Assembly (NCBI GenBank): GCA_015488775.1
Contig: WFNF01000085.1
Location: 1-50,320, forward strand
Source of the DNA: Helicobacteraceae bacterium
GTDB lineage: Bacteria; Campylobacterota; Campylobacteria; Campylobacterales; Sulfurimonadaceae
DNA length: 50,320 bases
Direction of reading: 5' to 3'
Shown: in pieces, positions 1 through 50,320 of the stretch
Layout: each line of letters opens with the position of its first letter
Numbering within the stretch: the stretch's first letter is position 1
Position numbers and translations under genes: made by a program
The notes under the pieces: generated by a model
The model's database searches: none
Seen by the model: only the letters and a program-made list of their open reading frames with translations
Told to the model about the DNA's origin: nothing

Positions 1-235
1 AAATTATATTAAGCATTGATTTCAATATATAATATATCTTACAAAATACCTTACACTTTTTATCTACAATATACTTATCTAGTTTAATATGCTTGGAGAT
101 AGTTCTAGATTTTTCATTAGCATTAAGAGGTAAAACTCTTAAACTAACACTATCATAATAATTAATCTCTGTTTCTAAAAATTGCTCACCTGGATAATAT
201 GGAAAAGATGATGAGATTAATAGTATTTTTTCCAT
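1..235 (-). CDS. Glycosyltransferase, N-terminal part only (cut by window edge)
   Basis: An open frame starts with ATG at 235 and runs off the left edge, giving about 78 residues. It begins MEKILLISSSFPYYPGEQFL, and the pattern 'ILLISSSFPYYPGEQF.ETEI' is typical of the first beta strand and loop of GT-B (family 4 type) glycosyltransferases that build surface polysaccharides. It follows the methyltransferase stop codon by two bases, so it is the next gene of the same operon. The donor and acceptor sugars cannot be judged because the C-terminal donor-binding half is outside the window. Confidence 0.7.
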   Translation of the reverse strand, partial: MEKILLISSSFPYYPGEQFLETEINYYDSVSLRVLPLNANEKSRTISKHIKLDKYIVDKKCKVFCKIYYILKSMLNII

Positions 236-237
236 TA

Positions 238-951
238 TTAAAATTTTATTTCAATAATCAATGTATCTTTAAAAGTAAAATACTTAGATAAAAACCACTT
301 TCTAAATATTTGTCTTCTACCTAAAACTCCATGTTCATAAAAACCAATATTTTCAATTTTAAAACCTGCATCTGTAACAATTTTAGATAAAGTGTAAGGT
401 GTAAACCAAAATCTATGATCTGTATTTATACACTCTGTATTTTTTAATGAAAAAATAAAATTATTTAAACGAAATGCATTTGGTGTAGTTAATACTATTT
501 TATCGATATTATCGAATTTATCTCTAATAGATTTTAAAAACTCTACTGGATTACCAATATGTTCTATAACATCTGGTATTAATAAATAATCAATTTTTTC
601 TTTTGCTATCTCTTGTGGTATCTCATCATTGATTATATCTAAAGCATAAAGATTAGAATACTTATGTTTATCTTTAATATAATCTATCCCCTCTTTATTA
701 ATATCAACTCCGAAACAAATTTTACAGTTATCAATCAATTTTTTATGTAGCCATTTTTTATTTTTAATCTTTTCATCAATTAATGGAATATGATCTACAA
801 ACCCCAAATGTATCACTGTTTTATTTTTAGATAGATGTAAAAGATAATCATCTCTATTTACATAATCACTTTTGTTAATAAGCTCAAATTTAGCACCATT
901 ACTAAATTTTTCTCCTCTTAGGTATGCTAACTCTTCATTAGTATAGTTCAT
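238..951 (-). CDS. Class I SAM-dependent methyltransferase
   Basis: 237 residues, the usual size of a Methyltransf_11/23-type enzyme. The SAM-binding fold is visible as a degenerate motif I (VIHLGFVDH, about residues 45-53), an acidic end of strand 2 (GVDIN), a 'YALDI' strand and the 'PDVIEHIGNP' post-motif III, followed by 'VLTTPNA'. It probably methylates a sugar or lipid-linked glycan in the cytoplasm as part of this polysaccharide cluster. The start overlaps the flippase stop by four bases (ATGA type), showing translational coupling. Motif I lacks the usual GxGxG, so the cofactor loop is divergent. The acceptor is unknown. Confidence 0.75.
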   Translation of the reverse strand: MNYTNEELAYLRGEKFSNGAKFELINKSDYVNRDDYLLHLSKNKTVIHLGFVDHIPLIDEKIKNKKWLHKKLIDNCKICFGVDINKEGIDYIKDKHKYSNLYALDIINDEIPQEIAKEKIDYLLIPDVIEHIGNPVEFLKSIRDKFDNIDKIVLTTPNAFRLNNFIFSLKNTECINTDHRFWFTPYTLSKIVTDAGFKIENIGFYEHGVLGRRQIFRKWFLSKYFTFKDTLIIEIKF

Positions 952-2207
952 ATTTGTCCCTTTTTTGTGTATATTAATGCTAACAATATATAAAATACTA
1001 AAACAATACTCATCCCAATGCTAATAAGGTTAAGTAGATATATAAAGTCTAAATTATTAAAAAAAATTAAAATCGATATTGGTAATATCATATAGATTAT
1101 TGATACAAACAAAACAATCTCTTGTTTATTTAATACTATAAATAAATTTGCAATTGCAGAAGCAATAAAATTTAAAAACAGCCAAGGTGTCATGACAGAT
1201 GCAGCCTCACCTGCAAGTTTCCAGTTCTTACCAAAAACAAATATAAAGATATCTTCAGCAAATATATAAATAAATAAAAATATTGGTGCAGATATAATTG
1301 AAGCTTTTAAAATAAATGTTATTAGTATCTTATATAAATCACCTTTAGAAGAGCTAGAAAGCTTTTGAAAAAACACTTGAGACAATGAACTACCAATTAA
1401 TGACATAGGAGTTTGTACCATTTTCCAAGCCAAAGAGAACTGACCCAATGTAGCAGTTGTAAAAAATTTTGCTATTAAAACGTTTATACCAGAAAGCCTA
1501 AGTCCATCAATTAAAGCGTTTGGTAAATTATATATTGGTAGTTTTTTATATCTCTTGATTAGTGCAAAAATTTTTAGTTTTTTAGTTTTTTTTAGTCTAT
1601 AACGATTTTCTTTATAAATCATTTTTCCTAAAATTGCAGTAGCCACACCCTGACCTAAAACACCACCTAAAATAAGACCACTACTACCAAAACCATTAAA
1701 TCCCATACCAAGATTTGTAAAGGCAGTTGTACCACTTTGAACAACCCTACTTGTTGCCAATCTTTTATACTGTTTTTTTCTATTTAACCAATAATTAAAA
1801 CTTTGATAAATGCCAGTTAAAAGAACTGTTATAGGTATAAAATATAACCAATTTGATATGTCACTACTTCCCAATAAATTTGTAATTTGATCATTAAAAA
1901 TAAAAACTATTATTAAAGATATTAAACTTACAAAAAAAGATATTATTATTGATAGTACCACTATATTTACAGCATCTTCATCTTTTTTTGGAAGCATAAT
2001 AGCAAGTTCATATCTAGCAGTAGCTACAAGAGCTATAATTGATGCAATACTCATATATAAAGCAAATAAACCAAAATCTTCAGGTGTATAAATTCTTGTT
2101 AATATTGGGCTTATAGCTATAGGTATAGCTTGTGCAATCGTTGTTCCACTCATAAGAGTAAGAACATTACGACTAAACTCTGATTTTGGCTTAAATTTAT
2201 TTAACAA
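948..2207 (-). CDS. Wzx-like oligosaccharide flippase
   Basis: 419 residues, strongly hydrophobic throughout with about 12 predicted membrane segments. The N-terminus (RNVLTLMSGTTIAQAIPIAISPILTRIYTPEDFGLFALY) is the classic opening of the polysaccharide biosynthesis/MOP flippase family. It is expected to flip undecaprenyl-linked O-antigen or capsule units across the inner membrane. It starts immediately next to the aminotransferase stop codon and lies inside the sugar cluster, which supports the role. No Wzy-like polymerase or ligase is visible in the window; they may lie to the left. Confidence 0.85.
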   Translation of the reverse strand: MLNKFKPKSEFSRNVLTLMSGTTIAQAIPIAISPILTRIYTPEDFGLFALYMSIASIIALVATARYELAIMLPKKDEDAVNIVVLSIIISFFVSLISLIIVFIFNDQITNLLGSSDISNWLYFIPITVLLTGIYQSFNYWLNRKKQYKRLATSRVVQSGTTAFTNLGMGFNGFGSSGLILGGVLGQGVATAILGKMIYKENRYRLKKTKKLKIFALIKRYKKLPIYNLPNALIDGLRLSGINVLIAKFFTTATLGQFSLAWKMVQTPMSLIGSSLSQVFFQKLSSSSKGDLYKILITFILKASIISAPIFLFIYIFAEDIFIFVFGKNWKLAGEAASVMTPWLFLNFIASAIANLFIVLNKQEIVLFVSIIYMILPISILIFFNNLDFIYLLNLISIGMSIVLVFYILLALIYTKKGQI

Positions 2208-3293
2208 CTATAATATCCCTGCTATATACTCAATCTCTTCATCACTAACATACGGGTTCATAGGTAAACTCATAATCTCTTTACTAATCTTTTCAGAAAT
2301 CAAAAAGTCTCCCTCTTTGTAAGCAAGATATTTGAAACACTCTTGTAGATGTAATGGCATTGGGTAGTGCACTGCTGTAGGGATACCAAACTCTTTAAGT
2401 TTTACTTGTACTTCATCTCTGTTATCAATTCTTATAGAGTACTGTGCCCAAGCAGATGTTGTCTCTTCGTTTTGATCAGGTAAAACAAAATTTTTATTTT
2501 TAAAAGCTTGTGTATATTTTTGTGCAACCTCTTGTCTAAGTGCTAAATCTTTTGTATAGTGGTTTAGTTTTACATTAACAACTGCACATTGTAAGGTATC
2601 CATTCTACCGCCCATCCCAATATATTTATGATGATATCTTTTATCTTGACCATGAACTCTTAACATTTTTATCTTTTTTGCTAAATCATCATCATTAGTT
2701 AGTACAGCGCCACCATCTCCATAACATCCAAGTGGTTTTGCTGGGAAAAAACTTGTAGTGTATATATCTGCGTGGTGAACTTCAGATTTACCTTTATATG
2801 TAGCTCCAAAACTTTGTGCACCATCAATAATAACTTTAAGATTATGTTTTTTTGCTATATGATTAATAGCATCCATATCTGAGGGTTGACCATAAAGGCT
2901 TACACTAATAATAGCTTTTGTTTTAGGTGTAATTTTTTCCTCTATCTTGTTTGGATTTATATTATAAGTTTTTTCATCTATATCTACAAATACAGGTGTA
3001 GCTCCTAAAAAGGCAATAGTTTCAGCAGTTGCTATAAATGTAAAAGGGGTAGTGATAATCTCATCACCTGCTTTTATATCTAAAGCCATCATTGAAAGTA
3101 ATAGGGCATCAGTTCCACTACTACAAGTAATAGCATTTTTTGCAGATGTAAAATTTTGCAAATTGTTTTCTAGTTTAGAAACCTCTTCACCCATGATAAA
3201 GCTACAATCTCTTGTAACTTTGAGAATAGCTAGCTCTATCTCATCTTTATATAATTCATGTTGGTACTTTAGGTTTGCAAAATCTATCTTCAT
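2208..3293 (-). CDS. wbpE: DegT/DnrJ/EryC1 sugar aminotransferase, WbpE-like
   Basis: 361 residues, full length for PLP-dependent nucleotide-sugar aminotransferases. Visible are the N-terminal '[17 protein letters not shown]' cofactor phosphate loop, the '[11 protein letters not shown]' strand with the pyridine-binding Asp157, and the Schiff-base Lys186 in '[18 protein letters not shown]'. Together with the neighbouring WbpB- and WbpD-like genes, it should transaminate the 3-keto group of UDP-2-acetamido-2-deoxy-3-keto-glucuronic acid, using glutamate. The acetyltransferase gene overlaps its start by four bases. The precise substrate is inferred from family and context, not from motifs alone. 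Confidence 0.88.
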
Positions 3294-3862
3294 TTATTTC
3301 TTACCTTTAAAGTTTCATTTTCTAGTTTATATCTTGCAAATTTATCTTCTGCCATATTATTTTTATCAAACACCAAAGTGTTACCAGATATACCAACCCA
3401 TCCAATCTGTTTAGCAGGAACACCAACCATAAGAGCGTATGCTTTAACATCTTTATTGATAACTGCACCACTACCTATAAGTGCATATTCGCCTATAGTT
3501 ACACCACAAACTATAGTTGCATTAGCACCAATAGAACACCCTTTTTTAAGAAGCGTTTTTTTAAACTCATCTCGTCTTACTATAAATGCTCTAGGGTTAA
3601 TAACATTAGTAAAAACCATAGATGGTCCTAAAAATACATCATCTTCTATCTCAACACCCTCATAAATAGAGATATTGTTTTGTACCTTAACACCATTTCC
3701 TATGTTAACCTTTGGACCTACAACACAATTTTGTCCAAAAGAGCATTTTGAACCTATGTGTGTATCTGAAAGTATATGTGAAAAATGCCAAATTTTTGTA
3801 TCATCACCTATATTTACATTATCATCAACATAAGCTGATTTATGAGCAAAGTATAAAGCCAT
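3290..3862 (-). CDS. wbpD: Left-handed beta-helix N-acetyltransferase, WbpD-like
   Basis: 190 residues built from hexapeptide repeats ([IV]GxxxxI pattern, e.g. '[32 protein letters not shown]'), a trimeric LbH acetyltransferase. The C-terminal '[14 protein letters not shown]' is characteristic of WbpD/WlbB enzymes. In the pathway it N-acetylates the 3-amino group made by the adjacent aminotransferase, using acetyl-CoA, to give UDP-2,3-diacetamido-2,3-dideoxyglucuronic acid. It starts four bases after the WbpB-like gene and overlaps the next gene by four bases. Confidence 0.88.
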
Positions 3863-3866
3863 CTAT

Positions 3867-4832
3867 TTACTTTTTTATAACTTTTTCACAAAAAGGGTGA
3901 TAATCACCCTTAAGACCTACAGCATCAAGATGACGAATAGTAGAAACAGTTTTTATACTACCATAAGCTTCATCAAGCCCAAATCCACCACCATTTAATA
4001 TATGCTCATAACTCTTAGTATGTAAGTCAGTAAATCCACCACTAAACTCTATCTCATCACCATCAACTGCTATAGAGCGATATGTTCTCATTCCACTATC
4101 TCTAATCTCTTGTGGAATATAATCATAATTTACAGATAAAAACCATCTAACAGTTGCATTTTTAAGTTTAAAATACCCAGCATTTGTATCTTCTGTTTTA
4201 ACATGAACTATATTTTCTTCAACATCTCCAAATATCCAGCAAAGCATATCATAAAAGTGAACACCTATATTGGAAGCGATACCACCAGATTTTTCCTCTT
4301 TTCCCTTCCAACTTTCAAAATACCATTTCCCACGACTTGTAAGATATGTTAAATCAATATCATATATTTTATTTGGATTTTGTTCTAGCTCTTTTGAAAC
4401 TCTTTGTTTAAGCTCTATAATAGACTGATGTAAACGAAGTTGCAGAATATTGTAAACTTTTTTACCTGTTTCTTGTTCAATGATTTTTAGTTCATCTATA
4501 TCATCAGGGTTAAGAACAAGTGGTTTTTCACATATTGCATTAGCATCACTTTTAAGAGCCAATCTAATGTGGCTTTTATGTAAATAGTTAGGTGAAGCTA
4601 TAGCAATATAATCTATTTTATCATCATGATCTCGACTATATTTTCCAATAAAATCCTCAAATCTTTCTAACTCGGTAAAAAAATCAGCTTGTGGAAAATT
4701 ACTATCCATTACCCCTATTCCATCATAAGGGTCAAACGCCACCACAAGATTGTTCTTAGTCTCTTTTATCGCTTTCATATGTCTAGGAGCTATATATCCA
4801 CTAGCTCCTATAAGTGCAAAATTTTTACCCAT
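3867..4832 (-). CDS. wbpB: Gfo/Idh/MocA oxidoreductase, WbpB-like
   Basis: About 321 residues. The N-terminus 'MGKNFALIGASGYIAPRHM' matches the NAD-binding opening of WbpB/WlbA enzymes, followed by 'ICEKPLVLNPDD', the Gfo/Idh/MocA EKP signature, and 'GGIASNIGVHFYDMLCWIFG' in the catalytic domain. It oxidises C3 of UDP-GlcNAc-uronic acid, the step before transamination. A longer reading from ATG 4847 is possible, but a GGAG ribosome site lies nine bases ahead of the ATG at 4832 and the family starts here, so I chose 4832. It follows the dehydrogenase stop by two bases. Confidence 0.9.
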   Translation of the reverse strand: MGKNFALIGASGYIAPRHMKAIKETKNNLVVAFDPYDGIGVMDSNFPQADFFTELERFEDFIGKYSRDHDDKIDYIAIASPNYLHKSHIRLALKSDANAICEKPLVLNPDDIDELKIIEQETGKKVYNILQLRLHQSIIELKQRVSKELEQNPNKIYDIDLTYLTSRGKWYFESWKGKEEKSGGIASNIGVHFYDMLCWIFGDVEENIVHVKTEDTNAGYFKLKNATVRWFLSVNYDYIPQEIRDSGMRTYRSIAVDGDEIEFSGGFTDLHTKSYEHILNGGGFGLDEAYGSIKTVSTIRHLDAVGLKGDYHPFCEKVIKK

Positions 4833-4834
4833 TT

Positions 4835-6106
4835 TTATAATCTCCATGTTGGTTTTTCTACTATCCCTTTTACATCTATAACTATAGGTGTACCTTTTGA
4901 CATAGATTCATACTCTTTTGTAGTAATCTCTTTAAATTTATCGTGTCCTACTGCTACAACTATCGCATCATATTTTTTACTATTTAGTGGTAGTTTACTA
5001 ACAAAATTTAATTTTTTAGTTTTTACATCACTTTCATCTACCCAATAATCATAAACATTTACATTACAAGCAAACTCTTCAAGCTCTTTTATTATATCAA
5101 GAACTTTGGAGTTTCTCATATCTGGACAATTCTCTTTAAATGTTACACCCATAACTAAAATATTTGCATTTTTTAGTTTTTTATCCTCTTTTACCATAGC
5201 TTTTATTGTTTTATCAGATATAAGCTTACTCATTGAGTTATTAATTTGTCTTGCACCAAGTATAAGGTTTGGCATATAACCTAAACTTTGTGCTTTATGG
5301 GTTAAATAGTATGGATCTACACCTATACAGTGTCCCCCAACAAGACCTGGAAAAAGTTTTATAAAATTCCATTTTGTAGCGGCTGCTTCAATAACATCTC
5401 TTGTATTGATATCTAGTAAATCAAACACTTGCGCTAACTCATTTATAAGTGCGATATTTACATCTCGCTGTGTATTTTCTATAACCTTTGCAGCCTCTGC
5501 AACTTTTATGCTAGGAGCTAGATATGTCCCAGCAGTGATTATAGATTTGTAAAGATTATCAACCTCTTCAGCTGTCTTTGGAGTTGAACCAGATGTAATT
5601 TTTAATATTTTTGTAACAGTATGCTCTTTGTCCCCTGGATTAATACGCTCAGGTGAATAACCACAAAAGAAATCTTCATTAAACTTTAATCCACTCATCT
5701 CTTTTAAAATAGGAACACAAACCTCTTCTGTTACTCCTGGATAAACTGTTGATTCATAGATAACAATGTCATCTTTACTAAGAATTTTTCCTATTGACTG
5801 AGTTGATTTTATAATAGGCGTAAGATCAGGTTTGTTTTTACTATCAATTGGTGTTGGTACAGTTACAATATATATATTACAATCTTTAGCATCATCAATA
5901 TCACTAGTAAATAACATACCATTTTTAATAGATTCTTTCACCTCATCATTAGTAAGCTCTTGTGTTCTATCAAAACCACTGTTTAACTCATTAACTCTAT
6001 CTAGATTTATATCTAAACCAACTACTAGATACTTACTACTAAATGCATGAGCTAAAGGTAAACCAACATAGCCTAAACCAATTATTGCTATTTTATACTT
6101 TTTCAT
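4835..6106 (-). CDS. tviB: UDP-N-acetylhexosamine 6-dehydrogenase (TviB/WbpO type)
   Basis: 423 residues, full length for UDP-Glc/GDP-Man dehydrogenases. It shows 'IAIIGLGYVGLPLA' (NAD fold), 'ESTVYPGVTEE', and the catalytic Cys260 in 'GLVGGHCIGVDPYYLTHKAQ'. That last motif is of the TviB/VipA/WbpO branch, which makes UDP-GlcNAcA or UDP-GalNAcA, rather than the WbpA branch. It supplies the uronic acid used by the following WbpB/WbpE/WbpD-like enzymes. The start codon shares one base with the upstream glycosyltransferase stop (TAATG). GlcNAc versus GalNAc specificity cannot be read from sequence. Confidence 0.9.
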   Translation of the reverse strand: MKKYKIAIIGLGYVGLPLAHAFSSKYLVVGLDINLDRVNELNSGFDRTQELTNDEVKESIKNGMLFTSDIDDAKDCNIYIVTVPTPIDSKNKPDLTPIIKSTQSIGKILSKDDIVIYESTVYPGVTEEVCVPILKEMSGLKFNEDFFCGYSPERINPGDKEHTVTKILKITSGSTPKTAEEVDNLYKSIITAGTYLAPSIKVAEAAKVIENTQRDVNIALINELAQVFDLLDINTRDVIEAAATKWNFIKLFPGLVGGHCIGVDPYYLTHKAQSLGYMPNLILGARQINNSMSKLISDKTIKAMVKEDKKLKNANILVMGVTFKENCPDMRNSKVLDIIKELEEFACNVNVYDYWVDESDVKTKKLNFVSKLPLNSKKYDAIVVAVGHDKFKEITTKEYESMSKGTPIVIDVKGIVEKPTWRL

Positions 6107-7404
6107 TATTTTAAATTACCTTTATTTAAAAGTTCTAAAACTCTTTTAGCTTGAGATTCTCTTGAATATCTTTGTATGATCTCATTATTTTTATCAATTT
6201 TTACTTTTTCATTAGTTTTTAAAAGTTCTAAAAGATAGTTTATAATTTTTTCACTATCTTTACCAAAATTTATACCTTGTCCACTCTGTTTTATTAGTTT
6301 TCCAGCAGAGGAGTCATCTGTTACACCAATACCTAATATTTGTGTACCTGAACATAGATATTCAAATAATTTACCTGTTAATATACCATCAACTCCAGGT
6401 GCTTTAAACTCTAAAAATATTAATGCGTGAGCATCTCTTTGCATTCTAAGAGAGTCCTCTCTTGGTAAAAATCCTCCATAACTAACCCATTTCTTAACAT
6501 TATACTTTTCTATTAAATCATCTAAATCTGCCTTGTTACCACCAACAAATATAAGTTCTAATCTTTCTAATAATTTTTGATTTTTAGATTTAGATAATGT
6601 TTCTATTGCTTGTAACAATGGTGATGGGTCTTGTTTATCTTTATATATACTTCCTGTATATACTAATCTTATTTTATCATCTTCCCAATATTTATCTTTA
6701 GAGATAGTATCTAAATCTTCTATATCAAAACCATTTTCTACAGTTACTACATTTGTAAGTTTATATTTCTCTTTAATCTGATTAACTAAAGGGTCACTTA
6801 CTGATGTTATATAATCTGCTGTGTTATTTACTCTATTTTCTAAATAATTCTCTACTAATGTAAATGGAAACAAGCCTTTATATATATGATTTTGTGTCCA
6901 TAAGTCTCTATAATCAGCTATCCAAAAGGTTTTAGGGTATCTCTTTTTATATTTTAGTGCAATTAGATGCTCACTATATGGTCCTGATGTTGATATTATA
7001 AAATCATAACTTTCATCTTTTATAGCTTTATATGAATCATCTATTATAAAATCTGTAAAATCTGGCATTCTTGCAGCACCCAAAAGACCTCTAGTTTGAA
7101 TAAAATCTTTAAGTTTAGTTAATAATTTCAATTTTAAAGAGATTTTGTTTGAACTAGATTGAGAAACTTTTAACTCACTAACAGCTGAACTTTTCATAAA
7201 TCTATTTATAGTGTTGTTGGTTATATTTATCATTTTAAAATCACTAAAATTTAATTTTAAATCATTTTGATATTGTTTCTTACTAGTAGTTAAAACAGTT
7301 ACATCATGTCCCATTTTGGTCCAAAATTTAGCCCAACTGTATGGACGAAGAGAAGCTATAGAGTTTTGAGGTGGGAAAAAGCTACTTATTATTAGTATTT
7401 TCAC
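6106..7404 (-). CDS. Glycosyltransferase family 4, WbuB-like
   Basis: 432 residues with two Rossmann-like halves. The N-terminus 'MKILIISSFFPPQNSIASLRPYSWAKFW' is the acceptor-side domain of WbuB-like GT4 enzymes. The C-terminal half carries 'IRLVYTGSIY' and the donor-binding 'GKLFEYLCSGTQILGIG' loop. It probably adds an N-acetylated or deoxy sugar to the lipid-linked repeat unit at the cytoplasmic membrane. It overlaps rfbD by one base and the dehydrogenase by one base, so it is tightly coupled in the operon. Linkage and donor are unknown. Confidence 0.85.
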   Translation of the reverse strand: MKILIISSFFPPQNSIASLRPYSWAKFWTKMGHDVTVLTTSKKQYQNDLKLNFSDFKMINITNNTINRFMKSSAVSELKVSQSSSNKISLKLKLLTKLKDFIQTRGLLGAARMPDFTDFIIDDSYKAIKDESYDFIISTSGPYSEHLIALKYKKRYPKTFWIADYRDLWTQNHIYKGLFPFTLVENYLENRVNNTADYITSVSDPLVNQIKEKYKLTNVVTVENGFDIEDLDTISKDKYWEDDKIRLVYTGSIYKDKQDPSPLLQAIETLSKSKNQKLLERLELIFVGGNKADLDDLIEKYNVKKWVSYGGFLPREDSLRMQRDAHALIFLEFKAPGVDGILTGKLFEYLCSGTQILGIGVTDDSSAGKLIKQSGQGINFGKDSEKIINYLLELLKTNEKVKIDKNNEIIQRYSRESQAKRVLELLNKGNLK

Positions 7405-8273
7405 TAATTATCTTTTTGTAAAATATCTAAACACTTTATCAAACTATCCCTCCAATAAGGGATAAGTAAACGAAAATCGTTTTTGATTTTTGATTTATTT
7501 AAAACACTATAGTGTGGTCTTTGAGCTGGTGTTGGGTAGTCTTTTGTTTCTATAGCATTAACCTTACACTCTATAGAGCTAAGTTCAAATATACTCTTAG
7601 CAAAGTCGTACCAAGAGCATACACCCTCGTTTGAGTAGTGATAGATCTCTACTACATTATTTTCAAGTTTTGGAACTATATCTAAGATACTTTGTGCTAA
7701 GTCTCTAGCGTAAGTTGGAGTTCCTACTTGATCAAAGATCACACCTAGTTCATCTCTTTCTTTTCCTAGTCTTAACATTGTTTTTACAAAGTTAGAGCCA
7801 AAGCTTGAGTAAACCCAAGATGTTCTTATGATTATAGAGTTTTTTGGGTTTATCTGTTTTATAGCTATTTCACCCTCTAACTTAGTTTGACCATATACAC
7901 CTTGAGGATTTGTTTTATCATCCTCTTTGTAAGGTTTGAAGTTACTTCCATCAAACACATAGTCAGTTGAGATATGTATAAGTTTTAAATTGGATGTTTT
8001 TGCAAGACTAGCTAAGTTTCTTAGAGCTTTGTAGTTTACCTCTAAAGCGTTTTTTTCATCATTTTCTGCTTTATCTACTGCTGTGTAGGCTGCTGTATTT
8101 ATGATGATATTTATATTATTTGTTTTTATAAACTTTTCTATATCTTTTTCATTTGTTATATCTAAGGTATCTCTTGTTTCAAAGAAAAAGTTATACTCTT
8201 TATACTTTGTACTTAAAACCTTAAGTTCACTTCCTAGCTGTCCGTTTGAGCCAGTTACTAAGATATTATTCAT
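7404..8273 (-). CDS. rfbD: dTDP-4-dehydrorhamnose reductase
   Basis: 289 residues, full length for RmlD. It has the N-terminal NADPH loop 'VTGSNGQLGSEL', the 'STDYVFDG' strand that is diagnostic of RmlD, and the catalytic Tyr127/Lys131 pair in 'GVYGQTKLEGE'. It reduces dTDP-4-keto-L-rhamnose to dTDP-L-rhamnose. The gene overlaps rfbC by eight bases. Together with rfbA and rfbC it makes three of the four rhamnose steps; the dehydratase rfbB is absent from the window. Confidence 0.95.
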   Translation of the reverse strand: MNNILVTGSNGQLGSELKVLSTKYKEYNFFFETRDTLDITNEKDIEKFIKTNNINIIINTAAYTAVDKAENDEKNALEVNYKALRNLASLAKTSNLKLIHISTDYVFDGSNFKPYKEDDKTNPQGVYGQTKLEGEIAIKQINPKNSIIIRTSWVYSSFGSNFVKTMLRLGKERDELGVIFDQVGTPTYARDLAQSILDIVPKLENNVVEIYHYSNEGVCSWYDFAKSIFELSSIECKVNAIETKDYPTPAQRPHYSVLNKSKIKNDFRLLIPYWRDSLIKCLDILQKDN

Positions 8274-8841
8274 AGTAGTTTACACCATACTCAAAGATAT
8301 CATCTGTTTCACTTAGTTTTGGTTGAACCTTATCTTTAGCAGATAGTTTTAACTCATCTAAAGGCAGTTTCCAGTCTATATTTAAACTTTCATCACTAAA
8401 GAGTATCCCTCTGTCATTTTGAGGTGAATAATAGTTATCTACCTTATATGCAAAAGTAGTATCATCTTCAAGAACAACAAAACCATGAGCAAAACCTCTT
8501 GGAACTAAAAGTTGTTTTTTATTTTCACCACTAAGTTCTACTGCAACATGTTTACCAAAGGTTGGGCTATCTTTTCTAATGTCAACAGCTACATCAAGAA
8601 CACTACCTTGTATAACTCTAACTAGTTTAGTTTGGGCACTTGGGTGTAGTTGGTAGTGTAAACCTCTTAAAACACCTTTAGAGCTTTTTGATTCGTTGTC
8701 TTGGCAGAAGTTTATTTTATAGCCTATAAACTCTTCTAGTTTATCTGCTCTAAAAGTCTCTACGAAGTAGCCTCGTTCATCTCCGTGTACTTTTGGTTCT
8801 ATTATGATTACATCTTCTATGTCTGTTTTTGTAAATTTCAT
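8266..8841 (-). CDS. rfbC: dTDP-4-dehydrorhamnose 3,5-epimerase
   Basis: 191 residues, a cupin-fold RmlC. Visible are 'DERGYFVETFRADK', the catalytic His62 in 'GVLRGLHYQ', 'PRGFAHGFVVL' and Tyr132 in 'FAYKVDNYY', all standard active-site elements. It epimerises C3 and C5 of dTDP-4-keto-6-deoxyglucose. Its ATG directly abuts the stop codon of the 31-residue ORF upstream, so translation of the two is probably coupled. Confidence 0.96.
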   Translation of the reverse strand: MKFTKTDIEDVIIIEPKVHGDERGYFVETFRADKLEEFIGYKINFCQDNESKSSKGVLRGLHYQLHPSAQTKLVRVIQGSVLDVAVDIRKDSPTFGKHVAVELSGENKKQLLVPRGFAHGFVVLEDDTTFAYKVDNYYSPQNDRGILFSDESLNIDWKLPLDELKLSAKDKVQPKLSETDDIFEYGVNYYE

Positions 8842-8937
8842 CTAGTGTTTCACTTTTGTATCATAATTAACAAGTGTATAAACTATATAAACCATAGTTG
8901 CCAAACCTATAGACAATCCTATAACAAGTGCTTCCAT
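8842..8937 (-). CDS. 31-residue single-span membrane peptide
   Basis: A short frame too small for most gene callers: [20 protein letters not shown] followed by a short polar tail ending KVKH. It has one strong membrane segment (residues 3-24) and a charged C-terminus. Three facts favour a real gene: its ATG shares a base with the stop of the preceding 74-residue gene (TAATG), its TAG stop directly abuts the rfbC ATG, and the whole interval would otherwise be an unexplained gap in a gapless operon. The function is unknown. It may act with the preceding two-span protein. Confidence 0.6.
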   Translation of the reverse strand: MEALVIGLSIGLATMVYIVYTLVNYDTKVKH

Positions 8938-9161
8938 TATTCAATCTCCTCTAATTCTTCTATTTTTTTTAGTATATATTTAAATAATACTAAAATAACT
9001 ATAGAAGATATACTTATACCTATTATAACCAATGTAGAGTAAGAGTTTAAATAAGAGTTTTTAAATAACCAAGATACCAAAGATGAATCTATGGCAACAA
9101 TCATAATAAATATAGCTTTTAAAAAACCAATATACTCTTTTGCTCTATCAAGTTTAGCCAT
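8937..9161 (-). CDS. Small two-span membrane protein, unknown function
   Basis: 74 residues from ATG 9161 ([20 protein letters not shown]...). A GTG at 9170 would add three residues, but the ATG lies in the coupling overlap with the rfbA stop (eight-base overlap) and fits better. Two hydrophobic segments (about 13-33 and 44-64) flank a short loop, and the C-terminus is charged ([10 protein letters not shown]), suggesting a hairpin in the inner membrane with both ends in the cytoplasm. It is coupled to rfbA upstream and to a 31-residue ORF downstream. I do not recognise a named family. Confidence 0.7.
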
Positions 9162-10032
9162 TATTTGCACGATTAATCAGATACTGCCCATACTGGTTCT
9201 TCTTCAAAGGTTGAGCTAACTCTATAAGTTTCTCTTTAGAGATATAACCCATTTCAAAAGCTATCTCCTCTATACATGCTACTTTAAGACCTTGGCGATT
9301 TTCTATTGTTTGTATAAACATACTCGCTTCTAGTAAAGACTCATGTGTTCCTGTATCAAGCCATGCGTAACCTCTGCCCATTAACTCTACTTTTAATCTT
9401 TGCTCATCTAGGTAGGCTTGGTTTAGAGTTGTTATCTCTAACTCACCTCTATGGCTTGGTTTTACATCTTTTGCTTTTTTTACAACATCATTTGGGTAAA
9501 AGTAGAGTCCTACAACTGCGTAGTTGCTTTTTGGATCACTTGGTTTCTCCTCTAAAGATGTAACAACACCATCTTCATTAAACTCTGCAACACCATAACG
9601 CTCTGGGTCTTTTACATAGTAACCAAAAACAGTTGCCTTGTTTTCATCAACAGCATTTTTAACACTTTGAGCTAAAAGCTCTGTTAAGCCATGACCATAA
9701 AAGATGTTATCTCCAAGAACTAAAGATACATCATCATCACCTATAAACTCTTCACCAAGTATAAACGCTTGAGCCAAACCATCAGGGCTTGGTTGAACAA
9801 CATAAGAGAACTTCATACCTATATCGCTACCATCACCTAAAAGTTGCTCAAACCTTGGCAGATCATTTGGAGTTGAGATTATCAGAACCTCTGTTATTCC
9901 AGCTAACATTAAAACTGAAAGTGGGTAGTAAATCATAGGTTTATCATAGATAGGAACAAGTTGCTTACTTACCCCTTTTGTAATTGGATAGAGGCGCGTG
10001 CCACTTCCTCCTGCTAGTATTATACCTTTCAT
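9154..10032 (-). CDS. rfbA: Glucose-1-phosphate thymidylyltransferase
   Basis: 292 residues, full-length RmlA. It begins '[20 protein letters not shown]' with the nucleotidyltransferase signature, then '[16 protein letters not shown]', '[12 protein letters not shown]' (metal and substrate site) and '[12 protein letters not shown]'. It joins dTTP and glucose-1-phosphate to make dTDP-glucose, the entry step of dTDP-rhamnose synthesis. It starts one base after galU ends and is followed by two small membrane ORFs rather than directly by rfbB or rfbC. Confidence 0.96.
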
Positions 10033-10866
10033 CTATTCCCCTTTTTCTTTTTTATAAAAATAATTTGTAGCATCAACAAACCCATCTACACTACCACAAT
10101 CAAACCTTTTACCATTAAACTTGTACGCTATAACCTTACCATTTTTTGCTTGCTCTAAAAGGGCATCAGTTATCTGTATCTCACCACCCTTACCCGCTTT
10201 AGTATCTCTTAATATATCAAAAATATCAGGTGTTAAGATATATCTTCCTATGATTGCCATATTTGTAGGTGCATCTTTAGGATCTGGTTTCTCTACCATA
10301 TCGCTAACTCTATAAACACCATTTTCTATCTCTTCACCAGCTATAACACCATACTTGTTAGTATCTTCAAGAGGAACCTCTTCTATAGCAACAATTGAGC
10401 ATTTATACTTTTCATACACCTCAATCATTTGAGCAAGAACACCATCTTTTTTATTATCACATAAATCGTCTGCTAAAACAACTGCAAATGGTTCATCACC
10501 TATAAGTGTTTCACCACATAAAATTGCGTGTCCTAAACCCTTCATCTCAATTTGTCTAGTGTATGAAAAGGTACATTTAGTTATAACACCTCTAATCTGT
10601 GTTAGGTAATGCTCTTTAGAAGTTCCCTTAATCTGATTTTCCAGTTCATAAGAGATATCAAAATGATCTTCTATAGCACGTTTTCCACGACCAGTAACTA
10701 TAGCCATAGTCTCTAAGCCTGCTTCTAGTGCCTCTTCAACTCCATATTGAATTAATGGTTTAGTAAGAACAGGTAACATCTCCTTAGGAGTTGCTTTTGT
10801 TGCAGGTAGAAACCTTGTTCCGTATCCAGCAGCAGGAAATAAACATTTTTTTACATTTTTATTCAT
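10033..10866 (-). CDS. galU: UTP-glucose-1-phosphate uridylyltransferase
   Basis: 277 residues, full length for bacterial GalU. It shows 'CLFPAAGYGTRFLPATKATPKEMLPV', 'VVLADDL' (metal-binding Asp pair), 'VEKPDPKDAP' and the C-terminal 'GKRFDCGSVDGFVDATNYF'. It makes UDP-glucose in the cytoplasm for envelope glycans. It is the first gene of the long minus-strand polysaccharide operon, with a clear TATAAT upstream and a leader of about 75 bases. Confidence 0.96.
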   Translation of the reverse strand: MNKNVKKCLFPAAGYGTRFLPATKATPKEMLPVLTKPLIQYGVEEALEAGLETMAIVTGRGKRAIEDHFDISYELENQIKGTSKEHYLTQIRGVITKCTFSYTRQIEMKGLGHAILCGETLIGDEPFAVVLADDLCDNKKDGVLAQMIEVYEKYKCSIVAIEEVPLEDTNKYGVIAGEEIENGVYRVSDMVEKPDPKDAPTNMAIIGRYILTPDIFDILRDTKAGKGGEIQITDALLEQAKNGKVIAYKFNGKRFDCGSVDGFVDATNYFYKKEKGE

Positions 10867-10951
10867 AATTTCTCTTATTTATTTGTATAACACATCTTCA
10901 TAAGCAAAGCAAAAAAATGATATTGTTTATAAATATGTGTGTTTATTTTAA

Positions 10952-10957
10952 ATTATA
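10952..10957 (-). promoter_or_regulatory. -10 box of the polysaccharide operon promoter
   Basis: On the minus strand the sequence TTGTGATATAATTT holds a perfect TATAAT preceded by an extended TGn-like base set. No good -35 is needed in this phylum, where the upstream region is often just T-rich. Transcription would begin near 10945, leaving a leader of about 75 bases before galU. This is the only clear promoter seen ahead of the next dozen genes. Confidence 0.6.
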
Positions 10958-10980
10958 TCACAAGGCTATTTACAAAGCTC

Positions 10981-11781
10981 TTATTTTAGCCTTACTCTTA
11001 AAAATGAGGCAAATTTTGGTTTTTTATATTTTGTGAAACCATAATACTTAAAAGTTACTATATCTCCAATGTGTGGATGATTTAATCTTTCCTCTTTTGT
11101 GTAACCATTTCCAAGATTAAAAACTATCCCATTATCTAGTTTCAAAACTAAACTCTTAAATTTTTCATTTTTATAGTTTATATCTACAACTAAACCTTCC
11201 ATATCATGAGCTTTTTTTACTTTCAATATACTAGATACTCTTGAAGTTTGGTAAGGTAAATTTGGATTTTTAACCATCACCCCCTCTGCTCCTAGCTTAC
11301 TTAGTTTATCTAAGTAAGACAATAAATGCTTGGTATTTTTACACTCTATCTGATCAATAAAGCTAATATATTTTGATGGATGTTTTTTAAACCATTTTTT
11401 CGCCTTTAACAAACGTTCATAAAAATTTCCATCACTAAAAGGCACTTCAAAAATGTTATAGGTAATTTTATCCCAAGATCCACTTTTTGACATAATTATA
11501 GATTGAGTTAATTCAAAATTTTGACGAGATATATAAAGTTCACCATCTAAAGCAAATGTGGGAAAGTTGTATATAAAAGAGCTTGGGTAATGTAACTCTT
11601 TACCATTTTTACTAAGTAAAGTTTTACCATTCCAAAAGGCACGGATACCATCAAGTTTTTCACTCATTACCCATAAATCTACATTTTGATTTTTATAGTT
11701 TTTTGCATGTTCCAAATCCTTAACACCTAAAGCAAAGATGTTAAGAGAAAAAACAAGCAAAAGATAAAATAAAGTTTTCAT
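10981..11781 (-). CDS. ligE: Periplasmic ATP-dependent DNA ligase, LigE type
   Basis: 266 residues with a Sec signal peptide (MKTLFYLLLVFSLNIFALG) followed by a minimal ligase. Motif I is 'SEKLDGIRA' with the adenylated Lys42, then 'ALDGELYIS' (motif III), 'YNIFEVPF' (IIIa), 'EGVMVKNP' (IV) and 'LKVKKA' (V), and a short OB domain ending 'KPKFASFLRVRLK'. There is no extra DNA-binding domain, as is usual for Lig E. Such enzymes are thought to act on DNA outside the cytoplasm, perhaps in DNA uptake or biofilm DNA. A good AGGA ribosome site precedes the ATG. It lies 46 bases after the RND pump and may be co-transcribed. Confidence 0.92.
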   Translation of the reverse strand: MKTLFYLLLVFSLNIFALGVKDLEHAKNYKNQNVDLWVMSEKLDGIRAFWNGKTLLSKNGKELHYPSSFIYNFPTFALDGELYISRQNFELTQSIIMSKSGSWDKITYNIFEVPFSDGNFYERLLKAKKWFKKHPSKYISFIDQIECKNTKHLLSYLDKLSKLGAEGVMVKNPNLPYQTSRVSSILKVKKAHDMEGLVVDINYKNEKFKSLVLKLDNGIVFNLGNGYTKEERLNHPHIGDIVTFKYYGFTKYKKPKFASFLRVRLK

Positions 11782-11827
11782 TACACATCCTGATTTTAAA
11801 ATGTGAACAGTGTGAAAAATTTATATC

Positions 11828-14800
11828 TTAATTTTTAGGTTTCCAAGCACAAGTATCATCAAAAATAAACTTATAATTTTTGTCGTAACCAACTCTAAAC
11901 ATAAATGAGTAGAAGATAGGTACAACAATAAGTGTCAATAATGTTGCAAAGCCTAAACCAAAGATTATAGAGATAGCCATAGGTTCCCAAAGAGGTCCAC
12001 CTGAAAACCATAATGGAAAAAGACCAACTATAGTTGTCATTGTAGTTAACATAATAGGTCTCATCCGTCTTTGCGCCGCTTCAACTATTGCGTCTTGTGG
12101 CCTAAGGTTATTTACATCAATCTCATACTCAATACGCTCTATCAAAATAATGGCATTATTAACAACTATACCTGCTAAAGAAATAACTCCCAAGTAAGTC
12201 ATAAAACCAAAATAAGATGAAGTTATATATAAACCAAAGATCACACCAATCATACCAAGTGGAATAGTCATTAAGATGAGTGCAGTTCTTCTAAAAGAGT
12301 TAAACTGAATTATTAATAACATAAGTATAATCATAAAAGCAAAAGGTAGTTGAGCCCCTATAGCTTCTTGGGCAGAGGCTGAACTTTCAATCTCTCCACC
12401 GTAAACATAACTATATCCATTTTTCCAATCTAAAAGATCTATATGTTTGTCTATAACTCTTTTAGCATCAAAAACTGTTGTTCCATCAAGAACATCTGCA
12501 TTAATAGTAATTGTATGAACCCCATCTCTATTTATAATCATAGGTGGCTTCCAAACTAAATCTATGCTTGCAACTTGCGTTAATGGCACAGATTGACCAG
12601 TTGCTGGAACAAACACTAATGTACTTCTTAAAGTATCCAAGTCTACTTGTCCATTTTGAGAGGATCTCATGATAATGGGAGTAGTTTTATCATCAGACCT
12701 AAACTGTGTTATCTCACGCCCACTAAGAGCAATTTGTAAAGAGTTTGCTATATCTGAGTATGAAACACCCGCGTGGTAAGCCAAAGATGGGTTAATATCT
12801 ACAACTATTTTTTCAGACCATAAGCCCCAATCATCACTTACATTCACAACTCCAGAAGTTGATTTTAAAATCACTTTCACATCATCTGCGTAAGCTTGAA
12901 GCTTATCAATATCTGGTCCAGATATACGTAATTGTAAAGGGTTTTTAACAGGAGGACCATTGTCTAATTTATTTACAACAACTAAGGCATCGGCAAAGTT
13001 TTTATTTGTAAACTCCTCTATAGCCTCTTTAATATTTTCATTTGCTTCTATATCTACAGTATTTACTAAAACCTCTGCAGTTTTAGATGATCTACCCATT
13101 GGAGTGTTGTTTATCCAAAATCTTGGACTACCCTCACCTATAAAACTAATATATGATTCAACTTGATTTGGTTGCTTAGTTTTTAAGAAAAACTCTAACT
13201 CTTTTGTAATCTCTTCAGTTTTATCAATATTTGTTCCCTCAGGCAAACCTATATTTACAACTAAAGATGGTTGAGATGATGGTGGAAAAAAGATTTTTGG
13301 TATAGACATATTCATAAATACTGAACCAGCAATTAACACACCTAAAAAAAGCATTGTCAAGTATCTATGTCTTAAAGCAGAACATAAAGATTTTTTAAAC
13401 ATATTACACATAGGATTATCGTAAGTAAACTTAGGTTCACTTCCAACTTTTAAAAATATATATGAAAGCATTGGTGTTAGAGTTAGAGCGAGAATCCAAG
13501 ATGATAAAAGTGTTATACTTACAACTTCAAACAAGGCTTTTGTGTATTCAGCAGCTACAGATTCTGCCATATATATAGGTAAAAATGCGGCTGCAGTTGT
13601 TAATGATGCAGTTAAAAGAGATACTTTTAACTCATCTACAGTTTTTATAGATGCATCTAATGCACTTGCTCCCTCATCCATCCGCACTAAAATAGACTCT
13701 GTTATAACTATGGCGTTATCAACAAGAAGTCCTAAAGATATAATAAGGGCAGCTAAAGATACTTGATTTAGGCCAATGTCTAACTTCCACATAAAAAATA
13801 AAGCTGCCAAAATAGATGTCGGGATTAAAGATGTAACAATTAAACCTGTTCTAAGGCCTAGGGTAACTAACATCACCACCATAACTATTACTATAGCTTC
13901 GATTAAAGATAGAACAAAATTATTTATAATATACTCAACAAGATTTGGCTCATTAAAAGCAAGGTTAAACTCAATACCTATAGGGTAATATGCATTTAAC
14001 TTTTCTATCATATGTTTTACAGAATCACCTAAATCAAGTATATTTCCACCTGGATTTAATGATATTGCTAAAGCAATTGACCTTTCTGAATCCGAGTGGA
14101 CAAGAGGATCACGAGGTTCAGAGTATCCCCTATGTATCTGAACTATATCCTCAAGATGTAAAATATCATTTTTCCCATGGAGAGGGACAATTGTTTGTCC
14201 AAGTTCAGCAAGTGTATTAAGGTTTCCTGTTGGTTCAAGCACAAGTCTTTGTGGGCCTATAGTAATCGCACCACCTGGTGTTATAATATTTCTTTTTTTG
14301 ATTATATCAGCAAGTTCAGAAGGGGATATACCAACCTCAGCAAGTTTGGCATTTGAAAACTCAATATATATTTTCTCTTTTTGTTGCCCTATAAGTTTTA
14401 CTTGACCAACATTTTTAAGATTAAGAAATTCCTCTTTAACATCATTTGCTATCTTATCCAACTCAGCGTAGGTATAACCCTCACCAACAATAGTTACAAT
14501 AGTTCCATAAACTTCAGAAAAAGAGTCTGACATAGTAGCTTCAGAACTACCATAAGGCAATCTAACATGTTTAAGTTTAGTCCTAATTTTTGACCAAATA
14601 GAATCTAAATCAAAATACTTATCTTGTATATGTACATATATGGTTGAGAGTCCATTTTTACTCTCACTTTCTATAAAACTTATCTCTTCAATCTGCCTAA
14701 GCTTACGCTCTAAAGGCTTAGTTACAAGTGTTTCTATACGTTCAGCTGTAGCTCCTGGAAACTGAGTATTTATAACAGCAGTTCTAATCATAAAAGTTGG

Positions 14801-14914
14801 ATCTTTAGCACGAGGCATCTCGAAAAATGCTACAATCCCCCCAATGATAAAAAATGAAATAATTGCTAAAGTTACCCTATTATTAGTTATAGCAAGTTCT
14901 GTTATACTTTTCAC
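11828..14914 (-). CDS. RND efflux pump inner-membrane permease
   Basis: 1028 residues, the full AcrB-like length with 12 membrane spans and two large periplasmic loops. It opens 'LAITNNRVTLAIISFFIIGGIVAF', has 'FPGATAERIETLVTKPLE', the TM4 segment 'LGLLVDNAIVITESI' and the C-terminal 'PLGMIGVIFGLY' and 'RRMRPIMLTTMTTIVGLFPL'. TM4 carries a single Asp (DN) where AcrB has Asp-Asp, so proton relay uses one TM4 Asp, as in several other RND subfamilies. It overlaps the adaptor gene by four bases. Substrate unknown; the neighbouring FadL suggests something hydrophobic. Confidence 0.93.
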   Translation of the reverse strand: MKSITELAITNNRVTLAIISFFIIGGIVAFFEMPRAKDPTFMIRTAVINTQFPGATAERIETLVTKPLERKLRQIEEISFIESESKNGLSTIYVHIQDKYFDLDSIWSKIRTKLKHVRLPYGSSEATMSDSFSEVYGTIVTIVGEGYTYAELDKIANDVKEEFLNLKNVGQVKLIGQQKEKIYIEFSNAKLAEVGISPSELADIIKKRNIITPGGAITIGPQRLVLEPTGNLNTLAELGQTIVPLHGKNDILHLEDIVQIHRGYSEPRDPLVHSDSERSIALAISLNPGGNILDLGDSVKHMIEKLNAYYPIGIEFNLAFNEPNLVEYIINNFVLSLIEAIVIVMVVMLVTLGLRTGLIVTSLIPTSILAALFFMWKLDIGLNQVSLAALIISLGLLVDNAIVITESILVRMDEGASALDASIKTVDELKVSLLTASLTTAAAFLPIYMAESVAAEYTKALFEVVSITLLSSWILALTLTPMLSYIFLKVGSEPKFTYDNPMCNMFKKSLCSALRHRYLTMLFLGVLIAGSVFMNMSIPKIFFPPSSQPSLVVNIGLPEGTNIDKTEEITKELEFFLKTKQPNQVESYISFIGEGSPRFWINNTPMGRSSKTAEVLVNTVDIEANENIKEAIEEFTNKNFADALVVVNKLDNGPPVKNPLQLRISGPDIDKLQAYADDVKVILKSTSGVVNVSDDWGLWSEKIVVDINPSLAYHAGVSYSDIANSLQIALSGREITQFRSDDKTTPIIMRSSQNGQVDLDTLRSTLVFVPATGQSVPLTQVASIDLVWKPPMIINRDGVHTITINADVLDGTTVFDAKRVIDKHIDLLDWKNGYSYVYGGEIESSASAQEAIGAQLPFAFMIILMLLIIQFNSFRRTALILMTIPLGMIGVIFGLYITSSYFGFMTYLGVISLAGIVVNNAIILIERIEYEIDVNNLRPQDAIVEAAQRRMRPIMLTTMTTIVGLFPLWFSGGPLWEPMAISIIFGLGFATLLTLIVVPIFYSFMFRVGYDKNYKFIFDDTCAWKPKN

Positions 14915-15990
14915 AGTTCAACTCTTACTTTTTGGCCTATACTAACACGAGACATACCAGCAGTTAATACATGCATTTTTCTTTTTAAACCATCTAATAT
15001 CAATATACCATTAGCAGTTAACTTTCCTCTTTTAACATTCTTTTTTGCTATAACACCTACGCCATTTTCGACATCTTGCACTATATATACAAATGTACCA
15101 CTATCATCTTCCAAAACTGCATGTGCAGGTATAATGTAATTACCCTTGCCTAAGCGTGAACTAAAAACAAATGTAACATTAGCAGTCATACCAGGGTGCA
15201 TTTTTTTACTTGGTTTTTTAATCTTTACAGTTACGGGGAATGTAGTAGTTCTATTAGATGAACTATGACCAACAACAGTAACTTTAGCCTCAAATTTTCT
15301 TTTAGATATAGAGTCAAAAGAGACTAAACATCTTTGCCCCTCATTTATCTCATCAATAATAGATCCAGGAACTGAAACAGGAACCTTGATAGACTTAGTA
15401 GAACCAATAGTTGCTATAGTAACAGCAGATGTAACATTTTCACTTTTACGAACTAAAACATCAGATATAGAACCATTGATAGGTGCTTTAAGCTTTGTAT
15501 ATGTAAGTTGTAACTTAGCTTGCTCTAGCCTGTTTTGCATTGCTCTATAACTAGCTTTTGCACTATCCATAGCAGTTCTAGCATTATCCAAATCACTTAA
15601 AGAGCTAGAACGATTTACATAAAGCTTTTTAATTCTATTATATCTTGCTTTAGCATGGTTTAGTTTAGTTTGCACTTGTCTTAAAGAGGCATCTGCTTCA
15701 TTAACTTTTAGTCTCATAAGAGAGTTGTCTATCTCAGCAATAAGATGACCCTTTTTAACTTTTTGCCCAACTTTAACATAAACTTTTTTAACCTTACCAG
15801 CTATATTAAAACTAAGCCTAGCAGCGACATCACTTTTTGCTATACCATTATATGTATAAGTAGAAGTAGCATGAACAGGTTGTACCTCTAAAGTTCTAGC
15901 AAGACGTATAGTCTCTTTATGCTCTTTTTTCTCACAACTTGTAAGTAAAGCTAAGACACTAACTCCAAGTAATACTTTTTTAAACATCAT
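14911..15990 (-). CDS. RND periplasmic adaptor lipoprotein (MFP/HlyD family)
   Basis: 359 residues. A lipoprotein signal ends in the lipobox 'LLTSC', so the protein is probably tethered to the inner membrane. Next come the biotinyl-lipoyl-like halves ('ARLSFNIAGKVKKVYVKVGQKVKKG' and 'LKAPINGSISDVLVRKSENV') around an alpha-helical hairpin (about residues 110-165), then beta-barrel and membrane-proximal domains. It bridges the pump and the outer-membrane channel. Two consecutive ATGs occur; the second at 15987 has the better spacing to AAGGA. It starts seven bases after the TolC-like gene. Confidence 0.93.
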   Translation of the reverse strand: MMFKKVLLGVSVLALLTSCEKKEHKETIRLARTLEVQPVHATSTYTYNGIAKSDVAARLSFNIAGKVKKVYVKVGQKVKKGHLIAEIDNSLMRLKVNEADASLRQVQTKLNHAKARYNRIKKLYVNRSSSLSDLDNARTAMDSAKASYRAMQNRLEQAKLQLTYTKLKAPINGSISDVLVRKSENVTSAVTIATIGSTKSIKVPVSVPGSIIDEINEGQRCLVSFDSISKRKFEAKVTVVGHSSSNRTTTFPVTVKIKKPSKKMHPGMTANVTFVFSSRLGKGNYIIPAHAVLEDDSGTFVYIVQDVENGVGVIAKKNVKRGKLTANGILILDGLKRKMHVLTAGMSRVSIGQKVRVEL

Positions 15991-15997
15991 ATAATCC

Positions 15998-18340
15998 TTA
16001 TAATTCTTCTATATCTTTAAACCACTCTTTAAAAGCTTTTCTTTTCATGCTAAAGTTTACCTTGCCTATCTCTCTTTGAAGTTTAAGCATATCTCTCATA
16101 AAACCATATTTATTTGTATTTTCTACTAATGCAGCATTTAAAGTTTGATTTTGTGCATCAAGTAAGTTAATAATATCTATATTACCTTGAGCATATACAG
16201 TATTTATTAAATTAAGATTCTTTTTAGCAGCCAAATATGACTCATGCGCTAACCTTGTTGAAAGATATGAAGCTTTAGCTTGATAGAGTGAGTTTCTAGT
16301 TCTAAGCTCAATGTCATTTTTAAGTTTTGTTTCCAAAGTTTTTGATGCAAGTAACTCTTCAGCAGACTTTTCATATTCACTAGTAAGTGTACCCCCTGTA
16401 TATAAAGGCATATTAGCATATATTCCAAAAGAGTAAGATGTTGCATCTGGTCTTTTTATACCATTTTGTTTCAATGCAGCCTGAGCTGTTTCATCTAAAT
16501 CCAGATATAGTAGATCTTGTGCTATTCCACCTTTAAAATATATATTTGGTGCATACATAGCAGTTTTAGTCATCTCAGTAGCAATTTTTCTAGCTTTAAC
16601 TATCTCTGAATATTCTCTAAGGTTTGGAGAATGTTTTGCTGCATCTGCAACTATAAATTTTTCAAACTTTTTAAAACCATTTGGATCTCTAAAATAATCT
16701 CTTATCTCACTTTTACTAGTCATAAAAATTCTATCTTCTGGCTCTATATCTTGAAGATTTATATTTAAATCCATAGGTAAATCCAATAAAGAGTTTAATG
16801 AAAATTTAGACTTTTCTATAGCTGCATATGTAAAAAGAAGCTCTTTTTTATCGTTAGCAATTTTTGATTGCCATCTATATATATCTGAATTACTACCAAT
16901 ACCTATATTTTTTTTAGTTTGGGCTGAACGAAGAGAACTTTTTGAAAGCTCTAGATTTGATTTTTGTATAACAAGTTTGGTTTTTAGCTGCATTATGTTT
17001 AGATAAATCATAGCTACTTGAAGTGAAACATCTTGTCTGATATACGCTAATTTTGAGTTTTTAGACTCTTGTATAGTCTCATCAATTTTTACAGTTTTTG
17101 AAACACTTTGATCATATACAAGTTGTTTTACTTTAAGATTAACTTCGAGTTTTGATTTTGGTAAAGCACCAAAAGATGCCTTTGCTCTATCATCATCAAT
17201 TTGAGCTGCATCAAAACCTAAAGAGAGTTGAGGATAAAGTTGGCCATCACTACTCTCTACGCTTTTTTTACTAGCTAAAATCTCATGTTTACTAGAGATA
17301 ACATATAGATTATACTCTATGGCTCTATTCATAATCTCCTCTAAAGAGAAAAAGTGTGAATTATCATCAGACTCATTTATAACATTTGCACGAGATAAAA
17401 GATCCCATCCAGGTGTATAATCAACATCATAAGCTGTTTGCATATTTAAAGATAACTCTGCATTTGTTTTGAAATCAACAGGTAAGCTTGATGGCTCTAC
17501 ACCCAAAGCAATTTGTTGGATACTTAAAGATATCTGTCTAATAAGTCTTTTGTTATCTGTGTTGGGGATAGTTCCAAAAAGTGCACCTAAATCAACATCA
17601 TCACGACCAACTGCAGCAAAAGATGGAAGTTGTTTAATTCTGAGATCATCATAAAGTTTTATACGCTCTTGTGTATCTAACTGAAAAAGTGGCGTTGTAT
17701 AAACATAATCCACACCTTCTGGTATCTTAGAAAGGTCATCATCTATCTCATTTGCTCTAATTGGGACTAATGATGCATTAAGCTCAGCCATTTCAAAAGC
17801 TTTTTTAAGATATTTACCAACATCTGGAGTGTACTTTAACATGGCATAGTTCATAAGAACTGCTACATTTTTACCTTTTAAAAGTTTTTTCATATTGTAA
17901 ATATCTGAACTTAGAGAAAGGTATCCACTAGTATAAGTTAAGTTATACTTACCAGAAGTTCCATTTTTATAAGGGATATGTTGCATTTTAGGATCTATAA
18001 CAGTTGTAGCGATAACAGGTTTTCTATATCTAGACTTTCTAGTTGCAAGATGTGAGGAGAGTGCACCTATAGTTAAAATAAGATTTACTTTTGGGTTCTT
18101 CATCGCCTTGTTAATACCCTCAGCAATAGCAAAATACTTCCATTGCCCATCAACTCTCATAGATTTTGGAAATCTAACATTATAATCACGATTAAGAAGA
18201 GATACTATCTCTTTTTTAAGTTGTCCCTCATAATCCCCTCTAAACTTAGTTGCACCATCAGTAATAATAGCAATATTGTAAACTCTTTTAGCATACAGTG
18301 AAGATGAGATTATAAAAAATATAAGTAAAAGTTTGAACAT
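15998..18340 (-). CDS. TolC-like outer-membrane channel fused to an ABC-type binding domain
   Basis: 780 residues, much longer than TolC (about 430-490). A signal peptide (MFKLLLIFFIISSSLYA) is followed by about 280 residues resembling ABC-transporter substrate-binding proteins of the TrpX type: 'NIAIITDGATKFRGDYEGQLKKEI', 'VNLILTIGALSSHLATR', 'KPVIATTVIDP', 'GKNVAVLMNY', 'FAAVGRDDVDLGALFG'. From about residue 330 two outer-membrane efflux repeats follow, with long helices and 'QGNIDIINLLDAQNQTLNAAL' near the end. The fusion would place a ligand-sensing lobe in the periplasm on the channel itself. The adaptor and pump genes follow directly. Confidence 0.87.
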   Translation of the reverse strand: MFKLLLIFFIISSSLYAKRVYNIAIITDGATKFRGDYEGQLKKEIVSLLNRDYNVRFPKSMRVDGQWKYFAIAEGINKAMKNPKVNLILTIGALSSHLATRKSRYRKPVIATTVIDPKMQHIPYKNGTSGKYNLTYTSGYLSLSSDIYNMKKLLKGKNVAVLMNYAMLKYTPDVGKYLKKAFEMAELNASLVPIRANEIDDDLSKIPEGVDYVYTTPLFQLDTQERIKLYDDLRIKQLPSFAAVGRDDVDLGALFGTIPNTDNKRLIRQISLSIQQIALGVEPSSLPVDFKTNAELSLNMQTAYDVDYTPGWDLLSRANVINESDDNSHFFSLEEIMNRAIEYNLYVISSKHEILASKKSVESSDGQLYPQLSLGFDAAQIDDDRAKASFGALPKSKLEVNLKVKQLVYDQSVSKTVKIDETIQESKNSKLAYIRQDVSLQVAMIYLNIMQLKTKLVIQKSNLELSKSSLRSAQTKKNIGIGSNSDIYRWQSKIANDKKELLFTYAAIEKSKFSLNSLLDLPMDLNINLQDIEPEDRIFMTSKSEIRDYFRDPNGFKKFEKFIVADAAKHSPNLREYSEIVKARKIATEMTKTAMYAPNIYFKGGIAQDLLYLDLDETAQAALKQNGIKRPDATSYSFGIYANMPLYTGGTLTSEYEKSAEELLASKTLETKLKNDIELRTRNSLYQAKASYLSTRLAHESYLAAKKNLNLINTVYAQGNIDIINLLDAQNQTLNAALVENTNKYGFMRDMLKLQREIGKVNFSMKRKAFKEWFKDIEEL

Positions 18341-18360
18341 AATAAACCTAAAAAATAAAG

Positions 18361-18378
18361 TGTGATAAATTTATCACA
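18361..18378. promoter_or_regulatory. Perfect 18-bp palindrome upstream of the tolC-like gene
   Basis: TGTGATAAATTTATCACA is a perfect dyad 21 bases ahead of the tolC-like ATG. It could be an operator (the dyad size fits a TetR- or MarR-type dimer) or, with the T-rich run that follows on the minus strand, an attenuator hairpin. It is not a CRP site: the two TGTGA/TCACA arms are eight bases apart, not six. Confidence 0.55.
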
Positions 18379-18398
18379 ATGTAGATGAAGAAGTGGTT

Positions 18399-18423
18399 AA
18401 TTAACTACCATTGGTAGTTAATT
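18399..18423 (-). terminator. Stem-loop across the fadL-like stop codon
   Basis: An 11-bp perfect stem (AATTAACTACC / GGTAGTTAATT) with a three-base loop embeds the TAG stop of the FadL-like gene. No U-tract follows directly, so it is more likely an mRNA-protecting or translation-affecting hairpin than a classic terminator. Confidence 0.45.
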
Positions 18424-19973
18424 CCCATTGAAAGTGTTGTAATTGACATTTTAGTTGTATAAGTAGCAGGTAAAGATGTAAGTGCCAATCCATTAAGATT
18501 AAGATCAGGAACTGGATTTAGTAAAACAGATTGTGTATGCTCAACCTCTGGTGAATAAACTAAAGCAAAATCAACATCTAGAGAGTCCATAAACTTATAC
18601 CCCATACCAAAAGTATAGTGAGTAGTTGGAATAGCTGGGAAACCAACCATATTTAGCATAGCTAAAGCTTGAGTAAAAATAGTATGACCTTGAACATCAT
18701 TTAAACCCATACCAAAACCACCTGCACCATTTTTAGTTTCAGCAAGAGGAGAAGCAGCGTAGTTATAACCACCTCTAAGTGAAAAAGCTTTTTTCTTATA
18801 CTCCATACCCATAGCAAAGACATGTTGATTGTTCCAACCAAAATCTTTATAACCATCTGCACTACCCCAAGCTATATATCTATAATCTCCAGTAATATCT
18901 AGATTATCATTTAATTTATAATCAGCACCAATTGCAAATTCCCAAGGTTGTTCAAGCACTAAATTATCTAAATTTTCCTCTGTAGCTGCTGCTCTATCTA
19001 ACATACCTTTTATAGCTGTTGTTGGCATAATAGCAACTAGGGTATCTGCTACATATGATGGTAAACCTGCATTAGTAAGAATATCATGAAGTGCATTTGG
19101 GTCTGTTAAATCTGCTAAATTTCCTTTACCTGTTGCTTTCATATAATCATCAATCATTACAGCTGCCGCATCAGGTCCAAACTGTTCAAAGTTAGCAACT
19201 TTTTTATACTCATAAGATAAAGGAGATTTGTAAGATAAACCAATTGTAAAATTATCAGCAACATCCACACTCATACCAAGTTCAGCACCAAATGCAAACT
19301 CTAAAGTTTCACCACCCATATTTGTTCCAAATAGACCAGATCTAGTTGATTGTATAGGTACACCCTTGCTGTTTACTTTAGCACTATCTTCATCATAATT
19401 TATAGATAAAGAACCCATACCTAAAACTGGAGATATACCAAAACTCACATTTTCAGTTTTATAAGCAAAAGTTGGTATCATCTTCATATGAAGTAAACTT
19501 GTTTTCATTTTTCTATGTGGTGAACGGTTGTTGTTTGCATTTACCATCTCTTGCGTAGGAAGAGAGTTAACATAATCAACACCCATACCTGCTACACCAG
19601 CAAAAGCAAAACCAAAAGAGAACTCATCATCTATTGGCATAACAAAAGCCATAGCAGGAATAAAACTCATATCTATATGATTTAAAGACTTTGCATATAC
19701 TGGTTCTGGAACTTGAGCCAATGGGTTTGAATCTTGTATAGTATTTGCAACACTTGCCCCAAAGTATGTAACATCAAATGATGCTTCCATGCTTTGTGCT
19801 TTAGATATAAGAGCAGGATTCATACCTATAGCATTTGCAGCTTGTGTGTAGTGAGCAACACCAGTTCCACCCATTGATCTATTTACAGTTGAGGTAGCAA
19901 TCATATTCACCCCATTTGTAGCAAAAAGAGATGATGCAAGTATTGATGAAAGTAATAAAGGTTTTTTTAACAT
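18405..19973 (-). CDS. FadL/OmpP1/TodX-family outer-membrane transporter
   Basis: 522 residues. A signal peptide (MLKKPLLLSSILASSLFA) is followed by the N-terminal hatch 'GGTGVAHYTQAANAIGMNPAL', the 'NPA' motif of the FadL family, and then a 14-strand-like barrel ending in an aromatic C-terminus (MGINYQW), typical of outer-membrane proteins. FadL homologues let long-chain fatty acids or aromatic hydrocarbons diffuse through the outer membrane. It sits between a large lipoprotein and the TolC-adaptor-pump genes. The ligand is unknown. Confidence 0.9.
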   Translation of the reverse strand: MLKKPLLLSSILASSLFATNGVNMIATSTVNRSMGGTGVAHYTQAANAIGMNPALISKAQSMEASFDVTYFGASVANTIQDSNPLAQVPEPVYAKSLNHIDMSFIPAMAFVMPIDDEFSFGFAFAGVAGMGVDYVNSLPTQEMVNANNNRSPHRKMKTSLLHMKMIPTFAYKTENVSFGISPVLGMGSLSINYDEDSAKVNSKGVPIQSTRSGLFGTNMGGETLEFAFGAELGMSVDVADNFTIGLSYKSPLSYEYKKVANFEQFGPDAAAVMIDDYMKATGKGNLADLTDPNALHDILTNAGLPSYVADTLVAIMPTTAIKGMLDRAAATEENLDNLVLEQPWEFAIGADYKLNDNLDITGDYRYIAWGSADGYKDFGWNNQHVFAMGMEYKKKAFSLRGGYNYAASPLAETKNGAGGFGMGLNDVQGHTIFTQALAMLNMVGFPAIPTTHYTFGMGYKFMDSLDVDFALVYSPEVEHTQSVLLNPVPDLNLNGLALTSLPATYTTKMSITTLSMGINYQW

Positions 19974-20011
19974 TATGAAGCCTGTGTGTTTTAGATTTAA
20001 GTAATTGTAAA

Positions 20012-20081
20012 TTGTAAGATTACCTTACAAGAACTCTCCTAAAAGAGTTCAAGTAAAGTGACTAAAGAGAGAACTCTTTAG
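20012..20081 (-). repeat. Three tandem perfect stem-loops between lipoprotein and fadL-like genes
   Basis: The 111-base gap holds three hairpins: TTGTAAG-5-CTTACAA (20012-20030), GAACTCT-6-AGAGTTC (20031-20050) and CTAAAGAG-4-CTCTTTAG (20062-20081). The second and third share the word GAACTCT, so alternative pairings are possible. None has a U-tract. They occupy most of the gap and may protect or punctuate the mRNA. Confidence 0.6.
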
Positions 20082-20084
20082 ACC

Positions 20085-22568
20085 TTAGTTTGTAGTGTTA
20101 GTGTCTGTAACTTCAGCGTTACTAGAGTCACTAAATAGACCAACTACACTGTCACCAGCATCTTTAACAGATTGAAGGATTGCATCCATATCTATATTAA
20201 GAGCAGCAAACACATCAAGTGTTATTTTATAAACATGGTAATTTTTAGTTTCATCGTTTGTTAGTGGCTCATCACCATTTAACTCAACTTCAACCCAAGT
20301 AACATTGTTATCTGCATTTACAAGATCACCCATAGAAGCGTTTAATGTATCTACACCATCTACAAGTTCAGTTACTATGTAAAGATCAACTGTACCAGCA
20401 GAGATATTGAAATCAAAGTTATCGTAACCACTGTTTTCTAAAGAAGCAGGTAGTTTTAACCAATCAAGATTTGCCATCCAAGATGGTAAGTATTCCCAGT
20501 AAGTTGAAGCACCATCATATAAGTACTCTTTAACATATTGGTTTTCAGAGAAATCGTATAACCAATTAGCATCTATACCACTTACATAATTAAGAACAAA
20601 ATCACTTGCACCAGTGTAAACATAATCAAAAGTTATATCACCAAATGCAGGTAGTTTTAATGCAGATGTATTTCCATCTTGACCAACAACTAGAGCAGAT
20701 GAATTAATATCATAGTTTACTAAGTCTTCCGCAATCGCTAACTCAACTTCGTCATGTAGTTTTGCAACTGCATTATCATAAGCAACTATAGTATCGTTAT
20801 TGAATTGAGAAGTAACAGCAGTCCAGTTTAAGTCAGTAACAGCGTTATAATAAGCATCAAAACTAAAGTTATCCCAAGCACTAATCGCTTCAGAAATTAT
20901 AATTCCAGTCCAATCAGTACCAATCACACCTAATCCACCAGCTTGTGCTTGTGCATTTGAACTTGTACCAGAAGTTAAATTATCATATAATGATAAAATA
21001 CCATCCCAAGCTTGAGAATACTCTAAGTTATTTTGTTTAAGGTAGAAAAGACCTGCATTCATAAATGAAGTACCATAAGTCATGTATTTATCAGCTGGAA
21101 TTAAACCTGCAAAACCAATAAATGCATCTTTATATGCAGTTAAACCATAAGCATTTTCTAAAACACCATCAGCATTTGCAGTACCATTAATACCATCTAA
21201 CATTGAACTTGCAATTGCAATAATGTTATAGTAAGATTGGTTTGTATCTGTAGATGTTACATAACCATCAGTCTCATTACCAATTCTTTTTGTACCAGTA
21301 AAGATAAAATCCATAAATGCAACAGCAGTTGCTTCATCATTTGTCTTAACCTTATCCATAGCATCAACAAAACCTAAAGTAGAAGCTGGTGTTTTGAACA
21401 TAGCATAGAAAAATTTCTCATTTTTAAGTTCATTAGCATCACCACGAGTCTCATCACCAATGTTAAACATAAGTCTTGGGAAAGCTTCTTGACCATGGTA
21501 CTCAGGAACAATATCATTTGTTGACGGAACAACAAAGTAATGAACAGCTAAGTCAGCCATAAGGTCACCCATATTTTTAGTTGTATGGTTAGGAGACATA
21601 ATCATAGCATCACCTAAACAGTTATACATAGGTGCATCTATATAAGAGAATAAAAATGCAGGAACGTTTACAGACTCTTTAATTGGTGTTCCATCTTGAG
21701 TACCATCTGTAAATCCATAGTTTCTTAAAACAGCTAAGTCTGTGAAAAGCTCACCAAACTCTTGGTTATCTTGAAGAAGAGGACACATCTTCTCACTTAA
21801 CCACCAGTTCTTTTTCATAACATTTAACATAATCTCTGTAATAGTTTCAGATTTTATAGCAAGTTTCATCATCTCATTAGTAAGTGTACCACTATCTAAC
21901 ATAAGTTTGAAAACTTGAGCAGTTAATTCTGTACCTACAGAAGTATCTACTAAATCAACTACAGCACCTTTAACAGCATCTCCAGCAGGTGTTACTACTT
22001 TATCTTTAACTACATCTTTAGCAGGTTGTAAAACTTTATCATCAATCTTTTTACCAATCTCTTTAAGTTTTGTACCAATACCAAAGATTCTAGAAGAGCT
22101 TAGAGTTACCTCTTTACCTGTCATTGACTCTAAAAAAGTTGCCATGTAAAGTTCGTCAAAACTCACACCACTTGCTTTAATAGTTTCAATATCTTTTTGT
22201 GTAAGAACACCAGCCTTATATAGTTCAGATTGTGCATCTTTAATAACTGCACCCTTTGAACCATTAGCCGTATTAGATAAAAGTGAGTTAGCAATGTCAG
22301 CTAAAGAGTAAGATGTATCTGCAACAGATCTTGAAGATGTATTTTTACTACCATTTGACGCAATAGCTCTTTGCATATCTTGAATATTTTTAGTATATGA
22401 AGCGGAAGAAGCAATCTCTTTAGAGTAAGCATTTTTTTCAACTACAGGTTTAAATGTAGCAGTGCCTGAAGCCTCTTTTTGTTTTTCATTTGAGTTAGTA
22501 TCACCACATCCTGTAAAAAGAAGTGTTGCAACTGCAACTGAACCAAGTAAATTTTTATAGTTTATCAT
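20085..22568 (-). CDS. Large lipoprotein of unknown function
   Basis: 827 residues. The signal peptide ends in the lipobox 'LLFTGCGD', with Cys at about residue 21, so it is lipid-anchored, probably on the outer membrane given its partners. The mature protein is acidic, with a low-complexity Ser/Lys start, a predicted helical region near 170-260 and a long alpha/beta region rich in Trp, Tyr and Asn toward the end. I recognise no enzyme motif. It has a very strong ribosome site (GAGGAGG). Its position as first gene before a FadL-like porin and an RND system suggests a surface or periplasmic partner of that transport module. Confidence 0.8.
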   Translation of the reverse strand: MINYKNLLGSVAVATLLFTGCGDTNSNEKQKEASGTATFKPVVEKNAYSKEIASSASYTKNIQDMQRAIASNGSKNTSSRSVADTSYSLADIANSLLSNTANGSKGAVIKDAQSELYKAGVLTQKDIETIKASGVSFDELYMATFLESMTGKEVTLSSSRIFGIGTKLKEIGKKIDDKVLQPAKDVVKDKVVTPAGDAVKGAVVDLVDTSVGTELTAQVFKLMLDSGTLTNEMMKLAIKSETITEIMLNVMKKNWWLSEKMCPLLQDNQEFGELFTDLAVLRNYGFTDGTQDGTPIKESVNVPAFLFSYIDAPMYNCLGDAMIMSPNHTTKNMGDLMADLAVHYFVVPSTNDIVPEYHGQEAFPRLMFNIGDETRGDANELKNEKFFYAMFKTPASTLGFVDAMDKVKTNDEATAVAFMDFIFTGTKRIGNETDGYVTSTDTNQSYYNIIAIASSMLDGINGTANADGVLENAYGLTAYKDAFIGFAGLIPADKYMTYGTSFMNAGLFYLKQNNLEYSQAWDGILSLYDNLTSGTSSNAQAQAGGLGVIGTDWTGIIISEAISAWDNFSFDAYYNAVTDLNWTAVTSQFNNDTIVAYDNAVAKLHDEVELAIAEDLVNYDINSSALVVGQDGNTSALKLPAFGDITFDYVYTGASDFVLNYVSGIDANWLYDFSENQYVKEYLYDGASTYWEYLPSWMANLDWLKLPASLENSGYDNFDFNISAGTVDLYIVTELVDGVDTLNASMGDLVNADNNVTWVEVELNGDEPLTNDETKNYHVYKITLDVFAALNIDMDAILQSVKDAGDSVVGLFSDSSNAEVTDTNTTN

Positions 22569-22895
22569 TTGCCCTCCTCAGAGCGTAAATTTAAAGTGAT
22601 ATCACGATTTTATCAAAGTTATATCAACTTTTTGAAATTTGACTGTTTAAATTATATGGAAATTATGATGCTTTTGTCTAGCATTGTATTAGTTTTTTTA
22701 ATAGATGTTACTTCTTTACACTACTTTTTTTCTTTTATTGTTATTAACAGTTAAAAAGGTTGTATTATTATACTATATACTTATATAATATATAAGAAAA
22801 AGCATAAAAATGTAAATTTTATATTTTCTTTGACTTATTAAGTATATAAAGATATAATTGCGCTCTAATTTTTAAAAGAAAGTGGGTGATGTAGA
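22569..22895. other. Divergent promoter region, lipoprotein and rpsU
   Basis: 327 bases without a gene. For the leftward lipoprotein gene I see a TATAAT at 22651-22656 (minus), a 10-bp palindrome GTGATATCAC at 22596-22605, and a strong AGGAGG next to the start. The rightward half carries the rpsU promoter. The middle is T-rich and AT-rich with nothing else recognisable; a 61-codon open frame here has no support as a gene. Confidence 0.6.
22830..22858 (+). promoter_or_regulatory. Sigma-70 promoter of rpsU
   Basis: TTGACT at 22830-22835 and TATAAT at 22853-22858 are separated by 17 bases, a near-consensus housekeeping promoter and unusually complete for this phylum. Transcription would start near 22865, about 30 bases before the rpsU ATG. 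Confidence 0.85.
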
Positions 22896-23108
22896 ATGCC
22901 AGGTATAGTACTACGCCAAGATGATAATTTTGATGCTTCTTACCGTCGTTTCAAAAAACAAACGGATCGTAACTTAATCGTTACAGAAGCTCGTGCACGT
23001 CGTTTCCATGAAACAGACACTGAAATGCGCAAAAAAGAGAAAATATCAGCTCGTAAGAAAATGCTTAAGCGCCTTTATATGATGAGACGTTATGAGTCTC
23101 GTCTGTAA
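22896..23108 (+). CDS. rpsU: 30S ribosomal protein S21
   Basis: 70 residues, normal length. The sequence '[22 protein letters not shown]' and the Arg/Lys-rich '[21 protein letters not shown]' region match bacterial bS21 as found in Campylobacterota. The protein binds the 3' end of 16S rRNA and helps start translation. It is a single-gene unit with its own strong promoter and a GC-rich stem-loop after the stop. Confidence 0.97.
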
Positions 23109-23118
23109 AGCTACTTGA

Positions 23119-23138
23119 TAGGTGGGTTTTCCCATCTA
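23119..23138 (+). terminator. Stem-loop after rpsU
   Basis: TAGGTGGG and CCCATCTA form an 8-bp stem (one G-U pair) with a TTTT loop, 11 bases after the rpsU stop. It lacks a following U-run, so termination is likely but not certain. Confidence 0.5.
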
Positions 23139-23242
23139 CCATATACAGCTTCTAAAACTTCCAAAACAAACTTTTCCTTACATTATATATACAAAATAAC
23201 TTTTACTAATATTGCTATCATTTAATATAGCTTTTTATCATC

Positions 23243-23273
23243 TTGCATATTTTGGGATAATTTAGAGTATAAT
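23243..23273 (+). promoter_or_regulatory. kdsD promoter placed for a leaderless mRNA
   Basis: TTGCAT at 23243 and a perfect TATAAT at 23268-23273 lie ahead of kdsD. Only seven bases separate the -10 box from the ATG, and no ribosome site is present, so the transcript would begin at or one base before the start codon. Confidence 0.55.
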
Positions 23274-23280
23274 ACTACTA

Positions 23281-24249
23281 ATGAATAAAGATTATATAGA
23301 GATATCAAAAGAAACCTTGTTAATAGAAGCAACAACACTAATTTCAGCAACTGAGCTTTTAGATGAGAACATAGAAAAAGCAATAGAGATAATCCTTCAA
23401 ACAAAGGGTAAACTTATAGTTACTGGTGTTGGAAAATCTGGTCTTATAGGTGCTAAGATAGCAGCTACCTTAGCTTCAACAGGAACACCAAGCTTTTTTT
23501 TACATCCAACAGAAGCTATGCATGGTGATCTTGGTATGATATCTGAGGGTGACTCAGTTTTAGCTATATCTTACTCGGGTGAGAGTAGTGAACTAAGCCA
23601 AATACTTCCACATATAAAGCGTTTCGATATACCTCTAATCTCTATGAGTAAAAGTAATAATTCAACTTTAGCATCAAATGCAGATGTAAACATTCTTTTA
23701 AATGTTCAAAGGGAAGCTTGTCCTTTAGATATTGCTCCAACAAGTTCTACCACTCTTACATTGGCTTTAGGTGACGCACTTGCAATATGTCTAATGAAAG
23801 CAAGAGATTTTAAAAAAGAGGATTTTGCATCTTTTCACCCTGGTGGTGCTTTAGGTAAAAAACTTTTTGTAAAAGTCAAAGATATTATGAGGAAAGATGA
23901 ACTACCTATATGTAAAAAAGATGATACCATTAGAGACGTTATCTTAAAAATTACACAGGGTAAACTTGGGACTGCCATAGTTGTTGATGATGAAAATCAC
24001 CTTGAGGGGATATTGAGTGATGGAGATATAAGAAGAGCTCTTCTTGATCAGAACTTTTCACTTGAACATACCATTAGTACATACGCACAATCTTACCCAT
24101 TTTACATAGATGAACCTGATATGCTAGCATCAAAAGCCTTAGAACTTATAGAAGATAAAAAAATACAAATCGCAATCATTACAAATAAAAATAAAAAGGT
24201 TCTAGGTGCGCTGCATCTTCACACCTTAGTAGAAAAAGGGATTTCATAA
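23281..24249 (+). CDS. kdsD: D-arabinose-5-phosphate isomerase
   Basis: 322 residues, full length for KdsD/KpsF. The SIS domain shows 'KLIVTGVGKSGLIGAKIAATLASTGTPSFFLHPTEAMHGDLG' and 'AISYSGESSEL', and ends with 'FHPGGALGKKL'. Two CBS domains follow (about residues 205-320). It converts ribulose-5-phosphate to arabinose-5-phosphate for Kdo in lipopolysaccharide. It starts an operon with rluB, yjbQ and rarA, with a one-base overlap to rluB. Confidence 0.95.
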   Translation: MNKDYIEISKETLLIEATTLISATELLDENIEKAIEIILQTKGKLIVTGVGKSGLIGAKIAATLASTGTPSFFLHPTEAMHGDLGMISEGDSVLAISYSGESSELSQILPHIKRFDIPLISMSKSNNSTLASNADVNILLNVQREACPLDIAPTSSTTLTLALGDALAICLMKARDFKKEDFASFHPGGALGKKLFVKVKDIMRKDELPICKKDDTIRDVILKITQGKLGTAIVVDDENHLEGILSDGDIRRALLDQNFSLEHTISTYAQSYPFYIDEPDMLASKALELIEDKKIQIAIITNKNKKVLGALHLHTLVEKGIS

Positions 24250-25091
24250 TGAGATTAAACAAATTTATAGCACACTATTCAACCTACTCACGAAGAGAAG
24301 CAGATAAAGCCATTGAAAGTGGTTTTGTTAAGATAAATGGAGTTGAAGTAACTCAGATGGCTACGCAAGTAGATGAGAGAAATGACGAAGTTTACGTAAG
24401 TGGTAGAAAAATAACTCCATCAGATAAATTTACTGTTATAGTTTACAATAAACCACGAGGTGAACTTGTAACAAAAAATGACCCTAAGGGTAGACAGATT
24501 ATTTATGATACCTTGCCAAATGAGTATAAACACTTTATACCTGTAGGTAGGCTAGACTTTTTAAGTGAGGGGCTACTACTTTTAACAGATGCTTCAAGAA
24601 TTGCAACAACACTTATGACATCATCTTTAGAAAGAGTTTACAAGGTTAAAATAAAAGGTGAAATCACTCAGGCGATGGAAGATGCAATGAAAAAGGGTTT
24701 ACATCTTGAAGATGCAAGTGCTGGAGCACATGAACACTCTGAAGTTGAATCTATGACTTTTGCCCCTTTTTATGCTTATACTATTACTAAAAATAAAAGT
24801 GATTATTCAATCTTAAAAGTAGCCATTTGTGAAGGACAAAATAGAGAACTTAGAAGATTCTTCGCACACTTTGGAAGTGAAGTGGTTGATCTTAAAAGAC
24901 TTAGTTTTGGTGGGATAGAGCTAAACAGTTTACCTAGTGGTAAAACTAAATTTTTAAGTAGAGCAGAGTATTCACACCTAAGAGATTTTCTAAAACAAGA
25001 TGAACAAAAGCAAAAAGAGAGAAATCACAAGCCTCAAAGAGAAGATAAAGCAAAAAACAAATATAGTAACAATAAGAAAAGAAAAAATTAA
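24249..25091 (+). CDS. rluB: 23S rRNA pseudouridine synthase RluB/RsuA family
   Basis: 280 residues. An N-terminal S4 RNA-binding domain ('MRLNKFIAHYSTYSRREADKAIESGFVKING') is followed by the catalytic domain with Asp103 in 'GRLDFLSEGLLLLTD' and 'EGQNRELRRFF'. A basic, Lys-rich tail of about 35 residues ends the protein. It isomerises a uridine in 23S rRNA. It is coupled to both neighbours by TAATG overlaps. Assignment to RluB rather than RluE/RsuA rests on length and tail. Confidence 0.88.
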   Translation: MRLNKFIAHYSTYSRREADKAIESGFVKINGVEVTQMATQVDERNDEVYVSGRKITPSDKFTVIVYNKPRGELVTKNDPKGRQIIYDTLPNEYKHFIPVGRLDFLSEGLLLLTDASRIATTLMTSSLERVYKVKIKGEITQAMEDAMKKGLHLEDASAGAHEHSEVESMTFAPFYAYTITKNKSDYSILKVAICEGQNRELRRFFAHFGSEVVDLKRLSFGGIELNSLPSGKTKFLSRAEYSHLRDFLKQDEQKQKERNHKPQREDKAKNKYSNNKKRKN

Positions 25092-25501
25092 TGGACAAAA
25101 ATATGAAAACCTTAACATTTCCAACATCACACAAAACTCAACTTATGGATATCTCGAAAGAGGTTCAAGAAGCGATTATAGAATCTGGAGTTAAAGATGG
25201 TATCGTAGTTGTATTTTCTCCACACACAACAACATCTATAATGACTTTTGAAAATGTTGATCCAAAACTTGAACGTGATTTACTTAAAGAGTTAAGCATA
25301 CATGTAAATGACACTCAACATTATGAACATATTGGAGGAAATGCTGTTGCACACCTAAAATCTGCTCTAAATGGCTCAAATGTAACTGTACCAGTTGTAA
25401 ATGCTGCTCCACTCCTAGGTAAATGGCAAGGAATATTTTTTGCAGAGTTTGATGGTCCTAGACAAGAAAGAAGCATACATATAAAAGTTATTGCTGGCTA
25501 G
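25091..25501 (+). CDS. yjbQ: YjbQ family protein (secondary thiamine-phosphate synthase type)
   Basis: 136 residues, full length for UPF0047/YjbQ. Signature pieces are 'GIVVVFSPHTTTSIMTFEN', 'HVNDTQHYEHIGGNAVAHLKSAL' and 'GKWQGIFFAEFDGPRQERSIHI'. Family members show weak thiamine-phosphate synthase activity, but the physiological role is unsettled. The start may be ATG 25091, overlapping the rluB stop, or ATG 25103, which matches the family N-terminus closely. Confidence 0.9.
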   Translation: MDKNMKTLTFPTSHKTQLMDISKEVQEAIIESGVKDGIVVVFSPHTTTSIMTFENVDPKLERDLLKELSIHVNDTQHYEHIGGNAVAHLKSALNGSNVTVPVVNAAPLLGKWQGIFFAEFDGPRQERSIHIKVIAG

Positions 25502-25503
25502 AT

Positions 25504-26682
25504 TTGGACTATACTCATCTTTTAAGACCAACATCTTTTGATCAAATAGTTGGTCAAAGACATCTTGTTTCTACAAGTTCACCATTAAGGGTTTTATGTG
25601 AAAATGATTCTCTTGGACATTCATTTTTTTATGGCCCCCCAGGATGTGGAAAAACTACAATATCAAGAATTATTGCAAAAAAATTAAAACTAGATTTTTA
25701 TGAATTTAATGCAACCAGCCTAAAAATAGAACAATTAAGAAAAATCTTTGATCAATACAAAAACACTTTAAGTAAACCACTTATCTTTATAGATGAAGTT
25801 CACCGTTTAGCTAAAAATCAACAAGAGGTTCTTTTACCTGTTATGGAGAACAACTCAGTTTTAGTTATAGGTGCAAGTACTGAAAATCCATTTTTTTCAC
25901 TAACTGCTGCTATGCGTTCACGCTCAATGCTTTTTGAGTTAAAAACCATAAATAAAGATGATTTAGCCGAACTTTTACATCGTGCTTTAGAGTATGCAAA
26001 ACTAAAAGTAGATAATGATGTTTTTAACTATTTGATAAACTCAAGTGGTGGTGATGCAAGAGCGATGTTAAAACTTTTAGAGTTTGCAAGCTCTTTAGGT
26101 GAAAAGATAACCCTTAAAACTTTAAAAGATTTAAGACCCACAGCATTAAATGATGGAAGTAGTGAAGCAGGTACTCACTACGATTTGGCAAGTGCTTTGA
26201 TCAAAAGCATAAGAGGAAGTGATGAAAATGCTAGTATCTATTATCTTGCTAGACTTATTGCAGGTGGTGAAAATCCTGAATTTATAGCAAGAAGACTTGT
26301 TATTTTAGCAAGTGAAGATATAGGCAATGCTAACCCACAAGCACTAACACTAACAACATCAACAATGACATCTGTTAGTAAAATAGGTTACCCAGAAGCT
26401 AGAATCATCTTAGCACAAGCTGTTATATATCTATGTGCCTCACCAAAGTCAAACTCTGCTTATATGGCTATAAACAAGGCATTACAAGCTATAAATGATG
26501 GTGAGATACTAGATATCCCACAAAATATAAAACAACAAAACCAAAACTATCTATACCCTCACGATTTTGGTGGATATGTAAAACAAAACTACCTTGAAAA
26601 AAATCTAAAGTTTGTAGACTTAAAAGATATTGGTTATGAAAAAAAGATGAAAGATTGGCTTTTTTCTTTAAAAAATCAATAG
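25504..26682 (+). CDS. rarA: Replication-associated recombination protein A (AAA+ ATPase)
   Basis: 392 residues, slightly short for RarA/MgsA. It has 'LRPTSFDQIVGQRHLV', Walker A 'GPPGCGKTT' (44-52), Walker B 'LIFIDEVHRL', sensor 'GASTENPFF', and the MgsA C-terminal 'ASEDIGNANPQAL' and 'LYPHDFGGYVKQNYL'. It works at stalled replication forks. The start is a TTG at 25504, two bases after the yjbQ stop; no ATG fits the family N-terminus. It converges with and overlaps the next minus-strand gene by seven bases. Confidence 0.93.
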   Translation: MDYTHLLRPTSFDQIVGQRHLVSTSSPLRVLCENDSLGHSFFYGPPGCGKTTISRIIAKKLKLDFYEFNATSLKIEQLRKIFDQYKNTLSKPLIFIDEVHRLAKNQQEVLLPVMENNSVLVIGASTENPFFSLTAAMRSRSMLFELKTINKDDLAELLHRALEYAKLKVDNDVFNYLINSSGGDARAMLKLLEFASSLGEKITLKTLKDLRPTALNDGSSEAGTHYDLASALIKSIRGSDENASIYYLARLIAGGENPEFIARRLVILASEDIGNANPQALTLTTSTMTSVSKIGYPEARIILAQAVIYLCASPKSNSAYMAINKALQAINDGEILDIPQNIKQQNQNYLYPHDFGGYVKQNYLEKNLKFVDLKDIGYEKKMKDWLFSLKNQ

Positions 26683-26930
26683 TCCTCTAAAAGCTCAGCG
26701 TCATCTTCCTCTTCTCCAAAAAGATTAGCACTATCCAATAACTGCTCAGCCTTACCCTGCTCTTTAAGGATTAGTTTTTGGTAAAATTCCTCCTCAACAG
26801 CTAACTCTTTTTCCTCAACTGTCTCTATAAATTCCTCTAAATCATCTTCATAATTGTCTCTATATTTTAAAGCAATTTTTATAAAATCTTCTGAACAACC
26901 AAATTTTTTTAAATCTTCTTTCAATGACAT
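26676..26930 (-). CDS. Small acidic protein of unknown function
   Basis: 84 residues from ATG 26930, chosen because AGGA lies six bases ahead; an upstream ATG at 26966 lacks a ribosome site. The protein begins MSLKEDLKKFGCSEDFIKIA and is very acidic towards the end (GEEEDDAELLEDY), with a helical and probably coiled middle rich in Glu. It contains one Cys. No family is recognised. Its end overlaps rarA by seven bases tail to tail. Confidence 0.65.
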   Translation of the reverse strand: MSLKEDLKKFGCSEDFIKIALKYRDNYEDDLEEFIETVEEKELAVEEEFYQKLILKEQGKAEQLLDSANLFGEEEDDAELLEDY

Positions 26931-26980
26931 TTTATATCCTAGTAATATTTTTGATATTTTAGTCAAACTTGGAATATTTT

Positions 26981-27442
26981 ATGCTTATAAAAAGTATGCA
27001 ATTAAATACTCTAAGTCAAAACCTTTCTAATACCTACTATAACCAAGTAACTCCATACCAAAATAGCTATGAAGTTAAAAAGGTGGATAATTCTGATTAT
27101 GTAGTAAATATTGATGCTACTAGTGTTGTTGACAATGCTATAAAAAGTGTACAAGAGCCTTATAAAGTTGAAGCACATATAACATTGAATGAGTTAGCTT
27201 CTAAAGGTGCACAAGACTTTATACAAACAAATGATATAAGTGAACCATCGCAAATACAAGCTATTGAGTCACTTTTTACTAACTTACAAAGTGCTATAAC
27301 AGAGAGTTCTTTAAAATCTTTAGCACTATCAAGACTACAAAGGATGAAAGAGGTAAAAGAGCTATTTAACCCACAAGAGCTCAAACAACAGTTTAATATC
27401 ATAGTTAAAAACTCTCTCAAACCACTAGATATTAAGATTTAA
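26981..27442 (+). CDS. Hypothetical protein, helical
   Basis: 153 residues from ATG 26981, preceded by GGAA at suitable spacing; a TTG at 26969 is the longer alternative. There is no signal peptide. The N-terminus (MLIKSMQLNTLSQNLSNTYYNQ) and C-terminal half are helical. The middle contains 'VDNAIKSVQEPYKVEAHITLNELASKGAQDFIQ'. The Gln/Asn-rich, Cys-free make-up resembles flagellar or secreted accessory proteins, but I see no diagnostic motif. The 3' end overlaps the convergent membrane-protein gene by 18 bases. Confidence 0.6.
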   Translation: MLIKSMQLNTLSQNLSNTYYNQVTPYQNSYEVKKVDNSDYVVNIDATSVVDNAIKSVQEPYKVEAHITLNELASKGAQDFIQTNDISEPSQIQAIESLFTNLQSAITESSLKSLALSRLQRMKEVKELFNPQELKQQFNIIVKNSLKPLDIKI

Positions 27443-28111
27443 AAGTTTATAAGCCTTAAAAAGCATCAAATAACCATAAACTAATATAATCCATGCGGCA
27501 ACTCTTTGTGCAATCTCCTTGTACTTATACCTTTGCAAAAAACTACTAGCTGTTGCAATACTAAGAAGTATTGGCATAGTTGCTAAACCAAAAATACTCA
27601 TAATTAATACTGCTTCAAATAAACTTTTACTACTAGCAGCACTTAAAGCAAAAAAGTAAACAAACCCACAAGGTAAAAGTCCATTTAAAAAGCCAAAAAA
27701 AGCTGTGTTTGCTAAGTTTGTTTTCTCAAACAGTTTTTTTATTTTAGCTCTTATTATTTGATCAAAAGGGTTTAAAGATTCTAGCTTATATAAAAATCTA
27801 GATTTACCAAGCATTGAGTAACCTATAGCAAACATAATCATAGCTATGCCAACTAACATAACTAACTTTATCTCTTTTGTTACACCTATAGTTTTAAAAA
27901 ACAAAAATGCTAACACACCAACAAATATATAAGCCAAAACTCTAAAAAGATGGTAAGTTATGTGGTAAAGAGCTTTTTGTTTAGAGTTTAGCTTAACATC
28001 AACTCTAGAGGTAGTAAAAGCAACTATAAAACCACCACACATACCACTACAATGACCTATAGAGCCAAACAAAGCTATCCAAAATATCGCACTTAAAGAT
28101 AATAATTCCAT
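27425..28111 (-). CDS. TauE/SafE (UreH/DsbD_2-type) membrane protein
   Basis: 228 residues with about six membrane spans. The first span has the motif 'GSIGHCSGMCGGFIVAF' (His20, Cys21, Cys25) and the second half has 'FLNGLLPCGFVYFFALSAA', the paired signature of UreH/DsbD_2-like proteins. Such proteins are often found near cbb3 oxidase and copper genes and are suspected to move metal or reductant across the membrane. It is divergent from the small gene that leads to the MbnP/MbnH genes. No ribosome site is visible; its -10 box lies six bases before the ATG. Confidence 0.8.
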   Translation of the reverse strand: MELLSLSAIFWIALFGSIGHCSGMCGGFIVAFTTSRVDVKLNSKQKALYHITYHLFRVLAYIFVGVLAFLFFKTIGVTKEIKLVMLVGIAMIMFAIGYSMLGKSRFLYKLESLNPFDQIIRAKIKKLFEKTNLANTAFFGFLNGLLPCGFVYFFALSAASSKSLFEAVLIMSIFGLATMPILLSIATASSFLQRYKYKEIAQRVAAWIILVYGYLMLFKAYKLLNLNI

Positions 28112-28165
28112 AAATATATTATAACTTAATATTTATTTAAAACTTATAACTATATAATGCTAGTG
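28112..28165. promoter_or_regulatory. Divergent promoters with both start codons at the predicted transcript ends
   Basis: On the minus strand TATAAT (28118-28123) is followed by six bases and then the ATG at 28111. On the plus strand TATAAT (28153-28158) is followed by seven bases and then ATG at 28166. Neither gene has a ribosome site. Both messages are predicted to be leaderless. Confidence 0.55.
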
Positions 28166-28480
28166 ATGTTTGGTATAAGTTTAAATAAAGTTTTTAATTT
28201 TATCTTTGTTATGAGTATATCTTTTATACTTTTTACTATGTTTATAAGTATGCAAAATTCTAACTTTAAAGATGGATTTTCAAAAAACAAAAATATAACT
28301 ACTACTTTTAGCTCTCCTCAAGCACAAAACACATCAAAAACATCTAAGGTTGCGCTTAAAAATGATTTTTTTGAGCTTCAAGTTTTAAACTCAACAGAGT
28401 GTTTTGAGTTTAAAACTAAACTTTACTCTCAAGATATAACTCAAAAACTAGAACGACCACCCATTCAACTTTTCTCTTAA
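28166..28480 (+). CDS. Small membrane-anchored protein upstream of mbnP
   Basis: 104 residues from ATG 28166. An ATG at 28157 lies inside the -10 box and is unlikely. One N-terminal membrane segment (about residues 8-28) is followed by a Ser/Thr/Asn-rich linker and a short soluble part containing 'FFELQVLNSTECFEF' with one Cys. The soluble part is predicted to face the periplasm. No family is recognised. It is followed by a terminator-like hairpin and then mbnP, which suggests a regulatory or accessory link to the copper genes. Confidence 0.6.
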   Translation: MFGISLNKVFNFIFVMSISFILFTMFISMQNSNFKDGFSKNKNITTTFSSPQAQNTSKTSKVALKNDFFELQVLNSTECFEFKTKLYSQDITQKLERPPIQLFS

Positions 28481-28512
28481 AACAAAAAACACCTAAACTA
28501 ATAATTCAAAGC

Positions 28513-28536
28513 AAAAGGGCTTTAATGCCCTTTTTT
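28513..28536 (+). terminator. Rho-independent terminator or attenuator before mbnP
   Basis: AAAAGGGC / GCCCTTTT form an 8-bp stem with a six-base loop (TTTAAT) followed by further T residues, a textbook intrinsic terminator. It ends only about 16 bases before the mbnP ATG, too close for a promoter between them, so it either ends the upstream gene with read-through or attenuates mbnP-mbnH. Confidence 0.8.
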
Positions 28537-28552
28537 AATAAAAGAGATAAAT

Positions 28553-29467
28553 ATGAAAAAAACTATGCTAAGTGTTGCATTAATGGCACTTTTAATGGGA
28601 TGTAATGAGTCTAAAGTTGATAATACAGCTGATAATAACAACAACAAAACAGATATAAAATCAAAAGATGTAAAAATATATGTTGAGGCACTAAGCTCAC
28701 ATAATGGTGAATTTAGAGCTATAAATGACAAAAACACAACATATACAAACCTTGGATCTAGCGATGTAAATGCTACTATAAAAGATTTTAGATTTTTTCT
28801 AAGTGATATTAAGCTTATAAATAAAGATGGCAAAGAGGTACTCTTAAAGGTAAAAGAGAGTGACTACCAACACCAAGATACTAACACTAACCTTGTACTT
28901 TTTGATTATGAAACAAGTTCAAACAAAACAACTAACAATCTAATCGATGCAAGTGTTGCTCAAGGTGATTACACAGCTATAGAGTTTACACTTGGTGTTC
29001 CAGAAAAACTTAATCATATAGAGTTTCCAGATATAAATGCACTTAACCACTCAAAGATGGCTTGGAACTGGCAAGCTGGTAGAAAGTTTACGAAAATAGA
29101 GCTACTTCCTAATGGATCTAAACAATGGAATTTTCATCTAGGCTCAACAGGGTGTAAAGATAATGATGGATCAATTGAGTGTAAACAACCAAATAGAGTT
29201 AGAGTTAAACTTGATAACTTTGATATAACAAAAGATACAATAGTTTTTGATCTATCTAAGCTTATAGAAGATACAGATATTACAACAAATGATGGTGCTA
29301 AGCCAGGGTGTATGGGTTCACTTGCTGATAAAGACTGTTTAGATACATTTGTAAAATTAGATATAAATATAGATGCTAAAGATGGAAAATGTACAGGTAG
29401 TGATTGTAGTGAACAAGTTGTGTTTAGCACTGGTTCAAATAGAGCTAAAAATATTAGTGGTAAATAG
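28553..29467 (+). CDS. mbnP: MbnP-like copper-binding lipoprotein
   Basis: 304 residues. The lipobox 'LLMGC' (Cys17) is followed by an Asn/Lys/Asp linker. The family core is clear: 'DFRFFLSDIKLIN', 'LGVPEKLNH', 'HSKMAWNWQAGRKFTKIE' (Trp171, Trp173), 'FHLGSTGC....C..PNRV' (Cys201, Cys210) and 'KPGC.........C' (Cys253, Cys262). This is the 'metallo-mystery pair' four-Cys family, in which a Trp of the WxW region is oxidised to kynurenine by the partner MbnH and the protein binds Cu(I). A second Cys pair near the end (Cys280, Cys285) is extra. It is followed two bases later by mbnH. Confidence 0.9.
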   Translation: MKKTMLSVALMALLMGCNESKVDNTADNNNNKTDIKSKDVKIYVEALSSHNGEFRAINDKNTTYTNLGSSDVNATIKDFRFFLSDIKLINKDGKEVLLKVKESDYQHQDTNTNLVLFDYETSSNKTTNNLIDASVAQGDYTAIEFTLGVPEKLNHIEFPDINALNHSKMAWNWQAGRKFTKIELLPNGSKQWNFHLGSTGCKDNDGSIECKQPNRVRVKLDNFDITKDTIVFDLSKLIEDTDITTNDGAKPGCMGSLADKDCLDTFVKLDINIDAKDGKCTGSDCSEQVVFSTGSNRAKNISGK

Positions 29468-29469
29468 TT

Positions 29470-30723
29470 ATGAAACTTAAAACATTTGTGCCATTTTTGG
29501 CACTTTTGTTTTTGAGCTGTGGCTCACAAACTACAGTTGAAAAACAAACAGATAATAGTGATTATAAGTTTAAAAAACTTTATGGACATCTAGCACCAGT
29601 TGTACCAAAACAAAACCCTATAAGTGAGGCAAAAGTTGAGCTAGGAAGATACCTCTTTTTTGATAAAAGATTATCTCCTAAAAACAATATCTCTTGTGGT
29701 TCATGTCATGAGCCACAACACGCTTTTGTAGATAAAATAAGAAATTTTGGTGAAGATAAATTTGTAAACTCTTTAAATGAGAGTGTTGGTGGTGTTTGTA
29801 TAAAATGTCATAAAGATGGACAGATAGAACCAAACAACACACTTCCACTTGGAACAGATGAAAACACCATCATAAGAGAGTCTATGGGGCTTACAAATGC
29901 AGCTTACTACACCTCTTACACTTGGGCAAACTCTGCACTTGGAACTATTGAGAGGTATATAACTACACCACTTAGCAATGATGATCCTAAGGAGTTAGGA
30001 CTAGTTAGTGAGCATGAAGATTTAGTTTTTAATAGAATTTTAGATGATGAAACTTACCAAAAACTATTTCAAGATGTTTTTGGGGATGATTATATAGTTG
30101 ATCAAAAACATATAGTTTTTGCACTTAGTTCTTTTATAAGAACACTTATATCTTTCAACTCACCTTATGATCAGTATCTAGCAGGTAATCATGATGCTTT
30201 AAGTGATGAAGCTAAACGTGGAAAAGATCTGTTTTTTGGAGAAAAGGCAGAATGTTTTCATTGCCATAGTGGTGGAGATACTCGCTTTAGCGATTCAAGT
30301 AAAGATATAAAAACATTTGAGCCAAAAGCATTTTTTCACAATACTGGTCTTTTCAATATAGATGAAAACGGAAGTTTTCCTGAGGGTAACAGAGGTCTAT
30401 TTGAGATAACAACAGATTTAAATGATATGGGTAAGTTTAAAGCACCAACATTAAGAAATATAGAGCTTACTGCTCCATATATGCACGATGGCTCACTTGC
30501 AACACTTCATGATGTTTTAGACTTTTACTCAAATGGTGGCAGAGTTATAGAAAACGGTAAGTTTAAAGGTGATGGAAGAGCTAATCCACATAAAAGCTCA
30601 CTAATCTCAAAGATAAATCTAAATGAGCAAGAGAAACTAGATATAATCGAGTTTTTAAAATCACTAACAGATTATAGTTTTTTAGTTGATCCTAAACATC
30701 AAGATCCATTTAAAAAGAGGTAA
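29470..30723 (+). CDS. mbnH: MbnH-like c-type cytochrome (MauG family) with three CXXCH motifs
   Basis: 417 residues. A lipoprotein signal (LLFLSC, Cys17) is followed by heme site 1 'ISCGSCHEPQHAF' (76-80) and heme site 2 'AECFHCHSGG' (262-266), as in di-heme MauG/MbnH enzymes. 'TWANSALGTIE' and 'APTLRNIELTAPYMHDGSL' match the MbnH subgroup. An additional 'GVCIKCHKDG' (110-114) lies in an insert of about 25-30 residues after the first heme, giving a third potential heme. It should oxidise Trp on the MbnP neighbour in the periplasm. A barrel gene follows three bases after the stop. Confidence 0.9.
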   Translation: MKLKTFVPFLALLFLSCGSQTTVEKQTDNSDYKFKKLYGHLAPVVPKQNPISEAKVELGRYLFFDKRLSPKNNISCGSCHEPQHAFVDKIRNFGEDKFVNSLNESVGGVCIKCHKDGQIEPNNTLPLGTDENTIIRESMGLTNAAYYTSYTWANSALGTIERYITTPLSNDDPKELGLVSEHEDLVFNRILDDETYQKLFQDVFGDDYIVDQKHIVFALSSFIRTLISFNSPYDQYLAGNHDALSDEAKRGKDLFFGEKAECFHCHSGGDTRFSDSSKDIKTFEPKAFFHNTGLFNIDENGSFPEGNRGLFEITTDLNDMGKFKAPTLRNIELTAPYMHDGSLATLHDVLDFYSNGGRVIENGKFKGDGRANPHKSSLISKINLNEQEKLDIIEFLKSLTDYSFLVDPKHQDPFKKR

Positions 30724-30726
30724 GTT

Positions 30727-31839
30727 ATGAGATACTTACTTCTAATATTTTTTTATATAAATATATTTGCCCACTCAGTTGTTTTAGAGGATGAAAACAA
30801 TAAAGATGACTTTAAATATGGGATTTTTTTAGATACTCAGTATAAATCAAATATCTTATACCAAAATGCACCAAAGTGGTTTTTATCTTATAAACCACAC
30901 TCAGGTGATACAAACATAACTTTAGAGCATATTGGTGCTTTTATCTCTTTTGATTTTTTAGAAAACTATAACACAACTTTTATACTAAACAGACACTCAC
31001 ACGATAACGATAACTTAAATGGCTTAGTTGAGAGAGCGAGCATAAGTTATAAAAACACTTACACTAACTTAGAACTAGGTAGGTTAGCTTATATATTGTC
31101 TGATTTAAAAGAGCAAAGATGGGGTTATGGTTTTATAAATATGCCTATAGTTATAGAAGCTCTTTTTGGTGAGAGAACTTGGGGAGATGGCCTTAGTTTT
31201 ACTCTAAAAAATAGTTCTCTTTCTCTAAGTATGGCAACTCTTTTAGATATATATACCCATAAAGCACTATACCAAGCAAATACAAGTTATAAGTACAAAA
31301 CAAAAGATTTTAATTTTAAAACAATGTTATACACTATGTATGATCAAAACAAAGAAACAAGGTTTGATTCCACTAACATAAAACACTCACACTCTCATGG
31401 TATAGGGTGTGAAAACCTTCAAGCTGGTGAATTGTGTCAAGACTCAACTAGCACATCTCTTGGTATTTTATTAAAAACAAAATACAAAGATATATCACTT
31501 CAAACAGAGTATGTTTTACAACATCTTAATGGTTTTGTTAGCTCTAACAACTACAAAGCAAAACAAGATTTAAATCTTCACTCATTTTATATACAAAGTG
31601 TTTTTGAAAATAAACTTTTACTTTTTGGCTTAAGAGGAGAGCTTTTTTCTTTTGATCAGAAGTTAAGTGAAAGTGGAGCCATACCAATCTCAAAACTAGT
31701 TCCAATACAAAGCGATTTGGAGTACCTAGTAACTTTTATGGGTGGGGTTAAACTTTTTAAATACAACACCTTTAGAGTTGAGTACTCACTAAACAATTAT
31801 GACTCAAGTATAAAAGCTCAGTACTATTTTGAGTTTTAA
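30727..31839 (+). CDS. Outer-membrane beta-barrel protein of the MbnPH operon
   Basis: 370 residues. A signal peptide (MRYLLLIFFYINIFA) is followed by alternating amphipathic strands and a C-terminal aromatic end (YYFEF), as in outer-membrane barrels. It contains the metal-attracting stretch 'KHSHSHGIGC' (about residues 218-227) and a second Cys a few residues on (GELC). Its placement directly after mbnH and its His-rich loop suggest copper passage or sensing at the outer membrane. I do not recognise a named family, and the copper link is inference. Confidence 0.75.
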   Translation: MRYLLLIFFYINIFAHSVVLEDENNKDDFKYGIFLDTQYKSNILYQNAPKWFLSYKPHSGDTNITLEHIGAFISFDFLENYNTTFILNRHSHDNDNLNGLVERASISYKNTYTNLELGRLAYILSDLKEQRWGYGFINMPIVIEALFGERTWGDGLSFTLKNSSLSLSMATLLDIYTHKALYQANTSYKYKTKDFNFKTMLYTMYDQNKETRFDSTNIKHSHSHGIGCENLQAGELCQDSTSTSLGILLKTKYKDISLQTEYVLQHLNGFVSSNNYKAKQDLNLHSFYIQSVFENKLLLFGLRGELFSFDQKLSESGAIPISKLVPIQSDLEYLVTFMGGVKLFKYNTFRVEYSLNNYDSSIKAQYYFEF

Positions 31840-31877
31840 CCCAAATTATACAGTAGGGAACAACAAGCAGCATCTAT
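31840..31877. repeat. Truncated copy of the 91-bp MITE-like element
   Basis: Starting directly after the barrel gene stop, 32 of 38 bases match the left end of the intact element at 42048, including the CCCAAATTAT-CAGTAG end and the GCATCTAT inner-stem arm. The right end is missing. It lies between two convergent genes. Confidence 0.75.
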
Positions 31878-31891
31878 TTGTATAGTTAGAT

Positions 31892-32251
31892 TTAAGAAAA
31901 AAGCCTTTGAAAAAAGTTTTTTCCTTGTGCTTTTTTTATCATAGAGATATAGCGTTCAACGTTAGAACTGCCCAATTCATAATCTTTTACCATTTTATCC
32001 TTGCCAATACTTACGCAAAATGGCACAGAACTTATCTCATACTTTTTAGCTAGTTTTGGGTTTTGATTTACATCTACTTTTGCAACTAAAACATCATTAT
32101 CTACACTGTTTTTTAAACGTGGTAAGATACTTAGAAGTTCTTGGCATGGTCCACACATAGGTGAGTAAAAATCTATAAATATAGTACCATTATGCTCTTG
32201 AACTACATCTACATAGTTTTCATCACTTAATTCAAAAATATTACTATCCAT
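31892..32251 (-). CDS. Thioredoxin-like protein
   Basis: 119 residues, one thioredoxin fold with the active site 'YSPMCGPCQELL' (Cys33, Cys36) and the cis-Pro in 'YEISSVPFCVSIG'. A Cys next to the cis-Pro is unusual. There is no signal peptide, so it is cytoplasmic. It starts in a one-base overlap with the lapD stop, so it is made with the LapD/LapG proteins, though its role there is unclear. A short basic, aromatic tail (FFQRLFS) ends it. Confidence 0.9.
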   Translation of the reverse strand: MDSNIFELSDENYVDVVQEHNGTIFIDFYSPMCGPCQELLSILPRLKNSVDNDVLVAKVDVNQNPKLAKKYEISSVPFCVSIGKDKMVKDYELGSSNVERYISMIKKAQGKNFFQRLFS

Positions 32252-34173
32252 CAGCTAATATCCTCAACTATAGGGCCTTGTATAATCTCTATTCCATGCT
32301 CAACTAAAGATGTAAGCTCTTTTTTATCTTTAACGCTTGTAGCAACTATACTCACACCTATAGAGTCTGTCATAACCTGTAAAGATGCGAGTGAGCCTGC
32401 AGATTTTTCTATCAATTCACAAAGGTAAGATATATCAGCTTTTATACAAGTTGGTTTTATCTCTTTTAAGTAGTTATAATCATCACTCTCACCAGCAAAC
32501 TGTTCTATAGACACATTGTAACCATTCTCTTTTATCAATATTGCTAAACCTTTTACTGTAGCTAAGTTATCTATAACAACATGATCTGGAAACTCAAAAG
32601 TCAAACTTACATTATTTGGATGTAATTCAAAAAGTTCTTGAAGTGCAGAAAACGAATTTTTATCTGTTATAAACTCTGGAGATAATCTTATAGAGTAGTT
32701 TATCTCTTCAAGTGTATCTTGCATTGAAAAAAGTTTTTTAAGAGCAAATATATATATTTGAGAAACAAATCCAAGTTCAATTGCTGGTGCAATAAACTGT
32801 CCAAAAGAGTAAGAATTATTTTCATCTTCCAAGATTATTGAAATTATTTTAGACATAGTTTTTTTATTTTTGTTATCATAAACATCCCAAAAAGCCAATT
32901 CAAAACCATCATTTTCTAATGCATTTTCAAAAAGATTTCTATATGTTTCTTTACCTAAAGCCAAATCATCTTTACTCTCTGCACTCTCATAAATCTCAAT
33001 TTTTGAGTTTGATTTTGCTAAAGATAAAGCATAATCTGATCTTGAAAGTATCTCAGCGACACTTTGATTTTTTTTGTAAGATGTTATACCTATATCTACC
33101 CCAAAATCTATATCATCAGCATTATCAATATCTTCTTTTATCTTTATAATTTTTTCATAAAAATCTTGAAAATCATTTTCTTTGGATGATACACTGACCC
33201 CAGGAAATAATATAGCAAATTCTGTCCCATTCATACGAGATACAATAGAATCTTTAACATCTAAACTTATATCTAACATCATTTTAGATATAAACTTTAA
33301 TAAATCATCAGTTTTTTGATGTCCTAAAGTTTTATTTAACTCAATTAAGCCTTTTATAGCTATAAAGACCATAGTACCATCATTGTATTTTGATTCAGCA
33401 CCTATAAGTTGGGGTAGTTTAAGTGTCATATATTTTCTATTATGTAAAGATGTAAGGGTATCTTTATATAAAAGATCTTTATTTGATGCCATAGCAGAAT
33501 TTCCCTTTTCAAAGATATCTTCAACCTTGTCTACCATTTGGTTCATACCCTTAACAACATCTCTAAACTCTGTTGTATGTGGTATATTTTCTTGTCTTAT
33601 AAACTCATTTCTCATTATAGCTTCAGCTTGTTTTTGAATCAAAACTAAAGGTTTTAATATAAGGTGCAACATTGTGTAAAGTAAAACTAAAGAGATAAAC
33701 ATGATAATAGCAAACGAGATTAATAGCTGAGTCAAAATCATATATAACTCCTCATAAGCATAAGAGTTATCGCTTTTAACATACAATATACCTATAGGAT
33801 TCCAGCCTGATGAAACTTGAGCAGAAGCAATTGGGATATCTAAAGTAATAAAGTTTGAAAACCATGTTGGTACATTAGCTAATGTTCCACTTGTATTTCT
33901 AACATATATAACATCATCAGCATTATTTACAAGTAGTATCTGAGTGTAATGCCCTGAATCAAAATTTGCATTTATCATAGTTGACATAATGCTCTCATCA
34001 CCCTTAGCACTACCTAAGCTTAAACTTAGTGATGTAGCAGTATTTTTCGCATCCTCATACAATCTTTCTTGAACACTATGTGTCGCAGTATTAAAATTTA
34101 ATACCAATACAGTTGTTAATATAGTTAATAGCAATATGCTTAGTAGTAATGCTATTTGTTTAAACAGTGTCAT
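32251..34173 (-). CDS. lapD: LapD-like inactive GGDEF/EAL c-di-GMP receptor
   Basis: 640 residues. Membrane span 1 (about 5-27), a periplasmic LapD/MoxY-type sensor ('YTQILLVNNADDVIY', 'WFSNFITLDIPIASAQV'), span 2 (about 150-172) and a HAMP region are followed by GGDEF- and EAL-like domains. The GGDEF signature is replaced by 'RMNGTEF', and the EAL signature is lost ('FELAFWDVYD'), so no synthesis or hydrolysis is expected. This is the LapD design: it binds c-di-GMP inside and holds the LapG protease outside. It overlaps lapG by four bases. Confidence 0.9.
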   Translation of the reverse strand: MTLFKQIALLLSILLLTILTTVLVLNFNTATHSVQERLYEDAKNTATSLSLSLGSAKGDESIMSTMINANFDSGHYTQILLVNNADDVIYVRNTSGTLANVPTWFSNFITLDIPIASAQVSSGWNPIGILYVKSDNSYAYEELYMILTQLLISFAIIMFISLVLLYTMLHLILKPLVLIQKQAEAIMRNEFIRQENIPHTTEFRDVVKGMNQMVDKVEDIFEKGNSAMASNKDLLYKDTLTSLHNRKYMTLKLPQLIGAESKYNDGTMVFIAIKGLIELNKTLGHQKTDDLLKFISKMMLDISLDVKDSIVSRMNGTEFAILFPGVSVSSKENDFQDFYEKIIKIKEDIDNADDIDFGVDIGITSYKKNQSVAEILSRSDYALSLAKSNSKIEIYESAESKDDLALGKETYRNLFENALENDGFELAFWDVYDNKNKKTMSKIISIILEDENNSYSFGQFIAPAIELGFVSQIYIFALKKLFSMQDTLEEINYSIRLSPEFITDKNSFSALQELFELHPNNVSLTFEFPDHVVIDNLATVKGLAILIKENGYNVSIEQFAGESDDYNYLKEIKPTCIKADISYLCELIEKSAGSLASLQVMTDSIGVSIVATSVKDKKELTSLVEHGIEIIQGPIVEDIS

Positions 34174-34796
34174 ATTTTTTCCCTTTTTATATTATTCATC
34201 AAATCATCCCATTTTTTGTGAGTTTTAGGGTTTTTTAGTTTACCCTGTGTATTTTTTTTTTTACTTTTAAAAAGTACATCTGCATTAAAGTTATATATAG
34301 GTATTAAATCAGGTCTTTGTGAAGCTGGAAATATTTTAAAATTTGTATTATCTAAAACTAAAGGTTCAGAGGATGTGGAATCAAAGTAAGTTAAAACCAT
34401 ATGTGGTGCTTTAAATCTAGTAGATTTAACATAAGTAAAGTACATCTTTTCAGCAGGTATTCCTAAGTAACGCAAAGCATAATACTTAGCTATAACATAA
34501 TCTTCACAATCACCACGATCTCTGGATAAAAACTCAAAAGGTGTAGCCCAATAATCACTTACCTTATAAACTTTTATATCCATTCCATAACGAACATCAT
34601 TAAAAAAACGATTTACAGTATTTAGTTGAGTCTCTAAACTTTTACCTTTTAAATCTTCCATAGTGGTATTTAGGTAAACAAAACGATTTTTTGCGTAAGG
34701 TCCATACTTAAGCTCAATCTTCTTAAGTAATGGCTCCTCAATAAGCTGAGAGAAGAGACTAGTATACATAAAGGCTAAAAGTAAAATTTTAATCAT
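34170..34796 (-). CDS. lapG: LapG-like periplasmic cysteine protease
   Basis: 208 residues with a signal peptide (MIKILLLAFMYTSLFS). The transglutaminase-like (BTLCP) catalytic triad is visible: Cys97 in 'DRGDCEDYVIAKYYALRYLGIP', His132 in 'FKAPHMVLTYF' and Asp149 in 'LVLDN'. It should cut the N-terminal retention domain of a large surface adhesin when c-di-GMP is low. A strong AAAGGAG precedes the start. The adhesin target is not in this window. Confidence 0.92.
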   Translation of the reverse strand: MIKILLLAFMYTSLFSQLIEEPLLKKIELKYGPYAKNRFVYLNTTMEDLKGKSLETQLNTVNRFFNDVRYGMDIKVYKVSDYWATPFEFLSRDRGDCEDYVIAKYYALRYLGIPAEKMYFTYVKSTRFKAPHMVLTYFDSTSSEPLVLDNTNFKIFPASQRPDLIPIYNFNADVLFKSKKKNTQGKLKNPKTHKKWDDLMNNIKREKI

Positions 34797-34829
34797 AAAA
34801 AGTATCTCCTTTCATTTATCTACGCAACT

Positions 34830-36635
34830 TTATTTTTCAATATTCTCATTATATATAGATAAAGAGTTAAATGCAAACTCTAAATTATTTTTTTCTAAAA
34901 TTTTCGCTATCTCAACCATAACCTCTTGCTTTACACTCAAATACTCTTCCCAATCTACACTTTTTGAAAATCCATAAACCAAAATATTTATACTAGAAGC
35001 AGCATACTCATCTACAAAAACCATAAGAGTTTTTTTAATACCTTGAGAATCTTCACGGCTAACCAACTTCGCACTTTTATTTGCTTCTGTTTCAAACTTG
35101 GTTGTATTTGTAGCTATACCCTTATGTTTAAACATCATCTCTTTAATTTCATTAACTGCAATTAAGATATCTTCCATTTTAGAGTCATACTTAACACCAA
35201 TGTACATCTTAATTCGTCTACCTAATCTACGCTTTTGCCAGTTTTTAACTTCTGTATTTGCTATAATTGAATTTGGAATAGAGATTAAGGCATTATCAAA
35301 CGTCCTAAGAGTAGTTACCCTTAGTCCAACTTCAACTATAACACCAGAGTTACCATTTACCTCAATCCAATCTCCCTGAGAGAAAAGGTCACTTGCTATA
35401 ATTGATATAGTACCAAAAAAGTTAGCTAATGTCTCTCTTGCAGCAAATGCCACAGCTAAACCACCTATACCAAGTCCACCAAGTATTGCAGATAAATTAG
35501 CCCCTAAAAAATGTAATGTTGCAAGCATTCCTAAAATAATAATTATAAAATTTGCTATTTTTATACCAACATTTATAACCTCACGTCTTGGGCTATTAGC
35601 ACTACCAGAGTATGTTTTTAATTTTATATATGCAATATTGTTTGCTGCTCTATATACAAGAACCGTTATAAGAATTGCATAGAGGGACCCAAAGCCACTA
35701 CTAACAATAGGGATAAGTGAAAAATCATAATAAATCCATAATGCCGTCTCAAATGAGAAAAATATAAGTATTATATTTAATATTTTAGTTATATTTTGAA
35801 TTAATTCCTCAAAATGTGACTCAATTTTAAAGATTTGCTTTGCCATTATACTTATAAAATAAAGCCCTGTACGTCTAAATATAAATATTAAAAAAGAGAT
35901 TGTAATTATTAATATAATTTTCATAGTATTTAAACCATAATCTTTTAATTTTACATCTAAAGGATCTGTAAATGAAATCGTATGTAGCCAAATATTAAAC
36001 TCTAGAAGGTGTAAGCGTTTATAAGTATTTAATCTAAACATTTTTTCTTGAAATATTGCTAGAAACTTTAATATGTCAGAGTTTATTATTTGAAGATATT
36101 TATAATCCTCTATAGAAGTTTGTAGCTCTTTTAAGGTTTGAGAGTCACCCTTTTCTTTTAGATATTTATCATAATCATCAATAATATAATCTTGTATCTC
36201 TAACTGGTTTGTTCCAAATAAAGTAGCAAGTTTATTTTTAAATACATTTAATTTATCTGTATCTAAACTATGAAGCATAACAGAGATAAGTTCATCTTGT
36301 TTTAACATTAGATGAAGACTTAACCTTCTAACTTCATCTCTTAAAACTGCATAATTATTACCATACTTTTTATTCAGTCTAATTCTTTGTTTTAAAGAGA
36401 ATAATCTTTTTTTATCTCTTTTAATAAGAGAATCTATCATATCTCTATTTTGAACTATTTTTATAATTGCATTTAAATATATAGATTCTTGTTTATCTAG
36501 CAGTTGTAAGGTTATATTTTCATCTAAAGCAGAGCTATCTAACTCTCTTAATATATCTATTTGTTGATCAGCTACTGGGCCATATTTATATGCGTAGAGG
36601 TTTAAGCTAAGTAAAATTAGTAAAATTATTTTCAT
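34830..36635 (-). CDS. MscS-family mechanosensitive channel
   Basis: 601 residues. A signal peptide (MKIILLILLSLNLYA) is followed by a long helical, periplasmic N-terminal region (about 20-215), then about five membrane spans. The pore signature 'LSAILGGLGIGGLAVAFAARETLANFFG' is followed by 'GDWIEVNGNSGVIVEVGLRVTTLRTFDNALISIPNS', the MscS beta domain. It opens on membrane tension or modulates osmotic stress. It is the first gene of the lapG-lapD-thioredoxin transcription unit. A TATAAT sits five bases before its ATG. Confidence 0.92.
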   Translation of the reverse strand: MKIILLILLSLNLYAYKYGPVADQQIDILRELDSSALDENITLQLLDKQESIYLNAIIKIVQNRDMIDSLIKRDKKRLFSLKQRIRLNKKYGNNYAVLRDEVRRLSLHLMLKQDELISVMLHSLDTDKLNVFKNKLATLFGTNQLEIQDYIIDDYDKYLKEKGDSQTLKELQTSIEDYKYLQIINSDILKFLAIFQEKMFRLNTYKRLHLLEFNIWLHTISFTDPLDVKLKDYGLNTMKIILIITISFLIFIFRRTGLYFISIMAKQIFKIESHFEELIQNITKILNIILIFFSFETALWIYYDFSLIPIVSSGFGSLYAILITVLVYRAANNIAYIKLKTYSGSANSPRREVINVGIKIANFIIIILGMLATLHFLGANLSAILGGLGIGGLAVAFAARETLANFFGTISIIASDLFSQGDWIEVNGNSGVIVEVGLRVTTLRTFDNALISIPNSIIANTEVKNWQKRRLGRRIKMYIGVKYDSKMEDILIAVNEIKEMMFKHKGIATNTTKFETEANKSAKLVSREDSQGIKKTLMVFVDEYAASSINILVYGFSKSVDWEEYLSVKQEVMVEIAKILEKNNLEFAFNSLSIYNENIEK

Positions 36636-36640
36636 GTAGT

Positions 36641-36646
36641 ATTATA
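36641..36646 (-). promoter_or_regulatory. -10 box next to the mscS start codon
   Basis: A perfect TATAAT on the minus strand is followed by ACTAC and then ATG. The distance implies little or no leader, and no ribosome site is present. In an AT-rich genome a chance match is possible. Confidence 0.4.
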
Positions 36647-36691
36647 ATGGTAATTAGATAAAGGTAAGTTGATTTTTTATGTTAAATGAGG

Positions 36692-36710
36692 TTGTGGCAA
36701 ATAGCCACAA
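36692..36710 (-). terminator. Stem-loop after typA
   Basis: TTGTGGC / GCCACAA form a perfect 7-bp stem with a five-base loop, 10 bases after the typA stop. The downstream run is only mildly T-rich, so it is a possible terminator. Confidence 0.45.
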
Positions 36711-36719
36711 AAGATGTGA

Positions 36720-38528
36720 CTATTTTTTTGAACGATCGTTACGTTTACGCTCAGATTCAGTTAAGTAAAACTTTCTGATTCTGATATTAAGAGGTGTAAC
36801 TTCAAGAAGCTCATCATCTTCAATCCACTCTAGTGCACGCTCTAAAGACATATCACGAGGAGGAGTAAGTTTAATAGCTTCATCAGCACCAGATGAACGA
36901 ACGTTTGACTGTGCTTTACCTTTAATTGGATTAACAGCAAGGTCATTACTACGTGAATGTTCACCAACAATCATACCCTCATATACTTTAACTTGTGGGC
37001 CAATGTACATAACACCACGATCTTGTAAGTTAAACAGTGAGAATGCCAATGTAGTACCAGTTTCCATTGAAACAAGCGCTCCGTATTGACGAGATTCAAC
37101 CGCACCAGAGTAAGGTCTAAACTCAATAAAAGAGTGGTTCATAACACCCTCACCCTTAGTATCTGTTAAAAATTGACCTCTAAAACCGATTAATGCACGA
37201 GCTGGTATCTCAAACTCAATTCTCTGGAAGCCTGAACCCATTGGTACCATAGATTTCATTTCAGCTTTTCTTTTACCAAGACGCTCAATTACACTACCAC
37301 CTAACTCTTCCGGAACGTCTATCACTAAATGCTCAAAAGGTTCACATTTAACACCCTCTATCTCTTTAGTAATAACTTTTGGTCTAGATATACCAAACTC
37401 AAAACCTTCACGTCTCATATTTTCAGCAAGAACAGTAATTTGAAGTTCACCACGACCAGATACTTCAAATTTACCCTCACCAATTCTTTCAAACTTCATA
37501 GCAACATTTGTAGTCATTTCAGACTCAAGGCGCTCTTGAAGTTTGTTAGAAGTAACATGTTTACCCTCTTGACCAGCAAGTGGAGAGTTATTTACAGAGA
37601 AAGTAACTGTAAGAGTAGGCTCTTCAACATGCATAGGATCAAGTGCAACAGGATTAGTAGGATCACAAACAGTATCACCAACATCAACAGTCTCTAAACC
37701 AGCAAAAGCAACAATATCACCAGCTTCAGCAGTGTCAATTTCAATTCTATTTAAGCCATGGAAACCAATAAGTTTAGAAATTTTACCCTTAACCATTTCA
37801 CCATCAGCTTTTGCTAGTAAAACATTGTCACCCTTAGAAATCTCACCATTAAAAATACGAGCAATACCTATTTTACCAACATAAGAGTCATAATCTAGTG
37901 TAAACACTTGAGCTTGAGCTGAATTTGATTTATCACCTTGAGGCTCTGGCACATCGTTGATGATAGTTTCAAAAAGACAAGTGAAATCACCATCTTCATC
38001 ATCCATATCAAGTTTAGCTATACCATCACGAGCAGCAGCATAAACAATTTTAAAATCTTGTTGCTCATCAGAAGCACCCATATCTGCAAACAGGTCAAAA
38101 ACTTCATCAACAACACGATCTGGTTCAGCAGATGGCTTGTCAATTTTGTTAATAACAACAATTGGAGTAAGACCCATACCAAGCATTTTTTTAACAACAA
38201 ACTTAGTTTGTGGCATAACACCCTCATAAGCATCTACAAGAAGTAAAGCACCATCAACCATTTTAAGCACACGCTCAACTTCACCACCAAAGTCAGCATG
38301 TCCCGGAGTATCAATAATATTTACTTTATGATCTTTATAACGGATAGCTGTATTTTTAGAAAGAATCGTAATACCACGCTCTTTTTCAATGTCGTTTGAG
38401 TCCATTGCTCTTTCATCATGTTGTTCATGATCACCAAATGTACCCGACTGAGCTAGAAGACCATCAACAAGTGTTGTTTTACCGTGGTCAACGTGAGCGA
38501 TTACTGCAATATTACGAATCTTTTGCAT
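36720..38528 (-). CDS. typA: GTP-binding protein TypA/BipA
   Basis: 602 residues, full length. GTPase motifs are '[15 protein letters not shown]' (G1), 'RGITI' (G2), '[14 protein letters not shown]' (G3) and 'NKIDKPSA' (G4). EF-G-like domains III and V and the BipA C-terminal domain follow, with '[18 protein letters not shown]'. It binds ribosomes and helps assembly and stress adaptation. It is preceded by AAGGA and a TATAAT promoter, and is probably transcribed alone. Confidence 0.97.
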
Positions 38529-38575
38529 ATATAGTTTCCTTGAAGTATCTTACTGATACTAGAATAATTTTCGGA

Positions 38576-38581
38576 ATTATA
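38576..38581 (-). promoter_or_regulatory. typA -10 box with a leader hairpin
   Basis: TATAAT on the minus strand (GGTTATAATTCC) predicts a leader of about 40 bases. The leader contains AGTATC-5-GATACT (38544-38560), a 6-bp stem just upstream of the AAGGA ribosome site, which could tune translation. Confidence 0.55.
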
Positions 38582-38634
38582 ACCAAAATCTTCTAAAAGT
38601 ATATTTTTATTTTTAAATTAACTTATAAATTACT

Positions 38635-39081
38635 CTAATCAGTTACATCTTCACTTTTAGAAGATTTGAAAGTATCGTTGTCAACAGGGAAATAAGATAA
38701 GTCTCTAATATTTTTTTGAACTGCAATACTTGCATATATAGCCATAAGGTAACTCATAGCATAAAAACCCTTTTCACTTAACTCTAAAGTAGCATTAAAA
38801 AGACCCACAACAAGCATTGCTAAACCAAGAAAAAAAGCACTCCAAGAGATACTAAGGTATATACCTGTTATTTTTATACCCTCGTTTTTATCACGAATTG
38901 ATTTTTGCAAAGATACAGCAGAAAATAATGATAGTATTAAAACTGCAAAGTAGTAACCCTTTTCATTTAAAAGCATATCTGAATTGTAAAGACCTACTAT
39001 ATAAGCAAGTACACCTAAAATTAAAGCAGACCAAGAAGCACCAATAAAAGCACCAGTAGGTTTTTGAGATAAATTTTTCAT
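38635..39081 (-). CDS. YiaA/YiaB-type two-helix repeat membrane protein
   Basis: 148 residues from ATG 39081, chosen because AAGGA precedes it; a longer frame from 39105 has no ribosome site. Two copies of the YiaAB unit are evident: 'GASWSALILGVLAYIVGLYNSDMLLNEKGYYFAVLILSLFSAVSLQKSIRD' and 'LSISWSAFFLGLAMLVVGLFNATLELSEKGFYAMSYLMAIYASIAVQKNIRD', giving four membrane spans. The function of this family is unknown. It is divergent from the sensor kinase gene and shares the region with its inverted repeat. Confidence 0.85.
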   Translation of the reverse strand: MKNLSQKPTGAFIGASWSALILGVLAYIVGLYNSDMLLNEKGYYFAVLILSLFSAVSLQKSIRDKNEGIKITGIYLSISWSAFFLGLAMLVVGLFNATLELSEKGFYAMSYLMAIYASIAVQKNIRDLSYFPVDNDTFKSSKSEDVTD

Positions 39082-39125
39082 TTTTATAATCCTTTTTTTA
39101 AACAAGAAAATTGTAACATCTCAAT

Positions 39126-39152
39126 GTGACATTTATATTATTAAAATGTCAC
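39126..39152. promoter_or_regulatory. Inverted repeat GTGACATT-N11-AATGTCAC before the kinase gene
   Basis: Perfect arms (12 bp if the flanking AAT/T bases are counted) lie 27 bases ahead of the sensor kinase start and 45 ahead of the divergent yiaA-like gene. The same 8+11+8 design recurs at 42155. It is a candidate binding site for the response regulator encoded next door. Confidence 0.7.
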
Positions 39153-39178
39153 ATTAAAAAATTTAATGGCATTATATT

Positions 39179-40879
39179 ATGAAAATACTTAGTTTACTAT
39201 TCTTACCTTTTTTTCTTTTTGCAAATCAACTTTCATATTATATAGATGACAGCAATCTTAGTATAGAGGAGATTTCAAAACATAAATTTACAAAGATACA
39301 GAACAATCAAGTAAATTTTGGTTTTGATCAAAGAGATATCTATATAAAAGTTCTTAGTGATGATAAACCTTACTTTCTCATTGACAATACACTTATAGAT
39401 AACATAAACATATATGATGAAAATCATAAATTAATAGACAAAAGTGGTACTAAACACATCAACAATTCAAAAAGTGAAGATAAACTTTTTTACTCATACC
39501 ATTTAAACAAAAAAGAAACATATATCTTAAAAATAAACTCTATTCACGCACATACATATAGGTTTTACTTTTTTAATTTTGAAGAGTTTCAAAACTATAC
39601 TGACTATAGTAAGTTATTTCTTTTTTTCTTTTTTGGGTTTATATGTTCCATACTTATATATGCGATAATCATCTATTTGGTACTTAAAGATACCACTTAT
39701 ATATTGTACGCTTCGTTTTTAGCTAGTGTATTTATTTTTATGTTGGCTTATAGTGGGCTTGTTCCACACTACTTTTTTAAGGACAACTTAACTCTTGTAA
39801 ATATTTTTGTTTATAAATTTGACAAACTAAGCATACTTTTTGCTATGCTTTTTACATATAAATTTTTACATTTAAAATCTTATGATAAATGGATTAAAAA
39901 AGGATTTATAGTAGCTTCAATTCCACTTTTTATAAGTTTGTTATATCCAAATAACTACTTTGGTTTTTTTAGTCTAGCGGGTATGATTATCTCCATACTA
40001 TACACTTTAGTTGTTGTTATCTATAGTATATATATAAAAAACTATGGAGCTAAAATCTTCCTTTTTGGTTGGGTCTTGGTTTTACTTGGTGGTTTAGATA
40101 CATTAGTTAAACTAGGTTCACATACACAGATAAACTCATTTAACTCTTTTGGTCTTTACTACGGAATCATAGGTGTTGGGGTATTTTTCACACTTGCTTT
40201 ATCACTTAAAGTAAAAAAAGTTTATGATCAAAGAGATAATATGCGTTTAGAATACCAAAAAAAGTTGCAAGAGGATGTAGATAAAAAAACAGCTCAACTA
40301 CAAGAGGCACTAAGTGATAAAGAGCTTTACTTTAACGAACTTCAACATAGAGTAAAAAACAATCTACAGCTTTTAAACTCTTTTATAAGTTTAAGTAAAA
40401 AAGATGACAAAGATGCGATAGATAAGATAAAAAATAAAATAGAATCTCTAAGCCTACTTCATGAAGTTTTTTATACAAATAAAAAAGAGTTAGATATAAA
40501 CAAACTTTTTAAAAACTTATCATCAAGTATTATAAACACAAAAAAGATAAACTTCAACTCAAAAAGTGATGTTAAAACCATAGATATTGACAAACTAACA
40601 ACACTAACATTTATAACAAACGAACTTATAACGAACTCTGTAAAACACGCATTTCATAACGCTGAGTACCCTCAAATAGATATAAACTTCACACAAAACA
40701 AAGATAGTTTTAACTTTTTATATAAAGATAATGGATGTGGTTTAAAAGATAAGTATCTTGAAAGTAAATCTATGGGATTTAAAATCCTTTTAAGACTCTC
40801 AAAAAAACAGCTAAACGCAGATGTTGATCATGGAAATGACAATGGATTTTACTATAAAATGGAGTTTAAAAATGTCTAA
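39179..40879 (+). CDS. 7TM-DISM sensor histidine kinase (HisKA_2 type)
   Basis: 566 residues. A signal peptide (MKILSLLFLPFFLFA) is followed by a periplasmic DISM-type domain (about 18-130), seven membrane spans (about 145-345), a coiled segment (350-385), and a HisKA_2 dimerisation domain with the phospho-acceptor His390 in 'NELQHRVKNNLQLLNSFISLSKK'. The HATPase domain has 'FITNELITNSVKHAFHNAEYPQI' (N box) and 'YKDNGCGLKDKYLESKSMGFKIL' (G boxes). It probably senses a carbohydrate-like or small ligand. No ribosome site precedes the ATG. It overlaps its response regulator by eight bases. Confidence 0.92.
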   Translation: MKILSLLFLPFFLFANQLSYYIDDSNLSIEEISKHKFTKIQNNQVNFGFDQRDIYIKVLSDDKPYFLIDNTLIDNINIYDENHKLIDKSGTKHINNSKSEDKLFYSYHLNKKETYILKINSIHAHTYRFYFFNFEEFQNYTDYSKLFLFFFFGFICSILIYAIIIYLVLKDTTYILYASFLASVFIFMLAYSGLVPHYFFKDNLTLVNIFVYKFDKLSILFAMLFTYKFLHLKSYDKWIKKGFIVASIPLFISLLYPNNYFGFFSLAGMIISILYTLVVVIYSIYIKNYGAKIFLFGWVLVLLGGLDTLVKLGSHTQINSFNSFGLYYGIIGVGVFFTLALSLKVKKVYDQRDNMRLEYQKKLQEDVDKKTAQLQEALSDKELYFNELQHRVKNNLQLLNSFISLSKKDDKDAIDKIKNKIESLSLLHEVFYTNKKELDINKLFKNLSSSIINTKKINFNSKSDVKTIDIDKLTTLTFITNELITNSVKHAFHNAEYPQIDINFTQNKDSFNFLYKDNGCGLKDKYLESKSMGFKILLRLSKKQLNADVDHGNDNGFYYKMEFKNV

Positions 40880-41549
40880 AAAAATATTGATAGTTGAAGA
40901 TGATGAGATAACAGCACTAAGCATAGAAACATTTTTAGAAAATGAGGGTTATGATGTTTTACCATCTGTAAACTGTGCAGATGATGCATTAGAGATGATT
41001 AAAACTAACAACATAGCCTTAGTGCTTTCAGATATAAATATACTTGGAGCAGTAGATGGTTCACAACTAGCAAAAAAGGTATATTTAGAACATGGCATAA
41101 GAACTATCTTTTTAACCGCCTACTATAACGATGAGTTGATGCAAGAGGCTATAGAAGCTAAGGCATACACCTACCTTGTTAAACCATACAGAGAGTTTGA
41201 GTTAAAAACTGCTATTGAGTTAGCTTTTAGCACAATAAAAAGTGATGCACCCACAAAAATCAAAATAGTAAACTTTTCATCTTTTAAGTATGAAGATGAA
41301 AAGTTTTTTAAAGACAATGAAGAGATAAAATTTACAAAAAAAGAATCAAAACTTTTAGAGATTCTGATCAAAAGCATAAACAACACTGTAAGCCAAGAGG
41401 AGTTAGCATTAGAGCTATATGAAAAAGATGATAACAGTGCAAAAACAAACCTAAGAAAAATTATAAGTAGATTAAGATCTAAGTACAATATAGAGATATC
41501 TACACACAAATCACAAGGTTACTCTTTATCCAATGCTAATCCTAGTTAG
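40872..41549 (+). CDS. Response regulator, receiver plus winged-helix DNA-binding domain
   Basis: 225 residues from ATG 40872, with GGAG seven bases ahead; a longer in-frame start at 40821 lies inside the kinase gene and is rejected. The receiver shows 'ILIVEDDE', the phospho-acceptor Asp54 in 'ALVLSDINI', Thr82 and Lys104 in 'YLVKPYREFE'. The C-terminal OmpR-like winged helix ('FTKKESKLLEILIKSINNTVSQEELALELYEKDD...LRKIISRLRSKY') binds DNA. The sites at 39126 and 42155 are likely targets. Confidence 0.92.
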   Translation: MSKKILIVEDDEITALSIETFLENEGYDVLPSVNCADDALEMIKTNNIALVLSDINILGAVDGSQLAKKVYLEHGIRTIFLTAYYNDELMQEAIEAKAYTYLVKPYREFELKTAIELAFSTIKSDAPTKIKIVNFSSFKYEDEKFFKDNEEIKFTKKESKLLEILIKSINNTVSQEELALELYEKDDNSAKTNLRKIISRLRSKYNIEISTHKSQGYSLSNANPS

Positions 41550-41612
41550 AAGTTCATATAATTTACATTATTCATTTGTAAAGTTAATTGTATCTAAAGG
41601 TCATCTCTATAA

Positions 41613-42014
41613 CTAAAAACCTAGCCCTATCTCTGCTACGACCTTGATATCTCCTGTTTTAGTATCTGCAAAAAGCCCAAATGAGCCATTTAACCCCATA
41701 GCCATAGTTATAACCTCAACACCTGCATAATTATGTTTTTTCTCAAAGTAAGTGTAATCAGAAGTTTGAATAAAGTAAGATGCAACAACTCTAGTTGTAC
41801 CATAAAAGCCCATAGCTCCTTTAGCTACTCCACAACCAAAACGAACTTTTTGAGCAGCAATACCTAGTTGCAAACTACCCGTAAGACAGGTACTAGAATC
41901 TATAATTCCAGATTCTATAGCAACAATTTGTGAGTTTGAATATTTTATGTTTATAATTGGTTCTTCAGCACTTAGAAAAGCACTAAAAAGCAATAAAGCA
42001 AGTATAGTTTTCAT
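41613..42014 (-). CDS. Small secreted protein of unknown function
   Basis: 133 residues with a signal peptide (MKTILALLLFSAFLSA). The mature part is short, has Cys residues (TCLTG, FGCGV) that may form a disulfide, and ends 'VVAEIGLGF', with a barrel-like alternation. It contains Gly-rich stretches ('GLNGSFGLFADTKTGDIKVVAEIG'). GAGGA precedes the ATG. No family is recognised. It is divergent from the LRR protein gene, and a mobile-element insertion lies just upstream of it. Confidence 0.65.
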   Translation of the reverse strand: MKTILALLLFSAFLSAEEPIINIKYSNSQIVAIESGIIDSSTCLTGSLQLGIAAQKVRFGCGVAKGAMGFYGTTRVVASYFIQTSDYTYFEKKHNYAGVEVITMAMGLNGSFGLFADTKTGDIKVVAEIGLGF

Positions 42015-42047
42015 TTTAAATCCTCGAATTAATCATGGAAAAATTAT

Positions 42048-42138
42048 CCCAAATTATGCAGTAGCGAACAATAAATAGCGTCTATGCTTGTGTACAATGA
42101 TAGATGCAATCTTCAAGTTTTCTACTGCATAATTTGGG
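42048..42138. mobile_element. 91-bp MITE-like element with 17-bp terminal inverted repeats
   Basis: The ends CCCAAATTATGCAGTAG and CTACTGCATAATTTGGG are perfect inverses, flanked by the 5-bp direct repeat ATTAT (42043-42047 and 42139-42143), a target-site duplication. Inside is a second hairpin, GCGTCTAT / ATAGATGC (42078-42107, one G-U pair) around TTGT-GT-ACAA. It has no coding capacity. A truncated copy is at 31840. Confidence 0.85.
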
Positions 42139-42154
42139 ATTATAGGCTAGTTAC

Positions 42155-42181
42155 GTGACATTTTTATATTTTTAATGTCAC
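42155..42181. promoter_or_regulatory. Second copy of GTGACATT-N11-AATGTCAC
   Basis: Same 8+11+8 inverted repeat as at 39126, with a different spacer. It sits 42 bases upstream of the -10 box for the LRR-protein gene, a position fit for activation. The MITE duplication ends 12 bases to its left. Confidence 0.7.
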
Positions 42182-42222
42182 AATGAAAAAGTTTATGTAA
42201 TATTATTAACATTTTTATGTGA

Positions 42223-42228
42223 TATAAT
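42223..42228 (+). promoter_or_regulatory. -10 box of the LRR-protein gene
   Basis: TATGTGATATAATATC contains an extended -10 (TGnTATAAT-like). Transcription would start near 42235, about 24 bases before the TTG start. Confidence 0.55.
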
Positions 42229-42258
42229 ATCTTTCAATTCAAAATAAAGATAAATAAA

Positions 42259-44457
42259 TTGCAAAATTACAACAAAGTACTTGAATATTTTAAAGGTATG
42301 GTAACAAGGTTAGCTTCATTAGATGAATCATCACAAATAAACTATGAAGAGTATATGGATTATATAGAGGTGGTTTTTAAGGCTCAAGCTTTTGAGATAG
42401 CACTAGAGATGTACATACTTTTAGAAGACAATATATCAAATACTAAGTATGCTGCACAGTGTCATAACAACATAGGTATTTGCCATGTGGCATTAGGACA
42501 TCCTAAAAAAGATATTTTTAATAGCTTTATGAGAGCAGTTAAACTTGATAGCGATGAAGTTGAGTATGCAAGTAACCTTGCACTTTCTACTCAAGATGAT
42601 TTAGACCCAAGTTACTACACTTGCAGTAAAAGAGAGACAAAAAGTAAAGCAAAACCTGTTATAGATGCAACACTAAGAGCAATACGACTAAGTGCTAAAC
42701 GTATTGAAGTTGATGCAAAAGAGATAGATAGAGATGATTTATCTCCTGAACTTTATGATAGAGTTACACATATAGACTTGTCATACAAAAATTTAGAAGA
42801 GTTACCTTTTTGGCTTGAAAAGTTGGTTAACCTAATCTCCTTAGATATATCTCACAATAAAATCTCTAAAGATGCAAAGTTTAAATATCTTTCTAAAAAC
42901 CTAAGATACTTAAACATATCTCACAATGAGATAAAAAGAATAGGTACAGATTTTTTAGGCTATGAAAATTTAGAGTACTTAGATATAAGTCATAACTCTC
43001 TAATAGATATACCTCTACTACTTCAGACACATGAGCTAATCTATTTGGACTTAAGCAACAACAAACTAGATAAACTAAAAAACGGTTTTATAGATGATAT
43101 CCCAAATTTAAAGTACTTTAACATAAGCAACAATAAACTAAAAACATTACCTAAAGCTATGCTAGATAAAAACCTTATGGATACAGATACCTATAAAGAT
43201 GATTATAAAGATACATATAAAAACTATATTTTAAAACAATCTATTTCTGATCAAGAGATTAGCTTTGAAGATAAATCTGGATTTGATATTATTTCCCATT
43301 TTGAGGGGTCTGATCTTTATGACTTTGAGAGATGTCATGACTTTCAACTTAGTAGTGATACTAGTGAGTTTTTAGATTATTGGTTAAGTGAAAAGCCAAC
43401 AGAGAAAGAAAAAAAATCATTTAAAGTTTTTGCACAAACTGGTGATGGTGGGTACTTTGCTTATTGGAAATATAATTACTTAGTTTTAGATCCTCCAATA
43501 GTTTACTTTGGTAGTGATGGGGCTTACAACATGATTGCAGCAAATGAGGATGACTTAACATGTTTACTTGCAACAGGACAACGTATGGACGCAGAAAATT
43601 CTGATGAAGAGGTATGGAAAAGTTCATACTGGGACTCACATATTGATGATATACTAGAAGATGGTGAGTATGATACTTTTGATGATGTAAAAAAAGCTTT
43701 TTATGATGATATAGATGAGTATGCTAAACTTGTAAAAACAAAGTACAAACTACAAGATAGCAAAGTTTATATAGAAAATATGAAAAGACATCCTAGTTTT
43801 AACAAATGGGTTGAAACAAGAGAACTTGTTTTTAGTGCACAGCCTACATCATATAACAAAGCATTTACAGGTATATCTTCTACAACCCAAGTACTTTTAG
43901 GAATACTGGAAAGTTGGGGAGATTCTAATAAAGTTTATAGTTTGTATGATTTTCATGATATGGAAGTAGTTGGCTCTTTTGGTAAGTCTGATTGTGTTGA
44001 GGAATGGTTTAAAGATGACTTTTATGATAAGGGTAATGACTTTTTGGAGTTCGCTATAAATAGAGCTGGTGATTCTTATGCTTTATGGGTGTATCCTGAG
44101 CTAAAAGGGGAACCAGCAGTTGTTTTTTTAGATGGTGATGGAGATGTTGAACTTTTAGCTCCTAGTATGGGCGAGTTTTTAGCTTTACTTACAAATGAAG
44201 ATGTTCTTCTAGGTAATGTTGAAGATGATGTTCTGTACTGGTATGAGTTATATACTTGTCAGTATGATGATATTGTAGAGGAAAATGAAGAGTTTGAAGA
44301 TACTGATGAAGTAGAAGATGCTATAAAAAAAGAGATAAAAACACTAAATGCTAAAGTCAAAAAAGCATACAATTATCCAGAGCTATTAAACATTATAAAA
44401 AACTATAATCGCCATCCAGATTTTAAAAAGTGGTTTGATCAGAATGTTAATTATTAG
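42259..44457 (+). CDS. TPR-like / leucine-rich repeat / double SUKH-like protein
   Basis: 732 residues, start TTG at 42259; the next Met (residue 14) has no usable ribosome site. No signal peptide. Residues 1-125 look like TPR-type helices. Residues 168-298 hold about five to six leucine-rich repeats (LxxLDISHNKI, LRYLNISHNEI, LEYLDISHNSL, LIYLDLSNNKL, LKYFNISNNKL). Two SMI1/KNR4 (SUKH)-like units follow: about 341-440 ('FAQTGDGGYFAYW', 'PPIVYFGSDGAYNMIA') and 560-650 ('FAINRAGDSYALW', 'PAVVFLDGDGDVELLA'), each ending with an 'RHPxFxKW' tail. The protein is very acidic. SUKH domains often serve in toxin immunity, but here they may be scaffolding. Confidence 0.75.
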   Translation: MQNYNKVLEYFKGMVTRLASLDESSQINYEEYMDYIEVVFKAQAFEIALEMYILLEDNISNTKYAAQCHNNIGICHVALGHPKKDIFNSFMRAVKLDSDEVEYASNLALSTQDDLDPSYYTCSKRETKSKAKPVIDATLRAIRLSAKRIEVDAKEIDRDDLSPELYDRVTHIDLSYKNLEELPFWLEKLVNLISLDISHNKISKDAKFKYLSKNLRYLNISHNEIKRIGTDFLGYENLEYLDISHNSLIDIPLLLQTHELIYLDLSNNKLDKLKNGFIDDIPNLKYFNISNNKLKTLPKAMLDKNLMDTDTYKDDYKDTYKNYILKQSISDQEISFEDKSGFDIISHFEGSDLYDFERCHDFQLSSDTSEFLDYWLSEKPTEKEKKSFKVFAQTGDGGYFAYWKYNYLVLDPPIVYFGSDGAYNMIAANEDDLTCLLATGQRMDAENSDEEVWKSSYWDSHIDDILEDGEYDTFDDVKKAFYDDIDEYAKLVKTKYKLQDSKVYIENMKRHPSFNKWVETRELVFSAQPTSYNKAFTGISSTTQVLLGILESWGDSNKVYSLYDFHDMEVVGSFGKSDCVEEWFKDDFYDKGNDFLEFAINRAGDSYALWVYPELKGEPAVVFLDGDGDVELLAPSMGEFLALLTNEDVLLGNVEDDVLYWYELYTCQYDDIVEENEEFEDTDEVEDAIKKEIKTLNAKVKKAYNYPELLNIIKNYNRHPDFKKWFDQNVNY

Positions 44458-44548
44458 TTTTTAAATTTATAATTAATTATAACTCTTTTTAATTTTAAAA
44501 ATGCTATTCTTATCTTATATATTCCTATAGTTTTACAAAGGATAAAAG

Positions 44549-46042
44549 ATGAAAAATTTTGAAGTCATAGTTGTTGGTGCGGGTATAACAGGTGCGGCGC
44601 TTGCTTATGAGCTTGCGAGATACACCAACATAAAATCTATTGGTATTATTGAAAAGTATGAGAGTATTGCTCCTTTAAACTCTCAAGGTAAGGCTAACTC
44701 ACAAACCATACATGTTGGAGATATAGAGACAAACTACACACTTGACAAGGCAGCGATTACAAAAAGAACTGCAAAAATGGTTGAGAAGTATTGTTTACAA
44801 CACCACTTACAAAATGAGGTTATCTTTTCTCATCAGAAGATGGCATTGGGTGTTGGAGATAAGGAGGTGGAGTTTCTTTTACATAGATTTGAGGAGTTTT
44901 CTACACTTTTCCCATATCTTGAGGTTTGGGACAAAGAGAAACTAAAAGAGTTAGAACCAAAGGTTGTTTTTGATGCAAATGGCAAGGAGAGACCTGAAAA
45001 TATAGTTGGTGTTGGTGCAAAAGGTCAATGGACAACTGTAGATTACGGCAAAATGAGTGAATCTCTAATAGAAAATGCAAAAAAACAAGAAGATACAGAG
45101 GTAAAACTATACCTAAACACTGAAGTTTTAAATATAGAAAAATCTTCAAAGCGTGGTTACATAGTAAAAACTCCAAATGAGAACTACTACGCAGATTTTG
45201 TTGTTGTTGATGCTGGAGCACACTCTTTGTTTTTAGCACATAAGATGGGCTTTGGACTAAACCTTGGGTGTTTACCTATGGCTGGGAGTTTTTATAAAAC
45301 CTCTAAACATATGTTAAATGGAAAAGTTTACATGATACAAAACCCTAAACTTCCATTTGCAGCGCTTCATGGGGATCCCGATGTGCTTTTAGATGAAAAT
45401 ACAAGATTTGGTCCAACTGCTCTTGTTTTACCAAAACTTGAGAGATATAGAAATGCTTCTATATTGGACTTTTGGAAAACACTAAGGTTTGATAAAAACA
45501 TACTTATAGCTTTTTGGAAACTTCTAAAAGAGAGTGATATAAGAAAATATATCTTTAAAAATTTCCTTTTTGAAGTACCAGTTTTAAACAAATATCTCTT
45601 TTTAAGTGATGCAAGAAAGATTGTTCCATCACTTCAATTAGATGAGTTTGAGTACGCAAAAGGTTTTGGTGGAGTTAGACCACAAGTTTTAAACAAAGAT
45701 GAGCAAAAATTGATGCTTGGTGAAGCTTCTATAGGTACAGGTGAAGGGCTTATCTTTAACATGACACCATCACCAGGTGCAACATCATGTTTAGGAAATG
45801 CAGAACGTGACTTAAAATATATAGTAAACTACCTAGGAAAAACTTTTGATCAAGAGAAGTTTAACGAGGAGCTTACAGAGGGTGAGTACTGTGTTCTACC
45901 AGAACCACTAGAGTCACAAAAAACTCTTGTAAATCTCATAAGAGCAGAGATAGCAAGAACCCATGAAAAGTTTCATAAAGATATACACCAAAACAAACCA
46001 GATAAAGAGTTTTGGGATAAACCACATTCAAAAATAAAATAA
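44549..46042 (+). CDS. mqo: Malate:quinone oxidoreductase (H. pylori type)
   Basis: 497 residues. FAD-binding 'VIVVGAGITGAALAYELARY' opens it, then 'GKANSQTIHVGDIETNYT', 'KMALGVGDKEVEF', 'GLNLGCLPMAGSFY', 'NPKLPFAALHGDPDVLLDENTRFGPTAL' and 'FNMTPSPGATSCLGNAERD', all closely shared with the Helicobacter/Campylobacter Mqo branch. It oxidises malate to oxaloacetate and passes electrons to menaquinone at the inner membrane. AAAGGA lies at good spacing before the ATG. Assignment as Mqo over another FAD oxidase rests on this match. Confidence 0.88.
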   Translation: MKNFEVIVVGAGITGAALAYELARYTNIKSIGIIEKYESIAPLNSQGKANSQTIHVGDIETNYTLDKAAITKRTAKMVEKYCLQHHLQNEVIFSHQKMALGVGDKEVEFLLHRFEEFSTLFPYLEVWDKEKLKELEPKVVFDANGKERPENIVGVGAKGQWTTVDYGKMSESLIENAKKQEDTEVKLYLNTEVLNIEKSSKRGYIVKTPNENYYADFVVVDAGAHSLFLAHKMGFGLNLGCLPMAGSFYKTSKHMLNGKVYMIQNPKLPFAALHGDPDVLLDENTRFGPTALVLPKLERYRNASILDFWKTLRFDKNILIAFWKLLKESDIRKYIFKNFLFEVPVLNKYLFLSDARKIVPSLQLDEFEYAKGFGGVRPQVLNKDEQKLMLGEASIGTGEGLIFNMTPSPGATSCLGNAERDLKYIVNYLGKTFDQEKFNEELTEGEYCVLPEPLESQKTLVNLIRAEIARTHEKFHKDIHQNKPDKEFWDKPHSKIK

Positions 46043-46057
46043 AAACAGGAGATAGAA

Positions 46058-46642
46058 ATGGGTACATATATAGTTATAGGATTAATAGTTTTAGGGGTGA
46101 TTTTTGCCATAGGTATATTTAACAATCTTGTTAAGTACAAAAACCAAGTAGATAATGCTTTTGCACAAATAGATGTTCAACTAAAAAGAAGGTATGACCT
46201 TATACCTAATCTTATAGAGGTTGCAAAAGGTTATATGAAACATGAAAAAGAGACTTTGGATGCTGTTATAAAAGCTAGAAACTCAGCTCTAAGCTCTTTT
46301 GATAATCTTAATCCAACAGATGCATCAAGTGTTTCTAACTTTAATCAAGCAGAGCAAGGTTTAATCTCCTCTATGGGTAAGATGAGTTTTGTTATGGAGG
46401 ATTATCCAGATCTTAAAGCAAATGAAAACATGATAAAACTTCATGAGGAGTTAGCTACGACAGAGAACCGTATCTCTTTTGCTAGACAAGCGTTTAACGA
46501 TGGCGTTATGGTTTTTAACACTTATAGACAATCTTTTCCACAAAACTTTTTTGCACCTATGTTTGGGTTCAAAAGTGATGCAAATATGTTAGAGTTTGAT
46601 GATAAAGAGGAGATTAAACACGCTCCTAAAGTAAGTTTTTAA
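46058..46642 (+). CDS. lemA: LemA family protein
   Basis: 194 residues with an N-terminal membrane anchor (MGTYIVIGLIVLGVIFAIGIF) and the family core 'NQVDNAFAQIDVQLKRRYDLIPNLIEVAKGYMKHEKETLDAVIKARN' and 'NRISFARQAFNDGVMVFNTYRQSFPQNFFAPMFGF'. A strong AGGAG precedes it. LemA proteins are often paired with HtpX-like M48 proteases, as here (six bases to the next gene). Their function is not settled. Confidence 0.94.
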   Translation: MGTYIVIGLIVLGVIFAIGIFNNLVKYKNQVDNAFAQIDVQLKRRYDLIPNLIEVAKGYMKHEKETLDAVIKARNSALSSFDNLNPTDASSVSNFNQAEQGLISSMGKMSFVMEDYPDLKANENMIKLHEELATTENRISFARQAFNDGVMVFNTYRQSFPQNFFAPMFGFKSDANMLEFDDKEEIKHAPKVSF

Positions 46643-46648
46643 ACTTAG

Positions 46649-48550
46649 ATGAACTTCTTTCAAGCCCAAGAGAGAGCAAAAAGAAACACCTCATATCTTA
46701 TTTTTCTTTTTGCTCTTTCTGTTATATTTTTAATTGCTATAACTGTACTTTTTTTAGCTGTTGTATTTTTATACTCATCAGATATAACTTTGAGTGAGAT
46801 TATGCAAAATCCTGCCCTTTTTATATCTAAAGATCTTATTATTGGGGTTAGTATAGTTGTTATGACTGTTGTTGGTGGAGGTTCACTTTATAAGTACTTT
46901 GCTTTATCAAGTGGAGGAAAAGCTATTGCACTTTCCATGGGAGGAGAGCTTGTAGTAAGAAATAAAGCTAGTGCAAATGAGGAGATGTTACTAAATGTTG
47001 TAGATGAGATGGCCATAGCATCTGGTATATCTACACCAGAAGTTTATCTACTTAAAGATGACGCTATAAACGCTTTTGCTGCTGGTTTTACCTTTGATGA
47101 TGTGGTTATAGGGGTAACTCAGGGTTGTATTAACAGACTAAACAGAGATGAACTTCAAGGTGTAATAGCACATGAGTTTTCACACATCTTTAATGCAGAT
47201 ATGAAGTTAAATATCAATCTTGTTGCAATGCTACACGGCATACTACTTATAGGTCTTATAGGTAAATTTATGTTTAAGTCTGTTTTTTATGGAAATCATT
47301 ATAAACATAACTCAGATGGCTCTAAAAAAAACAATAGTGCTTTATACCTCTTAGGAGTTGGTGGTGGTCTTATGGCAATAGGTTACGGAGGAACACTTTT
47401 AGGTAATCTTATAAAAGCTAGTGTAAGTAGAAATCGTGAATACTTAGCTGATGCAACTGCTGTTCAATACACAAGATACCCAGATGGTATAGCTGGTGCT
47501 TTAAAAAAGATAGGCTACTACTCCTCTGCTATCTCATCACCACAAGCAGAGACATACTCCCACTTTTACTTTGCATCTGCACTTGACTCACTTTTTGCTA
47601 CACATCCACCACTAGCAACAAGAATTAGACGCATAGATAGATCTTTTAATGGTAACTATGAGGAAGCATTAGGCAAACTAAAAAGCGATAAAGACAAAAG
47701 AGGTAGAAATAAAAGTGGAAAAAGAACTAAAGCAAAAGATTACTTTTCAAAAATAGCAGTAGCAAGTGTTATCTCAAATGTTGGTAGTGTAGATGAGCAA
47801 GTTGTTGAGGATATCTCTACACAAATAAAAGAGCTACCAAAAACTTTAAAAGATAGAGTAGATGAACCACTTGGTGCACAAGCTATACTTTTGGCATTGG
47901 TTTATAACTCAAAGTATAAAGTAGAACTTTTCTACGCTCTACATAAAGCAAATCCTTATCTTCTTCATGAGTTTACTAATCTTTTAGATGAGGGGCATTA
48001 CGATATAAACAAGTATGCTCATATATTGGTTGAGTTAAGTCTAAACCCACTTAAAAATTTATCTCTTGAACAATACAAAGTTTTTAAAGAGCTTATGAAT
48101 GTTTTTATTGATGCAGATAAAATTGTAAGCATATATGAGTGGAGTGTTTTTTACAATATCTCAAGACCACTAGAGATAAACTTAGAAATTCACAAAATAC
48201 CAAAAGCTATACATAGTCATATAGGAGCTGTAAAAAAAGAGGTGGAAGTTTTATACTCAATGTTGGCTTTTCATCAGTCCAAAGATGAAACAGTAGCCAA
48301 AGATGCTTTTGATCAAACAAAAAAAGAGATAAAAGCTGGAGCATTAAACTACATAAGCTCAAAAGAGATAAACCACACAGATTTTTTAAACTCAGTAAAA
48401 GAGCTAGAAAGACTAAAACCACCTATGCAACTAAGAGTTTTTGAAGGCTTAATATATCTAGCTAAGATAGACAAAAAGATAAGCATAGTAGAGAGAAACC
48501 TTCTAAATGCACTTAGCAAAATGATGCAAATTCCACTTAATTTGGGTTAA
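46649..48550 (+). CDS. M48-family membrane metalloprotease (HtpX-like) with long C-terminus
   Basis: 633 residues, about twice the size of HtpX. Spans lie at about 17-42, 64-84, 190-210 and 230-255. The zinc site 'GVIAHEFSHIFNADMKLN' holds His175, Glu176 and His179, and the third ligand lies in 'SRNREYLADATAVQYTR'. After about residue 330, some 300 helical residues follow with 'SIVERNLLNALSKM' near the end, of unknown role. It probably degrades or processes membrane proteins with the LemA partner. Confidence 0.9.
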   Translation: MNFFQAQERAKRNTSYLIFLFALSVIFLIAITVLFLAVVFLYSSDITLSEIMQNPALFISKDLIIGVSIVVMTVVGGGSLYKYFALSSGGKAIALSMGGELVVRNKASANEEMLLNVVDEMAIASGISTPEVYLLKDDAINAFAAGFTFDDVVIGVTQGCINRLNRDELQGVIAHEFSHIFNADMKLNINLVAMLHGILLIGLIGKFMFKSVFYGNHYKHNSDGSKKNNSALYLLGVGGGLMAIGYGGTLLGNLIKASVSRNREYLADATAVQYTRYPDGIAGALKKIGYYSSAISSPQAETYSHFYFASALDSLFATHPPLATRIRRIDRSFNGNYEEALGKLKSDKDKRGRNKSGKRTKAKDYFSKIAVASVISNVGSVDEQVVEDISTQIKELPKTLKDRVDEPLGAQAILLALVYNSKYKVELFYALHKANPYLLHEFTNLLDEGHYDINKYAHILVELSLNPLKNLSLEQYKVFKELMNVFIDADKIVSIYEWSVFYNISRPLEINLEIHKIPKAIHSHIGAVKKEVEVLYSMLAFHQSKDETVAKDAFDQTKKEIKAGALNYISSKEINHTDFLNSVKELERLKPPMQLRVFEGLIYLAKIDKKISIVERNLLNALSKMMQIPLNLG

Positions 48551-48570
48551 GTGTTTGTATTACATTATAA

Positions 48571-48806
48571 TGTCCCCATATGTAAAGACCAATTCAAAAT
48601 TTCTTTTTATTCCACCTCTTATGCTACCCCAAGTAACACATTTTTAGCATCAAAGCATTTATTGTTAGCACCTTTGTAATAAGCTTCATCAGGTGTTAAA
48701 TAATCCAGTGATGAATGCAATCTTTCTGTATTGTAAGTATTGATATATTCTTTAATACCTCTTATAGCCTCCTTAATATTTGAGTAAGATGATGGATAAA
48801 CATTAT
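48571..48806 (-). mobile_element. IS3-family remnant, transposase C-terminal end
   Basis: The last about 62 codons (48619-48806) encode 'YPSSYSNIKEAIRGIKEYINTYNTERLHSSLDYLTPDEAYY', the typical end of IS3-family OrfB integrases. The DDE core is absent. TGTCCCC at 48571 may be the element's terminal end. The frame continues without a stop into an unrelated transposase start on the right. Confidence 0.7.
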
Positions 48807-49053
48807 CATATTTAAGACTATAGTAGACATCTTTTTTGAAACTATTATCACTTTGCTTCATAAAGGTTGTAATCTTTTTACTCATTACAAGCATATATAC
48901 AAAGTGCAGTACCACTAGGTGTACTGCAACTCCCTCTTTTTTTGTGAAGTTACTTTTATTTAAAATATCTTTAATATTTATTAGCTGTATTGTTTTATAG
49001 ATTGGGTTTTTTAATTTGTCATTTAGTATATTTATCAGTTGTTCTGCAATCAT
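48807..49053 (-). pseudogene. Transposase N-terminal remnant fused in frame to the IS3 end
   Basis: ATG at 49053 begins about 82 residues (MIAEQLINILNDKLKNPIYK..., 'FTKKEGVAVHLVVLHFVYMLVMSKKITTFMKQSDNSFKKDVYY') resembling the N-terminus of an IS4-like DDE transposase, from memory of the pattern only. It then joins the IS3 C-terminus in frame, making a 144-residue hybrid. Neither part can be a working transposase. The junction near 48807 is estimated from the protein pattern. Confidence 0.6.
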
Positions 49054-49192
49054 TCTTAAACTCTTTTTGAAGTGATTTATAACTAAAATTACGCCAATTC
49101 AAGAAATAAGTGCAATTTTTTAAAAGTCAGTTGAAAGAGAGGATTAAAGGTAAATCTGCTATTCTAAATTCAACCAAAAACAAAGAAGAAGC

Positions 49193-50068
49193 ATGAAATA
49201 TAAACAATTAACCATCACGAAACGATACCAACTTTTAGCTTTAAAAAAGCTAGGATACAATCAAAAAGAGATAGCAGAAGAGATAGGTGTTCACCCCTCA
49301 ACAATTTGTAGAGAGTTGAAACATCATGATGTTAAAGTACATGAGTATAATACAGAGATGGCACAGGTATAATCTACTCAAAAACATAAACAAAAAAAGA
49401 AAAGAAATTCTATTACAAAAGTTATTGAAAAATATATTAGAGTCAAACTCAAAGAGGAATGGTCTCCAGAACAGATATCTGGACGACTAAAGCTTGATAA
49501 AAATATTTCAATTTCACATGAAACTATACACCAATATATATACAAGAATAAATCCAATGGTGGATTACTCTATAAAAAGCTACACCATAAAAATAAGAAG
49601 TATCATAATCGTAGTAATAATTATCAATCAAGAGGCACTATTATAGGGCGTGTAATGATAGATAAACTACCTAAAATTGTAGAAGAGAAATCTCGTATCG
49701 GAGATTGGGAAATTGATACTGTAGTGGGTAAAGATCATAAAGGATTTTTAGTTACTGTCGTTGATCGTAAATCTAAATTTACAATCATTAAAGCAACACT
49801 AACTAAACATGCTGAAGTAGTCACACAAGCTCTTATTGAGATGCTCACACCAATGCAAAATATCACTCATACTATTACAAGTGATAATGGGAAAGAGTTT
49901 GCTTATCATAAGCAGATATCTGATACATTAAACACAAGTTTTTACTTTGCGAATCCATATCACTCTTGGAAGAGAGGATTAAATGAGCACACAAATGGAT
50001 TGATTAGACAATATTTACCTAAGAAATCAGAGTTTTTAAATATCTCAAAGGAAGAATTCAAACTGTAA
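49193..50068 (+). pseudogene. IS30-family transposase, broken by a nonsense codon and 3' truncation
   Basis: ATG 49193 opens an HTH domain ('YKQLTITKRYQLLALKKLGYNQKEIAEEIGVHPSTICRELKHH'), but an in-frame TAA at 49370-49372 stops it after 59 codons. The same frame then continues without another stop: 'KEEWSPEQISGRLKLD', 'SRIGDWEIDTVVGKDHKG', 'TITSDNGKEFAYHKQI', 'YHSWKRGLNEHTNGLIRQYLPK', containing the DDE motif region. It ends at 'FLNISKEEFKL', where IS30 transposases normally have about 50 more residues (the 'NNRPRK.LGY.TP' part). Both changes mark it as dead. Confidence 0.88.
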
Positions 50069-50200
50069 ATAATAATAAATAAAGTATAAAGACACAATAA
50101 TAGTAATAACAAAAAAGTACCCATAATAAAGGTTTAAAGGTGTGATAAATAAAAAAGTAAAAAGGGATTAAGTAAATAAGTAAGTAAAAAGAAGAAATCC
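50069..50200. other. AT-rich gap between IS30 remnant and 5S rRNA
   Basis: 132 bases of A/T-rich, low-complexity sequence with AATAA and GTAAATAA runs. No gene, tRNA or clear terminator hairpin for the rRNA operon is visible, though one would be expected here. Confidence 0.5.
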
Positions 50201-50320
50201 GAACTAGGCAGCGACCTACTTTCACACACCTGCAAGGTGCAATATCATCAGCGATGAGAGGCTTAGCTTCTGGGTTCGAAATGGGACCAGGCGTTTCCCT
50301 CTCTCTATAGCCACCTAGAC
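50201..50320 (-). rRNA. rrf: 5S ribosomal RNA
   Basis: The reverse complement reads GTCTAGGTGGCTATAGAGAG then 'GGAAACGCCTGGTCCCATTTCGAACCCAGAAGC' broken as expected for 5S loops (CCCAT-CGAACCC-GAAGCTAAG) and 'GTAGGTCGCTGCCTAG' at the 3' end. The ends pair (CTAGG/CCTAG) as helix I. About 120 bases fit; the 5' end lies at or just beyond the window edge. The rRNA operon therefore lies to the right, read leftwards. Confidence 0.95.

Follow-up and report, generated by a model that had tools for sequence, protein, structure and literature searches.

A class I binding-protein domain fused to a TolC-family outer-membrane channel in Sulfurimonadaceae, encoded beside RND or RbbA-like ABC exporters

We analysed a 50,320-nucleotide stretch of DNA from a Sulfurimonadaceae genome (contig WFNF01000085.1; the whole stretch is called the window here). 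Five co-directional genes on its minus strand encode, in order, a putative lipoprotein, a FadL/TodX-family protein, a fusion protein, a periplasmic adaptor and an RND pump (Table 1). The intergenic gaps from lipoprotein to pump are 111, 64 and 7 bp followed by a 4-bp overlap; i.e. the adaptor gene starts 7 bp past the stop codon of the fusion, and the start of the pump gene overlaps the end of the adaptor gene. The fusion occupies a single unbroken 780-aa ORF; read on the plus strand, these positions are riddled with stop codons. Adaptor and pump both score above curated cut-offs, giving a tripartite RND set within the operon. Elsewhere in the window, a small ATP-dependent DNA ligase (DNA_ligase_A_M plus OB) with a signal-peptide-like start lies directly downstream of the RND gene (10981-11781, minus strand), and a 732-aa protein with leucine-rich repeats is encoded at 42259-44457 (plus strand).

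Table 1. Genes of the fusion operon and parts of the fusion protein, in window coordinates
Feature	Coordinates	Strand	Length or basis
Large putative lipoprotein, N-terminus ...LLFTGCGD	20085..22568	-	827 aa; without Pfam/NCBIfam match above cut-off
FadL/TodX-family outer-membrane protein, upstream of fusion	18405..19973	-	PF03349, 79.6 vs 29.7 bits
Fusion gene: TrpX-type binding-protein domain and TolC-family outer-membrane channel	15998..18340	-	780 aa
Putative signal peptide, residues 1-17	18290..18340	-	Sequence reading: hydrophobic run to ...SSSLYA, without lipobox cysteine
Class I periplasmic-binding-protein domain, residues 19-318	17387..18286	-	Profile vs 3LKV/3LFT; model vs 3LKV
Linker, residues 319-332	17345..17386	-	14 or 15 residues in 32/32 fused rows compared
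TolC/OEP channel part, residues 333-780	16001..17344	-	PF02321 twice; TolC 1ek9 model match
Membrane-fusion (periplasmic adaptor) protein	14911..15990	-	TIGR01730, 222 vs 94.9 bits; HlyD_D23
RND pump (AcrB family permease)	11828..14914	-	ACR_tran, 547 vs 28 bits

Run on the whole protein, Pfam sees the channel only, as two OEP repeats (PF02321; 89.8 bits against a cut-off of 22). For the first ~320 residues there was no Pfam model above its cut-off, the best being ABC_sub_bind (PF04392; E 0.005, 16.6 vs 25.9 bits); when PF04392 was tried on five fused domains, it gave three matches, all below the cut-off. A profile built from 22 relatives picked up two TrpX-type proteins of solved structure, 3LKV (E 8.3e-10) and 3LFT (E 3.6e-4).

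We also modelled the protein with AlphaFold2 from five sequences. The binding domain mostly reaches a pLDDT of 60-87, with dips (averaged per block of ten residues), whilst residues 309-419 and other channel parts fall below 50. The predicted domain superimposes on 3LKV with Z 22.3 (274 aligned residues, rmsd 4.0 A), on 3LFT with Z 21.8 and on CD0873 with Z 21.6, covering 274-282 residues across the three references. Foldseek was also run on the model for fold matches, and a structure search of viral proteins returned nothing useful. Channel residues 331-766 map onto TolC 1-414 (1ek9) with Z 18.9 (344 aligned, rmsd 8.2) and onto 9tg4 with Z 20.4 (341 aligned, rmsd 9.2), TolC entries overall giving ~18-20; these values should be read with caution, as many of the residues have pLDDT below 50 and helical folds need a Z well above 13. 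In this alignment, TolC residue 1 falls on residue 331 of the fusion. A second model, of a relative from the type B loci described below, gave a domain that matches 3LKV with Z 20.0 (286 aligned, rmsd 4.2). Overall confidence is low for both whole-protein models (window protein, mean pLDDT 58.6 and pTM 0.41; type B, 59.6 and 0.38), so that the relative pose of the two parts is not readable from them.

There is thus strong support for the gene product being a TolC-family outer-membrane factor with its N-terminus extended by a class I (TrpX/CD0873-type) domain. The preliminary description had proposed, from the letters alone, that about 280 TrpX-like residues precede a complete TolC-family channel in one frame, with adaptor and RND genes adjoining. 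The arrangement is borne out, and the likeness to TrpX holds in both the profile and the predicted structure. It had also allowed that the N-terminal part might fail to fold as a binding protein; profile, Foldseek and model alike give it a binding-protein fold. It caught the fusion but overlooked that the gene lies on the minus strand, that the fusion is conserved and that it has kin in an ABC exporter.

We surveyed genomes within Campylobacterota for both parts of the protein. With the binding domain as query, 5/298 and then 11/397 genomes of two phylum samples matched, all in the family of the window (Sulfurimonadaceae, from the taxonomy of the named loci), and within that family 32/228 genomes matched. 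The channel query at E 1e-40 found the identical 32 of the 228 family genomes, at 33 places (at most the seven best candidates per genome being scored); at E 1e-25, 200 phylum genomes gave three matches, all fused (at most eight best candidates each). At the cut-offs used, neither part was met without the other among the best candidates per genome of the phylum samples and the 228 family genomes. Uninterrupted fused frames of at least 782 aa occupy 31 of the 33 places, the other two being pieces at contig starts; in all there are 31 full-length fused frames (the window and 30 further loci), and the carriers span eight genera. A scan with the type B alignment and two motifs returned at least four loci, those listed all being Sulfurimonadaceae, and a scan of genome contigs with the single protein gave no relative.

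One copy lies on the Sulfuricurvum kujiense plasmid pSULKU01 (WP_041667226.1), where its annotation reads simply 'ABC transporter substrate binding protein'. This was the single hit at E 1e-3 when 72,556 plasmid records were scanned with the domain from locus L060; with the window domain, two records matched at E 0.01, of which the second is a weak hit to Aureimonas covering 55% of the query. Close to its operon, pSULKU01 also encodes phospholipase A and patatin, a theme of lipids or the envelope that the LpxR genes of type B (below) share.

A frameshift or sequencing error had been the other doubt raised at the outset, and it is answered by this recurrence: because there are 31 full-length fused frames, from a fusion found in 32 of the 228 family genomes, frameshift, assembly error and chance joining are excluded as its origin. 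The binding domain is fused to the export channel.

When the 33 loci (window included) were sorted by their neighbours, 16 fell into type A, 16 into type B and one into a third type. In type A, as in the window, an adaptor gene adjoins the fusion (15/16) and an RND gene is present in 14/16, with FadL upstream in 13/16 and a homologue of the lipoprotein upstream in 12/16. Contig ends cut four of the loci that are short of neighbours (L052, L057, L064 and L076); L054 is cut downstream, and FadL is absent from the upstream stretch that is covered. A close relative of the type A adaptor occurs in 17 of the 228 family genomes, which are the 16 type A genomes and that of L069 (at most the eight best candidates per genome). 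L069 is the sole locus of the third type and has an RND pump. A ~445-aa protein without a Pfam match is encoded just upstream of the fusion in 7/16 type A loci (e.g. L048:10245-11591) and is absent from the window.

In type B, all 16 loci carry an adaptor, an RbbA-like protein and an ABC-2 permease (with the RbbA-like gene split in L065), and 15/16 have a TetR gene upstream; these proteins were identified by Pfam in L039 and by similarity to those of L039 elsewhere. The RbbA-like gene is annotated rbbA in S. kujiense. The type B partners resemble the RbbA/YhiI/YhhJ exporters. Amongst 249 phylum genomes, an RbbA-like protein was found in four (at most the three best candidates per genome scored): type B fusions accompany it in two of them, the third (L074, a member of a different family in the order) has a plain channel of 409 aa in the operon, and the fourth, which belongs to the family of the window, lacks an adjoining channel. 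An LpxR-family (lipid A deacylase family) gene closes the operon in 8/16 type B loci (L039:2095-3090 and seven others), and genome G425 bears both fusion types, one of type A and one of type B (L058 and L061).

The operon thus strongly supports a role for the fused channel as the exit duct of a tripartite exporter. What appears to be new, as far as gene neighbourhoods can tell, is that this channel works with two pump classes, RND and RbbA-like ABC. Each component (channel, fold, pump types) is already known, and it is their combination that is the new element: we found no description of such a fusion in a library of open-access journal articles.

To place the two lineages, a channel tree was built by a quick method from 31 fused and 20 plain rows, seven of the plain rows having long branches. 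Nine genomes with 30 PF02321 loci between them supplied 18 distinct frames for the plain set, to which L002 and L074 were added; L104 (fused) and L092 (short) were dropped from it. The tree also omits L057, which is partial, and the split copy of G572. A branch with SH-aLRT support of 100% separates all the fused channels from the 20 plain ones. Type A (14 rows) and type B (16 rows) each form one side of a branch at 99%, with L069 apart. Since the fused channels form one clade against the plain ones, one fusion accounts for all, and a single fusion event in the ancestry of the Sulfurimonadaceae copies is strongly supported.

We then compared the rate of change in the two parts. The dN/dS of the domain was 0.04-0.25 in 11/11 pairs, although dS was high in several of the domain comparisons and saturated in five of the channel comparisons; these values indicate that the binding domain is under purifying selection. 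In type A the domain is no less conserved than the channel: for the 13 full-length rows, identity to the window is 38-52% over the domain as against 36-44% over the channel. Linker length is 14 residues in 27/32 rows and 15 in the other 5/32. Taken together, the dN/dS, the domain identity and the constant linker point to a selected domain held in a fixed geometry.

In a list chosen after viewing the alignment, all 15 type A rows keep D/N-P at 116-117, N133 and D262, which align to positions common to 3LKV and 3LFT, and S95-S96 and P217 are likewise invariant (15/15). Type B has lost most of the TrpX-like motifs. The 'IDNT' motif, common to 3LKV and 3LFT, is absent from both types. Of the three references, 3LFT binds tryptophan, 3LKV phenylalanine and CD0873 tyrosine (PMC6816091). 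As 'IDNT' is absent from both types, aromatic amino acids are an unsafe guess as ligand of the fused domain. At the cleft edge (the C-terminal ends of the strands) there was no extra conservation, with 235/301 circular shifts doing as well for the whole set, 249/301 for type A alone and 234/301 for type B alone; no excess appeared at any of three test-window sizes or in either type. Divergence between types A and B at the cleft edge (eight residues) was somewhat higher, with 44/301 shifts as high, which we do not count as a finding. This lack of special conservation in the alignments is the chief evidence against a shared, conserved ligand.

Amongst known systems, the fusion resembles TolC and other outer membrane factors (PF02321) in its two OEP repeats, its fold and the adaptor and pump in its operon, but carries a binding domain of ~300 residues before the position that corresponds to TolC residue 1. 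TolC has none, and OprM-type channels have a lipid anchor at that N-terminal site. The domain shares the class I fold of the TrpX/CD0873-type proteins (3LFT, 3LKV, 6HNI; PF04392), with Z 21.6-22.3 and a 3LKV profile match of E 8e-10, but falls below the PF04392 cut-off, does not keep 'IDNT' and sits on an export channel. The uptake context of PF04392-type genes, beside an ABC uptake permease and ATPase, is replaced here by an adaptor with either an RND pump or an RbbA-like exporter. Type B is like other RbbA-like ABC exporters in that one protein combines two ABC domains with an ABC-2 permease and is accompanied by a further permease and an HlyD adaptor, but it has a dedicated fused channel gene, unlike the L074 operon with its plain OEP. 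Venus-flytrap receptors (the AtGLR3.4 channel and the mGlu receptors) share the domain fold, in AtGLR3.4 on a channel (Z 15-16); they are eukaryotic with unrelated membrane parts, and the likeness is an analogy only.

Within the same phylum, PF04392 also serves as a fused periplasmic domain on histidine-kinase sensors. We found it at 14 places in 10/121 genomes of a phylum sample. Of 12 places inspected, eight have what by eye we take to be kinase motifs (L108, L109, L111, L112, L115 and L117-L119, all in other families of the order), two are degenerate and two stand alone. An origin of the fused domain from these sensors was considered and rejected: for every one of them the score of its profile over the full sequence stays below 3 bits, with one 7-bit stretch in the stand-alone L114. 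Because of these low scores, the TrpX-type proteins are the nearer kin.

As the fused form is conserved across the family with two kinds of pump, the domain probably contributes to the working of the exporter. Its position bears on what that work might be. The H1 helix of TolC-type channels is part of an equatorial belt involved in adaptor engagement, and the lipid anchor of OprM starts from this region (PMC8277102). The E. coli lipoprotein YbjP follows the N-terminal helix of TolC, straddling two protomers (PMC13082787); like the fused domain, it is a periplasmic accessory near the N-terminal helix of the channel, but it is a separate lipoprotein of another family, whereas the fused domain is covalent, two-lobed and present in every copy found of this channel. 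With a short, fixed linker at the belt, we infer that the domain is positioned to affect how the adaptor docks or the duct opens, and is poorly sited for supplying the pump.

The reading we tentatively put foremost, at a little short of even chances, is that the domain senses a ligand and thereby gates or licenses the channel. The channel would trimerise and so set three two-lobed domains around the equatorial belt in the periplasm. A periplasmic small molecule would shut the lobes of a domain, and this movement, carried through the short linker to belt helix H1, would favour adaptor docking or duct opening. The net effect would be a built-in sensor that lets export follow a ligand with no transcriptional step in between. 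The neighbouring FadL and lipoprotein genes (type A) and LpxR genes (half of type B) hint that such a ligand may be hydrophobic or envelope-derived.

The same fold might instead have lost ligand binding and serve as a docking collar, a rigid scaffold at the belt by which the adaptor, the peptidoglycan or the outer membrane is recruited or held steady, in the manner of YbjP on E. coli TolC. This is a serious alternative, albeit one we think improbable on balance: the cleft edge lacks excess conservation, type B lacks most TrpX-like motifs, one scaffold would fit two pump classes and a periplasmic partner is described at the same site of TolC (PMC13082787). However, S95-S96, N/D116-P117, N133 and D262 are kept in 15/15 type A rows, and a collar needs no whole two-lobed fold, yet this fold is kept in both lineages. 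Capture of the export cargo in the periplasm, with transfer to adaptor or pump and a raised local concentration, would suit a fold typical of cargo-delivering solute-binding proteins, and a domain common to two pump classes fits one cargo type per lineage. We nevertheless consider it unlikely, since attachment at the equivalent of TolC residue 1, at the equatorial belt, lies away from the pump entrance and offers no evident route into the sealed conduit. Of the preliminary suggestion that a ligand lobe could gate export or load substrate, gating would be the likelier half: the site of attachment speaks against handing substrate directly to the pump. The cleft-edge test was negative. That two genes were joined without function, by frameshift, assembly error or a recent local accident, is scarcely credible given single frames at 31 of 33 places in 32 genomes and eight genera, a copy on the public plasmid of an isolate and a dN/dS far below 1.

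If the domain is a ligand sensor, a stronger form of that reading can be put forward, more doubtfully: a receptor-gated export duct, in which a Venus-flytrap domain built into a TolC-type channel directly licenses efflux, as a stable unit that has been paired with both proton-driven RND and ATP-driven ABC pumps.

The S. kujiense example carries a practical warning, since a gene labelled as a substrate-binding protein is an efflux channel and such annotations can thus mislead. Opening of TolC-type ducts and their matching to pumps are usually ascribed to the adaptor and the pump alone. A conserved domain of ligand-binding type at the adaptor-docking belt, common to RND and ABC exporters, offers a natural test of the duct's own role in substrate recognition or gating and, if the sensor reading is true, these bacteria would have a receptor built into the export duct itself.

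Follow-up and report, generated by a model that had tools for sequence, protein, structure and literature searches.

The palindrome and its neighbors

The window analyzed here is the whole of contig C85, a stretch of 50,320 nucleotides, in an assembly of 2,700,218 bases and 170 contigs that is 95% complete and that we scanned for further sites. Its central feature is a 27-base palindrome, GTGACATT-N11-AATGTCAC, present in two exact copies, each lying in a divergent intergenic region (Table 1). The original prediction placed one copy upstream of a sensor kinase and response regulator pair and the other upstream of a gene for a leucine-rich repeat (LRR) protein. These placements are true but incomplete, as each copy is also upstream of a minus-strand gene that had been overlooked, one encoding a YiaA-like membrane protein and the other a secreted protein of 133 residues.

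Table 1. Features at the two palindrome copies of the window and at the two further sites (window positions unless another contig or record is named)
Feature	Position	Strand	Remarks
YiaA/YiaB-like inner membrane protein	38635..39081	-	PF05360 twice; NCBIfam YiaA well above cut-off
-10 hexamer TACAAT of yiaA-like gene	39110..39115	-	exactly 10 bp from operator 1; 5/6
Predicted operator, copy 1, GTGACATT-N11-AATGTCAC	39126..39152	.	between yiaA-like (-) and kinase (+) genes
Sensor histidine kinase	39179..40879	+	7TMR-DISMED2, 7TMR-DISM_7TM and HisKA_2/HWE-type; HisKA_2 above cut-off
OmpR/PhoB-type response regulator, candidate binder	40872..41549	+	Response_reg and Trans_reg_C; overlaps kinase end
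133-aa protein, signal peptide, orphan family	41613..42014	-	two copies in genome, 71% identical
MITE-like insertion	42048..42138	.	91 bp, internally deleted form of 163-bp element; terminal inverted repeats CCCAAATTATGCAGTAG
-10 hexamer TATAAT of 133-aa gene	42139..42144	-	exactly 10 bp from operator 2; 6/6
Predicted operator, copy 2, GTGACATT-N11-AATGTCAC	42155..42181	.	between 133-aa (-) and LRR (+) genes
732-aa LRR protein, SMI1/KNR4(SUKH)-like C-terminal half	42259..44457	+	divergent neighbor of operator 2
-10 hexamer TATACT of 133-aa paralogue	C18		10 bp from palindrome; 5/6
-10 hexamer TATACT of HMG-CoA reductase	C52		10 bp from N10 palindrome; 5/6
C52 operon	L061:388-8943		HMG-CoA reductase, UbiA-type prenyltransferase, PEP-synthase-like, DUF3419, dolichol-kinase-like, acyl-CoA-ligase-like

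The LRR protein has strong leucine-rich repeats and a match to SMI1/KNR4 that falls below threshold (16.6 bits versus a cut-off of 25.4). It is similar to an SMI1/KNR4 protein in another (plasmid) record, and by eye two SUKH-like segments that resemble each other can be made out in its C-terminal half. It could be an immunity-type protein. Its gene is tied to the regulon described below by adjacency alone, and membership is not supported.

Rarity of the palindrome

The claim that the exact repeat occurs twice in the non-coding DNA checked holds, and a search of the whole window at up to three mismatches returned no third copy; 100 dinucleotide-shuffled windows contained none. The whole-genome scan for the 8-11-8 motif that the original prediction called for likewise shows it to be rare, with three perfect N11 copies, the third at C18:1213-1239. 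There are no one-mismatch copies genome-wide. At up to three mismatches the total is 13 places (the three perfect ones included) versus 10 for a reversed control pattern, and matches with two or three mismatches are no commoner than the control. When other spacers were allowed, one more site with both 8-bp arms intact appeared, an N10 palindrome at C52:12988-13013. A weak match at C86:658 was dropped because it falls within a nadD-like gene.

A scan of 150 further genomes from the family found no palindrome at up to one mismatch, and a literature search on the motif letters gave nothing relevant among the papers listed. Scanning public genomes for TGTGACATT-N11-AATGTCACA returned 14 contigs from other phyla; several of these contain terminator-like or longer unrelated palindromes, and the public scan is therefore no help in judging conservation. 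Three acidobacterial-type contigs (L043, L044, and L048) carry the TGTGACATT/AATGTCACA arms within a longer non-coding palindrome, GGTGGTTTGTGACATT-N11-AATGTCACAAACCACC or a close variant, and three Mucilaginibacter contigs have another longer palindrome of such kind in common. Across the four sites of the genome under study, both arms are invariant and the loop and flanks vary. Judged by its sequence, the palindrome is a real, rare, and well-defined site of regulatory type, at which binding is predicted.

A promoter element at fixed distance

At all four sites a -10-like hexamer lies exactly 10 bp from the palindrome, and on one side only, in a set that is small (n = 4) and includes the promoters of two genes that are paralogues. 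On the opposite sides, the hexamers at the same offset are TTAATG facing the kinase gene (2/6), TTTATG facing the LRR gene (3/6), TTTAGT facing a c-type cytochrome gene on C18 (4/6), and GCTTAT on the far side of the C52 site (3/6). A pattern composed of the palindrome, 10 bp, and TAnnnT retrieves exactly the three N11 sites in the right orientation, with no match for the reversed control, and the N10 version with TAnnnT at 10 bp retrieves the C52 site exactly, with one control match within three mismatches. In randomizations that covered offsets 0-40 and picked the better side each time, the observed score was equaled by 20 of 20,000 Markov flank sets and by 1 of 20,000 AT-rich genomic flank sets.

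This arrangement recalls that of PhoB. In Escherichia coli, the -10 follows PhoB boxes at a distance of 10 bp (PMC1906773), and the boxes stand in for the -35 (PMC4971064). In all four cases here, too, 10 bp separate the end of the box from a downstream sigma70 -10 hexamer of the form TAnnnT, and the box occupies the place of a -35. The likeness does not extend to the box itself, as pho boxes are tandem direct repeats with an 11-bp period, whereas the present sites consist of inverted 8-bp arms 10-11 bp apart (8-11-8 or 8-10-8). Because the 10-bp spacing is constant even at the N10 site, it points to an activator that would contact RNA polymerase rather than to a repressor.

Probable target genes

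The polarity of the -10 hexamers directs attention to the genes on their side of each palindrome. The yiaA-like gene starts 44 bp from its palindrome, the C18 paralogue of the 133-aa gene 42 bp, and the 133-aa gene of the window 140 bp. The C18 paralogue (L001:1282-1683) matches the gene that stands opposite the LRR gene at operator 2, a clue that the targets are those of the other strand. The C52 site precedes a gene, read from L061:8943, for HMG-CoA reductase (PF00368, E 4.6e-106); the start of this gene is uncertain because no ATG, GTG, or TTG lies near the Shine-Dalgarno sequence. Taken together, the palindrome most likely serves the yiaA-like gene, the 133-aa gene, its paralogue, and the HMG-CoA-reductase operon, a set predicted from sequence features that differs from the genes originally proposed.

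Several of these genes are confined in distribution. The double-domain yiaA-like gene is present in 1 of 200 genomes of the family and in none of the others, and was possibly acquired. The search among relatives gave no close orthologue for the 133-aa protein, its family being present in this genome only, and a search of viral contigs and plasmids gave no relative of it; a few matches at E ~5e-4 fall inside long open reading frames and were judged to be due to chance. Its predicted structure (pLDDT 42) is not usable. For the regulator, kinase, YiaA-like, and LRR proteins, too, no close orthologues were found among relatives, and the YiaA-like, 133-aa, and regulator/kinase genes concerned seem to be private to this lineage. 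Within the C52 operon, a membrane protein resembles dolichol kinases in our reading and has an acetyltransferase-like end, with no Pfam family above cut-off, and the operon also encodes a DUF3419 protein, DUF3419 being the family to which the betaine-lipid enzyme BtaA belongs. The targets look to be related to the envelope or to lipids.

A mobile element between promoter and gene

The long start distance of the 133-aa gene in the window is explained by insertion of a miniature inverted-repeat transposable element (MITE). The element lies between operator 2 with its -10 hexamer and the gene, flanked by two copies of its 5-bp target, ATTAT (42043-42047 and 42139-42143), and subtraction of the MITE and one ATTAT copy reduces the distance from palindrome to start codon to 44 bp. 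Insertion took place directly after the -10 hexamer, which was re-created by the target duplication, so the promoter is expected to survive, with a transcript that would now start with MITE sequence. In its terminal inverted repeats, 5-bp duplications, and multiplicity the element resembles other MITEs; the family occupies roughly 40 places in the genome (counted from the match list), and its target duplications are A/T-rich. Six of the ten copies that were read measure 151-163 bp and four, which are internally deleted forms, 90-97 bp; besides the one in the window, members of the family lie in L063-L071. The MITE is not the 27-bp repeat and is merely inserted between the promoter of the latter and its gene. 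Elsewhere in the window, at the end of the contig, transposase-like fragments (48619-50068 and 50203-50318) adjoin a 5S rRNA gene.

The candidate binder

The regulator gene in the window encodes a receiver (PF00072, E 1.5e-19) and a winged helix (PF00486, E 2.3e-11), both above cut-off, and shares an operon with the histidine kinase, placing it in the OmpR/PhoB family. It is not PhoB itself, scoring 60.7 bits against the PhoB equivalog TIGR02154 (cut-off 296.2), and it scores 65.7 bits against the heavy-metal regulator model (cut-off 279.2). Nine regulator paralogues are among the matches listed, all on contigs other than those of the sites. In 397 genomes of the phylum, homologues of the kinase are only ~30% identical, and none has the palindrome nearby.

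The proposal that the regulator acts through the repeat fares better than the targets assigned to it. The kinase/regulator operon lies between two of the four sites, and when four sites were placed at random, any of 60 regulator operons was so bracketed in 16 of 200,000 trials. This position makes the regulator the best candidate binder, although the LRR gene as its target is unsupported. We infer that the regulator is likely an activator that binds the palindrome. Autoregulation of the kinase operon is only possible, as a -10 hexamer at the 10-bp offset and a visible Shine-Dalgarno sequence are both missing on the kinase side.

With moderate confidence, we therefore favor the palindrome as the operator of a small private regulon, most likely activated by the regulator that the two window copies flank. 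A dimeric (or tetrameric) activator would bind the TGTGACATT and AATGTCACA arms, which are spaced by about two turns of the helix, and 10 bp would separate the nearer arm from the -10 hexamer downstream. Once bound, it would replace the -35 and recruit sigma70 RNA polymerase in the manner of PhoB at pho boxes, and so serve the promoters of the yiaA-like gene, the two secreted-protein genes, and the reductase operon. The activator would be the OmpR/PhoB-type regulator, phosphorylated, presumably upon a signal, by the adjacent 7TMR-DISM/HisKA_2 kinase.

Alternative readings

A different regulator, encoded elsewhere, may bind the palindrome as a repressor over the -35 or as an activator of another family, with the kinase pair a neighbor or even a target; we consider this rather unlikely. 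Long palindromes with half-sites about two turns apart are more typical of ribbon-helix-helix (NikR), HrcA-, BirA-, and TetR-type regulators than of OmpR-type ones, and a repressor, too, could act from a position of about -23 to -49. NikR was a candidate because it, too, has long palindromic operators, of ~27 bp with half-sites two turns apart, but PF08753 has no match in this genome (95% complete), with 5 of 14 control genomes positive, and the targets here are not nickel genes. The bracketing of the kinase/regulator operon by two of the four sites also argues against an outside regulator, as does the DNA read around the sites, in which the response regulator of the window is the only one near them; the nearest on C18 is a CRP/FNR-type gene ~10 kb away.

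Still less probable is the three-gene unit first proposed, in which the regulator, bound at the palindrome, would control its own kinase operon and also drive expression of the LRR gene. The kinase and LRR genes do adjoin the copies, and the kinase side offers a 5/6 hexamer, TTTAAT, at 9 bp, as well as a 9/12 promoter match, TTGTAA-17-TATATT, that overlaps operator 1 on the kinase strand, although such matches are no commoner than chance. The weak hexamers at the 10-bp offset on the kinase and LRR sides speak against the unit, however, as do the lack of a visible Shine-Dalgarno sequence for the kinase and the recurrence of the palindrome at two unlinked loci with neither an LRR nor a kinase gene. 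The start of the kinase gene is 26 bp from its palindrome and that of the LRR gene 77 bp, and with the -10 hexamers facing the opposite genes, control of the LRR gene by the regulator is not supported.

It is very improbable that the repeat works as a hairpin, in RNA or at a transposon end (a terminator, MITE end, or leader), rather than as a DNA operator: single strands of all four sites do fold (-8.8 to -12.4 kcal/mol), the genome has a MITE family with one copy beside operator 2, and some unrelated genomes hold the same arms inside terminator-like palindromes, but the palindrome is upstream of the -10 at all four sites and hence would not be transcribed on the target strand, no T-run follows it, no Rfam family matches it, its arms are invariant while loop and flanks vary, and the MITE ends are unrelated to it in sequence.

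Relation to known systems and significance

The favored regulon, with the window's regulator as its activator, shares features with two well-studied members of the OmpR family. The pho-box half-site has a TGTCA core, as is the case here, and both systems have an OmpR/PhoB-type regulator beside a histidine kinase, although the kinase here is of the 7TMR-DISM/HisKA_2 (HWE-like) type and not PhoR-type. CusR also belongs to the OmpR family. In E. coli and Pseudomonas, it binds a perfect palindrome that lies next to its own genes, between divergent ones; the E. coli site shares the TGACA/TGTCA core of the present one, and the regulon is very small (PMC11195947). Unlike the sites described here, with 11 bp between 8-bp arms, the CusR halves are close together (TGACAAnnTTGTCA), and no copper genes are near the present sites. 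What speaks against an OmpR-type binder is that members of this family usually recognize direct repeats in head-to-tail order; one member that was tested bound less well once a repeat was inverted (PMC6222199).

We tentatively suggest, as a possibility somewhat short of even, that an OmpR/PhoB-type regulator with a 7TMR-DISM/HisKA_2 kinase reads an 8-11-8 palindrome, tolerating 8-10-8, in place of tandem repeats; it would keep the 10-bp geometry of PhoB and control a lineage-specific envelope or lipid regulon comprising the YiaA-like protein, two orphan secreted proteins, and an operon of mevalonate-pathway type. As a small two-component regulon with the promoter geometry of PhoB, the system is of an ordinary kind; its palindromic box is unusual.

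From sequence alone, a small but complete regulon with exact promoter geometry can be delineated. An orphan family of secreted proteins and a YiaA-like protein are given probable common control, linked to a lipid-type operon with HMG-CoA reductase, and the polarity of the -10 hexamers shifts the regulated genes to the opposite strand, correcting the assignment of targets. If the OmpR-type regulator is confirmed as the binder, the palindrome would be an operator of unusual design for the most abundant family of response regulators.
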